This document shows positions 1 through 64,000 of a stretch of 64,000 nt of DNA, in pieces. Within the stretch, counting starts at the first letter, position 1. Each line of letters begins with the position of its first letter. The stretch spans positions 62,001 through 126,000 of the forward strand of contig UCHD01000019.1 of assembly GCA_900472175.1 (NCBI GenBank), in the 5' to 3' direction. The stretch comes from Hyphomicrobiales bacterium (GTDB taxonomy: Bacteria; Pseudomonadota; Alphaproteobacteria; Rhizobiales; Rhizobiaceae). The notes beneath the pieces are model-generated. The model worked only from the letters and a program-made list of their open reading frames with translations. It made no database searches and had not been told where the DNA came from. The position numbers and the translations under genes are program-made.

Positions 1-32
1 CAGTTAAGCGCCGATCCGATCTTCGAAAAAGT

Positions 33-58
33 GAAATGTTTTCCCGCCTTCGACAAAT
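33..58 (-). promoter_or_regulatory. Candidate LysR operator, copy 1 (inverted copy of 1052-1077)
   Basis: On the minus strand these 26 bases match 1052-1077 at 22 of 26 positions; both contain ATTTGTC near one end and GGGAAAA near the middle. This copy lies about 60 bases upstream of the LysR gene, the other just upstream of the transporter operon. A motif shared by a regulator's own promoter and its neighbour's promoter is the usual sign of a LysR-type binding site. That reading is inference; the match is seen directly. Confidence 0.45.
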
Positions 59-116
59 TAAGTTCGCCAATGCTCAAAATCCGGACTAGCTTTTCATCCT
101 GATCAGGAGGCAGCCG

Positions 117-1013
117 ATGCAGAGAATTCCGTCGACACAGGCTTTGCGTGCGCTCGAAAGCTTCGCGCGGCACGGCACTGTGTGGAAAGCCGCCGACGAG
201 CTGAACCTGACGCGCAGTGCCATCAGCCATCAGCTGCGCTTGCTGGAGCGGGAGCTCGGCTTCCAGATTTTCAACCGGGTCGGTACGCGCATCGAGTTGA
301 CGGAGCAGGGGCTCGGCTATGCCGCCGATATCAGGCAGGCGCTGAACGCCATTGCAGGGTCTGCTTCACGCCACGCGAGCCGCGGCGTCAGTGGTTCTAT
401 CACTGTCAGTTGCCCGCCGGGTTTTGCCTCCAACTGGTTGTGCAATTACATTTCCCACTTTCGCGATGCCTATCCCGATGTGCGGATTTCCATCGTCACG
501 CCGCGCCGGCTCGACGATATCAGCAATCCCGATGTCGATGTGTTCATCGCGTTCGGCACGGGAAACTGGCCGTCGATGCAGGTGGAGCTGATCATCGAAG
601 TGGAGTTTGCGCCGCTTTGCAGTCCGGCTTTACTGAACAAGATCGGTGGTCTCAATGGCCCGAACGACATCAAGAAGATGTGCCTGCTGCATCTCACAGA
701 TTATGAGGATTGGGAGACCTGGCTCGCCTTGGCGGGGGTCGATCAGAGCTATGCGTCGACCGGCATTGTCTTCTCCGACATGAACCTGGTTTTCGCCGCG
801 ACACTGTCGGGGCAGGGCGTTGCGGTCGGCGACCGTTTTACCTGTCGGCACGCCATGAACAGCGGCCAGTTGGTGCAGCCGTTCGATATCAGCATCAATT
901 CCAGCCGCTCCTATTATCTGGTCACATCGGAGGCCAAGGCCGACAATCAGGCCGTTGTGGCCTTCAGTTCGTGGTTGCGCTCCGAGATGCTTAAAAATGA
1001 CGCAGATGCCTAG
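117..1013 (+). CDS. LysR-family transcriptional regulator (GcvA-like)
   Basis: A 298-residue DNA-binding regulator of normal LysR length. An N-terminal winged helix-turn-helix occupies about residues 5-64, including AADELNLTRSAISHQL, typical of the GcvA branch; the remainder is the periplasmic-binding-protein-like effector domain. An AGGAGG ribosome site at 105-110, six bases before ATG, fixes the start. It is co-directional with the polyamine-type ABC operon that begins at 1133 and probably controls it, since a 26-base motif is shared between the two promoters (33-58 and 1052-1077). The effector is unknown; a polyamine or guanidino compound is a guess from context. Confidence 0.9.
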   Translation: MQRIPSTQALRALESFARHGTVWKAADELNLTRSAISHQLRLLERELGFQIFNRVGTRIELTEQGLGYAADIRQALNAIAGSASRHASRGVSGSITVSCPPGFASNWLCNYISHFRDAYPDVRISIVTPRRLDDISNPDVDVFIAFGTGNWPSMQVELIIEVEFAPLCSPALLNKIGGLNGPNDIKKMCLLHLTDYEDWETWLALAGVDQSYASTGIVFSDMNLVFAATLSGQGVAVGDRFTCRHAMNSGQLVQPFDISINSSRSYYLVTSEAKADNQAVVAFSSWLRSEMLKNDADA

Positions 1014-1051
1014 CCGCCCGCTCACGGATCAGGCGTCTTTTGGCAAATTAT

Positions 1052-1077
1052 ATTTGTCCAAGCGGGGAAAAGATTTC
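1052..1077 (+). promoter_or_regulatory. Candidate LysR operator, copy 2, before the ABC operon
   Basis: Matches the minus strand of 33-58 at 22 of 26 positions. A small dyad, CAAAT-TAT-ATTTG at 1044-1056, overlaps its left edge. It lies 55 bases before the ATG of the ATPase gene, where a LysR activator would bind. Assignment to the upstream LysR protein is inference from the shared motif. Confidence 0.45.
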
Positions 1078-1132
1078 GTTTGTCCTGTTGCTAAAACGCC
1101 CATACGATTTCGGAGTTGGAAAAGGAGCGTCT

Positions 1133-2206
1133 ATGCAGAGCGGACACGAGGCGGCCGAAATCACAGCGAACGGAATAGGCAAGGCCTATGGCGATTTCCA
1201 TGCCCTGCGCGATATTTCGCTGACCATAGGCTCCGGTGAATTCCTCACGCTCCTTGGCCCTTCCGGCTCCGGCAAAAGCACTTTTCTGATGATCCTGGCG
1301 GGCTTCGAGACGCCGACATCCGGAACCCTGCGCAAGAACGGCGCCGATATCACAACCGTACCAGCCGAGAAGCGTGCCTTCGGCATGGTCTTCCAGGGAT
1401 ACGCGCTGTTTCCACACATGACGGTCGAGCAGAACATCGCCTTTCCGTTGCAGGTACAGCGCCGGGCCGACGCCGATATCAAGCGCAGCGTCGATCGGAT
1501 CATCGATCGCGTCGGCCTTCGCGGGCATGAGAAGAAGCGGCCGGCGGGCCTGTCCGGCGGACAGCAGCAGCGTGTTGCCCTGGCGCGCGCCCTGGTGTTC
1601 GAACCCTCCGTGCTTCTGCTCGATGAGCCGTTTTCAGCGCTCGACAAGAACCTGCGTTCCTCGATGCAGGAAGAAGTCCGGCGGCTGCATCAAGAGACGG
1701 GTACCACCTTCGTCTTCGTCACGCATGATCAGTCCGAGGCCCTGGCGCTCTCGACCCGTATTGGCATTTTCAATCAGGGACAACTGCAGCAGATCGGCAC
1801 ACCGAAGGATGTCTATGAACGTCCGGCCAACCGGTTTGTCGCGGAGTTTCTGGGTGACGTGAATTTCCTGTCGCTATCCTCGGTCAGGCCAACGTCTGAT
1901 GGTGCAGAGGGACTGTTTGAGGGGCATCCGATGCGCATCTGTGCGCCCGGCCAGTCTGTCAGCGAACATTTCGCCATCCGGCCAGAGCATATGGTGATGT
2001 TCGAGCAGGCTCCGGCAGAAGGAAACATGCTGAAGGCGGAGATTGGCGAGATCACCTATCTCGGTGCCGAAACACGCTTTGGCCTGAAGACGCCGGGTGG
2101 CATCGATCTCGTTTTGCAAATGCCGACGCGGGAGGTGAAGAGCACCTTCCAGCCGGGACGGCAGGTCTGGGCCGGTTGGCCCGCCAATCAGGGTTTCTTT
2201 CTGTAA
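1133..2206 (+). CDS. ABC transporter ATP-binding protein, spermidine/putrescine type (PotA-like)
   Basis: A 357-residue cytoplasmic ATPase that would energise import through the permeases at 3535 and 4367. Visible motifs: Walker A GPSGSGKST at residues 42-50, Q-loop Gln88, signature LSGGQQQRVAL at 140-150, Walker B VLLLDE at 160-165, then the H-loop THDQ. The last 80 or so residues form a TOBE-like regulatory domain, as in PotA and FbpC. The frame is open back to 1040, but AAAGGAG just before the ATG at 1133 and the family start favour 1133. It is first of a five-gene operon. Polyamine-type import is family knowledge; the real substrate is unproven. Confidence 0.9.
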   Translation: MQSGHEAAEITANGIGKAYGDFHALRDISLTIGSGEFLTLLGPSGSGKSTFLMILAGFETPTSGTLRKNGADITTVPAEKRAFGMVFQGYALFPHMTVEQNIAFPLQVQRRADADIKRSVDRIIDRVGLRGHEKKRPAGLSGGQQQRVALARALVFEPSVLLLDEPFSALDKNLRSSMQEEVRRLHQETGTTFVFVTHDQSEALALSTRIGIFNQGQLQQIGTPKDVYERPANRFVAEFLGDVNFLSLSSVRPTSDGAEGLFEGHPMRICAPGQSVSEHFAIRPEHMVMFEQAPAEGNMLKAEIGEITYLGAETRFGLKTPGGIDLVLQMPTREVKSTFQPGRQVWAGWPANQGFFL

Positions 2207-2273
2207 GTGCTTTGCAGTGCGTGACACGAGCGACGCCAATAAAGGCGCGCCGCAAAAACCAGAGGAGAACGGC

Positions 2274-3353
2274 ATGAGCGAAATATTGGCCAATGGCGGC
2301 ATGTCCCGCCGCAGATTCACCCAGCTGGCAGCGCTGTTTCTGTCCGTCAGCCCGATCGCGCTGGGCGCAACGCGCGGCTGGGCAGCAGAAGGTGAACTGG
2401 TCTTCGTCAACTGGGGCGGTGATGCAGGCCCTGCCTATGACAAGGCCTATGGTGCGCCCTTCAAGGAAGAATCCGGGATCACGGTGAAGCAGGACGGTTC
2501 CGGCCCGACGGAAGGCGCGGTTGCGGCGCAATTCTCAAGCGGCAAGCCCGCCTGGGATATCGTCGATATCGACCCCTTCTCAGCAGAGGCGCTCGGCAAG
2601 AAGGGCATGATGGAGCCGATCGACTATGCCATCGTCGACAAGACGAAGATGCGTGAAGGCTTCGGCTGGGAATACTCCGCCTCAAGTTATTTCTTCTCCT
2701 ATATCATCGCCTATGACGCTTCGAAATTCGGCGACAAGGTGCCGACCGGCATGGCCGATTTCTTCGACGTCGAGAAATTCCCCGGCAAGCGCTCGCTCTA
2801 CAAATGGGGGGCGGGCATGTGGGAAGCGGCGCTTCTCGCGGATGGCGTCGAGCCTGCGAAACTCTATCCTCTGGACCTCGAACGCGCCCACAAGAAGCTT
2901 GCGGCGTTCAAGGACAATGTCGTTTCCTATTGGGGCGGCGGCGCCGAAAGCCAGTCGGTGCTCTTGAACGGCGAAGCCTCGATGGCGCTGATCTGGTCGA
3001 CCCGCGCCGGGCTGATCGAAAAGGATTCCGGTGGCTCAATCAAGTTCGTCTGGGATCAGGGTCTGATTTCGCCCGGCGCCATGGGCGTGATCAAGGGCAA
3101 CCCGGGCGGCAAGGACAACGCCATGAAGTTCATCGCTTCGGCGCAGGACCCGAAGAAGCAGGTGATCATGTTTGAGATGCTCGGCCAAGGGCCGGCAAAC
3201 CCGGCTGCCGATGCGCTGCTGACGCCGGAACAGGCGCGTCTCAGCCCCGTCGATCCGGCCAACATGTCCAAGCAGATCGCACTCGATATGAGCTGGTACG
3301 AGACCAACTACGGCCCGGCGCTGGACGAGTATACCAAGATCATTTCGGCTTGA
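2274..3353 (+). CDS. Extracellular substrate-binding protein of the polyamine-type ABC importer
   Basis: A 359-residue periplasmic binding protein. The N-terminus has a twin-arginine style signal: SRRRFT at residues 11-16, a hydrophobic stretch, and an alanine-rich cleavage region near residue 37 (GWAAEG). Tat export is common for rhizobial proteins of this family. The mature part resembles PotD/PotF-type proteins. The start at 2274 is chosen for the AGAGGAGAA ribosome site; the frame is open upstream to 2217. It sits between its ATPase and permeases. A palindromic repeat (3361-3463) separates it from the first permease, so its transcript may be processed or partly terminated there. Confidence 0.88.
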   Translation: MSEILANGGMSRRRFTQLAALFLSVSPIALGATRGWAAEGELVFVNWGGDAGPAYDKAYGAPFKEESGITVKQDGSGPTEGAVAAQFSSGKPAWDIVDIDPFSAEALGKKGMMEPIDYAIVDKTKMREGFGWEYSASSYFFSYIIAYDASKFGDKVPTGMADFFDVEKFPGKRSLYKWGAGMWEAALLADGVEPAKLYPLDLERAHKKLAAFKDNVVSYWGGGAESQSVLLNGEASMALIWSTRAGLIEKDSGGSIKFVWDQGLISPGAMGVIKGNPGGKDNAMKFIASAQDPKKQVIMFEMLGQGPANPAADALLTPEQARLSPVDPANMSKQIALDMSWYETNYGPALDEYTKIISA

Positions 3354-3360
3354 TGGTCTT

Positions 3361-3463
3361 CTCTTCTCCCCAGCGGGGAGAAGTGCCGAGTGAAATGAGG
3401 CGATGAGGGGGCCGCCCCCTCATCCGGCCCTTTGGGCCACCTTCTCCCCGCTGGGGAGAAGAG
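3361..3463. repeat. RIME-like rhizobial intergenic palindromic element
   Basis: About 100 bases of nested dyads. The ends, 3363-3383 and 3441-3461, each carry CTTCTCCCC and GGGGAGAAG around a 3-base loop, and the loops are reverse complements, so the ends are inverted copies. The middle (3402-3424) pairs GATGAGGGGG with CCCCCTCATC, and GGCCC/GGGCC forms a fourth small hairpin at 3426-3438. This matches my knowledge of Rhizobium-specific intergenic mosaic elements (RIME). It lies inside an operon, between a binding-protein gene and its permease gene. Confidence 0.75.
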
Positions 3464-3534
3464 GGAGCCTGCCGTCCCTCCTTAAAACCAACCGTTCATC
3501 TCGCCCGAGTCGCCATCACCAGAAAGGAGCCGCC

Positions 3535-4362
3535 ATGAAATCCGATAGACTGAAACCGGCGCTCCTGCTCGGCCCCCTCGTTTTGTTTCTCGGCCTTGCC
3601 TATCTCGTGCCCTTTCTCGGCGTCATGCAGTGGAGCGTCACGCTGCCAGAGCCTGGCTTCGGGCAATATGGCAAGGCGGTCACGGATCCGCTGATCCAGT
3701 CGGTGTTTTTCCGGACTTTCCGCATCTGCCTGATTGTCACCATTTGCGCCGTCGCGGCCGCCTATGCGATTGCCTATGTCTGGGTGCGCGGCACGCCGGC
3801 GCAACGGTTGGTGACGGAGCTTTGTATTCTGATTCCGTTCTGGATTTCGGTGCTGACCCGCGCCTTCGGCTGGGTGGCGCTTCTCTCCAATCGCGGGCTG
3901 ATCAACACCTGGCTGCAAGCGGTCGGCATCATTTCCGAGCCTCTCACCATGGTCCGCAATGAGTTTGGCGTCGTGCTCGGTATGATGCATTTCCTCATTC
4001 CGTTTGCGGTCTTTCCGATCGCCTCGGCGATGCGCAGCCTTGACGAGCGCGTCTTTCTAGCGGCCCGCGGTATGGGCGCATCGCGGCTGCGCATTTTCTG
4101 GTCGATCTTCGTGCCGATGACCATGCCGGGCATTCTCGGGGCTGGGCTGATGGTTTTCGTCTTTGCGCTCGGTTTTTTCATCACTCCGGCGATCCTCGGT
4201 GGTGGCCGCAGCGTCATGATCGCTGAGCTGATCTATCTGCGCCTGTTCCAGAGCCCGGACTGGGGCCTGGGAGCCGCCATCAGCGTCATCCTCATGCTGA
4301 TTGTTGGGGCGCTTCTGATCCTGATGCTGCGGCTGGTGCGGCCCAACAAGATGCTGGGTTGA
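3535..4362 (+). CDS. ABC transporter permease (PotB-like)
   Basis: A 275-residue inner-membrane protein with about six hydrophobic segments, the usual size for a PotB/PotH-type permease. The cytoplasmic coupling loop, which docks on the ATPase, is recognisable as AARGMGASRLRIFWSIFVP. The frame is open upstream to 3403, but that would run through the palindromic repeat. The AAAGGAG site before the ATG at 3535 and the KPALLLGPLVLFLG membrane start support the later start. It pairs with the permease at 4367, four bases downstream. Confidence 0.9.
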   Translation: MKSDRLKPALLLGPLVLFLGLAYLVPFLGVMQWSVTLPEPGFGQYGKAVTDPLIQSVFFRTFRICLIVTICAVAAAYAIAYVWVRGTPAQRLVTELCILIPFWISVLTRAFGWVALLSNRGLINTWLQAVGIISEPLTMVRNEFGVVLGMMHFLIPFAVFPIASAMRSLDERVFLAARGMGASRLRIFWSIFVPMTMPGILGAGLMVFVFALGFFITPAILGGGRSVMIAELIYLRLFQSPDWGLGAAISVILMLIVGALLILMLRLVRPNKMLG

Positions 4363-4366
4363 GCCG

Positions 4367-5173
4367 ATGTCGATGAAACCCACGCCGATTGCCGTGTTCC
4401 TCGCCTTTGTGGTGGCGCTGTTCCTGCTTCTGCCGCTGATCGCCGTCGTGCCGGTGTCGTTCACCCCGGCGCGCTTCCTGTCGATGCCGACGGACGTCTG
4501 GTCGCTCAGGCACTATCAGGCCCTCCTCGACAACCCGGCCTGGCTGCAGAGCATCTGGCTCAGCCTGCGTATCGGTATCCTCAGTTCGGTGATCGCGACG
4601 CTTTTGGCGTTGATGTTCAGCCTCGGCATCTGGATGTTCCGGCCGTGGTTCGGCAGCCTGCTGTTCGGCTTCGTGCTATTGCCGATGGTAGCGCCGCCGG
4701 TCGTTTCGGCCATCACGCTGTATTTCTTCCTGACGACGCTGTCCAAGTTGAACGATATCGTCGCCTATGACACGTGGGTTGGCGTCGCCGTCGCCCACGC
4801 CGTGATGATTGCGCCGTTCGCGGTGGTGATGATCACCGTGGCATTGGCGCAGGTGGACCGGCGGATCGATCTGGCGGCCCGTGGTTTTGGCGCTTCTGTT
4901 AGCCAGCGGGTGTTCAAGGTCATCCTGCCGAACATCAAGTTCGGCATCTTCACGGCCTTCTTTCTCTCTTTCGTGCTCTCCTGGGAAGAGATCGGCGTGA
5001 CCCTGTTCATTACCAGCGTCGATGCGGTGACCCTGCCGCGGATGATGTGGATGGGGCTGCGCGACAATATTGATCCGGCCATCGCGGCGATCTCGGTGAT
5101 CCTGATTGCCATCGTCATCGCGGTCATCCTCATCAAGACCGCCGTCACCTTCAAGCTTTCCCGCAAAGCCTGA
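4367..5173 (+). CDS. ABC transporter permease (PotC-like)
   Basis: A 268-residue inner-membrane permease, the second half of the channel. It has about six membrane segments and the coupling-loop sequence AARGFGASVSQRVFKVILP. It starts four bases after its partner stops, so the two are translationally linked. Length and layout match PotC/PotI proteins. The neighbouring decarboxylase at 5249 suggests that the imported compound is a basic nitrogen compound; this is inference. Confidence 0.9.
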   Translation: MSMKPTPIAVFLAFVVALFLLLPLIAVVPVSFTPARFLSMPTDVWSLRHYQALLDNPAWLQSIWLSLRIGILSSVIATLLALMFSLGIWMFRPWFGSLLFGFVLLPMVAPPVVSAITLYFFLTTLSKLNDIVAYDTWVGVAVAHAVMIAPFAVVMITVALAQVDRRIDLAARGFGASVSQRVFKVILPNIKFGIFTAFFLSFVLSWEEIGVTLFITSVDAVTLPRMMWMGLRDNIDPAIAAISVILIAIVIAVILIKTAVTFKLSRKA

Positions 5174-5248
5174 GACAGCGACTTGCAGTTTCTGCGCGCT
5201 GTCGAATTATACGATTGTATAGCAATACGTGAGACGAGGAATATCCGC

Positions 5249-6862
5249 ATGATCAGCACTGGCATGTACCTGACGAAATTGCTGACGTCCTATGGCGTCG
5301 ATACCGTCTTCGGCATTCCGGGCGTGCATACCGTCGAGCTGTATCGCGGGCTGGCGGGTTGCACGATCCGGCATGTAACGCCACGCCATGAGCAGGGCGC
5401 GGGGTTCATGGCCGATGGCTATGCGCGGGCGACAGGCAAGCCGGGTGTGTGCTTCATCATCACCGGACCGGGCATGACCAATATCGTCACCGCGATGGGT
5501 CAGGCCTATGGCGACAGCATTCCGATGCTGGTGATCTCCACCGTCAATGCCCATGGCCGGATGGGCTCGGGCGAGGGCTGGCTGCACGAGCTTCCGAACC
5601 AGCAGGCGCTGGTGAGTGGCGTCTCCGCCTTCAGCTGCACCGTCAACAGGCCAGAGGATCTGGCACCAGCGCTGGCACAGGCTTTCGCCATCTTCGACAG
5701 CGCCCGGCCGCGGCCGGTGCATATCGAGCTGCCGATCAATGTCATGCTGGCTTCGGCCGAGCATCTGGCTGTTCCTGAAAAACCCGTTCGTTTGTCGCGG
5801 CCGGCAGGGGATGCCAATGCGTTAAAGGCGGCGGCAGTCTTGCTCGATGCGGCGAAGAGTCCGGTTATTCTCGCCGGTGGCGGCGCGATTGGTGCCGCGG
5901 CACAGATCCGGGCGCTGGCGGAAAAGATCGATGCGCCTGTGATAATGACCACCAATGGCCGGGGCATCCTGCCGCCGGGGCATACACTGGCGGTCAACTT
6001 GTCGGCCAGCCTGCCTGCCACCCGCGCTCTGATCGAGACTGCCGACGTGGTGCTCGGCATCGGTACGGAACTCGGGCCGACCGACTACGATTTTTACGAG
6101 GACGGGTTCTTTTCCATTCCCGGCACCTTTGTTCGCATCGATATCGATCCGGCCCAACTGATGCGGACACAGGCACCCGAGATCGGCATTGTTGGCGATG
6201 CGGCGGCATGCGCTGCCGCCTTGCTGGATCTGGTCCCGGCGGGGTCACGGGAAGGTGCCGTGCGGGCAGCGCAGGTCGAAACGCTTGTCCATCGTGACGT
6301 TCCTGCTGCCATGCTCGATGACCTGATCATTCTCGAAACGATCCGCGACACGTTGCCGGAGGTGTTGATCGCCGGAGATTCCACGCAGCTCGTCTATGCC
6401 GGGAATACGGCCTATGAAGCCGCGTCGCCGGGCTCCTACTTCAACTCGGCGACCGGTTACGGGACACTTGGTTATGGTCTTCCCGCGGGCATCGGTGCCA
6501 AAGTGGGCCGGCCAGACCGGCCAGTGGTGGTGCTTGCAGGTGATGGCGGTGTGCAGTTTTCATTGGCGGAGCTTGCCTCGGCAATGGAGGCGAAAGCACC
6601 GGTCATCCTGATGTTGCATGACAATGGCGGCTACGGCGAGATCAAGTCCTATATGATGGCGAAAAACATCCCGCCGCTCGGGGTTGATCTGCACACGCCG
6701 GATTTCATCGCCATCGGCCGCGCCTATGGCTGGCATGCGGAGCGATTGGACAGTTTCGAAGCCCTGAAGCCAGCGCTTGAGGCGGCGTGGGCGCGGGACG
6801 TACCGACGATGCTGGTGTTCGGCGACGCCTTTCGCGCCCAGGCGGCCGGCGGCAAGCGCTGA
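5249..6862 (+). CDS. ThDP-dependent decarboxylase, 5-guanidino-2-oxopentanoate decarboxylase-like (AruI-like)
   Basis: A 537-residue acetolactate-synthase-superfamily enzyme with three domains: pyrimidine-binding (1-170), central (about 190-330) and ThDP-binding (about 360-530). Visible residues are the catalytic Glu48 in PRHEQGAGFMADGYAR and the ThDP/Mg motif GDGG at 431-434 with Asn459. GIPGVHTVELYRGL and LHELPNQQ resemble AruI, which decarboxylates 2-ketoarginine to 4-guanidinobutyraldehyde in the arginine transaminase pathway. It is last in the importer operon. No arginine transaminase lies nearby, so a related 2-keto acid is possible. The start at 5249 is chosen over 5183 because it gives the normal family N-terminus. 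Confidence 0.8.
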   Translation: MISTGMYLTKLLTSYGVDTVFGIPGVHTVELYRGLAGCTIRHVTPRHEQGAGFMADGYARATGKPGVCFIITGPGMTNIVTAMGQAYGDSIPMLVISTVNAHGRMGSGEGWLHELPNQQALVSGVSAFSCTVNRPEDLAPALAQAFAIFDSARPRPVHIELPINVMLASAEHLAVPEKPVRLSRPAGDANALKAAAVLLDAAKSPVILAGGGAIGAAAQIRALAEKIDAPVIMTTNGRGILPPGHTLAVNLSASLPATRALIETADVVLGIGTELGPTDYDFYEDGFFSIPGTFVRIDIDPAQLMRTQAPEIGIVGDAAACAAALLDLVPAGSREGAVRAAQVETLVHRDVPAAMLDDLIILETIRDTLPEVLIAGDSTQLVYAGNTAYEAASPGSYFNSATGYGTLGYGLPAGIGAKVGRPDRPVVVLAGDGGVQFSLAELASAMEAKAPVILMLHDNGGYGEIKSYMMAKNIPPLGVDLHTPDFIAIGRAYGWHAERLDSFEALKPALEAAWARDVPTMLVFGDAFRAQAAGGKR

Positions 6863-6969
6863 TCGGGCGCCAACTGGGGTGGGCAGCGATAGTCGTTACG
6901 CGCCACGCATCTTGAAGTTCGCCACTTGATGTAATACCTTTGTAAAAACATTCCTTACCGAGGTTTACG

Positions 6970-7203
6970 ATGAGCGCGACAGTGACGACGAAGGGACAAG
7001 TGACAATTCCGAAGCCCGTACGGGACTTTCTCGGCATCGTGCCGGGAACGCGGGTGGATTTTCAGCGTGCGGCCGATGGCAGCGTCGTGCTGATCCGCGC
7101 CGACGAAAAACGCCCTGCAAGCCGGTTCAGCAAACTGCGTGGCCATGCCGGCAAGGGCTTGAGCACCGATGCCATCATGGCTTTGACGCGCGGTGACGAG
7201 TGA
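6970..7203 (+). CDS. AbrB/MazE-type antitoxin (VapB-like)
   Basis: A 77-residue protein with an N-terminal SpoVT/AbrB swapped-hairpin DNA-binding domain (TVTTKGQVTIPKPVRDFLGI), which would bind its own promoter. The C-terminal tail would cover the toxin. Its stop codon overlaps the GTG start of the PIN toxin gene by three bases, the usual arrangement of an antitoxin-toxin pair. Toxin neutralisation is family knowledge. Confidence 0.9.
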   Translation: MSATVTTKGQVTIPKPVRDFLGIVPGTRVDFQRAADGSVVLIRADEKRPASRFSKLRGHAGKGLSTDAIMALTRGDE

Positions 7204-7604
7204 CGCTGGTTGATACCAATGTCCTGCTCGACGTGGTGACCGACGACCCGGTCTGGGCGGACTGGTCGATCGAGCAGCTGGAGGCCGCTGCCCTGCGCGG
7301 GCCGCTTCTGATCAATGATGTCGTTTATGCCGAGCTGGCGGTGCGCTATGAGCGCATCGAGCGGCTGGACGCCTTTCTTTCCGAAGCCGGAATCGATATG
7401 GCCGCCATGCCACGGGCGGCACTTTTTCTGGCGGGCAAGGTGTTCCAGAAATATCGCAAATCAGGCGGCTCCCGCACCGGCGTCTTACCGGACTTTTTCA
7501 TTGGCGCGCATGCGGCTGTCGACCAGCGGGACCTTTTGACGAGGGATACGGCGCGGTACCGGACGTATTTCCCGACTGTGAAGCTGATCACGCCGGACCG
7601 TTAG
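7200..7604 (+). CDS. PIN-domain ribonuclease toxin (VapC-like)
   Basis: A 134-residue PIN-domain protein. The acidic residues expected at the metal-dependent RNase site are present: Asp5 (LVDTN), Glu45 (VYAELA), Asp98 (LPDFF) and Asp116 (TRDTARY), so it looks intact. It starts at GTG, overlapping the antitoxin stop. VapC toxins cleave initiator tRNA or rRNA loops; the target here is unknown. The pair lies between unrelated operons, as mobile stabilisation modules often do. Confidence 0.9.
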   Translation: MTLVDTNVLLDVVTDDPVWADWSIEQLEAAALRGPLLINDVVYAELAVRYERIERLDAFLSEAGIDMAAMPRAALFLAGKVFQKYRKSGGSRTGVLPDFFIGAHAAVDQRDLLTRDTARYRTYFPTVKLITPDR

Positions 7605-7642
7605 GAAAAGGGCCGGACAATCTCTGCCCGGCCCGTCTTTCC

Positions 7643-10600
7643 TCAAATCATGCCGGATTCCGGCGGGATCGGTTTTTCCTTTGGCTTGTACCCAAACGAC
7701 CTCAGCGCGACATAGAAGACCGGGGTCAGGAACAGGCCGAGGATGGTGACGCCAAGCATGCCGGAGAAGACGGCCGTGCCGAGCGACTGGCGCATTTCAG
7801 CGCCCGGGCCGGTGGCGATCATCAGTGGCACGACACCCAGAATGAAGGCGAACGCGGTCATCAGGATCGGTCGCAGGCGCAGGCGGCTGGCTTCGATGGC
7901 TGCATTAACCGGGTTCATGCCATCGTCCTGTGCCTGGCGGGCAAACTCGACGATCAGGATGGCGTTCTTGGCCGCAAGGCCTATCAGCACGATCAGTCCG
8001 ATCTGCGTCAGGATGTTGTTGTCCTGCCCCCTCAGATGCACGCCGACCAGTGCGGCGAGCACCGCCATCGGCACGACGAGGATGATTGCCAAGGGCAGGA
8101 TCCAGCTTTCATACTGGGCCGATAGCGCCAGGAAGACGAAGATCACCGAAAGAGCGAAAATGAAGATCGCCGTGTTGCCGGTATTGCGCTCTTGGAAGGC
8201 CAGGTCGGTCCATTCGAACGAGGTGCCGGGCGGCAGGATCTGCGCGGCCAGCGCCTCCATCTTGTCGAGCGCGGTGCCGGTCGAGACGCCGGGTGCGGGA
8301 TTGCCCTGGATCGGGACCGAGACATACATGTTGTAACGCTGGACGAGCGAGGGGCCGGTGGTGTCACGGATATCGATCAGCGTTCCGAGCGGTACCAGCG
8401 CGCCGGTGGCCGAGCGGACCTTCAGATCGAGAATGTCTTCCCGCTCCAGTCGGAACTGCTGGTCGGCCTGCGCCCGCACCTGATAGACGCGGCCGAAGGC
8501 ATTGAAGTCGTTGACGTATGACGTGCCGAGATTGATCGACAGTGTCTCGAAGATATTGGGGATCGGCACGCTGAGCGCCCGCGCCTTGTCGCGGTCGATC
8601 GCCAGGAAATATTGCGGGCTGGAGGCGGAGAAGGTGGTGAAGACACCGGTCAGGCCTTCCGTCTGGTTGGCGGCGCCCATCATCTGGTAGGCAAGGCCCA
8701 AGGCCCGGCGCATGTCGGAGCTTTCGCGATCGACGATCTGCATCTTGAAGCCACCGGAATTGCCGATGCCGCGGATCGATGGCGGCGGCACGGCGATGAT
8801 AAAGGCTTCCTCGATGCTCTGCATCGTGCCGTAGAGCTGGCCGATGATCTGGTTGGCGCCATAGCCGTGCTTCAGCCGTTCCTCGAATGTATCGAAGGCG
8901 GCAAACACCACGCCGGAGTTCGACGCATTGGTGAAGGTCGCGCCGTTGAAGCCGGAGAAGGCGACGGCATTCTTGACGCCCGGCACTTTCAGGATCATGT
9001 CGGATGCCCGCTGGATGACGGCGTCGGTCCGGGCAAGTGAGGCGCCTTCGGGCAATTGCACGACAACGATTGCATATCCCTGGTCCATCGTCGGCACGAA
9101 GCCACGCGGTACGATCTGCGCCATGTACCAGGTTCCCGCCAGCAGCCCGAAGAAGACGATCAGGCTGGCTCCGAGCGCGACTTTCGTCGAGACCAGATGA
9201 TGCACAATCCAGGAGTAGCCGTGGGTCATCCGGTCAAAACCGGCATTGAAGCCATTGGCAAGGCCCCTGGCTACACGGGTGAACGGATTACGGGTTTCGT
9301 GATGTTCCTGATGTGGGCGCAGGATAAGGGCAGCGAGCGCTGGCGATAGAGTCAGCGAATTCAATGCCGAAATTGCCGTCGCCACGGAAATCGTCACGGC
9401 AAACTGCAAGTAGAACTGTCCGGATATGCCGGGGATGAAGGCCGTTGGCACGAACACCGCGATCAGCACCAGCGAGATGGCGATGACGGCGGTGCCGACC
9501 TCGTCCATCGTCGTGTGTGCGGCCTGTTTGGGCGTCATGCCCTTGGCCAGGTTTCGCTCGACGTTCTCCACCACGACGATCGCATCGTCGACGACAATGC
9601 CGATCGCCAGCACCAGGCCAAACAGGGTCAGCATGTTGAGCGAAAAGCCGAAGGCGAGCAGCAGCGCGAACGTGCCGATCAGCGAGACGGGAATGGCGAT
9701 GATCGGGATCAGCGCGGTGCGCCAGGATTGCAGGAAAATCAGCACTACGATGGCGACCAGAATAGCCGCTTCGAGGATGGTCTTGTAGACCTCGTTGATC
9801 GATTCCGAGATGAACTCAGTGGGGTTATAGACGATGGTGTATTCGAGGCCGGGCGGAAAATCCTTCTTCAGGGTTTCCATCGTCGCCTTGATCTGTTCTG
9901 CGGCTTCAAGCGCGTTGGTTCCCGGCCGCGAGAAGATGCCCATGGCGACGGCGGCCTTGCCATTCAGATAGCTGTTGGTGACATAGTCCTTGGCGCCGAG
10001 TTCAATGCGGGCGACATCCTGCAGCTGGACGAGACGGCCGCTTGCCGTCGATTTGACGATGACATAGCGGAATTGGCGGGCATCGCTGAAACGGCCCTCA
10101 GTGGTGACTGTGTACTGGAAGGCATTGTTGCCGGCGTTCGGCGGTCCGCCGATCGAGCCACCGGAGACCTGGACGTTCTGGTCGCGCAGCGATTGTACGA
10201 CATCGCCCGACGTCATGCCGTAGGAGGCAAGTTTTTCCGGGTCGAGCCAGATGCGCAGCGCATATTCGCGCTCGCCGAACAGGATGACGTCGCCGACGCC
10301 CTCGAGCCGGACCAGCTGATCGCGGGCGCGGCTGCGGGCATAGTTAGAGACGTAGAGCTGGTCGTAGCGGTCGTTCGGCGAGATCAGATGGACGACCATC
10401 ATCAGGTCGGGCGAGCTTTTCGCCGTTGTAATGCCGATACGGCGGACTTCTTCCGGCAGGCGCGGTTCGGCGATCGACACGCGGTTCTGGACGAGCACCT
10501 GCGCCTTGTCGAGATCGGTGCCGAGCTTGAACGTGACGGTCAGCGCCATCGAACCATCGGCGGTCGAATAGGAGGACATGTAGAGCATGTCCTCGACACC

Positions 10601-10816
10601 GTTGATTTCCTGTTCGAGCGGCGTCGAAACCGTATCGGCGATGGTCTCGGCATCGGCGCCCGGATAGGCCGTGCGGATGACGATGGTCGGCGGTGCGATC
10701 TCCGGATATTGGGCGATTGGCAGCTGGAAATAGGCAATGCCACCGACAATCAGGAGCACAATCGACAGGACCGATGCGAAGATCGGCCTGTCCACGAAGA
10801 AATGGGCAAATCTCAT
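7643..10816 (-). CDS. RND-family multidrug efflux transporter, inner-membrane pump (AcrB/MexB-like, HAE1)
   Basis: A 1057-residue proton-driven drug exporter, full length for the HAE1 family. It starts FFVDRPIFASVLSIVLLIVGG, carries the proton-relay pair in GIVVDDAIVVVENVER near residue 405, and has the two large periplasmic loops of AcrB-like pumps. Its ATG overlaps the adaptor stop by four bases (ATGA), so the two genes form one transcript. There is no TolC-like channel gene and no TetR regulator beside it; the outer membrane partner must be encoded elsewhere. Substrates cannot be told from sequence. Confidence 0.95.
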   Translation of the reverse strand: MRFAHFFVDRPIFASVLSIVLLIVGGIAYFQLPIAQYPEIAPPTIVIRTAYPGADAETIADTVSTPLEQEINGVEDMLYMSSYSTADGSMALTVTFKLGTDLDKAQVLVQNRVSIAEPRLPEEVRRIGITTAKSSPDLMMVVHLISPNDRYDQLYVSNYARSRARDQLVRLEGVGDVILFGEREYALRIWLDPEKLASYGMTSGDVVQSLRDQNVQVSGGSIGGPPNAGNNAFQYTVTTEGRFSDARQFRYVIVKSTASGRLVQLQDVARIELGAKDYVTNSYLNGKAAVAMGIFSRPGTNALEAAEQIKATMETLKKDFPPGLEYTIVYNPTEFISESINEVYKTILEAAILVAIVVLIFLQSWRTALIPIIAIPVSLIGTFALLLAFGFSLNMLTLFGLVLAIGIVVDDAIVVVENVERNLAKGMTPKQAAHTTMDEVGTAVIAISLVLIAVFVPTAFIPGISGQFYLQFAVTISVATAISALNSLTLSPALAALILRPHQEHHETRNPFTRVARGLANGFNAGFDRMTHGYSWIVHHLVSTKVALGASLIVFFGLLAGTWYMAQIVPRGFVPTMDQGYAIVVVQLPEGASLARTDAVIQRASDMILKVPGVKNAVAFSGFNGATFTNASNSGVVFAAFDTFEERLKHGYGANQIIGQLYGTMQSIEEAFIIAVPPPSIRGIGNSGGFKMQIVDRESSDMRRALGLAYQMMGAANQTEGLTGVFTTFSASSPQYFLAIDRDKARALSVPIPNIFETLSINLGTSYVNDFNAFGRVYQVRAQADQQFRLEREDILDLKVRSATGALVPLGTLIDIRDTTGPSLVQRYNMYVSVPIQGNPAPGVSTGTALDKMEALAAQILPPGTSFEWTDLAFQERNTGNTAIFIFALSVIFVFLALSAQYESWILPLAIILVVPMAVLAALVGVHLRGQDNNILTQIGLIVLIGLAAKNAILIVEFARQAQDDGMNPVNAAIEASRLRLRPILMTAFAFILGVVPLMIATGPGAEMRQSLGTAVFSGMLGVTILGLFLTPVFYVALRSFGYKPKEKPIPPESGMI

Positions 10817-11967
10817 TGACCGTTCTCCGTCGTCGCGGCGGCTTCGGGCGGCAACACAACCAGCTTGGGATCGACGATAACGCCGGGACGCAGCCGTGTC
10901 AGGCCGTTGACGACCAGTGTTTCATCGCCCGTCAGGCCTTCGCGAATGACGCGATAACCATAGAGCCTCGGCCCAAGGCGAACCGGCTTGGTCGTGAAGC
11001 TGCCATCCTCGGCAACCACATAGACGACGCGCTGGTCCTGATCGGCGCCGATTGCTTCGTCAGGCACGAGAATACCTTGATAGGAATTGGAAGCGCGGAC
11101 CTCGACACGGCCGAACAGGCCGGGCTGCAGGACGAAATTCGGATTGTCGAAGCGGGCGCGCACGCGCATCGTGCCAGTTTCCTGGTCAACACGGTTTTCC
11201 GCGAAATCAAGTTTGCCTTTGAAGGGTTTCTCGGTGCTATCGGCGATGGTCACGAGGACATCCAGCGACCCGCCGCCCTCCTGCAGGTTGCTTCCGTGTT
11301 CGCGCGCCTGCCGTGCATAATTGAGCACCCGCCGCTCATCGACATCGAAGTAGAAGTCAATGGGGTCGAGCGAAACGATCGTCGTCAGCGCGGTCTGGTC
11401 AGCCTGCACCAAGTTGCCGATCGAGATCAGCCGGCGGTCGATCCGGCCGCTGAGCGGCGCGACGATGGTCGTGTACTCCATATCGAGCTTGGCGCGTGCA
11501 AGGCTCGCTTCTGCGCCACGCAGATTGGCTTGTCCGGACTGCAATTCCCGGCGGCGGTCATCAAGGGTCGATATCGATAACGTACCCTTCTGCACTAGCC
11601 CTTCCGTTCGGGTGAATTCAGCCTCTGCGAAAGTGAGGGTGGATTTCGCGACCTCCAGCGAGGAGTTTGCGACGTCCAGCGCTGTCTGGAAGGGGCGTTG
11701 GTCGATGACAAAGAGCGGATCACCCTTCTTCACCATCGCGCCATCCTTGAAATTCACCTGATCGAGATAACCGCCGACCCGCGAACGCAGCGTCACTTCA
11801 TCGACGGCCTCGAAGCGGCCGATGAACTCGTCGCTGTCGACGACATCGCGGACAACGGGTTTGGCGACGGTGACTGCGGCTTTTGGTTGTTCTTGTGCCA
11901 GTGAAGGGACGGTATAGAGAGCTGAAGAGACGGTGAGTATCGCCGGAACAAGCCAGTGTCGTAGCAT
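10813..11967 (-). CDS. RND efflux periplasmic adaptor (AcrA/MexA-like)
   Basis: A 384-residue membrane-fusion protein linking the RND pump to an outer-membrane channel. It has an N-terminal export signal (LVPAILTVSSALYTVPSLAQ), a lipoyl/barrel-sandwich domain, an alpha-helical hairpin (about 110-150) and beta-barrel domains. No lipobox cysteine is visible, so it is probably anchored by its N-terminal helix or is soluble. AGAGGGA lies seven bases before the ATG at 11967, which is preferred to the upstream in-frame start at 11997. It is first gene of the efflux operon. Confidence 0.93.
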   Translation of the reverse strand: MLRHWLVPAILTVSSALYTVPSLAQEQPKAAVTVAKPVVRDVVDSDEFIGRFEAVDEVTLRSRVGGYLDQVNFKDGAMVKKGDPLFVIDQRPFQTALDVANSSLEVAKSTLTFAEAEFTRTEGLVQKGTLSISTLDDRRRELQSGQANLRGAEASLARAKLDMEYTTIVAPLSGRIDRRLISIGNLVQADQTALTTIVSLDPIDFYFDVDERRVLNYARQAREHGSNLQEGGGSLDVLVTIADSTEKPFKGKLDFAENRVDQETGTMRVRARFDNPNFVLQPGLFGRVEVRASNSYQGILVPDEAIGADQDQRVVYVVAEDGSFTTKPVRLGPRLYGYRVIREGLTGDETLVVNGLTRLRPGVIVDPKLVVLPPEAAATTENGQ

Positions 11968-12381
11968 GTGTAAGTCCCTCTGAAGCGCATGAAACACATT
12001 ATCCCGCGCGGTTGCGCGGGGCAGTTATTGGCGTTTTTCAGTGGTCTGTCTTGCCGGACTTCACGTGATTTCGGGCAGTCTGGGCACGGGCATGACCAAG
12101 TCGCGGTTCGTTCAAAATCAGCATATATTTCAAGTAGGTAGATGCCTCTTCCGCTCGCCGCCGCCAGCTTTCGAAGCCGCGGCTACATCAAACAGGCAAT
12201 GCCATCTTCATCCTCAACTTACATTATTCGGATATCGTGTCACCACGGAAATGGCATGATCCCGTATGCGCAAGGCATTTAAGAATTTCCTTCAGTTCGT
12301 CAGTGCGATTTAGCGCCGGGCTGGCTCCTGGCCAACTGGTGAAAGCCGCATACCGGGCAGAAGATTGCGGCCCCTCAAGGC
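11968..12381. other. Gene-free stretch upstream of the efflux operon
   Basis: 414 bases without a credible gene. It holds the leader and promoter of the adaptor gene (minus strand) and the 3' region of the dehydrogenase gene. Two dyads are visible: CCCGCGC/GCGCGGG at 12003-12020 in the leader, and GCCGCA/TGCGGC at 12345-12371 after the dehydrogenase stop. No -35/-10 pair stands out. Short open frames here have no ribosome site or recognisable product. Confidence 0.6.
12345..12371 (-). terminator. Weak terminator candidate after the SDR gene
   Basis: Six-base stem GCCGCA/TGCGGC with a 15-base loop, 11 bases past the SDR stop. On the minus strand the stem is followed by only three T residues. 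The position fits transcription termination but the structure is weak. Confidence 0.3.
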
Positions 12382-13122
12382 TCAGACCATGCCGCCATTG
12401 GCGCGCAGCACCTGGCCGTTGATCCAGGAGCCATCGGGACCAACGAGGAAGGCGACAGCAGAGGCGATGTCCTCCGGAGTGCCGAGACGTTCCAGCGGGT
12501 TCAGCTTCGCCATATGGGCGATGAGTTCGTCACTCTTGCCGGTGAGGAAGAGACCGGTAGCCGTCGGGCCGGGTGCCACTGCGTTGACGGTAATGGAGCG
12601 GCCGCGCAATTCCTTCGACAGGATCGCAGTCAGCGTCTCCACGGCAGCTTTTGTCGCTGCGTAGACACCGTAGTTTTCCAGTTTCAGGCCGACGACGCTG
12701 GTGGAAAAATTGACGATCCGTCCGCCGTCGCGCAGCCGCTTTGCGGCTTCCCTCAGCGTGTTGAAAGTGCCCTTGAGGTTGACGGCGACCTGGCGGTCGA
12801 ACAGCGCGTCTGTACTTTCGCCAAGCGAGGAAAGCGTCATGATGCCGGCATTGTTGACGAGCACGTCGACGCCACCGAAGGCCGCTTCCGCCGCACCGAA
12901 CATGTGTCGCACGGCCTCGGCATCGCTGACATCGGCCTTTGCGGTCAGCGCGCGGCCGCCTCTGCTTTCGATTTTTCCAGCCAGCGCCTCGGCCGGAGCA
13001 GCATCGCCGGAATAGTTGATGACGAGGGTGAAGCCGTCCTCCGCAAGGCGTTCGGCTATGGCGGCGCCGATGCCGCGCGAAGCGCCGGTGATGATGGCAA
13101 CCTTGTCGCTGTTGTCTGGCAT
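12382..13122 (-). CDS. Short-chain dehydrogenase/reductase (SDR)
   Basis: A 246-residue classical SDR. The nucleotide-binding motif TGASRGIG is at residues 12-19, NNAG at 90-93, and the catalytic Tyr154-x3-Lys158 (YAATK) follows Ser140/Ser142. Length and motifs fit NAD(P)-dependent alcohol or ketone oxidoreductases of the FabG-like group; the substrate is unknown. AAGGAG before the ATG at 13122 decides the start over 13146. It is divergent from the LysR gene at 13244, a very common pairing in which the regulator controls the dehydrogenase. Confidence 0.9.
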   Translation of the reverse strand: MPDNSDKVAIITGASRGIGAAIAERLAEDGFTLVINYSGDAAPAEALAGKIESRGGRALTAKADVSDAEAVRHMFGAAEAAFGGVDVLVNNAGIMTLSSLGESTDALFDRQVAVNLKGTFNTLREAAKRLRDGGRIVNFSTSVVGLKLENYGVYAATKAAVETLTAILSKELRGRSITVNAVAPGPTATGLFLTGKSDELIAHMAKLNPLERLGTPEDIASAVAFLVGPDGSWINGQVLRANGGMV

Positions 13123-13243
13123 TTCTTTCTCCTTGATTAACCACACCGCTGTGCGTTTTCGATGAGAAGAAGATGCAGCTTTTCATTGGGCGGATAATTA
13201 GCCAATATTCGGTATCACTATTCGAGAATGGCGAACAATCCAG

Positions 13244-14143
13244 ATGGACAGATTTGAAGCGATGCGGGTGTTTTCGCGTGTGGTGGAGCGGCGCAGTTTT
13301 ACGCTGGCCGCCGAAGACACCGGCCTTCCGCGCTCGACCGTGACCGATGCGGTCAAGCAGCTGGAGGCCCGGCTTGGCGTGCGCCTTCTCCAACGGACGA
13401 CCCGGCATGTCAGCCCAACGCTTGACGGCGAGGCCTATTACCGGCGCTGTCTGACCATCCTGTCCGATATCGAGGATGCCGAAAGCGCCTTTGCCGGCAC
13501 CAAGCCGAAGGGGCTGTTGCGCGTCGATGTGCATGGCAAGCTGGCACGGCATTTTGTTCTGCCGGGATTGCCGGCCTTCCTCAAGGAATATCCGGATATC
13601 CAGATGTACATGAGCGAAGGCGACAGGCTGGTCGATCTGATCCGCGAAGGGATCGACTGTGTCCTGCGCGCCGGTGACCTGCAGGACAGCGACATGATAG
13701 CCCGGCGCGTTGCCCTCCTGGAGGAAGTGACCTGCGTGTCGCCGGACTATATTGCCCGCTTCGGCCTGCCACAGAGCATCGACGATTTGAGTGGGCACCA
13801 GATGATCGGGTTCTGGTCGACGGCAATCGGCGGCCTGCTGCCGCTGGAGTTCACGGTGGGCGGCGGAATCCGCACTGTTTCGCTGCCGGCGGTGGTTTCC
13901 GTCAACGGTGCCGATACGCTGGCGGCGGCGGCGCGGCTGGGGCTCGGCATCATGCAGGCCCCGCGCTATTCCCTGGAGGAGGACCTGAGAAACGGCACGC
14001 TCGTTGCCATCTTGCCGGACAATCCGCCATCCCGCACGCCGGTTTCGCTGCTCTATCCCCGCAGCCGTCAATTGTCGCCGCGCGTACGCGTTTTCATCGA
14101 CTGGCTGTCACGCGAATTTGTCACACGGCAGGACGAAATTTAA
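13244..14143 (+). CDS. LysR-family regulator, divergent from the SDR gene
   Basis: A 299-residue LysR protein. The N-terminal helix-turn-helix (MDRFEAMRVFSRVVERRSF onward, residues 1-60) and substrate-binding domain (about 90-290) are complete. The 121-base gap to the SDR gene contains two TATTCG copies and the small palindrome ATTCGAGAAT (13220-13229), possible regulator sites. The likely target is the SDR gene, by layout; the effector is unknown. The ribosome site is poor. Confidence 0.88.
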   Translation: MDRFEAMRVFSRVVERRSFTLAAEDTGLPRSTVTDAVKQLEARLGVRLLQRTTRHVSPTLDGEAYYRRCLTILSDIEDAESAFAGTKPKGLLRVDVHGKLARHFVLPGLPAFLKEYPDIQMYMSEGDRLVDLIREGIDCVLRAGDLQDSDMIARRVALLEEVTCVSPDYIARFGLPQSIDDLSGHQMIGFWSTAIGGLLPLEFTVGGGIRTVSLPAVVSVNGADTLAAAARLGLGIMQAPRYSLEEDLRNGTLVAILPDNPPSRTPVSLLYPRSRQLSPRVRVFIDWLSREFVTRQDEI

Positions 14144-14170
14144 AAAGGCTGCGGCTGAACCTTGCCTTTT
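14143..14170 (+). terminator. Weak terminator candidate after the LysR gene
   Basis: AAAAGGC and GCCTTTT pair across a 14-base loop directly at the end of the LysR gene. The T residues lie within the 3' arm. The loop is large for an intrinsic terminator, so this is tentative. Confidence 0.35.
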
Positions 14171-14330
14171 GGCTGCAACTTACCCACATGCGCGGCAGCT
14201 TTAGAGGCCATCCCCTCGCACGTTCTCCCCGCACGGCCGATTCACCCGAATCCGCCGTTCCCAAATCGATTCCGGATCGACGGGTTATGCGTTAGACGTG
14301 TGAATGTCCGCAGGAACCAAGGAAATCCAC

Positions 14331-15551
14331 ATGAACGCAGACGATATCGGTGAGATTTCCGCCTGGTTGACCAAGCAGGGCCTGAAGGGCACCGACGAAA
14401 TGGATATCGTCAACGGCTTCTGTCAGCGCGTCCGTGCTGTGGGGCTTCGGCTCGACCGCGGCCTGGCGCTGATCGACACCCTGCATCCGGTCTATGAGGG
14501 GCGGGCCTTTCAGTGGGACAGCCAGGAACCGGTGAAAACGGCCTTCGAATATGGGCCGACAAACGAGGGCGTTTCGGCTGAAAACTGGGAGCGCTCGGCG
14601 TTCTTTCACCTGCGCGAGAACAATCAGAACGAGATCCGCCGCCGCCTCGGCTTCGGCGATCCGGCTGATTTCTACATGCTGGATGTGATGCTGGCGGCTG
14701 GCCACAAGGACTATGTCGCGATGATCCATCGCTTCGCGCAGGACAGCCATATCGGCGATATGGACTGTTTCTACTCGCATTGGACGACGATGGACGCGGA
14801 CGGTTTTCGCGACGAAGACCTGACCGCTCTCAGGCAGTTGGTTCCAGTGCTGGCATTGGCGATCAAATCGGGATCCCTGACCCGGATTTCCCGCACCATT
14901 GCCGAGGTCTATCTTGGCGAAGATGCTGCAAAGCAGGTGCTTGAAGGCCGCATATCGCGTGGCAAGGCCGAAAGGATTTCGGCGGTCCTTTGGTTCTCCG
15001 ATCTGCAGAATTATACGCGTATTTCCGACAACCTGCCGCCGGACGAAATCATTCCGTTCCTCAACGATTATGCCGACGCGGTGATTTCCTCCATCCACGA
15101 GGCGGGCGGCAATGTGCTGAAGCTAATCGGAGATGGAACGCTGGCGATCTTCAAGGCCGAGGAACGGGAAGATGCCTGCGCCCGTGCTCTTCTGGCCGAA
15201 CATAATCTGCGCGACAAGCTGAAGGGGCTGAATGAGCTGCGTCTGCTTGAAGGGCGGCCGGTCACCGAGGTTTATCTCGGCCTCCATATCGGCGATGTCT
15301 TCTACGGCAATATCGGCTCGAGCGACCGTCTGGATTTCACCGTCATCGGCCCCGCCGTCAACGAGGTCAGCCGCATCGCCTCGATGTGCCGCTTTGTTGA
15401 TCGCAGCGTGATCATGTCATCGCAGTTCGTTGCTGCAGCACCTCCGCCGCGCAATTCCGAAGTTGTCTCCATCGGCCGTTATGCCCTGCGCGGCGTCAAG
15501 CGCGCCCAGGAACTGTTCACGCTGATGCCGCTGGAAAAGATTGCCGAATAG
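14331..15551 (+). CDS. Class III adenylate/guanylate cyclase domain protein
   Basis: A 406-residue protein with an uncharacterised N-terminal half (1-200) and a C-terminal class III nucleotide cyclase domain (about 210-395). The metal-binding aspartates are present: Asp224 in WFSDLQNYT and Asp268 in KLIGDGTLAIF, so it is probably active in making cAMP or cGMP. No membrane segment is visible. AAGGAAAT before the ATG at 14331 decides the start over 14304. Rhizobia carry many such cyclases; the N-terminal half probably senses an unknown signal. Its stop lies one base from the stop of the convergent sigma factor gene. Confidence 0.88.
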   Translation: MNADDIGEISAWLTKQGLKGTDEMDIVNGFCQRVRAVGLRLDRGLALIDTLHPVYEGRAFQWDSQEPVKTAFEYGPTNEGVSAENWERSAFFHLRENNQNEIRRRLGFGDPADFYMLDVMLAAGHKDYVAMIHRFAQDSHIGDMDCFYSHWTTMDADGFRDEDLTALRQLVPVLALAIKSGSLTRISRTIAEVYLGEDAAKQVLEGRISRGKAERISAVLWFSDLQNYTRISDNLPPDEIIPFLNDYADAVISSIHEAGGNVLKLIGDGTLAIFKAEEREDACARALLAEHNLRDKLKGLNELRLLEGRPVTEVYLGLHIGDVFYGNIGSSDRLDFTVIGPAVNEVSRIASMCRFVDRSVIMSSQFVAAAPPPRNSEVVSIGRYALRGVKRAQELFTLMPLEKIAE

Positions 15552-15552
15552 G

Positions 15553-16791
15553 TCAACGGCTTTCGGCGGCCTGAGTGCGGCGATGCCTCAAAAAGGCTGC
15601 GTCCGACGGATTGCTTGTAAGGTCGATGGCGCGGTCGTAGGCCGCAAGTGCGGCACTGGTCCGGTCGCACCGCGACAAAAGTTCTGCGTTGGCCGCATGA
15701 AATGGCTGATAGGCATCGAGCACCGACGCCAGAGATTCCAGAACGCGCAGACCGGCCTCCGGTGCACCGGCCTCGGCCAGGGCCACGGCGCGGTTCAATT
15801 GCACCACCGGGGTCGGCTCCATGCGCAACAGGCTGTCGTAGAGCAGGACGATCTGGCGCCAGTCCGGTGGTTCGGACTGGACATGCAGGGCGGCGATTGC
15901 CGCCTTGATCTGGAAGGGCCCCGCAGCGCGGCGCGCTATCGCCCGATCAAGCAAAGAAAGGCCGTCGGCTATCCGCCCGTCGTTCCAGAGCTTGCGGTCC
16001 TGCGCGGCGATAGGAATGCTTGTCCCGTCGGCGTCCAGCCGTGCCGCCCGACGGGCTTCGGTAATCAGCATCAGGGCCAAAAGCCCCTCGATCTCGGCCT
16101 CGCCAGGGCGCAGGCTGTCGAGCATGCGCCCGAGATAGATTGCCTCTTCACCGAGCTGTCGCACCCGGTCCCCCGCGGCACAGGAATAGCCCTGGTTGAA
16201 GATCAGATAGACGACAGTCAGCACGGATTGCAGCCGTTCCGCCCAGGCTTCCGGACCGGGCACCGCATAGGGAATGCCGGCAGCAAGGATTTTTGCGCGT
16301 GCCCTGGTCAATCGTTGGCCCATGGTTGTCTCGTTGTCGAGAAAGGCGCTGGCGACCTCGGGCGTGCTCAAGCCGCCGAGCGTGCGCAGGGTGAGTGCCA
16401 CTTGGGTTTTCGATTCCAGCGCGGGATGGCAACAGGTGAAGATCAGCCGCAGGCGTTCGTCGGGAATGTCGTCTGTCGTATTCTCGTGAGCCTCGTCCAC
16501 GGAGAGGCGGGCGATCTCGGCGGTCTTGCGATCTTCCCGGGCATCCTTGCGCAGCAGGTCGATTGCCTTGCGCAGCGCAACCTTCAGCAACCAACCTTGC
16601 GGTGAAGCGGGAACCCCCGTTCGTCCCCAATGCACGACGGCGGAAGCCAGTGCGTCCTGCAGCGCATCTTCGGCCAACTGGAAGTTTTTGAGCCGGGCGA
16701 TCAGTGCCGACAACAGCCGCCCCCGGTCCGTGCGCGCCAGGGCATCAATGGCCCGGGATACGGCTTGAGGATCGGGGGCAGCTGAGTGCAT
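15553..16791 (-). CDS. ECF-family RNA polymerase sigma factor, ECF42 type
   Basis: A 412-residue protein, about twice the length of a normal ECF sigma factor. Region 2 lies near residues 10-80 and region 4 near 115-170; the remaining C-terminal part is a helical TPR-like extension that replaces an anti-sigma factor in this group. The ATG shares one base with the stop of the upstream DGPF/YCII gene, the diagnostic neighbour of ECF42 sigma factors. The target promoters are not visible here. Group assignment is family knowledge applied to architecture and context. Confidence 0.88.
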   Translation of the reverse strand: MHSAAPDPQAVSRAIDALARTDRGRLLSALIARLKNFQLAEDALQDALASAVVHWGRTGVPASPQGWLLKVALRKAIDLLRKDAREDRKTAEIARLSVDEAHENTTDDIPDERLRLIFTCCHPALESKTQVALTLRTLGGLSTPEVASAFLDNETTMGQRLTRARAKILAAGIPYAVPGPEAWAERLQSVLTVVYLIFNQGYSCAAGDRVRQLGEEAIYLGRMLDSLRPGEAEIEGLLALMLITEARRAARLDADGTSIPIAAQDRKLWNDGRIADGLSLLDRAIARRAAGPFQIKAAIAALHVQSEPPDWRQIVLLYDSLLRMEPTPVVQLNRAVALAEAGAPEAGLRVLESLASVLDAYQPFHAANAELLSRCDRTSAALAAYDRAIDLTSNPSDAAFLRHRRTQAAESR

Positions 16792-17141
16792 CAGCTATAG
16801 TCCATTACCGGCCGGACTTCGACGGTGCCGTAGGTGGCGGAAGGGATCATCGCGGCATAGCGAAGTGCCGTATCCAGATCGGGAACATCCAAGATGTAAT
16901 ACCCGCCCAACTGCTCCTTGGTTTCGGCAAAGGGTCCGTCCATCGTTTCGACCTTGCCGCCCCGAACGCGCACGCTCGTGGCTGTTTCGACACCTTGCAG
17001 GCCTTCGCCCGAGACATAGGCGTTGGCGGCCTTCAGCATTTCGCTAAAGGCGGCATAACCTTGCATCATTGTCTCGAATTCAGGTGTGCCATAGGCCGGT
17101 TCCACGGATGGATCCCCATAAATCAGCGCCATATATTGCAT
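16791..17141 (-). CDS. YCII/DGPF-domain protein, partner of the ECF42 sigma factor
   Basis: A 116-residue small protein containing the hallmark MDGPFAETKEQLGGYYILD, which defines the DGPF (PCPB-like, YCII-related) domain. AGGAGA stands before the ATG. It is translationally coupled to the downstream sigma gene (TGATG). In other bacteria DGPF genes are the main targets of the linked ECF42 factor; the biochemical role is unknown. Autoregulation is likely by analogy. Confidence 0.9.
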   Translation of the reverse strand: MQYMALIYGDPSVEPAYGTPEFETMMQGYAAFSEMLKAANAYVSGEGLQGVETATSVRVRGGKVETMDGPFAETKEQLGGYYILDVPDLDTALRYAAMIPSATYGTVEVRPVMDYS

Positions 17142-17178
17142 AAAGGTCTCCTGTGTTTGGAATAATCACGGTTTCAGT

Positions 17179-17571
17179 TCAAAGGGCAAAGGCCGAAAGG
17201 GTGAGAGCGACAGCGAGGACAACCATCGCGAGGATGCAGGCGGAGTTGCCGATGATCCGCAGCGGATGGGCCGGTGCATTGGCGCGCAGTCCGAACGGGT
17301 GCAAGACCCGTCCGGCCACCGTCAGTGCGCCTGCCGCATGCAGCCAGAGCGGTCCTGCGCCCTGTCCCTCGGCCAGCACCATCAGGATCAGGATCATCGG
17401 CACCCATTCGACGAAATTGCCGTGCCGGCGGATACGTTCATGCAGATCGACATTGCCGGCGTCGCCGATGGACAGGCTAAGCGCCGAGCGGGTTTTGCTG
17501 ACATTGATCCATAGGAGCAGGAAAATGACGGTCAGAGCGACCGCGTAAAGCGAGGTAATCGGAAAATTCAT
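17179..17571 (-). CDS. MAPEG-family membrane protein
   Basis: A 130-residue inner-membrane protein with about four hydrophobic helices. The stretch ERIRRHGNFVEWVPM matches the MAPEG family (glutathione transferase-like membrane proteins related to microsomal GST). An open frame continues far upstream to 18135 but overlaps the isochorismatase gene, so the ATG at 17571 is preferred. The gene sits 37 bases past the DGPF gene's start and may be transcribed separately. Substrate unknown. Confidence 0.82.
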   Translation of the reverse strand: MNFPITSLYAVALTVIFLLLWINVSKTRSALSLSIGDAGNVDLHERIRRHGNFVEWVPMILILMVLAEGQGAGPLWLHAAGALTVAGRVLHPFGLRANAPAHPLRIIGNSACILAMVVLAVALTLSAFAL

Positions 17572-17695
17572 TGCTGTTACTCTTTGTGTTTCTGTCTCTA
17601 CACCCCAAGAACGCTGCTCGTTTTGGGATTTCGACATGGCGTGAAAATTATTTCGTATTTTTTTGATGCCGCCGCTGGGACTGCGAGACCGGATG

Positions 17696-18277
17696 CTATT
17701 TTTCCGTGGGTTTGGAAAAATGGATATCCGCAACCGACGCTGCGATGGTGATCTCGTCACCGAGCGACCATTCCGCCGCCCGCGCCGCCATGCTGGCTGG
17801 AACCATTGGCGATCCGCCGGGACCAGGAGGTACGTCATAGGTCGCGTGGGCGTCATGCGGCAGGATGACGTGATAGCCGCGCTGCATGGCTGTCCGGGCA
17901 GTCGCTGCCACGCACATTTCGGACAGTACACCGCAGAGGGCAACAGTTTGCACGGCGGATGCCGCGAGCAAGCCGTGCAAGGGCGTACCGTCGAAACCGT
18001 CATCTGTGGTTTTCCGCACGACGTTCTCATTAGTGAGCGGAGGAAAGTGAAGCGCCCAACCGGGACGGTGCGGCTCATCGACCGTTCCGGGTTCTCCGTC
18101 GTTTTGCAGGAAAATAACCGGAACCTTTGCCGCACGTGCTGCGGTAATCAGAAACTTGATTGCCGCCAGCAAACTGGTGTGGTCCGGGACAGCCTCGATC
18201 CCGCTGACGAAAGCCACCTGCAGATCGACAACGATCAAGGCATCTGCTGTCGCCTCAACGCTTTCTGATCGCTTCAT
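17696..18277 (-). CDS. Isochorismatase-family cysteine hydrolase
   Basis: A 193-residue hydrolase. The family catalytic triad is visible: Asp18 (VVDLQ), Lys89 (VVRKTTDDGF) and Cys122 (CGVLSEMCV). A cis-peptide-type segment GVLSEMC precedes the cysteine. Such enzymes hydrolyse isochorismate, nicotinamide, ureido- or carbamoyl-compounds; this one cannot be narrowed. A TTG codon precedes the ATG at 18277; I chose the ATG. Neighbours give no strong pathway clue. Confidence 0.85.
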   Translation of the reverse strand: MKRSESVEATADALIVVDLQVAFVSGIEAVPDHTSLLAAIKFLITAARAAKVPVIFLQNDGEPGTVDEPHRPGWALHFPPLTNENVVRKTTDDGFDGTPLHGLLAASAVQTVALCGVLSEMCVAATARTAMQRGYHVILPHDAHATYDVPPGPGGSPMVPASMAARAAEWSLGDEITIAASVADIHFSKPTEK

Positions 18278-18334
18278 CAAAACCTACCTCGTTGGTTTTC
18301 GTAACGTCGGAAGAAGTGGGATGCCGTATGGAGG

Positions 18335-18931
18335 TCAAGGCCGTTTCGTCGCCATGACGTGGAGCCATTCGGTCGGCTTGTTGTCATAGCCGCCCCCTGC
18401 TTTGGCTTCGATCGAGACCGATGCCCAGGCAAGCGGCGCGTAGACGTCTCTCAGCCAGCTTTCGGAGGGATAGTTGTAATACCGGTCGAATTCGTCGCGG
18501 CCTTCAGCTTCCCCGGCCTTGAAGCTGGCGTAAAACACCCCGCCGGGTTTCAACGCGGCATGGATGCGGGCGAGGATGTCCGGCAGGCCGGTTCTGGGGA
18601 TGTGGAGAAGGCAGGCATTGGCCCAGACGCCGTCATACATGGCCTGCTCATTCAGATCGCCGAACAGCAATGTGGCGACTGGAATTCCAAGGCGTTTTTC
18701 CGCTTCGCGGGCAATTTCGGGGGTACCATCCGTCGGGTGGACGTTGAAGCCCCGTGCGAGCATGAATTCGCTATCCTGACCACCGCCGCACCCGAGTTCG
18801 AGAATGCTTGCGCCGGGCTGCAACTGCGACAGAAAGTTCGCGATCCGGCTCTCGCTCGGCTCCTGGCCTCTGGATGTGTATTTGGCGGCTTCCATTTCGT
18901 AGAAGCGCAGGGTGCCACGATCGTGAGACAT
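18335..18931 (-). CDS. Class I SAM-dependent methyltransferase
   Basis: A 198-residue cytoplasmic methyltransferase. The SAM-binding motif I is ILELGCGGGQD at about residues 43-53, followed by an acidic second strand end (HPTDGTPEIA) and the LHIPRTGLPDILARIHAALKPGG region typical of class I enzymes. The acceptor is unknown; tellurite-resistance TehB-like and small-molecule methyltransferases share this layout. It is separated from the isochorismatase gene by 57 bases on the same strand. Confidence 0.85.
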   Translation of the reverse strand: MSHDRGTLRFYEMEAAKYTSRGQEPSESRIANFLSQLQPGASILELGCGGGQDSEFMLARGFNVHPTDGTPEIAREAEKRLGIPVATLLFGDLNEQAMYDGVWANACLLHIPRTGLPDILARIHAALKPGGVFYASFKAGEAEGRDEFDRYYNYPSESWLRDVYAPLAWASVSIEAKAGGGYDNKPTEWLHVMATKRP

Positions 18932-19035
18932 CGCTCTTTCAGTATTTCCTCATAAGCTATTGTTTATATTGAGGATACTGAAAGTCATTCGCAATGTCAA
19001 AGCCGGACGTTGAGCCGGTATTTTGGATCCGAATG

Positions 19036-20106
19036 TCAGACCTTCTGTCCGGCCTCGTTGAAGAAATGCAGGTTTTTGACTGGAAGCCTGACATTCACTT
19101 CACCGTGCATGCCCAGGAACCGCCGGTCGAGCGTAAAGGCCTTGAAGGCGACCGGGCCGAGCTTGAGGTGAACGATGATGCCGAAGCCGGTCGGTTCGAC
19201 CAGATCGACGGTGGCCTTCAGGACGTCGGGACCTTCGGCCCCCAGAACCACATGTTCCGGCCGGATGCCGAGCGTGGCGCGGCTGCCGTCGATAAGATTG
19301 GCGGTGCCACTGAGCGGCAACGTGACGCCGCCGGTGAGCGCAAAGCTGGCGCTGTCGCCGGTCACCATGTAGCGGCCTTCGAAGAAGTTCATGCCCGGGG
19401 ACCCGATGAACCCGGCGACGAAGAGGTTGGCCGGATTGTCGTAAAGTTCGAGGGGGCTGCCGACCTGCTGGATGACGCCGCCGTGCATGGCGACGATCCG
19501 GTCGGCCAGTGTCATCGCTTCGATCTGGTCGTGCGTGACATAGATCGAGGTGGCGCCAAGATCCTGATGCATCTTCTTGATTTCGGCGCGCATCTGTTCG
19601 CGCAGACGGGCGTCGAGGTTGGACAGCGGTTCGTCGAACAGAAAGGCTTTCGGTTCGCGCACGATGGCGCGGCCCATCGCGACGCGCTGGCGCTGGCCGC
19701 CGGACAGCGCCTTCGGGCGGCGTTCCATCAACGGATCGAGGCCGAGCTTGCTTGCCGCGCCGGCAACCACCGAGGCGATCTTTTCCTTCGGCGTTTTTCT
19801 CAAGCGAAGACTGTAGCTCATGTTCTTCGCCACGCTCATATGCGGATAGAGCGCGTAGGACTGGAACACCATGGCGATGTCGCGATCCTTCGGGGCAAGG
19901 TCGTTGACGCGCTTGCCGTCGATGCGGATTTCGCCCGATGTGACGGCCTCCAGGCCGGCAATCATCCGCAGCAATGTGGACTTGCCGCAGCCGGACGGGC
20001 CGACCAGGACGACGAATTCACCATCCTTGATCTCAAGGTCGACACCGTGAAGCACCGGATGGATGCCGTAGGATTTGCGGATAGCGGCGATATCGATGGA
20101 TGCCAT
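19036..20106 (-). CDS. ABC sugar transporter ATP-binding protein (UgpC/MalK-like, CUT1)
   Basis: A 356-residue ATPase. Walker A GPSGCGKST is at residues 36-44, followed by LSGGQRQRVAMGRAI, Walker B FLFDEPLSNLD and YVTHDQIEAMTLADRI; the C-terminal third is the TOBE/regulatory domain of MalK/UgpC proteins. It is the last gene of a six-gene operon, four bases after a permease. Energises import of a sugar or glycerol-phosphate-like substrate by family; the exact substrate is unknown. Confidence 0.92.
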   Translation of the reverse strand: MASIDIAAIRKSYGIHPVLHGVDLEIKDGEFVVLVGPSGCGKSTLLRMIAGLEAVTSGEIRIDGKRVNDLAPKDRDIAMVFQSYALYPHMSVAKNMSYSLRLRKTPKEKIASVVAGAASKLGLDPLMERRPKALSGGQRQRVAMGRAIVREPKAFLFDEPLSNLDARLREQMRAEIKKMHQDLGATSIYVTHDQIEAMTLADRIVAMHGGVIQQVGSPLELYDNPANLFVAGFIGSPGMNFFEGRYMVTGDSASFALTGGVTLPLSGTANLIDGSRATLGIRPEHVVLGAEGPDVLKATVDLVEPTGFGIIVHLKLGPVAFKAFTLDRRFLGMHGEVNVRLPVKNLHFFNEAGQKV

Positions 20107-20110
20107 GGGA

Positions 20111-20944
20111 TCAGCCTTTCACGGCACCGGCCGTCAGGCCCTGCACGAGGTAACGTTGGATCAACAGGAAGAACAGGCAGGCGGGGATAAGCGCCATAAC
20201 GCCCGCCGCCATCATCTGTCCGAAATCGACCGAGAATTTCGAGACAAAGGACAAGAGACCGACGGGGAAAGTCGCTGAATCATTGCCGGAGATGAGCATC
20301 AGCGAGAACAGAAGTTCGCTCCAGGCGGCCGTAAAGACGAAACCGAGGGTGGCGGCAATGCCGGGTAGCGTCAGTGGCAGGATGATCTGGCGGAAGGCGA
20401 CGAACTGGGTGGCGCCGTCGATCATCGCGGCTTCTTCAAGGTCCTTGGGAATGCCGTCGAAGAAAGACTGCATCAGGAAAGTGGCGAACGGCACGTTGAA
20501 GGCGGTGTAGACGATGACGAGGCCGGTGAGGCTGTTGGTCAGCCCGAGTGGCGACAGCATCTTGAAGATCGGCGCCACCAGCATGACCAGCGGAAACATC
20601 TGGGTGAGCAGCATCAGCGTCACGATCCAGTATTTACCACGGAAGGTGAAGCGCGACATTGCGTAGCCCGCCAAGGAAGCGAGCACGGTCACGATGATCG
20701 CCGTCGAGCCGGAAACGATCAGGCTGTTCTTGAAGAAGGTCGGGAATTCGCTGTGTTTCAAGACGAAGTCGAAATGCTCGAAACTGGTCTGCGACGGCCA
20801 CATCCTGATGCCCTCGGAATAGAGCAGCTTGTTGGGAGTGACCGAGACTTTCAACAACCAGTAGAGCGGGAACAGCGCGAAGACGACATAGGCGAGAATG
20901 GCCAGACGGTGCGCGAGAACGGAGGCGATGCGTTTGCCGGTCAT
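20111..20944 (-). CDS. ABC sugar transporter permease (MalG/UgpE-like)
   Basis: A 277-residue inner-membrane permease with about six helices. The coupling loop EEAAMIDGATQFVAFRQIILPLTLPG is the classic MalG-type EAA motif. It begins four bases after its partner permease ends. The C-terminus YLVQGLTAGAVKG is typical of CUT1 permeases. Confidence 0.92.
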   Translation of the reverse strand: MTGKRIASVLAHRLAILAYVVFALFPLYWLLKVSVTPNKLLYSEGIRMWPSQTSFEHFDFVLKHSEFPTFFKNSLIVSGSTAIIVTVLASLAGYAMSRFTFRGKYWIVTLMLLTQMFPLVMLVAPIFKMLSPLGLTNSLTGLVIVYTAFNVPFATFLMQSFFDGIPKDLEEAAMIDGATQFVAFRQIILPLTLPGIAATLGFVFTAAWSELLFSLMLISGNDSATFPVGLLSFVSKFSVDFGQMMAAGVMALIPACLFFLLIQRYLVQGLTAGAVKG

Positions 20945-20948
20945 GATC

Positions 20949-21896
20949 TCAATCCTTGCTCAACAGCCACTGACGCAGGATCACGATCAGCATCGAATAG
21001 GTGATCAAAAGCGCAAGCAGGACGAGCGCGATGGCCGAGGCATAGCCGAAATCGAGCCGCTTGAAGGCCTGGGTGAAGATGTAGCTGGCGACGATCTGGC
21101 TGCGGTCGGCCGGTCCGCCATTGGTCATGACGATGATCAGGTCGGCGAAGTTTGAAATCCACACTGTCCGCAGCAGCACGGTGATGGCGATGGTTGGAGC
21201 GAGGAAGGGCAGGGTGATCGAGATGAACCGCTGCACGGGCCCGGCGCCGTCGATGCTGGCTGCTTCATAAAGGTCTCGCGGGATCGCCTGAAGGGCCGCC
21301 AGGAGCGTGATGGCGAAGAACGGAATACCCCACCAGACATTGGCGATGATCGGCCCCCACATGGAAAGCTGCGGATCGGACAGGATATTGTAAGGCTCGC
21401 TCATCAAACCGAGCGAAAACAGCCAATGGGGGATGGGGCCGACGACGGGGTTGAACAGCCAGGCCCAGTTGAGGCCTGCGAGGAAGCTTGGAACTGCCCA
21501 TGGCAGGAACACGAGTGCCTGCACGATGGCGCGTCCGGCAAACGGCTTGTCGAGCAACAGCGCAAGGATCAGGCCGAGAACGAACTGCAGCAGGACGGAC
21601 CAGCCGGTCCACCACAGCGTGTTCTTCAAGGCCCGATAGAAATTCTGGTCCTGCGATAGGGTTTTGAAATGATCGAGACCGATGAAGCCACCGGAAAAGG
21701 GATTGAGCAGCTGGATATCGCGGAAAGCGTAGGAAATACCGAGCACCAGCGGCACCAGCATGACGGTGACGATCAGGATCAGCGCGGGCGCGCTATAGAG
21801 ATAGGGGGCGGAGGCATCGGCAAGGCGCTTCTTCAGCGGCCGCTGGTCCCTGCGCGCGCCGCCATTGCGGGCTGCTGCATGTGAAGCCATCGTCAA
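20949..21896 (-). CDS. ABC sugar transporter permease (MalF/UgpA-like)
   Basis: A 315-residue inner-membrane permease with a charged cytoplasmic N-terminus and about six helices. The coupling loop appears as YEAASIDGAGPVQRFISITLP. It follows the binding-protein gene after a 104-base gap that holds a strong hairpin (21952-21985), which would lower permease expression relative to the binding protein. Confidence 0.92.
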   Translation of the reverse strand: MTMASHAAARNGGARRDQRPLKKRLADASAPYLYSAPALILIVTVMLVPLVLGISYAFRDIQLLNPFSGGFIGLDHFKTLSQDQNFYRALKNTLWWTGWSVLLQFVLGLILALLLDKPFAGRAIVQALVFLPWAVPSFLAGLNWAWLFNPVVGPIPHWLFSLGLMSEPYNILSDPQLSMWGPIIANVWWGIPFFAITLLAALQAIPRDLYEAASIDGAGPVQRFISITLPFLAPTIAITVLLRTVWISNFADLIIVMTNGGPADRSQIVASYIFTQAFKRLDFGYASAIALVLLALLITYSMLIVILRQWLLSKD

Positions 21897-21951
21897 ATAT
21901 TTCCAGTTCGCGGCGCGGGAGGAGTGCCGGCTTTTCCGTCAGGGGAATGGG

Positions 21952-21985
21952 CCGCAGGCAGCCGGCATCATGCTGCTGCCTGCGG
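21952..21985 (-). terminator. Intercistronic hairpin after the sugar-binding protein gene
   Basis: Perfect 11-base arms CCGCAGGCAGC and GCTGCCTGCGG with a 12-base loop, 15 bases past the binding-protein stop and before the permease gene. No T tract follows on the minus strand. It more likely stabilises the upstream mRNA or causes partial attenuation than ends the transcript. Confidence 0.6.
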
Positions 21986-22000
21986 TTAAAGGCTGATGAC

Positions 22001-23260
22001 TTATTTGCTCGAAAGGAACTTCTGTTGAGCCTTGGTCATGTAGTCAGCCCATTGCTTGGCCATTTCTTCCGGCGTGATATCGCCGAGCATGGCTTCCTGG
22101 CTGGTCTTGATCGCCATCGAATCCTTGAAGAAGGCGAACTCTTCCAGATAGGTCGGCATGACGGTCGGGATGGCGTCCTTGTCGGCCAGCTCCTCGAACC
22201 AGCCCTTGAACTGGTCCGTGGCAAAGAAGGGGTCCTTCTCGGCGGATTTGAGGGCCGGCAGGGCGCCAATCTTCTTGTTCCACTCGATATTGCCTTCCGG
22301 GCCTTCCAGCGTGGCGATCAGCTTCCACGACAGGTCCTTGTTGGCGCTTGCCGACATCATCGACCAGCCGGCAAAGCCGATGGTCGGGAAGGTCTTGCCA
22401 GACGGCCCCTTCGGCATGGTGGTGACACCGTAATCGGCGGCGTCCATGCGCTCTGCGATGGCGATCAGCGCATCCGGATCCTGGTCGAGCATCGCGCAGG
22501 TGCCGGTGTAGAAGCCGGCGACGATCTCGTTGAAGCCCCAGTTGACGCTGTCCTTCGGCGCATAGCCGTTCTTGTAGAGGTCGATCAGCCAGGTGAAGCC
22601 CTTCACCCAGCCTTCTTCCGAGAATTTCGATGTGCCGTCGGCGTTGAAGTAGGTGTTGTCGCCCGCCATCGTGGCGCCCATCATCATCCAGCCGTTCAGG
22701 CCGCCCGGACCGCCGCGCATGCAATAGGCATATTTGCCCGGCAGTTTCTTGATCTTCTCGGCGGCGGCGACAAAGTCGTCCATCGTCTTCGGCGGGCCAT
22801 CGACGCCAGCTTCGGCGAAGATTTTCTTGTTGTAGAACATGGCGCGCAGATAGAAGCCGTAGGGCAGCATATACGCCGTGTCCTTGACGTCGCGGCCAAG
22901 TTCGAGCGCGCGATCGGTCAGTTCCGGCGTCTGGTCCCAGGTCTTCAGGTAAGGCTCGAGGCTTTCAAGCATGCCATTGTTGGCATAGAGCGACAGCCAG
23001 GTATCGGGCATTTCCATCACGTCCGGAATTTCGCCGGCAGACACCATCGTAGCGAACTTCTGGAAGGCTTCGCCCCAGGGCAGCGAGATGATCTCGACCG
23101 TCGTGCCGGGGTTGGCGGCTTCGAATTTTGCGACGATCGATTTCAGCGTTTCGGTGCGTTCCGGGCTGGTGATGACTTCCACCAGCTTCAGCTTGGTGTC
23201 GGCAAGAGCCGTGCCTGCCATCAGCGTGGCGACCATGGTCGCGGCAATCAGTTTCCTCAT
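22001..23260 (-). CDS. ABC transporter extracellular sugar-binding protein
   Basis: A 419-residue periplasmic protein. The Sec signal MRKLIAATMVATLMAGTALA ends at an ALA site around residue 20. The mature part is a family 1 solute-binding protein, as in UgpB/MalE-like systems, with the usual long alpha/beta lobes. AAGGGAAA before the ATG at 23260 decides the start over the open frame to 23377. It lies between the PLP enzyme gene and the permeases. Confidence 0.92.
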   Translation of the reverse strand: MRKLIAATMVATLMAGTALADTKLKLVEVITSPERTETLKSIVAKFEAANPGTTVEIISLPWGEAFQKFATMVSAGEIPDVMEMPDTWLSLYANNGMLESLEPYLKTWDQTPELTDRALELGRDVKDTAYMLPYGFYLRAMFYNKKIFAEAGVDGPPKTMDDFVAAAEKIKKLPGKYAYCMRGGPGGLNGWMMMGATMAGDNTYFNADGTSKFSEEGWVKGFTWLIDLYKNGYAPKDSVNWGFNEIVAGFYTGTCAMLDQDPDALIAIAERMDAADYGVTTMPKGPSGKTFPTIGFAGWSMMSASANKDLSWKLIATLEGPEGNIEWNKKIGALPALKSAEKDPFFATDQFKGWFEELADKDAIPTVMPTYLEEFAFFKDSMAIKTSQEAMLGDITPEEMAKQWADYMTKAQQKFLSSK

Positions 23261-23303
23261 TTTCGTTTCCCTTTTATTGTTGGTTGGGTTGTTTGCTGTC
23301 GTG

Positions 23304-24476
23304 TCAGCCTGTCGATGCGGCAGCGATTGCCGCTTCGATATCGCTCCAGAGGGCCTCCGTTCCCTCCAGGCCGACATGGAGCCGTACCGACCGCGGACTG
23401 ATGCCGAAGGCGACCGCGGAATTGGGTTGTGCTTTTTGTGAAAGGACGACTTCGCCCGGCACGATCAGGCTTTCGTGCCCGCCCCAGCTGACGCCGAGCT
23501 TGAACAGCTCGAGGTGGTCCGAGAAGGTACGGACATTGATGCCTTCCTTGAAGATGAAGGAGAACAGGCCGGACGTACCTTTCAGGCCCGGCGGCAGATG
23601 ATTGGCAAGGCCGGGATAGTTCACAGACTCGACCGCATCATGCGCCTGTAGACGCTTGGTGATCTCGACTGTGGATTGCTCATGTGCCTTCATGCGGATC
23701 GGCAGAGTGCGCATGCCGCGGATCAACAGCCAGGCATCAAACGGCGACAGCTTGCCGCCGAGATAGGGATAGGCTTCCGCGCGGATGCGGCCGATCAGAT
23801 CTTTGGAACCGGCGACCACGCCTGCGACGACGTCGCTATGGCCGCCGAGATATTTCGAAGCTGAATGAATGACCAGATCGACGCCGAGCGAGATCGGCTG
23901 CTGGAACACCGGGCTTGCCCAGCTGTTGTCGATTGCAGAGATGATGCCGTGGGCCTTGGCCAGCGCTGCGAGTGCTGCAACATCATGGGTCTGCATCACC
24001 CAGCTCGTCGGGCTTTCAAGATAAAGAAACTTCGCGCCGGGCAGGGCCTTGGCGACCTCTTCTTCGTCGCGGCCGTCGACATAGGTAACCTCGATGCCCA
24101 TGCGCTTGAAGAACGTGCCGAACAGGCGGTAGGCATCGGGATAGAGATGCTTGACCGCAACGATGCGGTCGCCCGGTTGGACGAAAGACAGAACCGTCGA
24201 GGAAATCGCCGACATGCCGCTGGCAAAGCCCATGGCGTCTTCCGCACCTTCAAGTTTCGCCAGCATCTCCTCGAAGATCCGCACGGTCGGGTTCAGACCG
24301 CGCGTATAGATCGGCCGGACCTTTTCGCCGCGATAGGAGGCGACCATGTCGTCATAATCGGTGAAGGTGAACAGCGACGTCTGCACGATTGGCGGCACGA
24401 CGGCGTCATAGGCATTGCTCACGTCATGGGTGACGATGAGGGAGGCGTCTTCGAACGGATCAAACCCGTTGCTCAT
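23304..24476 (-). CDS. Cys/Met-metabolism PLP-dependent enzyme (cystathionine gamma-synthase/beta-lyase-like)
   Basis: A 390-residue fold-type I PLP enzyme acting on sulfur amino acids or related compounds. The PLP lysine is Lys208 in HSASKYLGGHSD; Tyr57 in YTRGLNPT and the SGMSAISS segment (about residues 86-93) are the family's phosphate-binding and ring-stacking parts. Length fits MetB/MetC. It starts with ATGA overlapping the regulator's stop and lies directly before a sugar importer, an unusual pairing. The reaction (beta- or gamma-elimination) cannot be fixed from sequence. Confidence 0.88.
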   Translation of the reverse strand: MSNGFDPFEDASLIVTHDVSNAYDAVVPPIVQTSLFTFTDYDDMVASYRGEKVRPIYTRGLNPTVRIFEEMLAKLEGAEDAMGFASGMSAISSTVLSFVQPGDRIVAVKHLYPDAYRLFGTFFKRMGIEVTYVDGRDEEEVAKALPGAKFLYLESPTSWVMQTHDVAALAALAKAHGIISAIDNSWASPVFQQPISLGVDLVIHSASKYLGGHSDVVAGVVAGSKDLIGRIRAEAYPYLGGKLSPFDAWLLIRGMRTLPIRMKAHEQSTVEITKRLQAHDAVESVNYPGLANHLPPGLKGTSGLFSFIFKEGINVRTFSDHLELFKLGVSWGGHESLIVPGEVVLSQKAQPNSAVAFGISPRSVRLHVGLEGTEALWSDIEAAIAAASTG

Positions 24477-25192
24477 TTGGACATTTCCTTGATGTCTTCC
24501 TCGACGATCGCGAGGATTTTCAGTGTCTCGGCACGTGCAGCTTCAGGATCCTGGGCTGCGATCGCATTGAAGAGGGTACGGTGGAACGGAAAGGAGCGGC
24601 GGGCGAAATCCAGCCGGTCGAAAGGCCATTCCCAGAAGCGCTCGAACGCGCCGCGCATCTGTTCGAGCAGCTGCTTGAACAGCGGATTGTGGGTGGCATC
24701 GTAGATGGCGAGGTGGAAGGCCAGATCTTCCGGGCCGGATGTACCCTTGGACAGGTGCACCCGCTCCATCTCATCGAGCTTTTCTTCGATCATCCGCACG
24801 TCTTCCGGCGTCCGGACGCGGGCTGCAACCATGCCGGCTTCCGCCTCGATACCCCGGCGCACTTCCAGCGTCATCAACAGCACATCACGCAGATGCGTCG
24901 TTTCCAAGGATAGCGGCATGTGGATGGTCGAGCCGGAGATCGGCTTCAAAAGGTAGGTTCCGCTGCCCTTGCGGGCCTCGACGACGCCGAGTGCCTGAAA
25001 ATGGCGGATGACCTCTCGGATGGTCGAACGGCCAACAGCCAGCGCTGTCATCAACTCCCGCTCGGCCGGAAGGCGGTCGCCGGGAACGAGGCTGGAGCGT
25101 TGGATGTAATCTGCAAGCGCTGCTGTCACCTGCTGCGCCCGGTCGGCCGGGGGCAGGGGGGCGAGCTCCGCTCTTGCATCCTTGTGCTTCAT
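24473..25192 (-). CDS. GntR-family regulator, FadR subfamily
   Basis: A 239-residue regulator with an N-terminal winged helix (about 20-85, including PAERELMTALAVGRSTIREVI) and a C-terminal all-helical FCD domain (about 100-225), where acidic and histidine residues such as those in LAFHLAIYDATHN may hold a metal. First gene of the operon with the PLP enzyme and sugar importer, so it probably senses their substrate. The ATG at 25192 has a GGAAAGCGGA-type ribosome site; an upstream frame reaches 25246. A FadR-like site lies at 25212-25230. Confidence 0.9.
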   Translation of the reverse strand: MKHKDARAELAPLPPADRAQQVTAALADYIQRSSLVPGDRLPAERELMTALAVGRSTIREVIRHFQALGVVEARKGSGTYLLKPISGSTIHMPLSLETTHLRDVLLMTLEVRRGIEAEAGMVAARVRTPEDVRMIEEKLDEMERVHLSKGTSGPEDLAFHLAIYDATHNPLFKQLLEQMRGAFERFWEWPFDRLDFARRSFPFHRTLFNAIAAQDPEAARAETLKILAIVEEDIKEMSK

Positions 25193-25211
25193 CGTCCGCT
25201 TTCCAGTTGAA

Positions 25212-25230
25212 ACCAGAATTGGTCTGACAT
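25212..25230. promoter_or_regulatory. Candidate GntR/FadR operator
   Basis: ACCA-GAAT-TGGT (25212-25223) overlaps TGGTCTGACAT (25220-25230), which fits the T-GT-N-AC-A style consensus of FadR-subfamily regulators. It lies 20-38 bases before the regulator's own ATG, where binding would repress the operon. Inference from position and consensus. Confidence 0.4.
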
Positions 25231-25415
25231 CTGAGCAATAATGCAAATCACAGCGCTGCCGTCAAGCGCGTTTATTAGTGACCGGATAAATGCGCTTGTG
25301 CGGAAATGGGGACGTAATCGGACAGACGGCTGACCGGGCAGGGCGACAATCAAACCGTGATATTGCGGTGCTCTTGTCGCCCGCGACGCTGATGGGCAAT
25401 CACGTTGCCATTCGT

Positions 25416-26414
25416 TCAGGGAATGCCTTGAGACGCTGGTGCCGAGAAATCGGAAAGGCCTGCCGGGTAAGTCCGGCCACTCAGAGGAACCGCTTCGATT
25501 GCCGCGATCAACCGATCGACCAGCAGATTTTCGGCGCGGCTGCCACGCGCGAACCGCCGGGTGACCAGATAGACGTCTGCCGCAGGCGGGTTGTCATAAG
25601 GCGGCAATTGCCAGAGCCGCCGCGCCTCGATATCGGCAGTGACCACGTGGATCGGCAGCGGGCCGAAGCCAAATCCGACCTTGATCAGCCGCTTGACCTC
25701 TTCAAGATTGGTGAAGAGACCCAGCACCTGGCCGCTGAAGTTCTCGCGCTGCCGCAGCCGCGCGACCGGTGCGAGCGCGCCGCTGAGATGATCGGTCTTG
25801 AACGATACGTAATCCAGTGCCGCAAGATCGGCGGTCTCTGTATCGCGTTTGCCGAACAGCGGATGGCCGGGCGCACAGAAAAAGCCGAAATGTTCGCGAT
25901 AAAGCACCGTATAGTCTAGTTCCGGGTGCTTTTCGTGGGCCAAACAGATGCCAAGGCAGGCCTCTCCGGACAGAACATTGTCGATCACAGTCTGGCTCGC
26001 AGATACCGTGGTCGAAAAACTGACGCGTGGAAAGGTCTTGTGAAAATCGGCTAGAAAGCGATCAAGGAACGGGCATTCGATATGGCTGGCAAAGGCCATT
26101 TCGACATGGCCGGTGACCAGGTCAGGATCATCCTTGACGAGATCGGGCAGGCCGCTGACGATATTGAACATGGTCTGGCATTCGGCATAAAGCCGCGTTC
26201 CGGCCGGTGTGGTGCGAAAATGGTTCGACGAGCGGTCGATCAGGCGGCAGGCCATATGCTCTTCGAGGCGGCGCAGCGCGTTGCTGATGGTGGGCTGCTT
26301 CAAGGACAAGCGGTTGCCCGCTGCCGTCAGGCTCTTTTCCTCGACGATCACCGTGAAGGTGCGCAGCAGGTTCCAGTCGATCTCCCAGACAAAGCGGCGT
26401 CTCGGGCTTGGCAT
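25416..26414 (-). CDS. LysR-family regulator of the DMFase/BKACE operon
   Basis: A 332-residue LysR protein with the helix-turn-helix at about residues 7-66 (WNLLRTFTVIVEEKSLTAAG) and a complete effector-binding domain. The ATG at 26414 has GAGG six bases upstream and is preferred to 26426. It is divergent from the operon beginning at 26522 and the 107-base gap holds two overlapping dyads, so it very probably controls that operon. The C-terminal tail is about 20 residues longer than usual. Effector unknown. Confidence 0.9.
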   Translation of the reverse strand: MPSPRRRFVWEIDWNLLRTFTVIVEEKSLTAAGNRLSLKQPTISNALRRLEEHMACRLIDRSSNHFRTTPAGTRLYAECQTMFNIVSGLPDLVKDDPDLVTGHVEMAFASHIECPFLDRFLADFHKTFPRVSFSTTVSASQTVIDNVLSGEACLGICLAHEKHPELDYTVLYREHFGFFCAPGHPLFGKRDTETADLAALDYVSFKTDHLSGALAPVARLRQRENFSGQVLGLFTNLEEVKRLIKVGFGFGPLPIHVVTADIEARRLWQLPPYDNPPAADVYLVTRRFARGSRAENLLVDRLIAAIEAVPLSGRTYPAGLSDFSAPASQGIP

Positions 26415-26423
26415 GGGTCGCCT

Positions 26424-26456
26424 CATTCATTTGGTGAATGCCGGTCCTTCACCTAA
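26424..26456. promoter_or_regulatory. Overlapping LysR-type dyads between divergent genes
   Basis: Two inverted repeats overlap: CATTCA/TGAATG with a 5-base spacer (26424-26440) and TTTGGTGAA/TTCACCTAA with a 9-base spacer (26430-26456, 8 of 9 bases pairing). Both have the T-N11-A character of LysR sites and lie in the shared promoter gap. Function is inferred from position. Confidence 0.5.
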
Positions 26457-26521
26457 TGTATTTGTCGGGCCAAGTCCATTGTGGTTTGATCGTCGTCACC
26501 GGAGACCCAGCGAGGCGTGAC

Positions 26522-28159
26522 GTGACCGATACGACCCAAATTTTCCCCGATTTCGGATTGACCGCCGAGCAACGGCATCAGGCGGTGCGCGGTCACTATT
26601 ACGAATATCCGGGCATGGACGGCGAGCGTGGCGAGATCTGGTGCTATACGCGCGCTTACGCTTATGCGCCCGGTGAGATGGTGGATCTGCACATCAGCTC
26701 GACAGCGCCCTCCTGCCGGCTGGAGATCGTCCGCGACGGGGCGGTCGAGACAAGCGTTTATGGCACCGATGATATCGCCACGGCCTGGCAGGAAACGCCT
26801 GATCAGGTCTCCGTGCTCGGCTGCGGCTGGGAACCGACCTTTGCTTTCCAGGTTCACGACAGCTGGCCATCTGGCGCCTACCGCATCACGCTGACGGCCG
26901 AGGGACGCGACGGCAAGCCGATCCAGTGTCACCACATGATCATTGTCCTGCCAAAACCCGGTCCAAAGCCAGGCCGGATCCTGCAGGTTGCCGCCACCGG
27001 CACCTGGACAGCCTATAATACCTGGGGTGGATCGAACCATTATCAGGGCATCACTGGCCCGAACCGCGACAAGTATGCCACCACTGTCAGTATCGAGCGG
27101 CCGCTTTGCCGTGGCTTCGTGGTACTGCCGCCGGATGCGCCCCGTGTGCCGCTGGAAGTAAGCCTGCCGCCGGGCACCATTCCGCGTTATCCGCATATGG
27201 AATGGGCTTTTGCCAACGGCTATTCGAAAAAATACACCTCGTCCGGGTGGGCGAGCTACGACAGCCAGTTCTTCCGCTGGGCCGAAAGACAGGGTTACGG
27301 TGTCGATCTCGCTAGCCAGCACGAATTGCACAACAGTCCCGAGATTCTGAAGGACTACGACTGTGTCGTCTTCGTCGGCCATGACGAATATTGGACCTGG
27401 GAAATGCGTGATGCCGTCGATGCCTATGTTGATCAAGGTGGGCATGTCGCACGCTTTGCCGGCAATTTCATGTGGCAGACGCGGTTGGAAGACGAGGGCC
27501 AGCGGCAGGTTTGCTACAAATATGTGGCGCGCAAGGAGGACCCGATCTACCAGGGCGGCGACGTTACTCGCGCCACCAATTCTTGGGAAGCGCCCGAAAT
27601 CGGCCGCCCCGGCGCGCTGACCTTCGGGCTCAACGCGACGAATGGCGTCTATTCCGGCTGGGGTGGCTGTGCGCCGCGCGGTGTTCGCGGCTTTCCGGTC
27701 TACCGGCCGCGTCACTGGGCTTTTGCCGGAACCGGCCTGTTCTATGGTGACCTCTTGGGAGCCGATAGCCATATCTACGGCTATGAGGTCGATGGTCTCG
27801 CTTACGAAATCCGCTACGGTCTGCCTTATCCAACCACCGACAGCGGTGCGCCGGAAGGGCTGGAAATCCTCGCGCTCGGCATGGCAAGCCAGGTCGAGGA
27901 AAGCGACATCCTGACACGCGAAGACCTGTTCTTCGGTGACGAGGACGGCCGTTTTATCGCCGAAACCCTCTACGGCGAAGCCTCCGACGAGAACATGGAA
28001 AAAGTTCGCTATAGCAACGGCATGATCGTCAATTTCAAGCGCGGCAAGGGCGAGGTTTTTCACGCCGGCACCTGCGAATGGGTGGCGGGCCTGCTGCGTA
28101 AGGACGCCATGGTCGAACGCGTCACCGCCAACGTCCTTAACCGCTATCTCAACCGATAA
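26522..28159 (+). CDS. N,N-dimethylformamidase beta-subunit-like protein
   Basis: A protein of about 545 residues resembling the C-terminal catalytic region of the large subunit of N,N-dimethylformamidase (roughly 760 residues), an iron amidohydrolase. The known enzyme's iron is held by two tyrosines and a carboxylate; here GTWTAYNTWGG and, 122 residues later, GHDEYWTW carry plausible Tyr, His and Glu counterparts. No small-subunit gene is present. I use GTG at 26522 (GAGG upstream); the frame is open to 26438. No signal peptide is seen. It is first of a five-gene operon with aminotransferase, BKACE, GNAT and deacetylase-like genes. The substrate, presumably an N-acyl or N-alkyl amide, is unknown. 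Confidence 0.75.
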   Translation: MTDTTQIFPDFGLTAEQRHQAVRGHYYEYPGMDGERGEIWCYTRAYAYAPGEMVDLHISSTAPSCRLEIVRDGAVETSVYGTDDIATAWQETPDQVSVLGCGWEPTFAFQVHDSWPSGAYRITLTAEGRDGKPIQCHHMIIVLPKPGPKPGRILQVAATGTWTAYNTWGGSNHYQGITGPNRDKYATTVSIERPLCRGFVVLPPDAPRVPLEVSLPPGTIPRYPHMEWAFANGYSKKYTSSGWASYDSQFFRWAERQGYGVDLASQHELHNSPEILKDYDCVVFVGHDEYWTWEMRDAVDAYVDQGGHVARFAGNFMWQTRLEDEGQRQVCYKYVARKEDPIYQGGDVTRATNSWEAPEIGRPGALTFGLNATNGVYSGWGGCAPRGVRGFPVYRPRHWAFAGTGLFYGDLLGADSHIYGYEVDGLAYEIRYGLPYPTTDSGAPEGLEILALGMASQVEESDILTREDLFFGDEDGRFIAETLYGEASDENMEKVRYSNGMIVNFKRGKGEVFHAGTCEWVAGLLRKDAMVERVTANVLNRYLNR

Positions 28160-28180
28160 ATTCAGCCAGAGCAAAGCATC

Positions 28181-29545
28181 ATGAACATCCAAGCCAATGA
28201 GCGGCCCGCATCCCATCTCTTTTACGTAACCCGCCTGCGCCGGCCGCTGGTCGATCGAGCCGAGGGTATTTATTTCTGGACTGAGGACGGGCGCCGTTTC
28301 ATCGACGGATCGAGCGGACCTATGGTCAGCAATATCGGCCATGGCAACCGCCATGTCATCGACGCGATGAAACAGCAGATGGAGAAGGTGAGCTTCGCCT
28401 ATCGGCTGCATTTCGAAAACCAACCGGCCGAAGAGCTGGCCCGGCGTCTTGCCGGAAAAATGCCCGGGGATCTGGACCGGATCTTCTTCGTTTCCGGCGG
28501 TTCGGAAGCGGTGGAATCGGCGATCAAGCTGGCGCGGCAATGGGCTGTGGCCACCAATCAGCCGAAGCGCTGGAAAGTGATATGCCGCTTTCCGTCCTAC
28601 CATGGCGGCACGATGGGCGCTCTCGGCGTCACCGGCGATCTGGCGCTCACGGAAACCTTTGCACCGCAGATCCAGCCAATGCCGGCCATCCCCGCGCCAA
28701 CCGCATACCGTGACCGCGACAACCTGACGATGGAACAGCGTGGCCTGCGTTATGCCGACATGCTGGAAGAAAAAATCCTGTCCGAAGGACCGGAAAGCGT
28801 CGTTGCCTTCATCATGGAACCGATCGGCGGCGCGGCAACGGCGGCGTTGGTTGCGCCTGACAGCTATTTTGCCCGCATCCGCGAAATCTGCGACAAATAC
28901 GGCATCCTTTTGATCCATGACGAAGTGATGAGCGGTGCTGCGCGCACCGGCAAATATCTCGGTGGCGATCACTGGAACTGCAAGCCGGATATCATCACGC
29001 TATCAAAGGGTATCGGCTCCGGCTATGCAGCACTCGGCGCCATGGCAGCGTCCGCAAAACTGGTCAAGCCGGTGCTCGATATGGGCGGCTTCCAGCATGG
29101 CTATACTTATGCCGGCAATCCGCTCGCCTGTGCGGCGGGTCTTGCAGTCCTAGAAGAGATGGAACGGCTCGGCGTTGAGGCTAATGCGGCCGCGATGGGC
29201 GACCTGCTGAAATCCGAGCTGGAAGGACTTGCCAAGCGCTTTCCCTTCATTGCCGGAGTGCGTGGCAAGGGCCTGTTGGTCGGTGCTGACCTGGTGGCCG
29301 ATCCCATCACTTTCAAGTCCTTTCCGAAGACGCAGGCGACCAACCAGCGGTTACTCGATATTGCCTATGACAAGGGCCTGATCCTTTATTCCCGCCGGAT
29401 CCGCGGCGATGGTTATGAGGCTGACAATCTGATCCTGGCGCCGCCGCTGATCATTACGGCTCAGGAAATCGGCGAAATGGTCTCGATCCTGGGCGACAGT
29501 TTCGAGCAGCTGGCACGTGAACTCGATCTGCCGGTTAATGGCTGA
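28181..29545 (+). CDS. Class III (omega) PLP aminotransferase
   Basis: A 454-residue fold-type I aminotransferase. The PLP lysine is Lys276 in TLSKGIGSGYAALG, Asp247 lies in LLIHDEVMSGAARTG, and SGGSEAVESAIKLARQ (105-120) binds the cofactor phosphate. This class transfers amino groups from omega-amino acids, beta-amino acids or amines to pyruvate or 2-oxoglutarate. It is second in the operon, 21 bases after the DMFase-like gene. Next to a beta-keto acid cleavage enzyme it would sensibly convert a beta-amino acid to a beta-keto acid; that is inference. Confidence 0.9.
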   Translation: MNIQANERPASHLFYVTRLRRPLVDRAEGIYFWTEDGRRFIDGSSGPMVSNIGHGNRHVIDAMKQQMEKVSFAYRLHFENQPAEELARRLAGKMPGDLDRIFFVSGGSEAVESAIKLARQWAVATNQPKRWKVICRFPSYHGGTMGALGVTGDLALTETFAPQIQPMPAIPAPTAYRDRDNLTMEQRGLRYADMLEEKILSEGPESVVAFIMEPIGGAATAALVAPDSYFARIREICDKYGILLIHDEVMSGAARTGKYLGGDHWNCKPDIITLSKGIGSGYAALGAMAASAKLVKPVLDMGGFQHGYTYAGNPLACAAGLAVLEEMERLGVEANAAAMGDLLKSELEGLAKRFPFIAGVRGKGLLVGADLVADPITFKSFPKTQATNQRLLDIAYDKGLILYSRRIRGDGYEADNLILAPPLIITAQEIGEMVSILGDSFEQLARELDLPVNG

Positions 29546-29555
29546 GAACGGGATC

Positions 29556-30485
29556 ATGAAGAACAAAGTTATCATCACCTGCGCCGTTACTGGCTCCGTC
29601 CATACGCCGTCGATGAGCCCCTATCTGCCGATAACGCCGGACCAGATTGCAGAGCAGGCGATCGCGGCGGCGGAGGCCGGTGCATCGATCCTGCATCTGC
29701 ATGCCCGCAACCCGGCTGATGGACGGCCGACCGCCGATCCGGCGGTGTTCATGCAATTCTTGCCGCGCATCAAGCAGGCAACGGATGCCGTCATCAATAT
29801 TTCGACCGGCGGCAGTTCGCTGATGTCGCTGGACGAGCGGCTGGCGGCATCGCTGCAGGCGCAGCCGGAAATGTGCTCACTCAATATGGGCTCGATGAAT
29901 TTCGGCATCTTTCCGCTGGCCAAGCCGGGCATGGAATGGCAGCACGACTGGGAGCCGCAGCTTCTGGAAGCGACGCGCGGCACGATTTTCAAGAATACGT
30001 TCGCGGATATCGAGGATATCTTGAAACGGCTGGGCGAGGGGTGTGGCACCCGGTTTGAATTTGAATGCTATGATGTCGGCCACCTCTATTCGCTGAAGCA
30101 TTTCTACGATCGCGGCCTGGTGAAGGGCCCGCTGTTCATCCAGTTCGTGCTTGGTATCCTCGGCGGTATCGGTGCTGATCCCGACAATCTCAGCCATATG
30201 AAGCGTATTGCCGACAAGTTGTTTGGCAGCGATTATCGCTTCTCGGTGCTGGCTGCCGGCCGCCAACAGATGCCATTGATTACTATGAGCGCTGCAATGG
30301 GCGGGAATGTCCGCGTCGGTCTCGAAGACAGCCTCTATCTTGGACGGGGGGAGCTCGCCAAGTCCAATGCAGACCAGGTGAGCCGCATTCGCTCCATCCT
30401 TGAAGCCCTGTCGCTGGAGGTGGCGACGCCGGAGGAGGCCCGCACCATGCTGGCGCTCAAGGGCGGCGATCGGGTGGCCTTCTGA
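29556..30485 (+). CDS. Beta-keto acid cleavage enzyme (BKACE, formerly DUF849/Kce family)
   Basis: A 309-residue TIM-barrel zinc enzyme. The family condenses a beta-keto acid with acetyl-CoA to yield acetoacetate and a new CoA ester. The zinc histidines are His47 and His49 in ILHLHARNP, and Glu257 in VGLEDSLYLG matches the conserved glutamate of Kce. All catalytic parts appear intact. The ATG at 29556, with a GAACGGG-type site, gives the family N-terminus MKNKVIITCAVTGSVHTP; upstream in-frame starts overlap the aminotransferase. Substrate specificity differs widely among BKACEs, and the side chain accepted here is unknown. Confidence 0.9.
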   Translation: MKNKVIITCAVTGSVHTPSMSPYLPITPDQIAEQAIAAAEAGASILHLHARNPADGRPTADPAVFMQFLPRIKQATDAVINISTGGSSLMSLDERLAASLQAQPEMCSLNMGSMNFGIFPLAKPGMEWQHDWEPQLLEATRGTIFKNTFADIEDILKRLGEGCGTRFEFECYDVGHLYSLKHFYDRGLVKGPLFIQFVLGILGGIGADPDNLSHMKRIADKLFGSDYRFSVLAAGRQQMPLITMSAAMGGNVRVGLEDSLYLGRGELAKSNADQVSRIRSILEALSLEVATPEEARTMLALKGGDRVAF

Positions 30486-30997
30486 TGGTTGATATTTCGA
30501 ACCAGCCCCTGGCAATTCGTGTCGCAACGGCTGAAGATGTGGATCTCATCCATGCCGGTCTGATGATCATCGCCAAGCATCTCGGGGAAGAAGGAAAGAT
30601 GCGGTCAACGCCGGACGATATTCGCCGGCACGGGTTTGGCAAGGAGCCTGCTTTCACTGTCCTGATCGCAGAAGCTGGTGCAGAATTCGCCGGCATGTCC
30701 TTGTTCTTTCAAAGCTTCTCCACATGGCGGGGCGAGAAGGGGGCTTATATCCAGGATATCGCTGTCGAAGAGCGGTTCCGGGGGGCGGGTATCGGCGTGG
30801 CTCTGCTGCGGCATACAGCGGCATATGTTCGCGCCAGTGGCGGCACCTATCTGCGCCTGTCGGTCGATGCGAAAAACGTTTCGGCACAGCATTTTTACAA
30901 ACGGATGGGGCTTGCCTGGTCCGAGCAAGAACAGATTCACGCGGCCTATGGCGAGACGTTCGAAGCGCTTGCTGGGCAGCATGAAAGCGGGGTTTGA
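30485..30997 (+). CDS. GNAT-family N-acetyltransferase
   Basis: A 170-residue acyltransferase. The acetyl-CoA pyrophosphate-binding motif is in VEERFRGAGIGVALLRHTAAYV (second half), followed by the DAKNVSAQHFYKRMGL segment typical of small-amine acetyltransferases such as diamine N-acetyltransferases. ATG shares one base with the BKACE stop (TGATG). Together with the amidohydrolase 9 bases downstream it forms an acylation/deacylation pair, so it may protect or store the same amine; this is inference. Confidence 0.87.
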   Translation: MVDISNQPLAIRVATAEDVDLIHAGLMIIAKHLGEEGKMRSTPDDIRRHGFGKEPAFTVLIAEAGAEFAGMSLFFQSFSTWRGEKGAYIQDIAVEERFRGAGIGVALLRHTAAYVRASGGTYLRLSVDAKNVSAQHFYKRMGLAWSEQEQIHAAYGETFEALAGQHESGV

Positions 30998-31006
30998 GGA
31001 ATAAGC

Positions 31007-32026
31007 ATGAAGACCTTTTATGCGGAAGAGCAGGCAAAGCACGATCCGAAAATGTTCCTCTCCAGCGGCGCGCCGCAGCCCAACCCGGAAAAGCCGGAGC
31101 GGATCGCACGTTTGCTGGAGGGGGCAAAAGCCGCCGGCTGCGAAATCGTTCGGCCGCGTGACCATGGCCTGAAACCGATTGCTGCTATCCACACGCCCGA
31201 ATATCTCGAATTCCTGCAGAATATCTTTCTCCGTTGGCAGCGGATCGAGGGTGCTTCGGAGGAGGTGATCCCGAATATTCATCCGCTGGCGCGGACCGGA
31301 CGCTATCCGGCCTCGGCTGTCGGCCAGGCCGGCTACCATATGGCGGACACGGCTTGCCCGATCTCCGCCGACACCTGGGGCAGCGCCTGCTGGAGTGCCT
31401 GGAGCGCCGTCGAAGCGGCGGAAGCGGTTCTGGCCGGCGCACGCCATACCTATGCACTCTGCCGCCCGCCGGGCCATCACGCCTTTGCCGACGTCGCCGG
31501 CGGGTTCTGCTTCCTCAACAATTCGGCCATTGCCGCGCAGCATCTGCTCCAGTCGTCGAAACGCGTCGCCATCCTTGATGTCGATCTTCACCACGGCAAC
31601 GGCACGCAAGGCATCTTTTACGGCCGCAGCGACGTGCTGACGGTATCGCTGCATGCCGATCCGGTCCGCTTCTATCCCTTTTTCTGGGGCAATGCTGATG
31701 AGCGCGGTGAAGGCCTGGGGCTCGGCTACAACTACAATCTGCCGCTGCCGCGCAAGACCGCCGACGCCGGATTTCTCGAAGCTCTGGACGCAGCCAACCG
31801 CCGCATCGAAGCCTATGCGCCGGATGCACTGGTCGTCGCGCTCGGCCTCGACGCCTTCGAAGGCGATCCCTTTGGTGGACTATCCGTCTCGACGCCGGGC
31901 TTTGCCCGCATCGCCGAATCCATCAGCAGCCTCGGCCTGCCAACCGTCATCGTCCAGGAAGGCGGTTATCTCTGCGACGAACTTAGCGCCAATCTGACGT
32001 CGTTTCTGACCGGGTTTGCGCGCTGA
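31007..32026 (+). CDS. Histone deacetylase-family amidohydrolase (acetylpolyamine amidohydrolase-like)
   Basis: A 339-residue zinc amidohydrolase close in length to Mycoplana acetylpolyamine amidohydrolase (341). Zinc ligands Asp193, His195 and Asp282, the His157-His158 pair in CRPPGHHAF, and Tyr321 in EGGYL are all in register. However, the acidic residues that grip polyamines there (Glu17, Glu106) align with Met16 and Val105. It should therefore hydrolyse an amide, but probably not a normal acetylpolyamine. A GAGGAA site precedes the ATG; it is the last gene of the operon. The comparison relies on my memory of the reference sequence. Confidence 0.87.
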   Translation: MKTFYAEEQAKHDPKMFLSSGAPQPNPEKPERIARLLEGAKAAGCEIVRPRDHGLKPIAAIHTPEYLEFLQNIFLRWQRIEGASEEVIPNIHPLARTGRYPASAVGQAGYHMADTACPISADTWGSACWSAWSAVEAAEAVLAGARHTYALCRPPGHHAFADVAGGFCFLNNSAIAAQHLLQSSKRVAILDVDLHHGNGTQGIFYGRSDVLTVSLHADPVRFYPFFWGNADERGEGLGLGYNYNLPLPRKTADAGFLEALDAANRRIEAYAPDALVVALGLDAFEGDPFGGLSVSTPGFARIAESISSLGLPTVIVQEGGYLCDELSANLTSFLTGFAR

Positions 32027-32071
32027 CCGTCCAGTAGCCATCCTGCGTCGTTTTGTTCCATAAGATAGATT

Positions 32072-32088
32072 ACCTGATCGTATCAGGT
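32072..32088. other. Perfect 7-base dyad between convergent genes
   Basis: ACCTGAT and ATCAGGT separated by CGT, in the 152-base gap between the deacetylase-like gene and mur, which point toward each other. No T tract follows on either strand, so it is a poor terminator. The arms resemble LuxR-type boxes, but the spacing is a base or more short and no promoter is expected here. Confidence 0.4.
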
Positions 32089-32178
32089 GGTCGGGGTAGG
32101 TTCAAGGATGAAATGTGACATGCCAATGATTTCAATGGCTTCGCTCACAGGATTCCGGCCTGCCCTGAATGATGCCCG

Positions 32179-32607
32179 CTAGGTCTTGCGTTTGCGGCAG
32201 TAGAGTTCCAGCCGGTGGCGGACCAGGTCGTAGCCGAGTTCTGCGGCGATCTCGGCTTGCAGCCGCTCGATCTTGTCGGAGTGAAACTCGATGACCGCGC
32301 CGGTGTCGATATCGATCAGATGATCGTGATGCGGCGCATCTGCCGTCTCGAAGCGAGCGGTGGCGCTTTCAAAGGCATGACGATGTACGACGCCCTGTTG
32401 TTGCAGAGCCGAAAGCGTTCTGTAGACCGTCGAGAGCGAGACTGTCGCATCTATCTCCTTTGCCCGGCGATGTAATTCGTTCGCATCCGGGTGGTCCTCG
32501 GCGGTGGCGAGAATCTTCAGGATCGCCGCGCGCTGACGTGTCACGCGGACACCACCGTCCCTCAGGACACCTTCTAATTCTGCAGCGCGATTCTGGTTCT
32601 GTTTCAT
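32179..32607 (-). CDS. mur: Fur-family metalloregulator, manganese type (Mur)
   Basis: A 142-residue Fur-family repressor: winged helix at about 12-80 (VTRQRAAILKIL, SLSTVYRTLSAL) and a dimerisation domain with the histidine cluster HHDH at 93-96. The CxxC zinc sites of Zur and classical Fur are missing; only one cysteine (Cys137) is present, as in rhizobial Mur. It is divergent from sitABCD, the known Mur target in rhizobia, with a Fur-type dyad between them. It would repress manganese import when Mn is sufficient. Confidence 0.85.
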   Translation of the reverse strand: MKQNQNRAAELEGVLRDGGVRVTRQRAAILKILATAEDHPDANELHRRAKEIDATVSLSTVYRTLSALQQQGVVHRHAFESATARFETADAPHHDHLIDIDTGAVIEFHSDKIERLQAEIAAELGYDLVRHRLELYCRKRKT

Positions 32608-32650
32608 CGCCGCACATTAGCCAAGCAGGATAAGTTTGAAAATAGCCAGT

Positions 32651-32671
32651 TGCGAATGCTTCTCATTTGCA
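32651..32671 (+). promoter_or_regulatory. Fur/Mur-type operator of sitABCD
   Basis: TGCGAATG and CATTTGCA flank CTTCT: an imperfect 21-base dyad (7 of 8 pairs) resembling alphaproteobacterial Fur boxes. It ends exactly where a -35-like TTGACT (32672-32677) begins, 57 bases before the sitA ATG. Bound Mur would block polymerase. The dyad is seen; function follows from its place between mur and sitA. Confidence 0.65.
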
Positions 32672-32727
32672 TTGACTTGTGCAGATCATTCGCCTAGGTC
32701 TGTCAGTGACAATCAAGGGAGTATGGA

Positions 32728-33633
32728 ATGATCGATCAGACGAGACGCGCGATCCTGGCCGCGGCAACAGCTTTGGCAGCGTTGGCTTTGGTTCCGGGCG
32801 CCGCATCGGCGCAGGAAAAATTCAAGGCCGTGACCACTTTCACCGTCATTGCCGACATGGCCAGGAACGTTGCCGGAGACGCGGCAACCGTCGAATCGAT
32901 CACCAAGCCCGGCGCCGAAATCCACAACTATCAGCCGACCCCGCGCGACATTCTGAAGGCCCATGATGCCAAGCTGATCCTCTGGAACGGGCTTAATCTC
33001 GAACTCTGGTTTGAAAAGTTTTTCCAGAATTTTGCAGACGTCCCGGGTGTTGTCGTGTCTGCGGGCGTGGAGCCGATGGGGATTGCCGAAGGTCCCTATA
33101 GCGGTAAGCCGAACCCGCATGCCTGGATGTCACCGTCGTCGGCGCTGATCTATGTCGACAACATTCGCGATGCGTTCGTCAAATACGATCCGGTGAATGC
33201 CGAGACCTACAAAGCCAATGCAGCCGCCTACAAGCAGAAGATCGAGGCTGCGATTGCGCCCATTCGTGCCGAGATCGGCAACATTCCCGAAGACAAGCGC
33301 TGGCTGGTGTCGAGTGAAGGCGCCTTCAGCTACCTGACGCGTGATTTCGGCCTGAAGGAACTTTATCTCTGGCCGATCAATGCCGACCAGCAGGGTACGC
33401 CACAGCAGGTTCGCAAGGTGATCGACGCCGTTCGTGCCAACAACATTCCGGTCGTCTTCTCTGAGAGTACGATTTCTCCCGATCCGGCGCAGCAGGTGGC
33501 GCGCGAGACAGGCGCTAAATACGGCGGCGTTCTCTATGTCGATTCTCTGAGTGAGGCGGACGGCCCGGTTCCGACCTATATCGACCTCTTGCGCGTCACA
33601 TCCGAAACCATTGCCAAAGGTCTTTCGCAATGA
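32728..33633 (+). CDS. sitA: Manganese/iron ABC importer, periplasmic binding protein (SitA)
   Basis: A 301-residue cluster A-I metal-binding protein with a Sec signal ending near residue 28 (GAASA-QEK). The four metal ligands expected from PsaA/MntC are His66 (EIHNY), His131 (NPHAWM), Glu197 (SSEGAF) and Asp272 (YVDSLS), with spacing like that of PsaA. An AAGGGAG site precedes the ATG. First gene of sitABCD, with each gene overlapping the next by ATGA. Confidence 0.93.
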
Positions 33634-34565
33634 GCCTTCAGATGCAAGTCCGGCCCGGCCAGGGACCGTTAGCCGGGCAGCCCGGCAGCGGCATTCGCGT
33701 ATCCGGCGCAACCGTAACTTACCGCAACGGTCATCGTGCCCTGCTTGACGCCTCCTTCGAAATACCGTCCGGCACCATCACGGCGCTTGTCGGCGTCAAT
33801 GGTAGCGGCAAGTCGACCTTGTTCAAGGCGATCATGGGCTTTGCCCGGTTGGCCCGTGGCGACATTTCGGTGCTTGGACTTTCCGTGCCGGAAGCGCTGA
33901 AGAAGAACCTCGTCGCCTATGTGCCGCAGGCCGAGGAAGTTGACTGGAATTTCCCGGTTCTTGTCGAAGACGTGGTGATGATGGGCCGTTACGGCCACAT
34001 GAACATGTTGCGCATCGCCAGGAAGGCCGATCACGATGCGGTCGAAGCCGCCCTTGCCCGCGTTGGCATGAGCGATTTCCGCAAACGCCAGATCGGCGAG
34101 CTTTCCGGCGGGCAAAAGAAGCGGGTTTTTCTGGCACGGGCGCTGGCGCAGGACGGCCGGGTCATCCTGCTCGACGAACCCTTCACCGGCGTCGACGTCA
34201 AGACCGAAGACGCGATCATCCGTCTGCTGATCGGCCTGCGTGACGAGGGCCGGGTCATGCTGGTCTCCACCCACAATCTCGGCAGCGTGCCGGAATTCTG
34301 CGACCGCACGGTTCTTCTCAAGAACACCGTTCTTGCCTATGGCCCAACCGAAACCACCTTCACCCGCGAAAATCTCGAACGCGCCTTCGGCGGTGTGCTG
34401 CGCCATTTCGTGCTCGCCGGCGCCAGCCTGCATGACGATGCCGATCCGCGGCAAGTGTCCGTCATCACCGACGACGAGCGGCCGCTGGTGATGTACGGCG
34501 CGAGCGGCCATATGGTGCCGCAACCGGCCAAGCCCGAGACCGATCCGGAGGCGAACGGCCAATGA
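33630..34565 (+). CDS. sitB: Manganese/iron ABC importer, ATP-binding protein (SitB)
   Basis: A 311-residue ATPase with Walker [10 protein letters not shown] at residues 55-63, signature [15 protein letters not shown] and Walker [13 protein letters not shown]. The N-terminal 20 residues and C-terminal 50 residues extend beyond the core, as in rhizobial SitB. Overlaps sitA by four bases and sitC by four, so the four genes are translationally coupled. Powers Mn(II) (possibly Fe(II)) uptake. Confidence 0.93.
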
Positions 34566-35422
34566 TTGCCACGCTGATGGAGCCGTTTACCTATAACTAC
34601 ATGCTGACCGCCATGTGGGTGAGTGCGCTGGTCGGTGCCGTCTGCGCCTTCCTTTCGTCTTATCTGATGCTGAAGGGGTGGTCTCTGATCGGCGATGCGC
34701 TTTCGCATGCGATCGTTCCGGGGGTCGCCGGCGCCTATATGCTCGGCCTGCCCTTTTCGCTTGGCGCCTTCTTTTCCGGCGGACTTGCGGCCGGCGCGAT
34801 GCTGTTCCTCAACCAGCGAACCCGGCTGAAGGAGGACACCATCATCGGGCTGATCTTCACCGCCTTCTTCGGCCTCGGCCTGTTCATGGTGTCACTGTCG
34901 CCGACCTCAGTGAACATCCAGACGATCGTGCTCGGCAATATTCTCGCCATCACGCCCGCTGACACACTGCAGCTTGCCCTTATCGGCCTAATCTCGCTGA
35001 TCATCCTGACGGTGAAGTGGAAGGACCTGATGGTGACCTTCTTCGACGAGAGCCATGCGCGGTCTATCGGTATTCCGACAACCTTTCTGAAATTGCTGTT
35101 CTTCACCCTGCTTTCTGCCTGTACGGTCGCGGCATTGCAGACAGTCGGTGCCTTCCTTGTCATCGCCATGGTGGTGACGCCAGGCGCGACGGCCTATCTG
35201 CTCACCGACCGGTTCCCACGGCTGATTGTCATCAGTGTTGCGATCGGCGCGCTGACAAGCTTCGTTGGCGCCTATTTCAGCTATTTCCTCGACGGCGCCA
35301 CTGGCGGCATCATCATCGTGCTGCAAACGCTGATCTTTCTACTGGCCTTTGTCTTTGCCCCGAAACACGGGATCCTTGCTGCCCGCCGGCGCACGGCCGA
35401 AGCGCTGGAGGCTGTCCGATGA
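34562..35422 (+). CDS. sitC: Manganese/iron ABC importer, permease (SitC)
   Basis: A 286-residue inner-membrane protein of the ABC-3 family with eight or nine hydrophobic helices; [22 protein letters not shown] is the family hallmark near the N-terminus. It forms the channel with SitD, to which it is similar along its length, pointing to an old duplication. Coupled by ATGA overlap on both sides. Confidence 0.93.
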
Positions 35423-36270
35423 TGTCGCTCGACATGGCGCTCGCCGTCTTTGAATTCCCGTTCATGCGCAATGCGCTGCTGATCTCGGTGCTGGTGGCAG
35501 TTCCGACGGCGATGCTGTCCTGTTTCCTCGTGCTGAAGGGCTGGTCGCTGATGGGTGACGCCATTTCGCACGCGGTGTTTCCAGGCGTGGTGATCTCCTA
35601 CATCGCCGGCCTGCCCTTTGCCGTTGGCGCCTTTGCTGCCGGCATGTCCTGCGCCCTTCTGACGGGGTATCTCAAGGAAAACAGCCGCATCAAACAGGAT
35701 ACGGTGATGGGCGTGGTGTTTTCCGGCATGTTCGGCTTTGGCCTGGTGCTCTACACCAAGATCGAGAGCGACGTGCATCTCGATCATATCCTGTTTGGCG
35801 ACATGCTCGGTATCGGCTGGCCCGATATTCTTCAAACCGGCCTGATTGCGCTGGTGACGACCGGTATTCTTGCGGTCAAATGGCGGGACTTCCTGTTGCA
35901 CGCGTTCGACCCCGCCCAGGCAAAGGCTGTCGGTCTGCGCGTCAACTGGCTGCATTATGGGCTGCTCGCCCTTCTGTCGCTGACGATCGTCGGCGCCCTG
36001 AAAGCCGTCGGCCTCATCCTTGCCATCGCCATGCTGATTGCGCCCGGTGCCATTGCCTTCCTGATCACCCGCACGATGGGAAGGATGCTGACCGTTGCTG
36101 TAATCGTAGCGACAGTTGCCTCTTTCTGTGGCGTCTACCTGTCGTTTTTCATCGATAGCGCCCCGGCACCGACCATCGTGCTTCTGATGAGTGTGATTTT
36201 CATTTTTGCCTTCGTCTGGTCGTCATGGAGGACGGCTCGCATCGAGACGCAGCGGACACCAGTCGGATAA
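35419..36270 (+). CDS. sitD: Manganese/iron ABC importer, permease (SitD)
   Basis: A 283-residue ABC-3 permease, paralogue of SitC (KGWSLMGDAISHAVFPGVVISY matches the SitC hallmark). The true start is the ATG at 35419 overlapping the sitC stop; the frame is open back to 35017 but that part only shadows sitC. It is the last gene of the operon. The following gene is convergent, 41 bases away. Confidence 0.93.
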   Translation: MMSLDMALAVFEFPFMRNALLISVLVAVPTAMLSCFLVLKGWSLMGDAISHAVFPGVVISYIAGLPFAVGAFAAGMSCALLTGYLKENSRIKQDTVMGVVFSGMFGFGLVLYTKIESDVHLDHILFGDMLGIGWPDILQTGLIALVTTGILAVKWRDFLLHAFDPAQAKAVGLRVNWLHYGLLALLSLTIVGALKAVGLILAIAMLIAPGAIAFLITRTMGRMLTVAVIVATVASFCGVYLSFFIDSAPAPTIVLLMSVIFIFAFVWSSWRTARIETQRTPVG

Positions 36271-36311
36271 GAGCAACATGATCTGCCTAAACCTCTGCTG
36301 TTCAGTAGGGT

Positions 36312-36581
36312 TTATGCGTGCCGTAACTCGTCCCGGCGTGTCACGAGCGTATAACCCTTTCGCCGCTTCTTGCGCAGGAGATCGAGAAAATGATCGACTG
36401 CCTGCGTCTCATGCGCGAACAGGTCGACCCGCCATTGTCCATGCGTGCCGATGCGGCCCCAGTTGCGGATCAGGGAAGTGTCGCCAAACAGTGTCGGTTC
36501 GATCGACAGGACGTAGAAGCGCGCCATGTTTTTTGCAGGGTCGATCCGTTGGACGCGGAGGTGATATGGTTGCTTGCTCAT
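36312..36581 (-). CDS. Small stand-alone WGR-domain protein
   Basis: An 89-residue protein consisting almost only of a WGR domain: LIRNWGRIGTHGQWRVDLF holds the Trp-Gly-Arg signature, and the rest matches the domain's flanking strands. WGR domains occur in PARP and in bacterial MolR-like proteins and bind nucleic acid or partners; free-standing copies are frequent in rhizobia and have no known function. It is convergent with sitD. Confidence 0.85.
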   Translation of the reverse strand: MSKQPYHLRVQRIDPAKNMARFYVLSIEPTLFGDTSLIRNWGRIGTHGQWRVDLFAHETQAVDHFLDLLRKKRRKGYTLVTRRDELRHA

Positions 36582-36806
36582 CGCGCAAGAATCGCCTGAA
36601 CGCTATTCAGCGTCCAATGAGAGTTTTGAATCGGTCTCGCGTGATCGATTCATGTTGATGATGGATGGGCTCGCCGGCATCCAGCGTGCCACCACGTTCT
36701 ATGATTCTAATCCCGCTCAGCTATGGCGCGGTCTGGGAAGTTTCGCTTCCTACAGAGGGATGAAATTGGCTCTCAAACTTTGTCCGGAACGACAACGGCC
36801 CATCTC

Positions 36807-36833
36807 GGGTAGGACCGTTAAACGATCCTACCC
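36807..36833 (-). terminator. Hairpin across the stop codon of the D-amino acid enzyme gene
   Basis: GGGTAGGA and TCCTACCC pair around an inner CGTT-T-AACG dyad, giving a nearly continuous 27-base palindrome. The TAA stop of the upstream minus-strand gene lies inside the loop region (36818-36820). No T tract follows. It could end or stabilise the transcript, or be a protein-binding site. Confidence 0.5.
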
Positions 36834-37894
36834 CGCGCAACCACCGGCCAGACCGCTGAAATCTCGCCATGTTCGACGATGTTGACGGCATCGACCAGAT
36901 TGGTCACCACGCAGGCATGGTTGGGCACGATGCGCAGCCTGTCGCCGACCTTCAGCTTGATCGGTCCTTCGCTGACGAGGCGGCCATGTTCTTCCGAGAG
37001 CTGGTCGATGGTTATGTCGTCGCGGCCGAGCACATGGCCGTAACCGGAGAGGCCGAGAAGGTCCGAGGTCAGCCCCTTGGAGCCCGCGTCGATGATGGCG
37101 CGATTGGCGGCAGGGACCGAAACGACGGTTGCAAGCACGGTCAGCGCGCAGTCGTCCCATCTGCAGACACCGCGCGAGACCAGCGAACGATCGTTATAGA
37201 CATAGGTCCCCGGGCGGTATTCCGTGGTGACGGGTGCCTTGGCCGCCTCCATCATCGACGGCGTACCGCCCGATGTGATCACGGGAACCTTGATGCCGGC
37301 TGCCTCGATGAATGCCTTGGCGTGGGTCATGAAAGACTCGACGGCGGTGGCGCCATTCGCCGGTGGATAGGTCATCAGGCCGCCGAACACCAGCCCGGGT
37401 GCCTTGGCGATCCGCTGCGCGAGGGCTGCTGCAGCTTCCGGGGTCGGCACGCCGCAGCGGTCAGCGCCTGTGTTGCATTCCACCAGTACCCGCAACGGTG
37501 CCGGTTCCGAGGCAAAAGCCCCCGAAAGGCCGTCGATGACGGTTTCGTTGTCGGCGACCACACTCAAGGTCACCTTCTGGGCGAGAGCGGTGAGATGGCT
37601 CAGCTTCTCGGCGCCGAGGATATTGTAGGTGATGAGAACGTCACGGATTTCAGGGCTGGCGGCAATCATCGCCTCGGCTTCTGAAACCTTCTGGCAGGTG
37701 ACGCCGATGGCCCCCGCCCTCAACTGCATTTCGGCCACTGCCGGCAGTTTGTGCGTCTTGATATGCGGGCGAACCTTCAAGCCATGCGCGTTGGCATAGG
37801 CTTGAAAACGATCGATATTGCGCCGCGCGATGTCGAGATCGACCAGGACGGCCGGAGTGCTCACGGTCTCAAGCGTCGATGGGGCCTTGCTCAT
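36818..37894 (-). CDS. Fold-type III PLP enzyme, D-serine dehydratase / D-threonine aldolase-like
   Basis: A 358-residue alanine-racemase-fold enzyme. The PLP lysine is Lys46 in RPHIKTHKLP. Near the C-terminus PNHACVV places His326 and Cys328 where metal is bound. D-threonine aldolases usually have His plus Asp there and eukaryotic-type D-serine dehydratases His plus Cys, so the cysteine hints at the dehydratase type; hydroxyaspartate aldolases are another option. The ATG at 37894 has a CGGAGA site and is preferred to 37969. No linked regulator is obvious. The substrate is presumably a D-beta-hydroxy amino acid. Confidence 0.82.
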   Translation of the reverse strand: MSKAPSTLETVSTPAVLVDLDIARRNIDRFQAYANAHGLKVRPHIKTHKLPAVAEMQLRAGAIGVTCQKVSEAEAMIAASPEIRDVLITYNILGAEKLSHLTALAQKVTLSVVADNETVIDGLSGAFASEPAPLRVLVECNTGADRCGVPTPEAAAALAQRIAKAPGLVFGGLMTYPPANGATAVESFMTHAKAFIEAAGIKVPVITSGGTPSMMEAAKAPVTTEYRPGTYVYNDRSLVSRGVCRWDDCALTVLATVVSVPAANRAIIDAGSKGLTSDLLGLSGYGHVLGRDDITIDQLSEEHGRLVSEGPIKLKVGDRLRIVPNHACVVTNLVDAVNIVEHGEISAVWPVVARGRIV

Positions 37895-38066
37895 GGGGTC
37901 TCCGAACATTCTGCTGCAATCTCTGAACGGAAGCGTGTTGCGCTTGCCGCCCGAATTCCTATCCGGCAAACTCCCGGCAGTCCATGCATTCTGTATTGAT
38001 TATACGATTCTGATATTTGGGCGGCTTCCGCGCGAAGCTGTCGCAGGCGCGTTGGAAGCGAGGGCA

Positions 38067-40234
<2,168 letters not shown>

Positions 40235-40264
40235 GGTGGCCTCAACCGCAGCCATTTGAGTATA

Positions 40265-40286
40265 GGCGGCAAGCCGGCTTGCCGCC
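40265..40286. terminator. Bidirectional terminator between pobA and pcaF
   Basis: A 22-base perfect palindrome (arms GGCGGCAAGC and GCTTGCCGCC around CG) in the 61-base gap between the convergent genes. TTTCCTCTT follows on the plus strand, a weak T-rich tail. Position and strength support use by both transcripts. Confidence 0.65.
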
Positions 40287-40295
40287 GATTTCCTC

Positions 40296-41501
40296 TTAGA
40301 CGCGCTCCAGCGCGATCGCGATCCCTTGCCCGACGCCAATGCACATGGTCGATAGCGAATAGCGGCCGCCGGTTAGTTTCAGTTCCAGTGCGGCGGTGCC
40401 GGTGATACGGGCGCCGGACATGCCGAGCGGGTGGCCAAGCGCGATGGCGCCGCCGTTGCGGTTGACGCGTGGATCGTCGTCGGTAATGCCAAGTTGGCGC
40501 AGGACGGCGAGACCTTGGCTGGCAAACGCTTCATTGAGCTCGATCACGTCGAACTGGTCCTGTGTCATACCAAGCCGGGCCATCAGCTTTCTCGACGCGG
40601 GTACCGGGCCTATGCCCATGACGCGTGGCGGCACGCCTGCGGCAGCAGCGCCCATGATACGGGCGATCGGTGTCAGTCCGTGTTTCTTCACGGCGGCTTC
40701 GGAGGCAATGATCAGCGCCGCGGCGCCATCGTTGACGCCGGAAGCATTGCCCGCGGTAACGGTGCCGCCTTCCTTCTTGAATGGTGTGCCAAGCTTGGCA
40801 AGCGTTTCGATCGTCGTTGCGCGTGGATGTTCGTCCTTGTCGATGACGACCGGGTCGCCTTTGCGCTGCTGGATGGTGACGGATGTGATCTCCTGGCTGA
40901 GGCGTCCGTTTTGCTGAGCGGCAGCGGCCTTGTTCTGCGAGCGGACGGCAAAGGCGTCCTGATCCTCGCGAGTGACCTTGTAATCCTCAGCGACATTCTC
41001 ACCGGTTTCGGGCATGGAATCGACGCCGTACTGTTTCTTCATCAGCGGATTGATGAAGCGCCAGCCGATCGTTGTGTCGTGTATTTCGGCGGCGCGTGAA
41101 AAGGCGCTTTCCGCTTTCGGCATAACGAAGGGTGCACGCGACATGCTCTCCACCCCACCCGCAATCATTAGGTCCGCCTCGCCGGAACGGACGGCACGGG
41201 CGGCGGCAATGACGGCATCCATGCCGGAGCCGCAGAGCCGGTTGATCGTCGTGCCGGAGACCTCCAGCTGCAACCCCGCAAGCAGGAGTGACATGCGTGC
41301 GACATTGCGGTTGTCTTCGCCCGCCTGATTGGCGCAGCCGAAAACAACATCATCGACCGCCTGCCAATCGACGCCGGTATTGCGTTGCATCAGCGCCTTG
41401 AGCGGGACGGCTCCGAGATCATCGGCGCGGACAGAGGAGAGTGAACCGCCGAAGCGGCCGATCGGGGTACGGATATAATCGCAGATATAGGCTTCGCTCA
41501 T
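40296..41501 (-). CDS. pcaF: 3-oxoadipyl-CoA thiolase (PcaF)
   Basis: A 401-residue thiolase, the last step of the beta-ketoadipate pathway: 3-oxoadipyl-CoA plus CoA to succinyl-CoA and acetyl-CoA. The nucleophile is Cys90 in NRLCGSGMDAV; HPLGMSGARI and the C-terminal MCIGVGQG carry the His and second Cys. Its ATG shares a base with the pcaJ stop (TGATG). It is third in pcaIJF. Confidence 0.95.
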   Translation of the reverse strand: MSEAYICDYIRTPIGRFGGSLSSVRADDLGAVPLKALMQRNTGVDWQAVDDVVFGCANQAGEDNRNVARMSLLLAGLQLEVSGTTINRLCGSGMDAVIAAARAVRSGEADLMIAGGVESMSRAPFVMPKAESAFSRAAEIHDTTIGWRFINPLMKKQYGVDSMPETGENVAEDYKVTREDQDAFAVRSQNKAAAAQQNGRLSQEITSVTIQQRKGDPVVIDKDEHPRATTIETLAKLGTPFKKEGGTVTAGNASGVNDGAAALIIASEAAVKKHGLTPIARIMGAAAAGVPPRVMGIGPVPASRKLMARLGMTQDQFDVIELNEAFASQGLAVLRQLGITDDDPRVNRNGGAIALGHPLGMSGARITGTAALELKLTGGRYSLSTMCIGVGQGIAIALERV

Positions 41502-42283
41502 CACGCGGCCTCCTTGTTGCCCTGATGGGCTTTCTTGGTGCGGGCGTTGATATCGCGCAGGGTTTGGAGTTCGGTTTCGGTCGGAACAGGCGTGTCGATC
41601 ACCGTTTCAGCAAACTTGATTGGCCAGCCGCAATTCTCGACGATCTGCTGGCGCGTAACACCCTTATGGATCGACACGACGGTCAGTTCCTTGGTGACTG
41701 GATTCGGCTCGAGAATGCAGAGATCGGTGATGACGCGGGTCGGCCCCTTGGTCTTCATGCCCAGCCGCTCACGATGATTGCCGCCTTCGCCATGCCCCAT
41801 CGAGGTGATAAAGTTGAGCTTGTCGACGAAGCCGCGCTTGGAGAGTGCCATGGTGATAAAAATCTGACCGCAATTGCTGGCTATTTCCGGAGCCCCGCCA
41901 CCACCGGGCAGGCGAACCTTCGGATGCTCATAAGGGCCGACGACGGTGGTGTTGAGGTTAGCGAAGCGGTCGATTTGGGCGCCGCCGAGAAAGCCGGTGG
42001 TGATGCGGCCGCCCTGCAGCCAGTAGCGGAACATTTCCGGCACCGAGACGGTGAACAACGCCGTGTCGCAGAGTTCGCCGTCGCCGATCGACAGCGGCAG
42101 GACATCCGGCTTTGTGCCGACCGTGCCGCTTTCGTAGATCAGCGTGATATCCGGCGCATGGGTCAGGCGGGCAACATTGCAGGCGGCCGATGGCGCGCCG
42201 ATGCCGACGAAGCAGACATCGTCATTGGTCAGCGCGCGCGAGGCAGCAATGGTCATCATTTCGGTGGGGGTGAAATCGCTCAT
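41501..42283 (-). CDS. pcaJ: 3-oxoadipate CoA-transferase subunit B (PcaJ)
   Basis: A 260-residue beta subunit of the CoA-transferase that moves CoA from succinyl-CoA to 3-oxoadipate. IYESGTVGTKPDVLP near residues 57-71 carries the catalytic-region glutamate typical of the family. The ATG at 42283 has GGAG eight bases upstream and follows pcaI by 10 bases; more upstream in-frame starts (42289, 42313, TTG 42322) are less likely. Works with PcaI. Confidence 0.93.
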   Translation of the reverse strand: MSDFTPTEMMTIAASRALTNDDVCFVGIGAPSAACNVARLTHAPDITLIYESGTVGTKPDVLPLSIGDGELCDTALFTVSVPEMFRYWLQGGRITTGFLGGAQIDRFANLNTTVVGPYEHPKVRLPGGGGAPEIASNCGQIFITMALSKRGFVDKLNFITSMGHGEGGNHRERLGMKTKGPTRVITDLCILEPNPVTKELTVVSIHKGVTRQQIVENCGWPIKFAETVIDTPVPTETELQTLRDINARTKKAHQGNKEAA

Positions 42284-42293
42284 CGTCATCTCC

Positions 42294-43142
42294 TCACGCC
42301 GCCTTCTTCGCATGTTTGGCAAAGTCTTCCGGCCCGGCCTTCATAATGTTTTCCTCGATCCACGCCTGGAACGTATCGCGGTCGCGGGCAATCTCGTCCC
42401 AGGCGATGTAGAAGGCGTTGGAGCGCGGATAGTAGCCTTGCGCATAGGACGGGAACGCCCCGCCCGGCACCTCGACGACTGCCGTTACCGCCCAGGACGG
42501 CAGGACGACGGAGTTGGGCGATGGCGGGTTCAACTCGTCGACGATTTCCTCGACCGTGACGATCGAACGTCTGGCGCCAAGCACCGCTTCCTTCTGGACG
42601 CCGACAATGCCTTCGAGAAGAACGTTGCCCTTCCGGTCTGCCCTCAGCGCATGGATGATCGTTACGTCAGGACGGATGGCGGGAACGGCCGCGAGCACCT
42701 CGCCGGTGAAGGGGCACATGACCTGCTTGATATTCGGGTTCACCTTGGTGAGATCGGCGCCGATATAGCCGCGCAACATGGCAAACGGCAGATTTGCAGC
42801 TCCTGCCTCGTACGCGTTGGCCATGGCGGCATGGGAATGTTCCTCGATCTCCAGTGGCCGTGGCCATTGGTTTTCGACGGCATCGCGGAAACGGTGCAGC
42901 GAGCCGACACCCGGATTGCCACCCCAGGAGAATTTCATGCCGCGGGCCGCACCAGCACCGATCAACTGGTCGTAGAGAATGTCCGGCGTCATGCGGATCA
43001 GGAAAAGGTCCTTCTTGCCCTGCCGGATAACCTCGTGACCCGCGGCGTAGGGAATCAGGTGGGTAAAACCTTCCATGGCAACGGTATCGCCGTCATGCAC
43101 GTTTTCGGAAATGGCTTCCGCCAGCGAGATCAATCGTGCCAA
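42294..43142 (-). CDS. pcaI: 3-oxoadipate CoA-transferase subunit A (PcaI)
   Basis: A 282-residue alpha subunit of the same transferase. I place the start at TTG 43142, with AGGAGG eight bases upstream, giving LARLISLAEAISENVHDGD; no ATG in this frame fits the family. A longer frame reaches 43253 but runs through the promoter. It is the first gene of pcaIJF and divergent from pcaR, which should control it. Confidence 0.92.
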   Translation of the reverse strand: MARLISLAEAISENVHDGDTVAMEGFTHLIPYAAGHEVIRQGKKDLFLIRMTPDILYDQLIGAGAARGMKFSWGGNPGVGSLHRFRDAVENQWPRPLEIEEHSHAAMANAYEAGAANLPFAMLRGYIGADLTKVNPNIKQVMCPFTGEVLAAVPAIRPDVTIIHALRADRKGNVLLEGIVGVQKEAVLGARRSIVTVEEIVDELNPPSPNSVVLPSWAVTAVVEVPGGAFPSYAQGYYPRSNAFYIAWDEIARDRDTFQAWIEENIMKAGPEDFAKHAKKAA

Positions 43143-43238
43143 GGCATTCTCCTCCTGATGTGTATCCAAGTCTGGGTTGGCGCAAATAAGCGCTGGAATC
43201 CACGTACCGTCAAATATTTTGTGCGTTATTTGACATTT

Positions 43239-43253
43239 GTTCGTATATCGCAC
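43239..43253 (+). promoter_or_regulatory. Candidate PcaR operator between pcaI and pcaR
   Basis: GTTCG-TATAT-CGCAC closely resembles the 15-base Pseudomonas putida PcaR site (as I remember it, 13 of 15 identical). It lies just after TTGACA (43230-43235), a -35 for pcaR, and within the promoter of pcaI. Wider arms TGTGCG/CGCACA (43220-43254) flank it. Function is inferred. Confidence 0.55.
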
Positions 43254-43282
43254 ATTGTGGGCCGAATGATGGGAGCTTTGGC

Positions 43283-44038
43283 ATGCGGGAATCGGATTTT
43301 GTCAGCGGCTTTGCGCGCGGACTGAAAGTCATCGAAGCTTTCGGAGAAACGCGGCAAAAGCTCACTATTGCCGAGGCGGCCAAGCTGACCGAACTCGACC
43401 GCGCCACAGTCAGGCGCTGCCTGCTGACACTCGCCGATCTCGGTTATGCGGATTATGACGGCAAGTTCTTCGTCCTGACGCCGAAGGTGCTGCGGCTCGG
43501 CCATGCCTATCTGTCGGCAACACCGCTGCCGCTGATGATCCAGCCCTATCTCGACCAGCTCTCGGAAAAATCCGGTCAAAGCGCATCGGCCTCGGTCCTC
43601 GACGGAACGGAAGTGGTCTACATCGCCCGCGCCTCGCAGAAGCGCGTGATGTCGATCAATCTCTCTCCCGGCTCCCGGCTGCCTGCCTATTGCGCATCGA
43701 TGGGACGGGTGCTGCTGGCGGCCTTGCCGGAGACGGAGGCGCGCAGCATCCTCGACCGCTCCGAGCTGAAGGCCAATACGCCGCTGACCAAAACCGACCC
43801 GGACGTCTTGATGGATGAACTCTGCCGTGTCCGCGCCGAAGGTTGCGCGGTGATCGACCAGGAACTGGAACTGGGGCTCTGCTCCATCGCCGTCCCGATC
43901 GAGAATGATCGCGGCCGGGTCGTTGCCGCCATCAATATTGGTGCTCCTGCGGCCCACATGCCTGCCGCCGAGATGATAGCGCGCTACCTGCCTTTGCTGA
44001 AGGAGACGCAAGGGGCGCTGCGGCTGGTCCTGCGCTGA
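43283..44038 (+). CDS. pcaR: IclR-family regulator PcaR
   Basis: A 251-residue IclR-type regulator: N-terminal winged helix (about 8-70, LTIAEAAKLTELDRATVRRC) and C-terminal effector domain (about 80-245). In Pseudomonas and rhizobia PcaR activates pcaIJF in response to 3-oxoadipate; here it is divergent from that operon with a PcaR-like site between. Function is by family and layout. Confidence 0.9.
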   Translation: MRESDFVSGFARGLKVIEAFGETRQKLTIAEAAKLTELDRATVRRCLLTLADLGYADYDGKFFVLTPKVLRLGHAYLSATPLPLMIQPYLDQLSEKSGQSASASVLDGTEVVYIARASQKRVMSINLSPGSRLPAYCASMGRVLLAALPETEARSILDRSELKANTPLTKTDPDVLMDELCRVRAEGCAVIDQELELGLCSIAVPIENDRGRVVAAINIGAPAAHMPAAEMIARYLPLLKETQGALRLVLR

Positions 44039-44126
44039 GCCATGGTTTGATCCGGGCCTTCACCGAAACTGCTGCTGCCTGTGACGGCAGCAGCAGACTT
44101 ATCCGCCGAAAGACGGCAAAGGCGAT

Positions 44127-44597
44127 TTAGCCCTTGGAGCCAACAGCCATGTATAAGACGGGCTTGCTACCCGGCCCCTTTGCCACTGCGTAGACATCGT
44201 AGGCCGCATTCGGGTCATCGCCCATGCCGAGCGACCCGGATGGCATGCCGGGCACAGCCAGCCCGGCGACGGACGGCTTTTCGTCAAGCAGCTTGCGGAC
44301 TGCCTCCAGCGGCACATGGCCCTCGAGGAAATAGCCCGCCACGACGGCGGTGTGGCATCCCTGCAGATCGGCGGGTACGCCGAGGCGAGCCTTGATCGGT
44401 GTCAGGTCGTCCTGATCCTCGATCTTGACGTCAAATCCTTCGGCCTTCATTGCCTCCGCCCAGAGATGGCAGCAGCCGCAATTCGGGTCCTTGTAGACGA
44501 TCATCGTTTGCGGTGCCGCGGCGACATGCCTCACGCCGGTGAGCGTGGCCGCGATTGCGATACCCGTGCAGATAAAGTGTCTTCTGTTGATGTTCAT
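44127..44597 (-). CDS. DUF411 exported metal-binding protein
   Basis: A 156-residue exported protein. The N-terminus has a twin-arginine style signal (NRRHFICTG followed by a hydrophobic run to about residue 27). The mature part begins with a thioredoxin-like strand and DPNCGCCHLW, the Cys cluster of the DUF411 family, often found near copper-resistance genes. AAGGAA lies eight bases before the ATG. It pairs with the small Cys-rich gene upstream. Copper binding is family-level inference. Confidence 0.85.
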   Translation of the reverse strand: MNINRRHFICTGIAIAATLTGVRHVAAAPQTMIVYKDPNCGCCHLWAEAMKAEGFDVKIEDQDDLTPIKARLGVPADLQGCHTAVVAGYFLEGHVPLEAVRKLLDEKPSVAGLAVPGMPSGSLGMGDDPNAAYDVYAVAKGPGSKPVLYMAVGSKG

Positions 44598-44704
44598 GCT
44601 GTTGTTCCTTCACGGAATAGAATTCCGGTATTTTAGAAGCGTGCTCGCGATAATGAGTTCGCCGAGCAAGCACCGGCCTTTGACCAAAGCCGTTGTTCCA
44701 CAGG

Positions 44705-44743
44705 ATGCCCATATGGACGCAGGTGTTGCGCCCATATGGGCAT
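44705..44743. repeat. Long stem-loop between the two exported-protein genes
   Basis: ATGCCCATATGG and CCATATGGGCAT are perfect 12-base arms, and the 15-base loop contains a further CGCA/TGCG pair, giving an extended hairpin. It lies after the stop of the upstream minus-strand gene and before the DUF411 gene. No T tract follows. It may be a terminator, an mRNA stabiliser or an operator. Confidence 0.55.
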
Positions 44744-44760
44744 GTTTCAATGACGTGGGA

Positions 44761-45123
44761 TCAGAAACTGGGAGGCCGCGCCGGCGGCTCGACTAGCGCC
44801 GATGTCAGGACCGGATAGGGGATGTTCGAAAATTGATGTGCGGTCCAGACAGGACTGAACCGTGCTGCCTGTTCGTCCGCCGGATGACCGGCAAAGCTCG
44901 CGGCGCAGAGAACCGCCAGTGGGCATGCCGCACCATTGCAGCCGGCCTTCTCGCCGGGGCAGCAGCGCATGTCTTCCAGCATCATTACCTGATGCGTTGA
45001 CACTGAAGACGCCATGACGCTGCCGGCCGTCCCGATGCTGACGGGACCGAAAATGATCCCGAGCAGGGCGGACATCAACAATATCCGATGGATGATCGTC
45101 ACGAAACGCATGATGTCATTCAT
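44761..45123 (-). CDS. Small Cys-rich exported or membrane protein, unknown function
   Basis: A protein of about 120 residues that I do not recognise as a named family. After ATG 45123 comes a hydrophobic segment (about 10-35), then MRCCPGEKAGCNGAACPLAVLC with six cysteines, then a proline-rich tail. This resembles small putative copper-handling membrane proteins common in rhizobia. Its place beside the DUF411 gene supports a metal role, by inference. The ribosome site is weak and the frame is open upstream to 45267, so the start is uncertain. Confidence 0.6.
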   Translation of the reverse strand: MNDIMRFVTIIHRILLMSALLGIIFGPVSIGTAGSVMASSVSTHQVMMLEDMRCCPGEKAGCNGAACPLAVLCAASFAGHPADEQAARFSPVWTAHQFSNIPYPVLTSALVEPPARPPSF

Positions 45124-45284
45124 CGCATGCCGCTGTTTCTGTTGGAAGAGGGGCCACGAAAATGTGCTGGCATAGTGATACGTATCAGCACCGCCCCTTG
45201 TAAGGGGTGGCGGTGCTGATCGGAGGCAAATGCGCGGGCGGCGCGGTCCCATCGGCAGCCGTTGCAAGGCACTATATGCCGATG

Positions 45285-45890
45285 TTACGCCGCTGGAGTT
45301 GGCTCTCCGAGCGACAGCATCAGCCGGTTTGCCCAGTTGAAGAAGGCAGCGCCGTGGATCACGTCGGCGATTTCCAGATCATCGAGACCTTCCGATCGCA
45401 GATGCTCGATATCGGTCTCGCCGAAGGTGGAAGGGGTTTCCGTCAGTGCAACTGAGACCTTGGTGACGGCATTCCAGCGGCGGCTGCCGAGATCGGCGTC
45501 CGTTCCGTCATCAAGCAGCCTTTGCACATCGCCGGTGCGCTTGGAGTGATGCGAGGCGAAGCGCGAATGCACCGACGCGCAGAAGATGCAACCGTTGAAG
45601 CGCGATGCGGCGGCTGCTGAAAGCTCACGTTCAGCGCGCGGCAGGCCCGCCTTGGTGTTGTAGAAAATGTCCTTGTCGGTCTTGGTGCGGGCTTCCAGAA
45701 TTTCCGGATCGCGGGCAAGCAGCATGAAGTAGGGTGATTTCGAGCGCGAGGCATCGACGAGCCCGGCCCAGTGCCGGTCGGTCAAGTCGTCTTCCGAAAG
45801 CGGCTGCAGCCACGGCGTCCAGCCGATCTCTGCCTGGGTGAAAGCGGCCGGGCGATTGTCGATGGCGGGATGAATGACGGTTTCGGTCAT
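45285..45890 (-). CDS. Alkylhydroperoxidase-domain protein (AhpD-like, Avi_7169 family)
   Basis: A 201-residue carboxymuconolactone-decarboxylase-fold protein. It keeps the redox-active AhpD motif CxxCxxxH: Cys101, Cys104 and His108 in GCIFCASVHSRF, so it can probably act as a thiol peroxidase or disulfide reductase. It is the last gene of the seven-gene unit with the luciferase-like monooxygenase and the importer, 11 bases from the gene before it. Confidence 0.85.
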   Translation of the reverse strand: MTETVIHPAIDNRPAAFTQAEIGWTPWLQPLSEDDLTDRHWAGLVDASRSKSPYFMLLARDPEILEARTKTDKDIFYNTKAGLPRAERELSAAAASRFNGCIFCASVHSRFASHHSKRTGDVQRLLDDGTDADLGSRRWNAVTKVSVALTETPSTFGETDIEHLRSEGLDDLEIADVIHGAAFFNWANRLMLSLGEPTPAA

Positions 45891-45901
45891 GTGGTGGTTC
45901 C

Positions 45902-46528
45902 TTATTCAGCTGCCGTTGCGGATGCGAGAGTGCCCTCGCCCGCAGCGGAAAGGGCTGCGAGACCGGTCACCACGCGGACCTGAAAGGCGAGAAACGCGAC
46001 GATCTGCGACAGGGTGACAACCGCCGTCGTCGTCCAGCCGGCATTAAGCAGCGCCTGCAGCGCTTCAGGACTTGCTTCGCGCGGCCGGTAGACCAGAAGG
46101 TGAGCATGCTCCAAAGCTGCCGACAACTTGTGCCCGAGGATTTTTTGGCCGGGATCCGACACGGTGAAAACAGGTCCCGGCTTGTCTTCGCTGGACAGCG
46201 GCCCGGACGGGTATTTGCCATAGGGGCCGCTTGTCCGTCCGGCCTCAATTTCGCTTTTCAACGCGGCGATCAGGGAAGCATTGCCGCCGATCCCCGCCGC
46301 ATAAAATTCCTCGACCGCATCCGCGCCATGCAATCCGGTAACGAAGGCCGCAACAATGAAACGCTCGGTTCGGGAAACATCGCCTTCCTGGGCCGGTTCG
46401 AACAACGCGAGATAGCTCTTCTGAGCGTTGGCACGTGTTTCCGGCCGTTCGGCGCGAACGCGGTCGACGAACGATCCGGGGCGGATATCCGCCAGGTGGT
46501 CGATGACGTCAGCTGTCGGTAAGGTCAT
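45902..46528 (-). CDS. CMD-fold protein without the CxxC motif (Avi_7170 family)
   Basis: A 208-residue carboxymuconolactone-decarboxylase-fold protein. Unlike its neighbour at 45285 it shows no CxxC pair, so it is unlikely to be a peroxidase by the AhpD mechanism. It may be a structural partner of the neighbour, with which it is always linked in this type of cluster as far as I recall. Function unknown. Confidence 0.75.
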   Translation of the reverse strand: MTLPTADVIDHLADIRPGSFVDRVRAERPETRANAQKSYLALFEPAQEGDVSRTERFIVAAFVTGLHGADAVEEFYAAGIGGNASLIAALKSEIEAGRTSGPYGKYPSGPLSSEDKPGPVFTVSDPGQKILGHKLSAALEHAHLLVYRPREASPEALQALLNAGWTTTAVVTLSQIVAFLAFQVRVVTGLAALSAAGEGTLASATAAE

Positions 46529-46556
46529 AGTTTTTGCCTTTCTTTAGAAATGCGGA

Positions 46557-47606
46557 TCATGCGGTTGCGGCAAGCCGGCGCGGCTGTGGTGCGGAGGCCT
46601 GCCCGGCCCAGCCGAGCGCTGGAGCAACCACGGTTGCGGTGAGCTCCAGAGAGCGCAGGATAAGCGCGTGGGGTGGGTCCACAGAATGCACCTGGAAGAC
46701 GAGATCGGTGACGCGGGACAAGGCGGTATCGGCCTTGAGCGATGCGATCACATCGTCCGGCGTTCCCACGTGCACGTCGAACGCCTTGATGAGATCGGCT
46801 GTTGTTGTCCCGGTTACGGTGTGACCGCTGGCGATGAAGCGCTCGCGGATGCGCCGCAATCCAAGTTCAGCGAAGTGCAGCGCCTCCTTGCGGTCGTCAG
46901 CGACGAACAGACTTCTGGAGCCCAGGATGCGCGGTGCCCTACCCTTCGGAAGATTGGCGAAATAGGCATCAAGGATCGGATTCTGCAGATCCCAAAGTGC
47001 GGCTTGCGGCGTCTCCGGCGGGCGCGGCTGTGTACGCGACAACATCAGCCCATCGCCATCGCGCCCGGCGCGTTCGCCACCGCCCACGGAAAAGGTTGCC
47101 TGCCAGACGTGATCCAGCAAATGCGGCGCTGCCGGATAGAGCCGGTTGCCGCCGACGAGTTCGCGGCCGGCCCACGCATCGCGTACGGTGGCAAGGCTTT
47201 TGGCGTAGACGGTGCCACGGTCAGTACTCTCCAGTCCGAAGGGTAGAAACGCCTGCGGTGTGCCGCCGGTGCCGAAACCGATCTCGAGGCGGCCATTCGA
47301 CAGGATGTCGAGCACCGCTGTGTCCTCGGCGACGCGAACGGCCGTTTCCATCGGCAAGGTGATGACACCGGTACCAAGCCGGATGCGCGCGGTTCGCGCC
47401 GCCAGCTCGGCGAGGAAAATCAGCGGTGCGGGGAGCCCGCCTTCGTCCGCATCAAAATGATGCTGGGCGACCCAGGCGCTGTCGAAGCCGAGCTTCTCGG
47501 CGTGAATGATCTGTTCGGCCACCAGCCGGTAGCGGGTGGCGGCATCGCCGTGATCGAGAACGCGGCTGAAAAAGCCGAGCCGTTTGGGCTGGACTGGATG
47601 TGTCAT
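46557..47606 (-). CDS. FMN-dependent luciferase-like monooxygenase (KPN_01858-type)
   Basis: A 349-residue TIM-barrel flavin monooxygenase of the bacterial luciferase family, with RYRLVAEQIIHAEKLGFDS near the N-terminus and ISFL-type strands VITLPMETAVRVAEDTAVLD. Such enzymes oxidise sulfonates, nitriloacetate or aldehydes with reduced FMN. ATG overlaps the ABC ATPase stop by four bases. Its partner flavin reductase is not in the window. Substrate unknown. Confidence 0.87.
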   Translation of the reverse strand: MTHPVQPKRLGFFSRVLDHGDAATRYRLVAEQIIHAEKLGFDSAWVAQHHFDADEGGLPAPLIFLAELAARTARIRLGTGVITLPMETAVRVAEDTAVLDILSNGRLEIGFGTGGTPQAFLPFGLESTDRGTVYAKSLATVRDAWAGRELVGGNRLYPAAPHLLDHVWQATFSVGGGERAGRDGDGLMLSRTQPRPPETPQAALWDLQNPILDAYFANLPKGRAPRILGSRSLFVADDRKEALHFAELGLRRIRERFIASGHTVTGTTTADLIKAFDVHVGTPDDVIASLKADTALSRVTDLVFQVHSVDPPHALILRSLELTATVVAPALGWAGQASAPQPRRLAATA

Positions 47607-49306
47607 CGGATATTTCCTGAATGGGTCGAGAGGGGCCGCCCGGCAAGCGATGGGTATTTTTTGCCGGGAATGGCGTCGATCAGTTCGCGGGTATAGGGGC
47701 TTTGCGGGCGCTCGAAGACATCCTCGACCGCACCGCTTTCGACGATCTTGCCGCCGTTGAGGACGCTGACCGTATCCGAAATCTGGTGCACCACCGCGAG
47801 ATCGTGCGAGACGAAGAGATAGGTCAGGCCAAGGTCGCGCTGCAGTGTGTCGAGCAGAGCCAGGATCTGCGCCTGCACGGTGACATCGAGCGCCGAGACG
47901 GCTTCGTCGAGAATCAGAATTTGCGGATCGAGAACCAAAGCGCGGGCGATAGCAACGCGCTGGCGCTGGCCGCCGGAAAGTGCGTGCGGCCGGCGCTGCA
48001 GCACATCGAGTGGCAGCCCGACCTTTTCGATCGTGCTGGCGATGATCTCTGCGCGCTTGACCCGCGGTACCGGCTCGAAATTCAACAGCGGCTCCTCGAC
48101 GATCCCTGCGATCGTCTGGCGCGGATCAAGCGAGCCGAAGGGGTTTTGATAGACGAGCTGGATTTTCTTGCGCAGCAACCTCAACGTTTCGCGCGGCGGC
48201 GACGACAGATCGAGCCCGTCGACGATCACCTTGCCTGAAGTCGGCTTTTGAAAAGCAGCGACGGTCCGGATCGTCGTGGTTTTTCCCGACCCGGACTCGC
48301 CGACCAGCGCATGCGTGGTGCCGCGACGGACACGGAAGGACACGTCGTCGAGCGCGCGAAGGCCCTTCTCTTTGCCGCCAAGGCCGAAATCCTGAACCAG
48401 TCCCTCGACGATGATGATGTCGTCGCTTGTCTCTTTTCCCGCAGCTTCTGCAGGTGCAGCAACGCGGCGGGGCCGGACATTGAGTGATGGCGCATCGGCA
48501 AGCAGCTGGCGGGTATAGGCGCTCTGCGGATTGGCCAGGATATCGGCGGTCCGGCCCTGCTCCTGGATCTTCCCCTGTTTCAGCACGATCAACCTGTCGG
48601 AGCGGTCGGCAGCAACGCCGAGATCGTGGGTGACCAGCAGGACGGCGGTGCCGTATTCGCACCGAAGCTCGTCGATGAGATCAAGAATATGCTTCTGCAC
48701 CGTGACATCGAGCGCGCTGGTTGGTTCGTCGGCGATGATCAGCGACGGCTTGAGGGCAATGGCGATGGCGATCAGCACGCGTTGCTTCATGCCACCGGAC
48801 AGTTCATGCGGATATTGTTTTGCCCGGAGCGCTGGCTGGTTGAGGCCGACGCGTTCCAGCAATTCGATGGCGCGTGCGTCGGCGACAGCGCCGGAAGCCT
48901 TGCCGTGGATGATGAGGATTTCCGCGACCTGTCTGCCGATCGTCTTGACCGGGTTGAGCGAATTGCCGGGATCCTGTGGCACCAGGCTGATCACCGACCC
49001 GCGTATGCCATCAAGCCGTTTCTGCGGCCAGCCGGCAATATCCTGTTGGTTCAGCCGGATGCTGCCGCTTTCCAGCCGACCATTTTCGGGGAGCAGACCG
49101 ATGATGGCCTGTGCCGTCGAGCTTTTACCCGACCCGGACTCGCCGACTAAGGCGACCACCTCGCCGGGCGCGACGCTGAAGTCGATGCCATGAACGGCGG
49201 TTCGCGTGCCGTTCTGATCGCGATAGGAAATGGTCAGTCCGGAGACGTCGAGAACCGGAGCCGGGAGAACGGTGCCTTCCAGCCGGCCGATGGGGGAAAT
49301 GGTCAT
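47603..49306 (-). CDS. Dipeptide-type ABC transporter ATPase, fused double (DppD-DppF-like)
   Basis: A 567-residue protein with two nucleotide-binding domains in tandem. The first has GESGSGKSS at 55-63 and LSGGMKQRVLIAIA; the second GESGSGKTT near residue 330 and LSGGQRQRVAIARAL. Dpp/Opp systems usually have two separate ATPases; the fusion is common in rhizobia. ATG 49306 overlaps the permease stop by four bases and has a GAAGGG site; the frame is open to 49441. Powers the importer at 49303-52862. Confidence 0.92.
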   Translation of the reverse strand: MTISPIGRLEGTVLPAPVLDVSGLTISYRDQNGTRTAVHGIDFSVAPGEVVALVGESGSGKSSTAQAIIGLLPENGRLESGSIRLNQQDIAGWPQKRLDGIRGSVISLVPQDPGNSLNPVKTIGRQVAEILIIHGKASGAVADARAIELLERVGLNQPALRAKQYPHELSGGMKQRVLIAIAIALKPSLIIADEPTSALDVTVQKHILDLIDELRCEYGTAVLLVTHDLGVAADRSDRLIVLKQGKIQEQGRTADILANPQSAYTRQLLADAPSLNVRPRRVAAPAEAAGKETSDDIIIVEGLVQDFGLGGKEKGLRALDDVSFRVRRGTTHALVGESGSGKTTTIRTVAAFQKPTSGKVIVDGLDLSSPPRETLRLLRKKIQLVYQNPFGSLDPRQTIAGIVEEPLLNFEPVPRVKRAEIIASTIEKVGLPLDVLQRRPHALSGGQRQRVAIARALVLDPQILILDEAVSALDVTVQAQILALLDTLQRDLGLTYLFVSHDLAVVHQISDTVSVLNGGKIVESGAVEDVFERPQSPYTRELIDAIPGKKYPSLAGRPLSTHSGNIR

Positions 49307-50223
49307 CGCTGCGCCCTTCCGATTGCCTGGCTGACACGGTTGATGGAGAGAACCACCAGCACCACGACGATGCCGGGGGCCGCCGTCAGCCACCATGCCG
49401 TTGCGATGTAGTTGCGGCCTTCGGCGATCAGCAGGCCCCATTCGGGCGTTGGTGGCGGCGCACCGTAGCCGAGGAAGCCGAGAGTGGAGAGCTGGAGAAT
49501 GGCGGAGCCAACCTGGAGGGCCGTGAAGGCAATTACCGAGGTCAACGAGTTCGGCAGCACATGGCGCCAGAGGACCTTGAAAAATGTGCCGCCGCTACCG
49601 AACGCGGCCTCGACATATTCGCTGCGGCGGACACTGACGACTTCGGAGCGGACGAGGCGGGCAAAACTCGCAATCGAAGTGAACCCGACGGCGATGGCGG
49701 CGTTGACGGTGCCGAAACCGAGCAGGATGATGATACTGAGTGATAGCAGCAAAACAGGAATAGACAGAAGTATGTCGACAAGCCGCATGATGGCATGATC
49801 GACCCAGCCACCGGCCGAGCCGGCGACCACACCGAGCGCCGTACCGACGAAAAGCCCGATCGCCACCGCCGCCACCGCGCCGGATAGCGAGTGAACCGCG
49901 CCGTAGACGAGGCGCGCGTAAAGGTCGCGGCCAAGCGCATCGGTTCCGAGGAAATGCAACGCACTTGGTGCCTTCAACTGCTGGCCCGGCAAGCCTTGCA
50001 CCGGGTCATAGGATGTGAACACGCCCGGCGCGACTGCCCAGAGGAGTGCGATTGCCAGTACAATGTAGGCAAGGACAAGACCCGGTTGGATGCGGATGGC
50101 GTATGCGCGCGCTTTCGCAGGCGCCCGGGTGGCGACCTCGGCAGCGGGCGCCGCGGAAATCCAGTCGAGCGGGTTGGGGCTGTCGATATTGCGATGCCGT
50201 TCGGCGGTGTCGAGAATGGTCAT
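49303..50223 (-). CDS. Dipeptide-type ABC transporter permease (DppC-like)
   Basis: A 306-residue inner-membrane permease of the OppBC family with an N-terminal cytoplasmic region of about 50 residues and about six helices. FLGTDALGRDLYARLVYGA is the DppC hallmark and YVEAAFGSGGTFFKVLWRHVLPN the coupling loop. Overlaps its neighbours by four bases on both sides. Confidence 0.93.
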   Translation of the reverse strand: MTILDTAERHRNIDSPNPLDWISAAPAAEVATRAPAKARAYAIRIQPGLVLAYIVLAIALLWAVAPGVFTSYDPVQGLPGQQLKAPSALHFLGTDALGRDLYARLVYGAVHSLSGAVAAVAIGLFVGTALGVVAGSAGGWVDHAIMRLVDILLSIPVLLLSLSIIILLGFGTVNAAIAVGFTSIASFARLVRSEVVSVRRSEYVEAAFGSGGTFFKVLWRHVLPNSLTSVIAFTALQVGSAILQLSTLGFLGYGAPPPTPEWGLLIAEGRNYIATAWWLTAAPGIVVVLVVLSINRVSQAIGRAQR

Positions 50224-51182
50224 GCCACGCCCCCAAGTTTTGCTTTCAGCCGTGGATCCAGCACCGGGTAGAGCAGATCGACGGCAAGATTGATGGTGAC
50301 GAAGGCCGCAGCCGATATCACCACGATGGCCTGCAGCACGGCGACATCCTGAAAATTGACAGCCTGTTCCGCCAAGCTGCCGATACCGTTGAGACCGAAC
50401 ACCGTTTCGGTGATGACGGCTCCCGCCAGCAGTTCACCGAACAGCACGCCCGCGACCGTCAACACGGGCAGGACGGCGTTCTTGGCGACATGCCGCCACA
50501 GAACAAAGGCATGCGAAGCGCCCTTGGCCCGAGCCACGGAAACGAAAGGCCGGGTCAACACCTCGTCGATATTGCGCAGCAGGATTTGCGCCATCGGTGC
50601 GGAGATCGGCACTGCGATGGTGAGAACAGGCAGGATCAGGCCCTCCCACTCTCCCGGATTGATTACCGGCACGAGCCTGAGCCGGAAGGAGAAGATCTGG
50701 ATCAGCATGATGCCGAGCCAGAAGGCCGGTATCGAGACGAAGAGTGACGGCAACGACAAGACGAATGAGCGCAGGCGTGTAAAGCCGGAAATATTCGACA
50801 GGACCGCGATAACGACCGCGAGCAAGACCGCTGTCGCAAAGGCAAGCCCGGCAAGCCGGATCGTCGATGGCAGGTTGACCGCAAGCTGGGCGCTGACGGC
50901 AACACCGGCCTGCAGCGAATAACCGAAATCACCGGTGATGAAGTTGCCGATCGTGTGAACATATTGCAGCACGACCGAGCCATCCGCATCATAGGCGGCG
51001 CGGATATCGGCGATCTGCTCGGCGCTCAAACCATATTCCGGATTCTGGAATTTGACCATCACCGCATCGCCGGGCATTGCCTGCAGCAACACGAAGGAAA
51101 TCGTGAATGTTGCCCACAGGACCAGCAACGCCTGCCCTACCCGCGAGAAAATGTATCGTGCCATCGCTATTTTCCTTGTCAT
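50220..51182 (-). CDS. Dipeptide-type ABC transporter permease (DppB-like)
   Basis: A 320-residue permease with about six helices. The N-terminus (RYIFSRVGQALLVLWATFTISFVLLQAMPGD) is typical of DppB, and the coupling loop reads VARAKGASHAFVLWRHVAKN. It follows the binding-protein gene after a 39-base gap that holds a perfect 13-base stem hairpin. Confidence 0.93.
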   Translation of the reverse strand: MTRKIAMARYIFSRVGQALLVLWATFTISFVLLQAMPGDAVMVKFQNPEYGLSAEQIADIRAAYDADGSVVLQYVHTIGNFITGDFGYSLQAGVAVSAQLAVNLPSTIRLAGLAFATAVLLAVVIAVLSNISGFTRLRSFVLSLPSLFVSIPAFWLGIMLIQIFSFRLRLVPVINPGEWEGLILPVLTIAVPISAPMAQILLRNIDEVLTRPFVSVARAKGASHAFVLWRHVAKNAVLPVLTVAGVLFGELLAGAVITETVFGLNGIGSLAEQAVNFQDVAVLQAIVVISAAAFVTINLAVDLLYPVLDPRLKAKLGGVA

Positions 51183-51184
51183 CG

Positions 51185-51215
51185 CAACTGGCCCGGCAAG
51201 CGGCCGGGCCAGTTG
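51185..51215 (-). terminator. Intercistronic hairpin after the dipeptide-type binding protein gene
   Basis: Perfect 13-base arms CAACTGGCCCGGC and GCCGGGCCAGTTG with the loop AAGCG, filling the gap between the binding-protein stop (51222) and the permease ATG (51182). No T tract follows. Very stable; probably a stabiliser of the upstream message or a partial attenuator. Confidence 0.7.
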
Positions 51216-51221
51216 GAGCCG

Positions 51222-52862
51222 TTAGTGCTCGGCAAGCCAGGTGCTGTAGAAGCGTGGGCGGCCGACAGCTTCGAAATCGACACCCTGCAGGTAGGGCGCA
51301 CCGGCATAGGCCTGCGGCTCTTCGAAGATCGGGATTGCATAGGCCTGGTCGAGCACGTAGCTCTGGACCTCGCCGGCGATCTGCAGGCGTTTTTCGCGGT
51401 TCGGCTCCGAGGAGAGCGCTTCGAGCAGACCATTCAGCTTGTCGTCGACAAAGGATTTGACCTTGTCGCTCGGGCCGCCTTTCTGGCGCAGAACGTCGCG
51501 GTTCTTCGGATAATATTGGCTCTTGATCACGTCCGGATCGGCCCGGCCGACCATGGCCGGTGAGACCGGGGTCTTGGCCGGGTCGAGATCATCGACCGTC
51601 CTGCTGCCGGCATCGCCAGCCAGAACGTTCAGCGTCACGCCGAGCTTGGCCCATTGTTGCGAGACGAGCTGAAGCGTCGCCTTGTTTTGCGGCTGTGGCG
51701 GCGATTCATAGGCCGTCAGCACGAGCGGTTGGCCGTCCTTTTCGCGGATGCCGTTGGCGCCCGCCACCCAACCCGCTTCGTCCAGCAGCTTCGTTGCCTT
51801 GGCCGGATCAAAGGTCAGCTTGGCCGACAAATCGACATAACCTTGCGCCGTCGAAGCGACGATCGATTTGGCTTGCGGATAGTTGGCCGAAAACAGCGTC
51901 GAGATGATTTCCTGCGCATTCGTGCCGTGCAGCAGCGCCTGGCGGACGCGAACATCGGCGACCAGCGGATTGTCCGGGCGGAAGACGACGCTGTTGTTGA
52001 CGCCCCGCGTCGGGGCCGCATAGATCTTGTAGCCCTGCCCTTCGACCTGCGCTTCGTCATAGGCCTGCACCTGGCGGATGAAATCGGCCTGCCCGGACAA
52101 GAGCGCGCCGATGCGGACGCCGTCCTCGCCGGTGATCACATATTTGATGCCGTCGAGATAGGCGCGGCCCTGATGTTCGATCTTTGCCGGTCCCCAGACG
52201 TAGTCTTCGCGAACCTTCAGCGACAGTTCCTTGCCGAGTGTTTCGCTTTCGACCACAAACGGCCCGGAGCCGATGATCTTGGTCGCATCACCCAGTTGCT
52301 CGAACGGCAGCGCCAGCGTCGCCAGCGAAACCAGGCCGGAGCCGATGACCGAAGTACCCTGCAGGAAGCCGGGTGACGGTTTCTTGAAGTAGAATTTGAC
52401 GGTCAGCGGATCGATGACCTCGCTGCGGTCATAGTTGTTGATGACTTCGGAAACCGGCTGCTTCAACTCCTTGTTGCCAAGGCCGAACGTGTCGAAATTC
52501 TTTGCAACGGCATTGGCATCAAGCGGCGAACCGTCCGAGAAAGTCACGCCCTTGCGCAGCTTGAAGGTATATTCCGTGGCGTTGTCGTTGATCGTCCAGG
52601 ATTCGGCGATCCAGGGCTCGATCTCCAGCGTCTTCGGGTTCTGATAGGTCAGCTTGTCGGTGATCTGGTTAAGCACGCCGCCATTCGGGTAGAAGCCGCC
52701 CGCCGGCGGATAAAGGTTGGTGTGCGGTTGCTGTTCCAGATAGATCAGTGTACCGCCCTGCACCGGTTTGGCGGCATCCTGCGCAAAGGCTGCAGACGAT
52801 GTTAGCGACATCAGCACCGCGCCGATGACGGTTGCTGCTTTGAATTTTCCCGAAATTCCCAT
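51222..52862 (-). CDS. ABC transporter substrate-binding protein, peptide/nickel type (KPN_01854-like)
   Basis: A 546-residue periplasmic binding protein of family 5 with a Sec signal ending near residue 27 (SSAAFAQDA). The sequence TLIYLEQQPHTNLYPPAGGF after the signal is characteristic of the KPN_01854 group, which is linked with luciferase-like monooxygenases. First gene of the seven-gene unit. Its ribosome site GAGGG lies within a hairpin arm (52869-52890), so translation may be regulated. The substrate is unknown; a peptide or sulfur compound is possible. Confidence 0.9.
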   Translation of the reverse strand: MGISGKFKAATVIGAVLMSLTSSAAFAQDAAKPVQGGTLIYLEQQPHTNLYPPAGGFYPNGGVLNQITDKLTYQNPKTLEIEPWIAESWTINDNATEYTFKLRKGVTFSDGSPLDANAVAKNFDTFGLGNKELKQPVSEVINNYDRSEVIDPLTVKFYFKKPSPGFLQGTSVIGSGLVSLATLALPFEQLGDATKIIGSGPFVVESETLGKELSLKVREDYVWGPAKIEHQGRAYLDGIKYVITGEDGVRIGALLSGQADFIRQVQAYDEAQVEGQGYKIYAAPTRGVNNSVVFRPDNPLVADVRVRQALLHGTNAQEIISTLFSANYPQAKSIVASTAQGYVDLSAKLTFDPAKATKLLDEAGWVAGANGIREKDGQPLVLTAYESPPQPQNKATLQLVSQQWAKLGVTLNVLAGDAGSRTVDDLDPAKTPVSPAMVGRADPDVIKSQYYPKNRDVLRQKGGPSDKVKSFVDDKLNGLLEALSSEPNREKRLQIAGEVQSYVLDQAYAIPIFEEPQAYAGAPYLQGVDFEAVGRPRFYSTWLAEH

Positions 52863-52868
52863 TGGATA

Positions 52869-52890
52869 CCCTCAAAATGTAAGCTGAGGG
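52869..52890 (-). promoter_or_regulatory. Hairpin enclosing the ribosome site of the binding-protein gene
   Basis: On the minus strand CCCTCA and TGAGGG pair across a 10-base loop; the second arm contains the GAGGG ribosome site, six bases before the ATG at 52862. Folding would hide the site. Only six base pairs, so the effect may be slight. Confidence 0.4.
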
Positions 52891-52916
52891 AAAGGGTAAA
52901 CCAACGGCGCATCATA

Positions 52917-52933
52917 TCAATATAGTCTATTGA
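52917..52933. promoter_or_regulatory. Candidate operator upstream of the binding-protein gene
   Basis: TCAATA-TAGTC-TATTGA is a perfect dyad in the AT-rich promoter region of the seven-gene unit, 55-71 bases before the ATG. It has the size of a LysR- or GntR-type site. No regulator gene for this unit lies beside it. Confidence 0.4.
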
Positions 52934-53007
52934 ATTAGTGTTCTATTTTATTCGCCTTGCGTGGAAGGAAGGGATCGTCCTTTGTCTGTTTTCGGCAATA
53001 AGCGGCC

Positions 53008-53037
53008 GGTCCTCCGCAGCGGCCGCTGCGGAGGACC
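53008..53037 (-). terminator. 30-base perfect palindrome after the GlcG/HbpS-like gene
   Basis: Two 15-base arms (the left one is GGTCCTCCGCAGCGG) meet with no spacer, 20 bases past the stop of the gene at 53057. On the minus strand it is followed by GGCCGCTTATTGCC, lacking a T tract. It probably terminates or protects the two-component/HbpS transcript. Confidence 0.6.
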
Positions 53038-53056
53038 ATCGTTTCAAGAAGGCTTC

Positions 53057-53542
53057 TTACTTGAGTTGATCCTGCACCTTGGCAATGGCGGCGTTGGCGC
53101 AGGCCTCATCGAGATGGCCGCCCGGTGCGCCGCCGACGCCGATCGCGCCGATGGTCTCCTTGCCGATCTTGACCGGTACGCCACCGGCCAGAACGAGGAA
53201 GCCGTCAATGGCGACGAGCTGGGCTGCGCCTTGGTTCTTCTGGATGTTTTCAACCATGACGCTGGTCGGAATGCGAGCCGATACGGACGTGAAGGCCTTC
53301 TGGCTGGCGGCACTGACCGTATGCGGTCCGGCATTGTCGGCACGCAGCAGGGCACGAACCACGCCTGCCCGGTCCACGACGGCGGCCGATACGTTGTAGC
53401 CATCGGCGGCGCAAGCGGAGACGGCGCCCTGTGCCAGGTCCACCGCGATATCCAGCGGCATGTTGTTTTCCTTGAGAACCTCGGCAGAGGCCGCGGATGT
53501 CAGGGCAAGTGCAATCGTGCCAGCAAGCAGTATACGGTTCAT
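53057..53542 (-). CDS. GlcG/HbpS-family exported protein
   Basis: A 161-residue protein with a Sec signal of about 20 residues (cut after TSAASA) and a GlcG/HbpS domain (DUF336): ALDIAV..., GVPVKIGKETIGAIGVGGAPGG is the conserved glycine-rich loop. HbpS of Streptomyces binds haem outside the cell and acts with a two-component system. AGGAGA before the ATG sets the start. It lies 107 bases downstream of the response regulator gene, on the same strand. Confidence 0.87.
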   Translation of the reverse strand: MNRILLAGTIALALTSAASAEVLKENNMPLDIAVDLAQGAVSACAADGYNVSAAVVDRAGVVRALLRADNAGPHTVSAASQKAFTSVSARIPTSVMVENIQKNQGAAQLVAIDGFLVLAGGVPVKIGKETIGAIGVGGAPGGHLDEACANAAIAKVQDQLK

Positions 53543-53649
53543 CTCATCTGTCTCCTATCGTGAACGCGATGCGGGAAAGCGGCTTGCTTTCTGACGGCAG
53601 GGATATCTGAGCAGGTGCGGATGCTGAATCCGCAACGGAACCAATGCGA

Positions 53650-54264
53650 CTAGGTATTTCTACCTATGGGGAGTTCGGAGTTGGCGGACGTCAGCTGCAC
53701 GAAGTCGGCCACGGAACTGGTGCCCAGCTTGTCGGCGATATTGGCCCGGTGTGCATCGATGGTTCGCGCCGAAACGTTAAGCGCAACGGCGATTTCCTTG
53801 GTGGCCCAGCCGCGGCAGACCATATCCAGGACCTCGCGTTCGCGCTCCGTCAGGCTGCGGAGAAGTTCCCTGGTTTCCTCTTTTTCCAAGACGCGCTCTA
53901 GCGTCCGGAACGCGGAGTGTATGGCATCCATCAGAACCTGCTCATCGATCGGCTTGGTGAGGAAATCGAGGATGCCTGCCTTGAAGGCGCGGCGGCAGGC
54001 GTTCACGTCACCATGGCCGGTTATCATGATGGTGGGCCAGCCGATGCCGCGTTCCAGCAGCCGCTCGTGCATCTGCAGGCCACTGATCAGCGGCATGCGC
54101 AGATCGGCCAGGATACAGCCGGGGCGTTTCGGATCGACATGGGCCAGGAACGTGGCCGGATCGGCGAAAGTCTCGACCGCCATGCCGTAGGTCCGCAAAA
54201 GCAGTTTTATCGCCTCGCGGACCGGTTCGTCGTCGTCGATCAGGTAGACCTGAAACGGTTTCAT
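53650..54264 (-). CDS. FixJ/NarL-type response regulator
   Basis: A 204-residue regulator: receiver domain (1-120) with the acidic pocket Asp11-Asp12, phospho-acceptor Asp54 (ILADLRMP) and Lys103 region (FLTKPID), then a LuxR-type helix-turn-helix (about 140-195; LTEREREVLDMVCRGWATKEIAVAL). Its ATG overlaps the sensor kinase stop by four bases. It should activate or repress genes on phosphorylation; the target is probably nearby. Confidence 0.93.
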   Translation of the reverse strand: MKPFQVYLIDDDEPVREAIKLLLRTYGMAVETFADPATFLAHVDPKRPGCILADLRMPLISGLQMHERLLERGIGWPTIMITGHGDVNACRRAFKAGILDFLTKPIDEQVLMDAIHSAFRTLERVLEKEETRELLRSLTEREREVLDMVCRGWATKEIAVALNVSARTIDAHRANIADKLGTSSVADFVQLTSANSELPIGRNT

Positions 54265-55886
54265 TGTGCGGCTTTCAGGTGTTGCTCGACGGCGGGCAGC
54301 GTGACGCTAAAGGTGGCGCCGCCGGACGTCTGGTTGCGGCCGTCGATGTGTCCGCCGATCCGCTCTATCAATGACGCGCATAGCGCGAGCCCAAGCCCCA
54401 TTCCATCGGTTTTTGTCGTGTAGAACGGTTCGAAAAGACGCGGCAGCGTGTCCGCTTCGATACCGGAGCCGGTGTCGCTGACCCGAATGATCGCACCGTT
54501 CTCCGACAGGCTCGTCTCGATGCGGATACTCTTCTCAACCATATCCACATCCTGCAGCGCGTCGGCGGCGTTGCGGATGAGATTGTGCAGCACCTGCTCC
54601 ATTTCGATGGGATCAACCACCGCCTGCGGTGGCGGTGTCGCAAGATCGAGAATGAGGGTGATCTGGCGCTTTTCGAGATCGGCCCGCACGAGCTCGGCGA
54701 TATCGACAACGATCTGGTTGAGATCGGCAAGAACCAGTTTCTGCTCGCGCTTGCTGATATAGTCACGCATCCTTTTCAGCATCGCTCCGGCGCGCTTGGC
54801 TTCGCGCACATTGGCGCTTAGCGCTTCGGGGAGCAAGGCAGGATCGGAGTGTTCGCTCGCGGCAAGGCGCAGGGCAGCCTGGCTTTGGCTCAAGAGGGCG
54901 GTCAGCGGTTGCGTCAGTTCATGGGCAATACCCGACGCCAGCTCGCCCAGCGCGTTAACCCGCAAGGCGTGGGCCAGCCTTGTTTCATGCTCCTGCAGAT
55001 GCACCCGCCGCTCCGCTTCTTCCGCGGTTTGCTGCAATTTGCGGGCATTGGCTTTCAGCTGCCAGGTGAACAGCAGCAGGAGCAGCACAAGCAAGGCGGC
55101 GAGCGCGAAGCCGCCGATCCTGGTGCCACTAAAAATGTCCGAGAGGGCGAGAACGCGCGTGACGTCCATCATAAACGGCTGGCTCTGACTGTCCACAACC
55201 TTGCTGAAATGCGGTTGCGTCAGAATGTTGCCGGTCACGCCGGGTCCATCGGCCTCACGATCCAGCACCGTTTCGCCATCAAGGCTGACGTGTACATGCG
55301 CCCAGGCGGGTCGCTCATCGCCCTCGATCAGCAGGGCCGGGTCGATCTGGATAACGATCGCCAGACCCGGATTGTCCGCTGTCGCGCGCTTTCCCAGAAG
55401 GTATCTGCCCGGATAGGCGGGGTTGAGATAGGTCCGTACTTCCCCCTGTTTTTGCCCGGCAATGGCGCTTGCTATGGGGGATAGGTCGGTCTTCTGCGGA
55501 CCGGGCCATGATATCAATGTGGCCGCAGTGGAACCCCCTTCCACCGGGAGCCTGACGAGGTCGATTGCGGTGATGCGCGGGTAAAACTGGATGATGCTCT
55601 GAAAGACTTCGCCGATAGCGGTTTGTGGCAATTCGGGAGCGGCCTTGATCAGTGCCACGAGGCTGGTCAGGTGCGCATCATGCTGTGCCGCCCGTTGCGA
55701 GATCAGGCGGTGGATCGTCTGCCCCGTTGCGGCGAGTTCTTCGGAGACCCGTTGATACTCGATCCGCATCGAGACGCCGGCAAAAAGGACGGTCAAGCCA
55801 AGCCAGACGAACAATGCAACCGTCAGGTTCCTGAGTGGAAGATGCCGCCAGATCATGTCGTTCAAGTGCCCGTCTAGGTTTGCCAA
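54261..55886 (-). CDS. Membrane sensor histidine kinase
   Basis: A 541-residue kinase. Membrane segments at about 20-40 and 257-276 enclose a periplasmic sensor domain of about 215 residues. The phospho-acceptor His322 lies in GELASGIAHELTQPL, and the ATPase domain carries NLIRNAADAL (N box), ADTLPRLFEPF and DGMGLGLALC. This layout is like DctB/FixL-type kinases. The start is TTG 55886 with GAGGGG upstream; an ATG at 55856 is the alternative. The signal is unknown. Confidence 0.9.
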   Translation of the reverse strand: MANLDGHLNDMIWRHLPLRNLTVALFVWLGLTVLFAGVSMRIEYQRVSEELAATGQTIHRLISQRAAQHDAHLTSLVALIKAAPELPQTAIGEVFQSIIQFYPRITAIDLVRLPVEGGSTAATLISWPGPQKTDLSPIASAIAGQKQGEVRTYLNPAYPGRYLLGKRATADNPGLAIVIQIDPALLIEGDERPAWAHVHVSLDGETVLDREADGPGVTGNILTQPHFSKVVDSQSQPFMMDVTRVLALSDIFSGTRIGGFALAALLVLLLLLFTWQLKANARKLQQTAEEAERRVHLQEHETRLAHALRVNALGELASGIAHELTQPLTALLSQSQAALRLAASEHSDPALLPEALSANVREAKRAGAMLKRMRDYISKREQKLVLADLNQIVVDIAELVRADLEKRQITLILDLATPPPQAVVDPIEMEQVLHNLIRNAADALQDVDMVEKSIRIETSLSENGAIIRVSDTGSGIEADTLPRLFEPFYTTKTDGMGLGLALCASLIERIGGHIDGRNQTSGGATFSVTLPAVEQHLKAAQ

Positions 55887-56121
55887 ACTGTGACCCCTCG
55901 CCGTTTATCTAACGAAGGCTTGGTGGATCGTAACACAACAGGCCTGCTGCGGAAGCTGATGGCTGTCGCAGATGACGCAACAAGGCCCTGCAGCCAGGTT
56001 CAAGATATCAAAAACACCACCGGGAGCATCGGCAGCTTGACCCGACCCGGAAGCCTGAAACATAGATAACGCGCTACATATTGGCTGATACAGGCCAACC
56101 TGAATTTATGGAAGCGATGGA

Positions 56122-57042
56122 ATGCGGAAATTACCTGCGCTTTCGGCGATGAAGGTGTTCGAGGTCGTTGGCCAGACGCGCAGTTTCACGCGCGCGGCCG
56201 AAGTGTTGAACCTGACGCAAAGTGCCGTCAGCCGGCAGGTGCGCAACCTCGAAAAGCAGCTGGGCGAAAACCTGTTGATCCGCCATCATCATGATCTGGA
56301 GCTGACGCGCGCCGGTGCCGAACTGCTCGCAACTCTTCAGCTGGCCTTTAACAATGTCGAGCAGACGGTGCGCTCGATCATGGAGAAGAACAACCGCAAC
56401 AGGCTGCGCATCAACGTGCCGCCGACCTTTGCCAAACGCTGGCTGATGCCACGGCTGTCGCGCCTGCGCCAGGCCCTGCCGGAGATCGAGATCAGCCTCA
56501 GCACCGATCTCAAGGACACGCTTGCCGAGCGCAGTCTGCTCGATTGCGCCATCCGCTTCGGTGACGGCGAATGGCCGATGCTGCAATCGCGCATCCTGGT
56601 GACCGAGCGGCATATTGCCGTCTGCGCGCCCGGCCTGCTGGATGCGGCCAGCCGAAGCGCTCCTATCGATCTTTCCGCCTTAACATTCCTGCATGTTCTG
56701 GCCGCAGCTGATCAGCGCTACCTCACCTGGCAGCATTGGCTGGACGCCGCCGGCCTCAGCGGCACCGATGTGCGGGGCGGGATGGAATTCGACCTTCTCG
56801 ACCTGGTGATAGAAGCCGCCTGCAACGGGCTTGGTATCGCCGTGGTCGACCGGTTCATGGTTGCGAGCCAACTGCAAAGCGGCCAGCTCGTGCCGTTGCT
56901 TGACGTCGAGGTCGAAGGCCACGAATCCTATTGGCTGGTGACACGCACGGATCAGCCCGAACCTGCGAATGTCCGCGATTTTCGCGCATGGCTGCTGAGC
57001 GAGGTCACGCTGGATCGAGGCCTTTACGGCGCAGCAAAATGA
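56122..57042 (+). CDS. LysR-family regulator (GcvA-like) of the following catabolic cluster
   Basis: A 306-residue LysR protein of the GcvA branch (helix-turn-helix at about 6-65, FTRAAEVLNLTQSAVSRQVRNL). It is upstream of, and co-directional with, the aldehyde dehydrogenase gene, the usual layout for a regulator of this cluster. The gap upstream has TTGGC/GCCAA (56081-56098) and the gap downstream CATTC/GAATG (57054-57070), possible sites. Effector unknown. Confidence 0.9.
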   Translation: MRKLPALSAMKVFEVVGQTRSFTRAAEVLNLTQSAVSRQVRNLEKQLGENLLIRHHHDLELTRAGAELLATLQLAFNNVEQTVRSIMEKNNRNRLRINVPPTFAKRWLMPRLSRLRQALPEIEISLSTDLKDTLAERSLLDCAIRFGDGEWPMLQSRILVTERHIAVCAPGLLDAASRSAPIDLSALTFLHVLAAADQRYLTWQHWLDAAGLSGTDVRGGMEFDLLDLVIEAACNGLGIAVVDRFMVASQLQSGQLVPLLDVEVEGHESYWLVTRTDQPEPANVRDFRAWLLSEVTLDRGLYGAAK

Positions 57043-57053
57043 GCAAGGCCGAA

Positions 57054-57070
57054 CATTCGTTTTTGGAATG
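57054..57070 (+). promoter_or_regulatory. Candidate LysR site before the aldehyde dehydrogenase gene
   Basis: CATTC and GAATG flank a 7-base T-rich spacer, fitting the T-N11-A pattern of LysR sites, 82-98 bases upstream of the ATG at 57152. Weak evidence; position is the main support. Confidence 0.35.
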
Positions 57071-57151
57071 ATTGACCCGAGAATAAGTCGCTTGCGAACA
57101 GGGAGCGAGGTCCCGTCTACTGCCTGAAACAGATTACGTTTCGGGTGGGTC

Positions 57152-58576
57152 ATGACGCAGCATCGCAATTTCATCGGTGGCCGCTTTGTCGAGGCTTCCG
57201 GTTTACCCGGGATCGAGGTGCGTAATCCCGCCGACGGCAAGATTTTCACCACGGTTCCGGCCGCAGAAGACGCCGCTGTTATTGCTGCCGTGGAGGCCGC
57301 GAAAACCGCGCAGAAATCCTGGCGCAAGCTGCCGGCGATCCAGCGGGGCGATGCCTTGCGGAAACTGGCCGATGCCATCGAACGGCATGCGCCAAGGATT
57401 GGCGAGGCGCTGGCTCTGGAATCCGGCAAGAGCCTCGCAGACGCTACCGCGGAGGCCATCTATGGCGTCGAACTGATGCGCTACCACGCCGAATGGGCGC
57501 GCCGGATCGAAGGCGAAGTTATTGAAAGCGATACGTCTGACGAGACCCTGATGCTGAAGCGGGAGCCGATCGGCGTCGTCGCCTGCCTGATCCCGTTCAA
57601 TTTCCCGATCTATACCCTGGTGCGTAAGATCGCGCCCGCCCTGATCACCGGCAATGCCGTCGTCATTCGTCCGAGCAACAACACGCCGACCTCGGCCTTC
57701 GTATTCGCGCAAGCCGTGCTGGAGGCCGATCTGCCGGCGGGCCTTATCAACATCATGACGATGTCGCATGAGGTCGCCCGGACGATGTGCACGCATCCGG
57801 CCGTCGGCATGATCACGTTGACCGGTAGCGTCGCTGCAGGCCAGACGGTGCTCGACTATTGCAAGGTCAATATCGCCAAGCCATCGCTTGAGCTGGGCGG
57901 AAAATCGCCTGTCATCGTCGAGCCCGATGCTGATCTCGATGCGTTGGTTCGGATGGTTCTCGGTGCGAAGACCGCCCATTGCGGACAAGTCTGCACCTCG
58001 GCCGAGCGGCTTTATGTCCACGCCTCGATCCACGACGCACTTGTCGAAAAACTGCGCAGCGCTTTCACCGCCCGCCGCTTCGGCGATCGCGCGACCCATC
58101 CCGACTCCATGGGGCCGCTTGCCAATGCCGCGGCGCGCGAACGTGTTCACCGGATGGTCGAGCGGGCCAAGGCTGAAGGGGCAACGGTTGTGGCCGGTGG
58201 CGTGATCCCGGATGGGGACGGTTATTTCTATCCACCGACCCTGATCACCGGCTGCCGCCAGGAGATGGAGATCGTCCGGGAAGAAGTGTTCGGGCCGGTG
58301 CTGGCGGTGCTTTCCTACGAGACGTTCGACGAGGCTTTGGCGCTGGCCAGCGATCATCAGTTCGGGCTTGCCTCGGTGTTGTTTTCGGAAAATTACCGCA
58401 AGGTCATGCAGGCCGCGAGCGAGATCGAGGCGGGTGAGCTTTACGTCAACCGTTTCCCGGCGGATCCTTATCAGGGCTATCACGCGGGCTGGAAGAAATC
58501 CGGGCTCGGTGGCGACGACGGCAAACACGGAATGTTGGAATTCACGCAGACGCGGCTTGTCATCCTGAAACACTGA
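57152..58576 (+). CDS. NAD(P)-dependent aldehyde dehydrogenase
   Basis: A 474-residue member of the aldehyde dehydrogenase superfamily (lactaldehyde/glycolaldehyde AldA-like). The catalytic cysteine is Cys281 in HCGQVCTSAERLYV and the general base Glu247 in SLELGGKSP. The cofactor segment reads IRPSNNTPTSA where most relatives have KPS plus an acidic residue, so NAD/NADP preference may be unusual. First structural gene of the cluster; it would oxidise an aldehyde, perhaps made by the GMC enzyme at 59840. Confidence 0.9.
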   Translation: MTQHRNFIGGRFVEASGLPGIEVRNPADGKIFTTVPAAEDAAVIAAVEAAKTAQKSWRKLPAIQRGDALRKLADAIERHAPRIGEALALESGKSLADATAEAIYGVELMRYHAEWARRIEGEVIESDTSDETLMLKREPIGVVACLIPFNFPIYTLVRKIAPALITGNAVVIRPSNNTPTSAFVFAQAVLEADLPAGLINIMTMSHEVARTMCTHPAVGMITLTGSVAAGQTVLDYCKVNIAKPSLELGGKSPVIVEPDADLDALVRMVLGAKTAHCGQVCTSAERLYVHASIHDALVEKLRSAFTARRFGDRATHPDSMGPLANAAARERVHRMVERAKAEGATVVAGGVIPDGDGYFYPPTLITGCRQEMEIVREEVFGPVLAVLSYETFDEALALASDHQFGLASVLFSENYRKVMQAASEIEAGELYVNRFPADPYQGYHAGWKKSGLGGDDGKHGMLEFTQTRLVILKH

Positions 58577-58602
58577 TCATCCGGCCGGGGGAGGAACCAC
58601 CC

Positions 58603-59820
58603 ATGAAGATCGCATCGCTGAAGACCCATGTGGTTGCCGTTCCACCCCCGCATGTCGGCGGCATGTACTGGATTTTCGTTGAGCTCGAGACAGCATGTGG
58701 CATATCGGGTGTCGGCGAAATCTATGCGACCTCGTTTCATCCCTCAGCCATGGTTCCGCTGATCGACGATGTCTTTCAGCGCTACCTTCTCGATCATGAC
58801 CCCCACCAGATCGAGCGTTTCTGGCGGGCGGCCTATTCCAGCGGCTTCACGCAGCGCCCGGACACCACGATGATGGGTATCGTCTCCGGCCTGGAAATCG
58901 CCTGCTGGGATATCATCGGCAAGGCGGCCGGCCGCCCGGTTTCCGACCTGCTCGGCGGCACCGTCCACGAAAAGCTACGCGCCTACACCTATCTCTATCC
59001 GAAGAACGCGGCCGGCGATTACGACTATAACGATCCGGATCTTGCCGCCGAAGAGGCCATCCGCATGGTCGAGATGGGCTTTACCGCCGTCAAATTCGAC
59101 CCGGCCGGCCCCTATACCAACTATTCCGGCCACCAGCTTTCGATGGGGGTTCTTGATCGTTGCGAACTGTTCTGCTCGAAAATCCGCGAAGCGATCGGCA
59201 GCCGCTCCGATATCCTCTTCGGAACACACGGTCAGATGGCGCCGTCCTCAGCGATCCGGCTGGCACGCCGCTTGGAAAAATACGATCCGCTCTGGTTCGA
59301 GGAGCCGGTGCCGCCCGGGCAGGAGGCTGCCATGGCCGAAGTGGCACGCGCCACATCCATCCCGATCTCGACCGGTGAACGGCTAACGACGAAATACGAG
59401 TTCCAGCGCGTGCTGCAACTCGGTGCCGCCGCGATCCTGCAGATGAATGTCGCCCGTGTCGGCGGCCTGTTGGAAGCCAAGAAGATCGCCGGTATGGCCG
59501 AGGCCTTCTACGCCCAGATCGCGCCGCATCTCTACAATGGTCCGGTCGGTGCCGCCGCCAGCATCCAGCTTTCAGCCGCCACCCCGAATTTCCTCATCCA
59601 TGAGGCGATCATGGATTTCGGAGGCTTTCACGGCGAGGTGCTGAAAACCAAGCTGCAGTTCGATGATGGCTATCTCATTCCGTCGCGCGAACCGGGCCTC
59701 GGCATCGAGCTCAATCTCGATGTCATCGAAAAGCACTCTCCCTATACCGGTGAACGCTTGCATCTGCAGATGGCCGCCGAACCCGCCGACATCAAGGAGT
59801 TCATGCCCGCCAAGGGCTGA
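58603..59820 (+). CDS. Enolase-superfamily enzyme (mandelate racemase/DgoD-like) lacking one metal ligand
   Basis: A 405-residue enolase-superfamily protein. Compared with E. coli galactonate dehydratase, Glu233 (FEEPV), Glu259 (STGERL) and His309 (APHL) line up at the same spacing, and His209 matches its catalytic His185. But the first metal ligand, Asp183 there, is Gly207 here (FGTHGQ). Either the subgroup binds metal differently or catalyses another reaction. GGGGGAGG precedes the ATG. A sugar-acid dehydratase or lactone cycloisomerase role is possible. Confidence 0.85.
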   Translation: MKIASLKTHVVAVPPPHVGGMYWIFVELETACGISGVGEIYATSFHPSAMVPLIDDVFQRYLLDHDPHQIERFWRAAYSSGFTQRPDTTMMGIVSGLEIACWDIIGKAAGRPVSDLLGGTVHEKLRAYTYLYPKNAAGDYDYNDPDLAAEEAIRMVEMGFTAVKFDPAGPYTNYSGHQLSMGVLDRCELFCSKIREAIGSRSDILFGTHGQMAPSSAIRLARRLEKYDPLWFEEPVPPGQEAAMAEVARATSIPISTGERLTTKYEFQRVLQLGAAAILQMNVARVGGLLEAKKIAGMAEAFYAQIAPHLYNGPVGAAASIQLSAATPNFLIHEAIMDFGGFHGEVLKTKLQFDDGYLIPSREPGLGIELNLDVIEKHSPYTGERLHLQMAAEPADIKEFMPAKG

Positions 59821-59839
59821 GCCTGAACAGAGACCTGTC

Positions 59840-61453
59840 ATGATCTACGACTTCGTCATTGTCGGCGCAGGGTCGGCCGGTTGCATCCTTGCAAGCCGCC
59901 TGAGTGAGAGCGGCCGCTACAGCGTTTTCCTCGTCGAGGCGGGCGGCAAGGACTCGTCCTTCTGGTTCAAGATCCCGATCGGCTACGCCAAGAGCTACTA
60001 CAACCCTAAGGTCAACTGGATGTATTCGACCGAGCCGGAGGCTGCGCTCGACGGGCGGCGGATCTATGTGCCGCGCGGCAAGGTGCAAGGCGGATCCGGA
60101 TCGATCAATGCCATGGTCTTCGTTCGCGGCGCCGCCGATGATTTTGACGATTGGCAAGCGGCTGGAAACCCCGGTTGGGGTGCTGCGGATGTCCTGCCCT
60201 TTTTCAAAAAGCTTGAGACCCATGAAAAAGGTGCCTCCCCCTGGCATGGTGACAAAGGCCCGATCCATGTGACGCCGATGCGCGGCATGATCCATCCCGT
60301 CACCGATGCCTATCTGAAGGGCTGCGAAGAACTGCAGCTGCCGTCGACAACTGATTTCAACGGGGCGTCGATCGAAGGTGCCGGCGTCTATGATATCAAC
60401 ACTCGCAATGGCTTGCGCTCGCATTCCAGCGCGGAATATCTCCGCCCGGCCCTGAAACGGGCCAATGTCTCGATCGAGCGCGGTGCTATCGCGCAGCGGC
60501 TGGTCTTCGCATCGGATGGACGCGTGGCCGGTGTCGAGGTTTTGCAGGATGGCACTGCGCGAACGTTTTCGGCAAGACGCGAAGTCATCGTCGCGGCAGG
60601 CGCGATCGACACGCCAAAGCTGCTGCAGCTCTCCGGGATCGGCGATGGCGCAGCGCTTGGCGCGAAGGGTGTCGAAACCCGCCTCCACCTGCCCGCCGTC
60701 GGTGAAAACCTGCAGGATCATCTGGCTGCAAGTTTCTACTATCGCGCCAACCGCCCGACATTGAACGGCGTGTTCGGCAGCCTGTTCGGGCAGGCCCGGC
60801 TGGGGCTGCAATATGTGCTGACCCGCAAGGGACCGTTTGCGATGAGCGTCAATCAGGCGGGCGGGTTTTTCCGCGGCAGCCCGGCGCAGGAGCGGCCGAA
60901 TATCCAGCTCTATTTCAATCCCCTCTCCTATCGTATTCCTGTCGATGCCAGCGCCTCCATGGTGCCGGAGCCTTATCCGGGCTTTCTGATTGCGTTCAAT
61001 TCCTGCCGGCCGACCAGCCGGGGACGCATTGCCCTTGCCTCTGCCGATCCTGCAGCTGCAGCGCTGATCCAGCCGAACTACCTTTCGACCGATCGCGATA
61101 TAACCGATGTCATCGAGGGGAGCCGGCTGGTGCGGCGGATCGCTTCGGCGCCGTCGCTGGCCGCCATCATCGATGCGGAAGTATCCCCGTCTCCATCGGC
61201 TGCGAGCGACGAAGACCTGCTCGACTATTTCCGCGCCAATGCCAGCTCGATCTATCATCTTTGCGGCAGCTGCATGATGGGGCCGGATGCAAGGACATCG
61301 GTGGTGGATGCCCGGCTTCGGGTGCATGGGGTCGAAGGTCTGCGTATCGTCGATGCCTCGGTTTTCCCCAATATCACGGCCGGCAACATCAATGCACCGA
61401 CGATGATGGTCGCGGAAAAGGGTGCGGCGATGATCCTCGAAGACGCAGCTTGA
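59840..61453 (+). CDS. GMC-family FAD oxidoreductase (alcohol/choline dehydrogenase-like)
   Basis: A 537-residue flavoenzyme with the FAD motif VIVGAGSAGCILASRLSE at residues 6-23, the GMC signatures GSINAMVFVRG and GAIDTPKLLQLSGIG, and the C-terminal active-site segments YHLCGSCMMG and NINAPTMMVAEKGA. It would oxidise a primary alcohol to an aldehyde, which the linked dehydrogenase could take further. The ATG at 59840 begins the family N-terminus; the open frame upstream overlaps the enolase gene. Confidence 0.9.
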   Translation: MIYDFVIVGAGSAGCILASRLSESGRYSVFLVEAGGKDSSFWFKIPIGYAKSYYNPKVNWMYSTEPEAALDGRRIYVPRGKVQGGSGSINAMVFVRGAADDFDDWQAAGNPGWGAADVLPFFKKLETHEKGASPWHGDKGPIHVTPMRGMIHPVTDAYLKGCEELQLPSTTDFNGASIEGAGVYDINTRNGLRSHSSAEYLRPALKRANVSIERGAIAQRLVFASDGRVAGVEVLQDGTARTFSARREVIVAAGAIDTPKLLQLSGIGDGAALGAKGVETRLHLPAVGENLQDHLAASFYYRANRPTLNGVFGSLFGQARLGLQYVLTRKGPFAMSVNQAGGFFRGSPAQERPNIQLYFNPLSYRIPVDASASMVPEPYPGFLIAFNSCRPTSRGRIALASADPAAAALIQPNYLSTDRDITDVIEGSRLVRRIASAPSLAAIIDAEVSPSPSAASDEDLLDYFRANASSIYHLCGSCMMGPDARTSVVDARLRVHGVEGLRIVDASVFPNITAGNINAPTMMVAEKGAAMILEDAA

Positions 61454-61525
61454 ACACGGACGACAGTGCCCGGATGGCGACCGATGGCGCCGCTTTCCGA
61501 GCCCAACCAGAAGCGGAGGATGGAT

Positions 61526-62431
61526 ATGCGCTACGGCTTTATCGGACTTGGGCATCTCGGCCAGCATCTGGCAGGCAGCCTTGTGCGCGAGGGTTTTTAT
61601 GTCACCGTGCACGACCGGGATCGCGGTCGTGCAGAGGTATTGCTGGCGCATGGGGCAGTCTGGGCGGACAGCCCACAGCTGCTCGCCAGCCAGGTTGATG
61701 CGGTCATCACCTGTCTGCCGTCGCCTGCGATTTCGGAGGCTGTGCTGACCGGCCCGGACGGTATTCTGTCCGGCTTGAAAGCGGGCGGTACGTGGATTGA
61801 GATGAGCACGCTCGACCAGAGCGATATCGAGCGTCTGGCGGCGATTGCTGCAGCAAGGGGCATTCGCATGCTGGAAGCCCCTGTGACCGGCGGGGTTCAC
61901 CGTGCGGCGGCAGGCGATATCACCGTTATCGCCGGTGGGGACCGCGACCTTTTCGAAACGCATTTACCCGCACTGAGCGCGATGGGCGGCGAGATCTTTC
62001 ATGCCGGGCCGCTCGGCAAGGCCGCCGTGATCAAGGTCATCACCAACATGCTGGCTTTCATCCATCTTCTGGCGACCGGTGAGGCGCTGATGCTGGCAAA
62101 GAAGGGCGGCATCGATCTGACCGATGCCTTCAACATCATCAAGGCAAGTTCCGGCAACAGTTTCGTGCACGAGACGGAGGGCCAGGTGATCCTCAACGGC
62201 AGCTATAACATCAACTTCACCATGGATCTCGCCTGCAAGGATCTTGGCTTCGCGCTCGGCTTTGGCAAGCAGTTTGGCGTGCCGCTCGATCTCGCGTCGC
62301 ACACGCTGCAGACTTTCATCCGCGCCCGCTCGACTTATGGCGGCAACGCATGGTCGTCGCAGGTGGTAAAGCTGCTCGAGGACGCAGTTGGCACCGATCT
62401 GCGCGCGCCGGGGTTTCCAGCGGAATTGTAA
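61526..62431 (+). CDS. 3-hydroxyisobutyrate dehydrogenase-family oxidoreductase
   Basis: A 301-residue NAD(P)-dependent beta-hydroxyacid dehydrogenase. GFIGLGHLGQHLAG (4-17) binds the cofactor, APVTGGVHRAAAGD (118-131) the substrate, and the catalytic Lys170 with Asn174 lies in IKVITNML. GGAGG seven bases before the ATG at 61526 is preferred to 61520 and 61466. It probably reduces or oxidises a beta-hydroxy acid or tartronate semialdehyde made by this pathway. Confidence 0.88.
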   Translation: MRYGFIGLGHLGQHLAGSLVREGFYVTVHDRDRGRAEVLLAHGAVWADSPQLLASQVDAVITCLPSPAISEAVLTGPDGILSGLKAGGTWIEMSTLDQSDIERLAAIAAARGIRMLEAPVTGGVHRAAAGDITVIAGGDRDLFETHLPALSAMGGEIFHAGPLGKAAVIKVITNMLAFIHLLATGEALMLAKKGGIDLTDAFNIIKASSGNSFVHETEGQVILNGSYNINFTMDLACKDLGFALGFGKQFGVPLDLASHTLQTFIRARSTYGGNAWSSQVVKLLEDAVGTDLRAPGFPAEL

Positions 62432-62644
62432 GGCTGGCTTTCCTCGTGGCGTGCAAGGACAATCTTAAAAACTAAAATGTCCGTCGAGCGCTCGATGAAA
62501 GTAAAAGATTTCAAAGGACTATAGGGTAATTATATGGATGTATAATTCGTCTTGCCAGATGGCCGCGGCTCGCTATTCTGCTTGTACAAGCTGCCCGGCG
62601 AAACGTCGCGGCGGCGACAACAGCAAGTGGACGACGGCCAGACG

Positions 62645-64000
<1,356 letters not shown>

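Follow-up and report, generated by a model that had tools for sequence, protein, structure and literature searches.

A conserved rhizobial gene set that is probably a breakdown operon for beta-lysine

The aerobic catabolism of L-beta-lysine was reportedly worked out in Pseudomonas sp. B4 by the Barker laboratory in about 1979-81, and EC 2.6.1.65 and EC 3.5.1.51 are said to stem from it. The route is said to proceed through N6-acetylation, beta-transamination, cleavage to acetoacetate and 4-acetamidobutyryl-CoA, deacetylation, and thioester hydrolysis, with EC 3.5.1.51 reportedly being a single protein that has both deacetylase and thioesterase activity. We know of no genes for this route, and a search of the open-licence literature found no gene-level description of such an operon or pathway. 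For the cleavage step, a point of reference is BKACE15 of Paracoccus denitrificans (PDB 8RIP, 9HNF), which takes several C3-C6 beta-keto acids, C5-C6 included, and for which a part in aromatic degradation has been suggested from its genomic context (PMC11961710).

The window analyzed here is a stretch of 64,000 nucleotides from a Hyphomicrobiales bacterium (contig UCHD01000019.1), in which a first-pass annotation made from the sequence alone had picked out five tightly packed, co-directional genes and a divergent LysR regulator. That arrangement is real: all six reading frames are open and have family matches far above cut-off (Table 1), with the five-gene run spanning 26522-32026 on the forward strand. 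The junctions run from an 8 nt overlap of the aminotransferase and BKACE genes (or a 10 nt gap, depending on whether ATG 29538 or ATG 29556 is used) through a 1 nt overlap of BKACE and GNAT (TGATG) and a 9 nt gap between GNAT and HDAC to a 21 nt gap between the DMFase-like and aminotransferase genes. The start of the DMFase-like gene had to be moved; it is most likely GTG 26522 rather than 26438. In an alignment of 10 sequences the frame upstream is interrupted by single-base indels whereas GTGAC is preserved, and the annotated gene of P. qamdonense begins at approximately the equivalent position. The true start of the LysR gene is probably a few codons downstream of the annotated one.

Table 1. 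Features of the operon and its regulator, in window coordinates
Feature	Position	Strand	Supporting match
Divergent LysR-family regulator	25416..26426	-	PF03466 (LysR_substrate) 1.3e-29; PF00126 4.9e-17
Candidate LysR operator, dyad CATTCA-N5-TGAATG	26424..26440	.	Arms kept in aligned close relatives
DMFase-like (DMFA2_C) protein, accessory gene	26522..28159	+	PF20254 5.9e-68
Class III aminotransferase	28181..29545	+	PF00202 (Aminotran_3) 2e-91
BKACE	29538..30485 (start 29538 or 29556)	+	PF05853 8.9e-111
GNAT	30485..30997	+	Acetyltransf_1 3.5e-15; best profile match thialysine acetyltransferase 12jc
HDAC-superfamily amidohydrolase, acetylpolyamine amidohydrolase type	31007..32026	+	PF00850 (Hist_deacetyl) 4.6e-75

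Dyads had also been reported between the regulator and the operon. One, CATTCA-N5-TGAATG, has both its arms in every one of the 10 sequences aligned, which all come from close relatives; it is a candidate LysR operator of the T-N11-A type. A LysR gene lies near 47 of the 115 distinct aminotransferase loci described below. Sigma-70-like sites were no more frequent than in shuffled sequence (2 found against a mean of 2.2), and terminator-like sites were not clearly so (7 against a mean of 5.1, sd 2.3).

Our reading is that the gene set is probably a conserved rhizobial breakdown operon for beta-lysine. The imported substrate would be a beta,omega-diamino acid, for which beta-lysine (3,6-diaminohexanoate) is the likeliest candidate, and its omega-amine would be acetylated by the GNAT, the proposed beta-lysine N6-acetyltransferase. 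The class III aminotransferase, a proposed N6-acetyl-beta-lysine transaminase, would then turn the beta-amine into a ketone to give 6-acetamido-3-oxohexanoate, in which the acetyl cap would block cyclization of the free amine onto the ketone. Cleavage of this compound with acetyl-CoA is the proposed reaction of the BKACE and would yield acetoacetate and 4-acetamidobutyryl-CoA, from which the HDAC-like enzyme, as a proposed 4-acetamidobutyryl(-CoA) deacetylase, would take off the acetyl cap; with the CoA removed by a 4HBT thioesterase, 4-aminobutyrate would be left. Uptake would be by an ABC transporter, encoded beside the operon in some relatives and at a distance in the window's genome, and the DMFase-like enzyme would be an accessory amidase, most likely one that acts on an amide conjugate to liberate the diamino acid. 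Part of this outline was already in the first-pass annotation, and a single catabolic operon in which transamination yields a beta-keto acid that the BKACE splits into acetoacetate and a new CoA ester is supported; the accompanying statement that no described pathway with this set was known overlooks the beta-lysine route, which has reportedly been described biochemically. The data show the family memberships, the catalytic residues, the conserved linkage and the association with a transporter and a thioesterase, and from these we infer the substrates, the order of the steps and the role of the DMFase-like enzyme: the acetylate-transaminate-cleave-deacetylate logic we consider likely, and for beta-lysine itself as the substrate we see about an even chance.

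Failure of the genes to be co-conserved had been named as an outcome that would count against the operon. What was found in 394 genomes of the family is that an HDAC gene lies at most 8 kb downstream of 48 of the 60 close matches to the DMFase-like protein and of 0 of the 20 distant ones, a co-conservation that far exceeds chance in a test that ignores the kinship of these related genomes. The count took 80 DMFase-like matches and 75 of 103 HDAC matches (at least 69% identity); by eye, none of the 28 left out shares a contig with a DMFase-like match. Two partial genes are among the 60 close matches. Genome G757 contributes three entries, and two of these are apparently pieces of one gene. Neighborhoods with the aminotransferase numbered 118, or 115 distinct loci after removal of duplicates (L012/L169, L013/L170, L027/L177). 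GNAT is present in 98 of these, HDAC in 103, both together in 94 and BKACE in 77, and the 77 loci with aminotransferase and BKACE include 71 with HDAC and 63 with GNAT; since most loci were retrieved via the DMFase-like or HDAC gene, the shares of those two are inflated, and HDAC counts in HDAC-retrieved loci are true by construction. HDAC occurs without GNAT at nine aminotransferase loci. BKACE is not in place at 30 of the 80 loci of set A, some of which reach contig edges, and a 59-69% homologue is found elsewhere in 13 of 13 tested genomes of the BKACE-less set A loci.

By family matches, candidates for the acetyltransferase, the beta-transaminase, the beta-keto cleavage enzyme and the deacetylase are encoded together in the window operon. 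The DMFase-like gene is absent from 21 of the 115 distinct loci, 20 of which have BKACE and 14 GNAT. It is found at none of the 12 Pot-type loci with the aminotransferase, GNAT being missing from six of them, and Shinella plasmids carry a complete operon that is free of it, in the order SBP3-permease-permease-ATPase-aminotransferase-BKACE-GNAT-HDAC, followed by LysR and a thioesterase gene. Judged from gene content, the conserved core is aminotransferase-BKACE-GNAT-HDAC, and the DMFase-like gene is an add-on because complete operons without it exist in relatives.

The aminotransferase is nearest to the NCBIfam models PRK06917 and PRK07483, scoring under the cut-off of both. The BKACE is a clear family member (PF05853, 370 bits against a cut-off of 24.8; NF053538, 537.4 against 430) and matches the BKACE15 structure 8rip over its full length (4.4e-121), with catalytic residues corresponding to E171, Y173 and R254 in an alignment counted by hand. 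Its score with the Kce equivalog model, 247.8 bits (NF052387), is below the cut-off of 382, and Kce lysine fermentation is rejected for this operon on that basis. In relatives the core comes with an ABC transporter of amino-acid or Pot-like type and sometimes with an acyl-CoA thioesterase; the window's genome encodes such a transporter about 65 kb from the operon on the same contig, along with a thioesterase and a paralogue of the LysR gene, and the binding protein maps to C13:159,380-160,192. The remark in the first-pass annotation that no transporter is included is correct for the operon itself, but a cognate transporter is present elsewhere on the same contig. Operon-linked transporters are either of a type for polar or basic amino acids or Pot-like, the latter a label to which the binding protein matches weakly (PotD, 34.5 bits against a cut-off of 582), the permease below cut-off (PotB, 200.4 against 348) and the ATPase just above it (TIGR01187, 357 against 355.6). 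Where the lysine-binding protein has its acidic D11, the transport proteins carry Ser, Thr or Asn-Ser, so the ligand may not be one with a free omega-amine.

These data leave some room for the same acetyl-protection logic with a different beta,omega-diamino acid as its substrate, for example a homologue of beta-lysine that differs in chain length or a compound of plant or antibiotic origin. We regard this as unlikely, though not negligibly so, since beta-lysine is the sole such compound known to us to have a matching biochemical route. Speaking for it are a chain length that the sequence does not fix, service of the operon by both Pot-like and amino-acid-type transporters, and the several C3-C6 beta-keto acids that BKACE15 accepts (PMC11961710).

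The acetyl protection required by the beta-lysine reading would fall to the last two genes of the operon. By sequence, profile and modeled fold, the GNAT groups with omega-N-acetyltransferases that act on thialysine, diamines and ornithine: its profile matches include 12jc (thialysine acetyltransferase, 9.4e-27), SSAT2 (7.9e-24) and NATA1 (8.1e-15), and in Foldseek its model (pLDDT 88.2) retrieves 2fe7 first and then the thialysine acetyltransferase SSAT2 (2bei), with TM of about 0.7-0.8. At what we take to be the SSAT substrate site, an acidic Glu-Asp pair and a general-acid Tyr, Asp91 and Tyr138 are invariant in 14 of 14 sequences and the Glu position is Gln90 in all 14. The HDAC-like enzyme has 3men as its best solved relative (2.2e-99 over residues 1-338) and contains the motifs GHH, DVDLHH, GLDAFEGDP and EGGY, presumably the His-His dyad, the Asp-His-Asp zinc ligands and the catalytic Tyr. 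Earlier, the GNAT had been given no role and its partner called no more than deacetylase-like; with both present at 94 of 115 loci, the pair is better read as putting on and taking off a protecting acetyl group. The homology could also be taken to mean scavenging of acetylated polyamines, the HDAC-like enzyme deacetylating acetylputrescine or acetylcadaverine, the GNAT acetylating polyamines, the aminotransferase producing aldehydes and the BKACE acting elsewhere, and here the best solved relatives of the HDAC-like enzyme (acetylpolyamine amidohydrolases), the SSAT-like GNAT and the Pot-like transporters of one lineage all agree. It is nevertheless improbable, as no aldehyde dehydrogenase is annotated within the block of P. 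qamdonense or of two Shinella plasmids, and the BKACE, which needs a beta-keto acid, adjoins the aminotransferase in 77 of 115 loci, including 20 of the 21 that lack the DMFase-like gene; a polyamine-only reading is rejected on these grounds.

The DMFase-like protein matches the profiles of DMFase and N-acetyl-(R)-beta-phenylalanine acylase at 2-4e-19. Two of its residues, Tyr165 and Glu289, are invariant in 14 of 14 sequences and align with Tyr399 and Glu521, which together with Tyr440 we take to be the DMFase iron ligands; the region of Tyr440 does not align. Its AF2 model (pLDDT 47) is too poor for use, and no gene for a DMFase small subunit was found among its neighbors. It is probably an amidohydrolase by homology, and the match to the acylase would fit a scheme in which it opens the route by releasing a beta-amino acid from its N-acyl form for the aminotransferase and BKACE, GNAT and HDAC being side activities. 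Four loci from two other families (L117-L120; one genus accounts for three) indeed retain the order transporter-DMFase-like-aminotransferase-BKACE with no GNAT or HDAC adjoining, and an HDAC occurs elsewhere at 70% in one of these genomes and at only 45-46% in three. This scheme is still distinctly improbable: the gene is missing in Shinella and in all 12 Pot-type loci that have the aminotransferase, GNAT and HDAC are together at 94 of 115 loci, and N-acyl beta-amino acids are anionic, unlike the typical cargo of these transporters. The same complete Shinella operons and Pot-type loci speak against the original proposal that amide hydrolysis by this protein is the defining first step. A further scheme, in which it would make the beta-keto acid directly by hydrolyzing an N-(3-oxoacyl) amide (an acyl-homoserine lactone, for instance) and the other enzymes would salvage the amine, is scarcely credible, given that operons without it retain aminotransferase and BKACE together and that the transporter type suits amino acids.

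The acetyl-protection logic of the beta-lysine reading also seems to be preserved, with non-orthologous replacement of three enzymes, in a Sinorhizobium medicae pSU277 cluster, where a 3-oxoacid CoA-transferase and thiolase stand in for the BKACE, an ArgE/DapE deacylase for the HDAC-like enzyme and a HemL-like aminotransferase for the class III enzyme, while the GNAT (41%), the DMFase-like protein and the transporter are kept. A possible link to lysine 2,3-aminomutase came from TIGR00238, which has 11 matches in 10 of 20 operon genomes, none adjoining an operon copy (nearest about 50 kb, in G549). In the window's own genome the match has EF-P and a class II tRNA-synthetase-like gene as neighbors, so that it is probably EpmB and uninformative about the operon. 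Biotin-type genes adjoin L008 and L009, most of them read from translated starts, and were judged to be chance neighbors.

It is our tentative suggestion, and one that may well fail, that the genes still lacking for aerobic beta-lysine catabolism, among them those for N6-acetyl-beta-lysine transaminase (EC 2.6.1.65) and 4-acetamidobutyryl-CoA deacetylase (EC 3.5.1.51), are those of these operons, with a new physiological substrate for BKACE and a DMFase-like clade of amidases that release beta-lysine from conjugates. If this is right, a biochemical pathway measured decades ago would gain genes, including candidates for enzyme activities that are not known to have a sequence, and many uncharacterized operons in rhizobia and other Alphaproteobacteria would gain a function. 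An HDAC-family enzyme would act on the metabolite assigned to EC 3.5.1.51, HDAC-family and SSAT-family enzymes would form a protecting-group pair in catabolism, and rhizobial plasmids would be tied to the scavenging of natural products that contain beta-lysine.

Among known systems, lysine fermentation (Kce) likewise uses a BKACE-family enzyme to cleave a beta-keto acid that stems from beta-lysine, and its Kat, a HemL-like beta-aminoacyl-CoA transaminase, is comparable to the S. medicae aminotransferase; however, it involves no acetylation or deacetylation, and its aminomutases and dehydrogenase are absent from the window operon. The acetylpolyamine amidohydrolases (3men, 9gkz, 3q9b) are homologous to the HDAC-like enzyme over its full length and share its catalytic and zinc motifs, but the operon partners point to an acetamido acid or CoA ester rather than a polyamine. 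BKACE15 resembles the window BKACE in full-length similarity and in catalytic Glu171, Tyr173 and Arg254 and differs in context, aromatic degradation being suggested for BKACE15 (PMC11961710). With the DMFase large subunit and N-acetyl-(R)-beta-phenylalanine acylase, the DMFase-like protein has in common the C-terminal domain and the aligned Tyr and Glu, the similarity being distant and its length 545 aa against about 775. The order of the chemistry is that of the beta-lysine catabolism reported for Pseudomonas sp. B4, which the proposed route would match step by step, the operon differing in its extra DMFase-like gene and in that deacetylase and thioesterase would be encoded by two genes.

The window's operon comprises five co-directional genes whose products belong, in order and by Pfam family, to the DMFase-like proteins (DMFA2_C), class III aminotransferases, BKACEs, GNATs and the HDAC superfamily, with junctions of 21 nt, -8 nt (or +10 nt counting from the second ATG), -1 nt and +9 nt; this is the set that the first-pass annotation had described, and its tight packing, divergent LysR gene and family assignments are all confirmed. 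The start of the DMFase-like gene is most likely a GTG, since single-base indels among 10 aligned sequences disrupt the frame upstream of it. Several Pararhizobium-type relatives also have the GntR/PLP-enzyme cluster next to their operons, and in P. qamdonense the Fur-family and metal-type ABC genes likewise follow the operon.

Features of the operon region and of loci compared with it (window coordinates unless a contig or locus is named)
Feature	Position	Strand	Remark
GntR-family regulator, Cys/Met-metabolism PLP enzyme, ABC solute-binding protein	22001-25246		Divergent, adjoining cluster
LysR gene	25416-26426	-	Divergent from operon
Dyad CATTCA-N5-TGAATG	26424-26440		Both arms kept in 10/10 aligned sequences
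Five operon genes	26522-32026	+	Most likely start GTG 26522
BKACE gene	29538-30485	+
Fur-family regulator; metal-type ABC transporter genes	32179-36270	-; +	After the operon
4HBT thioesterase, LysR paralogue, binding protein, two permeases, ATPase	C13:157,829-162,355		Same contig, outside the window, ~65 kb off
EF-P, class II tRNA-synthetase-like, KamA/EpmB-type radical SAM genes	L239:5259-8152		Same genome, contig C37
Sinorhizobium medicae pSU277 cluster	L090:12046-19020
DUF523 family gene	L021:12934-13488		Example from a named locus

The DMFase-like and HDAC genes are clearly co-conserved: among the 60 DMFase-like matches of at least 65% identity in 394 same-family genomes, 48 are followed within 8 kb by an HDAC gene in the same orientation, as against 0 of 20 more distant matches. 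Counted by genome, HDAC matches of at least 70% occur in 74, DMFase-like matches of at least 65% in 57 and both in 51 (Fisher p 4e-39, relatedness of the genomes left uncorrected). Named genomes searched for the DMFase-like protein yielded 322 relatives, from which the best 80 loci were taken. Some of these stop at contig edges; at the thresholds applied, the aminotransferase is present in 75, HDAC in 75, GNAT in 74 and BKACE in 50, and 45 loci have the whole set of five. A 2-thiouracil desulfurase (DUF523) family gene precedes the GNAT or HDAC gene in nine of the 80.

Judged from gene content, the core of the operon is not the DMFase-like gene. Across 115 distinct loci that carry such an aminotransferase, GNAT occurs in 98, HDAC in 103, the two together in 94, BKACE in 77 and the DMFase-like gene in 94, the DMFase-like and HDAC shares being inflated because most loci were retrieved through one or the other. 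Transporter genes of SBP3 type accompany 22 of these loci and Pot-like ones 12; LysR is found at 47 and a 4HBT thioesterase at 16. The 21 loci free of the DMFase-like gene are more informative: 20 of them have BKACE and 14 have GNAT. A complete operon without the DMFase-like gene occurs on two Shinella plasmids (SBP3, two permeases, ATPase, aminotransferase, BKACE, GNAT, HDAC), followed by LysR on the opposite strand and a thioesterase gene, and a second lineage has LysR, Pot-like permeases, binding protein, ATPase, aminotransferase, BKACE, GNAT (6/12) and HDAC, the DMFase-like gene being present in 0 of 12 Pot-type loci. The earlier proposal of an undescribed route from amide hydrolysis through transamination to BKACE cleavage is thus partly supported: as regards a catabolic aminotransferase-BKACE operon, but not as regards a central DMFase-like gene.

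On pSU277, a transporter and a DMFase-like gene (69%) are followed by LysR on the opposite strand and then by 3-oxoacid CoA-transferase A and B, an ArgE/DapE deacylase, a thiolase, a GNAT (41% identity to that of the window) and a HemL-like aminotransferase. CoA-transferase plus thiolase is a usual alternative to BKACE for cutting beta-keto acids, and ArgE/DapE enzymes are deacylases. Kat of lysine fermentation, also HemL-like, is a beta-aminoacyl-CoA transaminase according to PMC3149608. At this one locus, with transposases nearby and ~1.4 kb without an annotated gene between the DMFase-like gene and LysR, BKACE, HDAC and the class III aminotransferase appear to have been replaced by these enzymes while GNAT, the DMFase-like gene and the transporter are kept, so that the pathway logic appears constant as three enzymes change. 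At another locus (L016), 3-oxoacid CoA-transferase and thiolase genes adjoin the DMFase-like, BKACE and HDAC genes and would suit acetoacetate disposal; that thiolase, though, scores above the cut-off for PcaF and could be part of a different pathway.

Only the BKACE among the five proteins has a named NCBIfam match above cut-off, NF053538 ('3,5-dioxohexanoate:acetyl-CoA acetone transferase'), and gene context suggests a different physiological substrate; the BKACE of a further locus (L193) receives the same name. The window's BKACE keeps, by alignment position, Glu171, Tyr173 and Arg254 of Paracoccus denitrificans BKACE15, as described in PMC11961710 and PMC12871164. The nearest solved relatives of the GNAT (2fe7, 12jc (thialysine acetyltransferase), SSAT2/SSAT1, plant NATA1/2) are known or named for omega-amine acetylation of lysine-, ornithine- or polyamine-like compounds, and an AF2 model (mean pLDDT 88.2) gives a similar fold ranking. 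It departs from SSAT in the acidic pair, here Gln-Asp in 14/14 sequences. Acetylpolyamine amidohydrolases match the HDAC protein over its full length; since homologues of ~44-60% also occur in quite different operons (one, in Azospirillum, with a BKACE near), this type alone does not predict an acetyl-protected pathway. Solved DMFase and N-acetyl-(R)-beta-phenylalanine acylase are no more than distant relatives of the DMFase-like protein; two of the three DMFase iron ligands align and are invariant among 14 sequences. Homologues of 40-50% (L093-L096, L098), apparently an unexplored amidase clade, sit in quite different catabolic settings, with large CoA transferase, hydantoinase, urea carboxylase plus DUF3830, and agmatinase-like genes.

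The operon in the window has no transporter, as was noted from the outset. On the same contig, a binding protein, two permeases and an ATPase are 81%, 81%, 79% and 86% identical to proteins encoded directly upstream of the DMFase-like gene at a Mesorhizobium locus (L023), and they accompany a 4HBT thioesterase (~41% identity to a relative's) and a LysR paralogue (46% identity). The best solved relative of the binding protein is an ancestral Gln/Arg-type protein, with nopaline- and lysine/arginine/ornithine-binding proteins lower; NCBIfam cystine and lysine/arginine/ornithine models rank first, all below cut-off.

The best explanation of the operon, to which we give an even chance, is acetyl-protected catabolism of a beta,omega-diamino acid, most likely beta-lysine. 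GNAT would acetylate the omega-amine, the aminotransferase would form the beta-ketone, BKACE with acetyl-CoA would yield acetoacetate and an omega-acetamido acyl-CoA, and HDAC and a thioesterase would release the amino acid; on chemical grounds, the acetyl cap would block cyclisation of the omega-amine onto the ketone. Several observations argue against this reading. Four loci from two other families keep transporter, DMFase-like gene, aminotransferase and BKACE without adjoining GNAT and HDAC (HDAC elsewhere is 70% identical in one of these genomes and only 45-46% in three), and nine aminotransferase loci have HDAC without GNAT. Many Mesorhizobium-type operons have no BKACE in place; 13/13 such genomes tested encode a 59-69% homologue elsewhere, which may act on a different substrate. 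The transport proteins, moreover, lack the acidic residue that binds the lysine side chain in the lysine-binding protein. Elsewhere in the same genome, the side-by-side EF-P, tRNA-synthetase-like (probably EpmA) and radical SAM genes suggest EF-P beta-lysylation.

The open-licence literature searched contained no mention of two acetylated intermediates, the transaminase or the EC numbers of a beta-lysine acetyl pathway. The Barker laboratory reportedly described an aerobic beta-lysine pathway in Pseudomonas B4 (EC 2.6.1.65, EC 3.5.1.51), which the proposed steps, if the substrate is beta-lysine, would match one by one; the operon would then supply genes for chemistry already known, plus an extra amidase, and would not amount to a new type of system.
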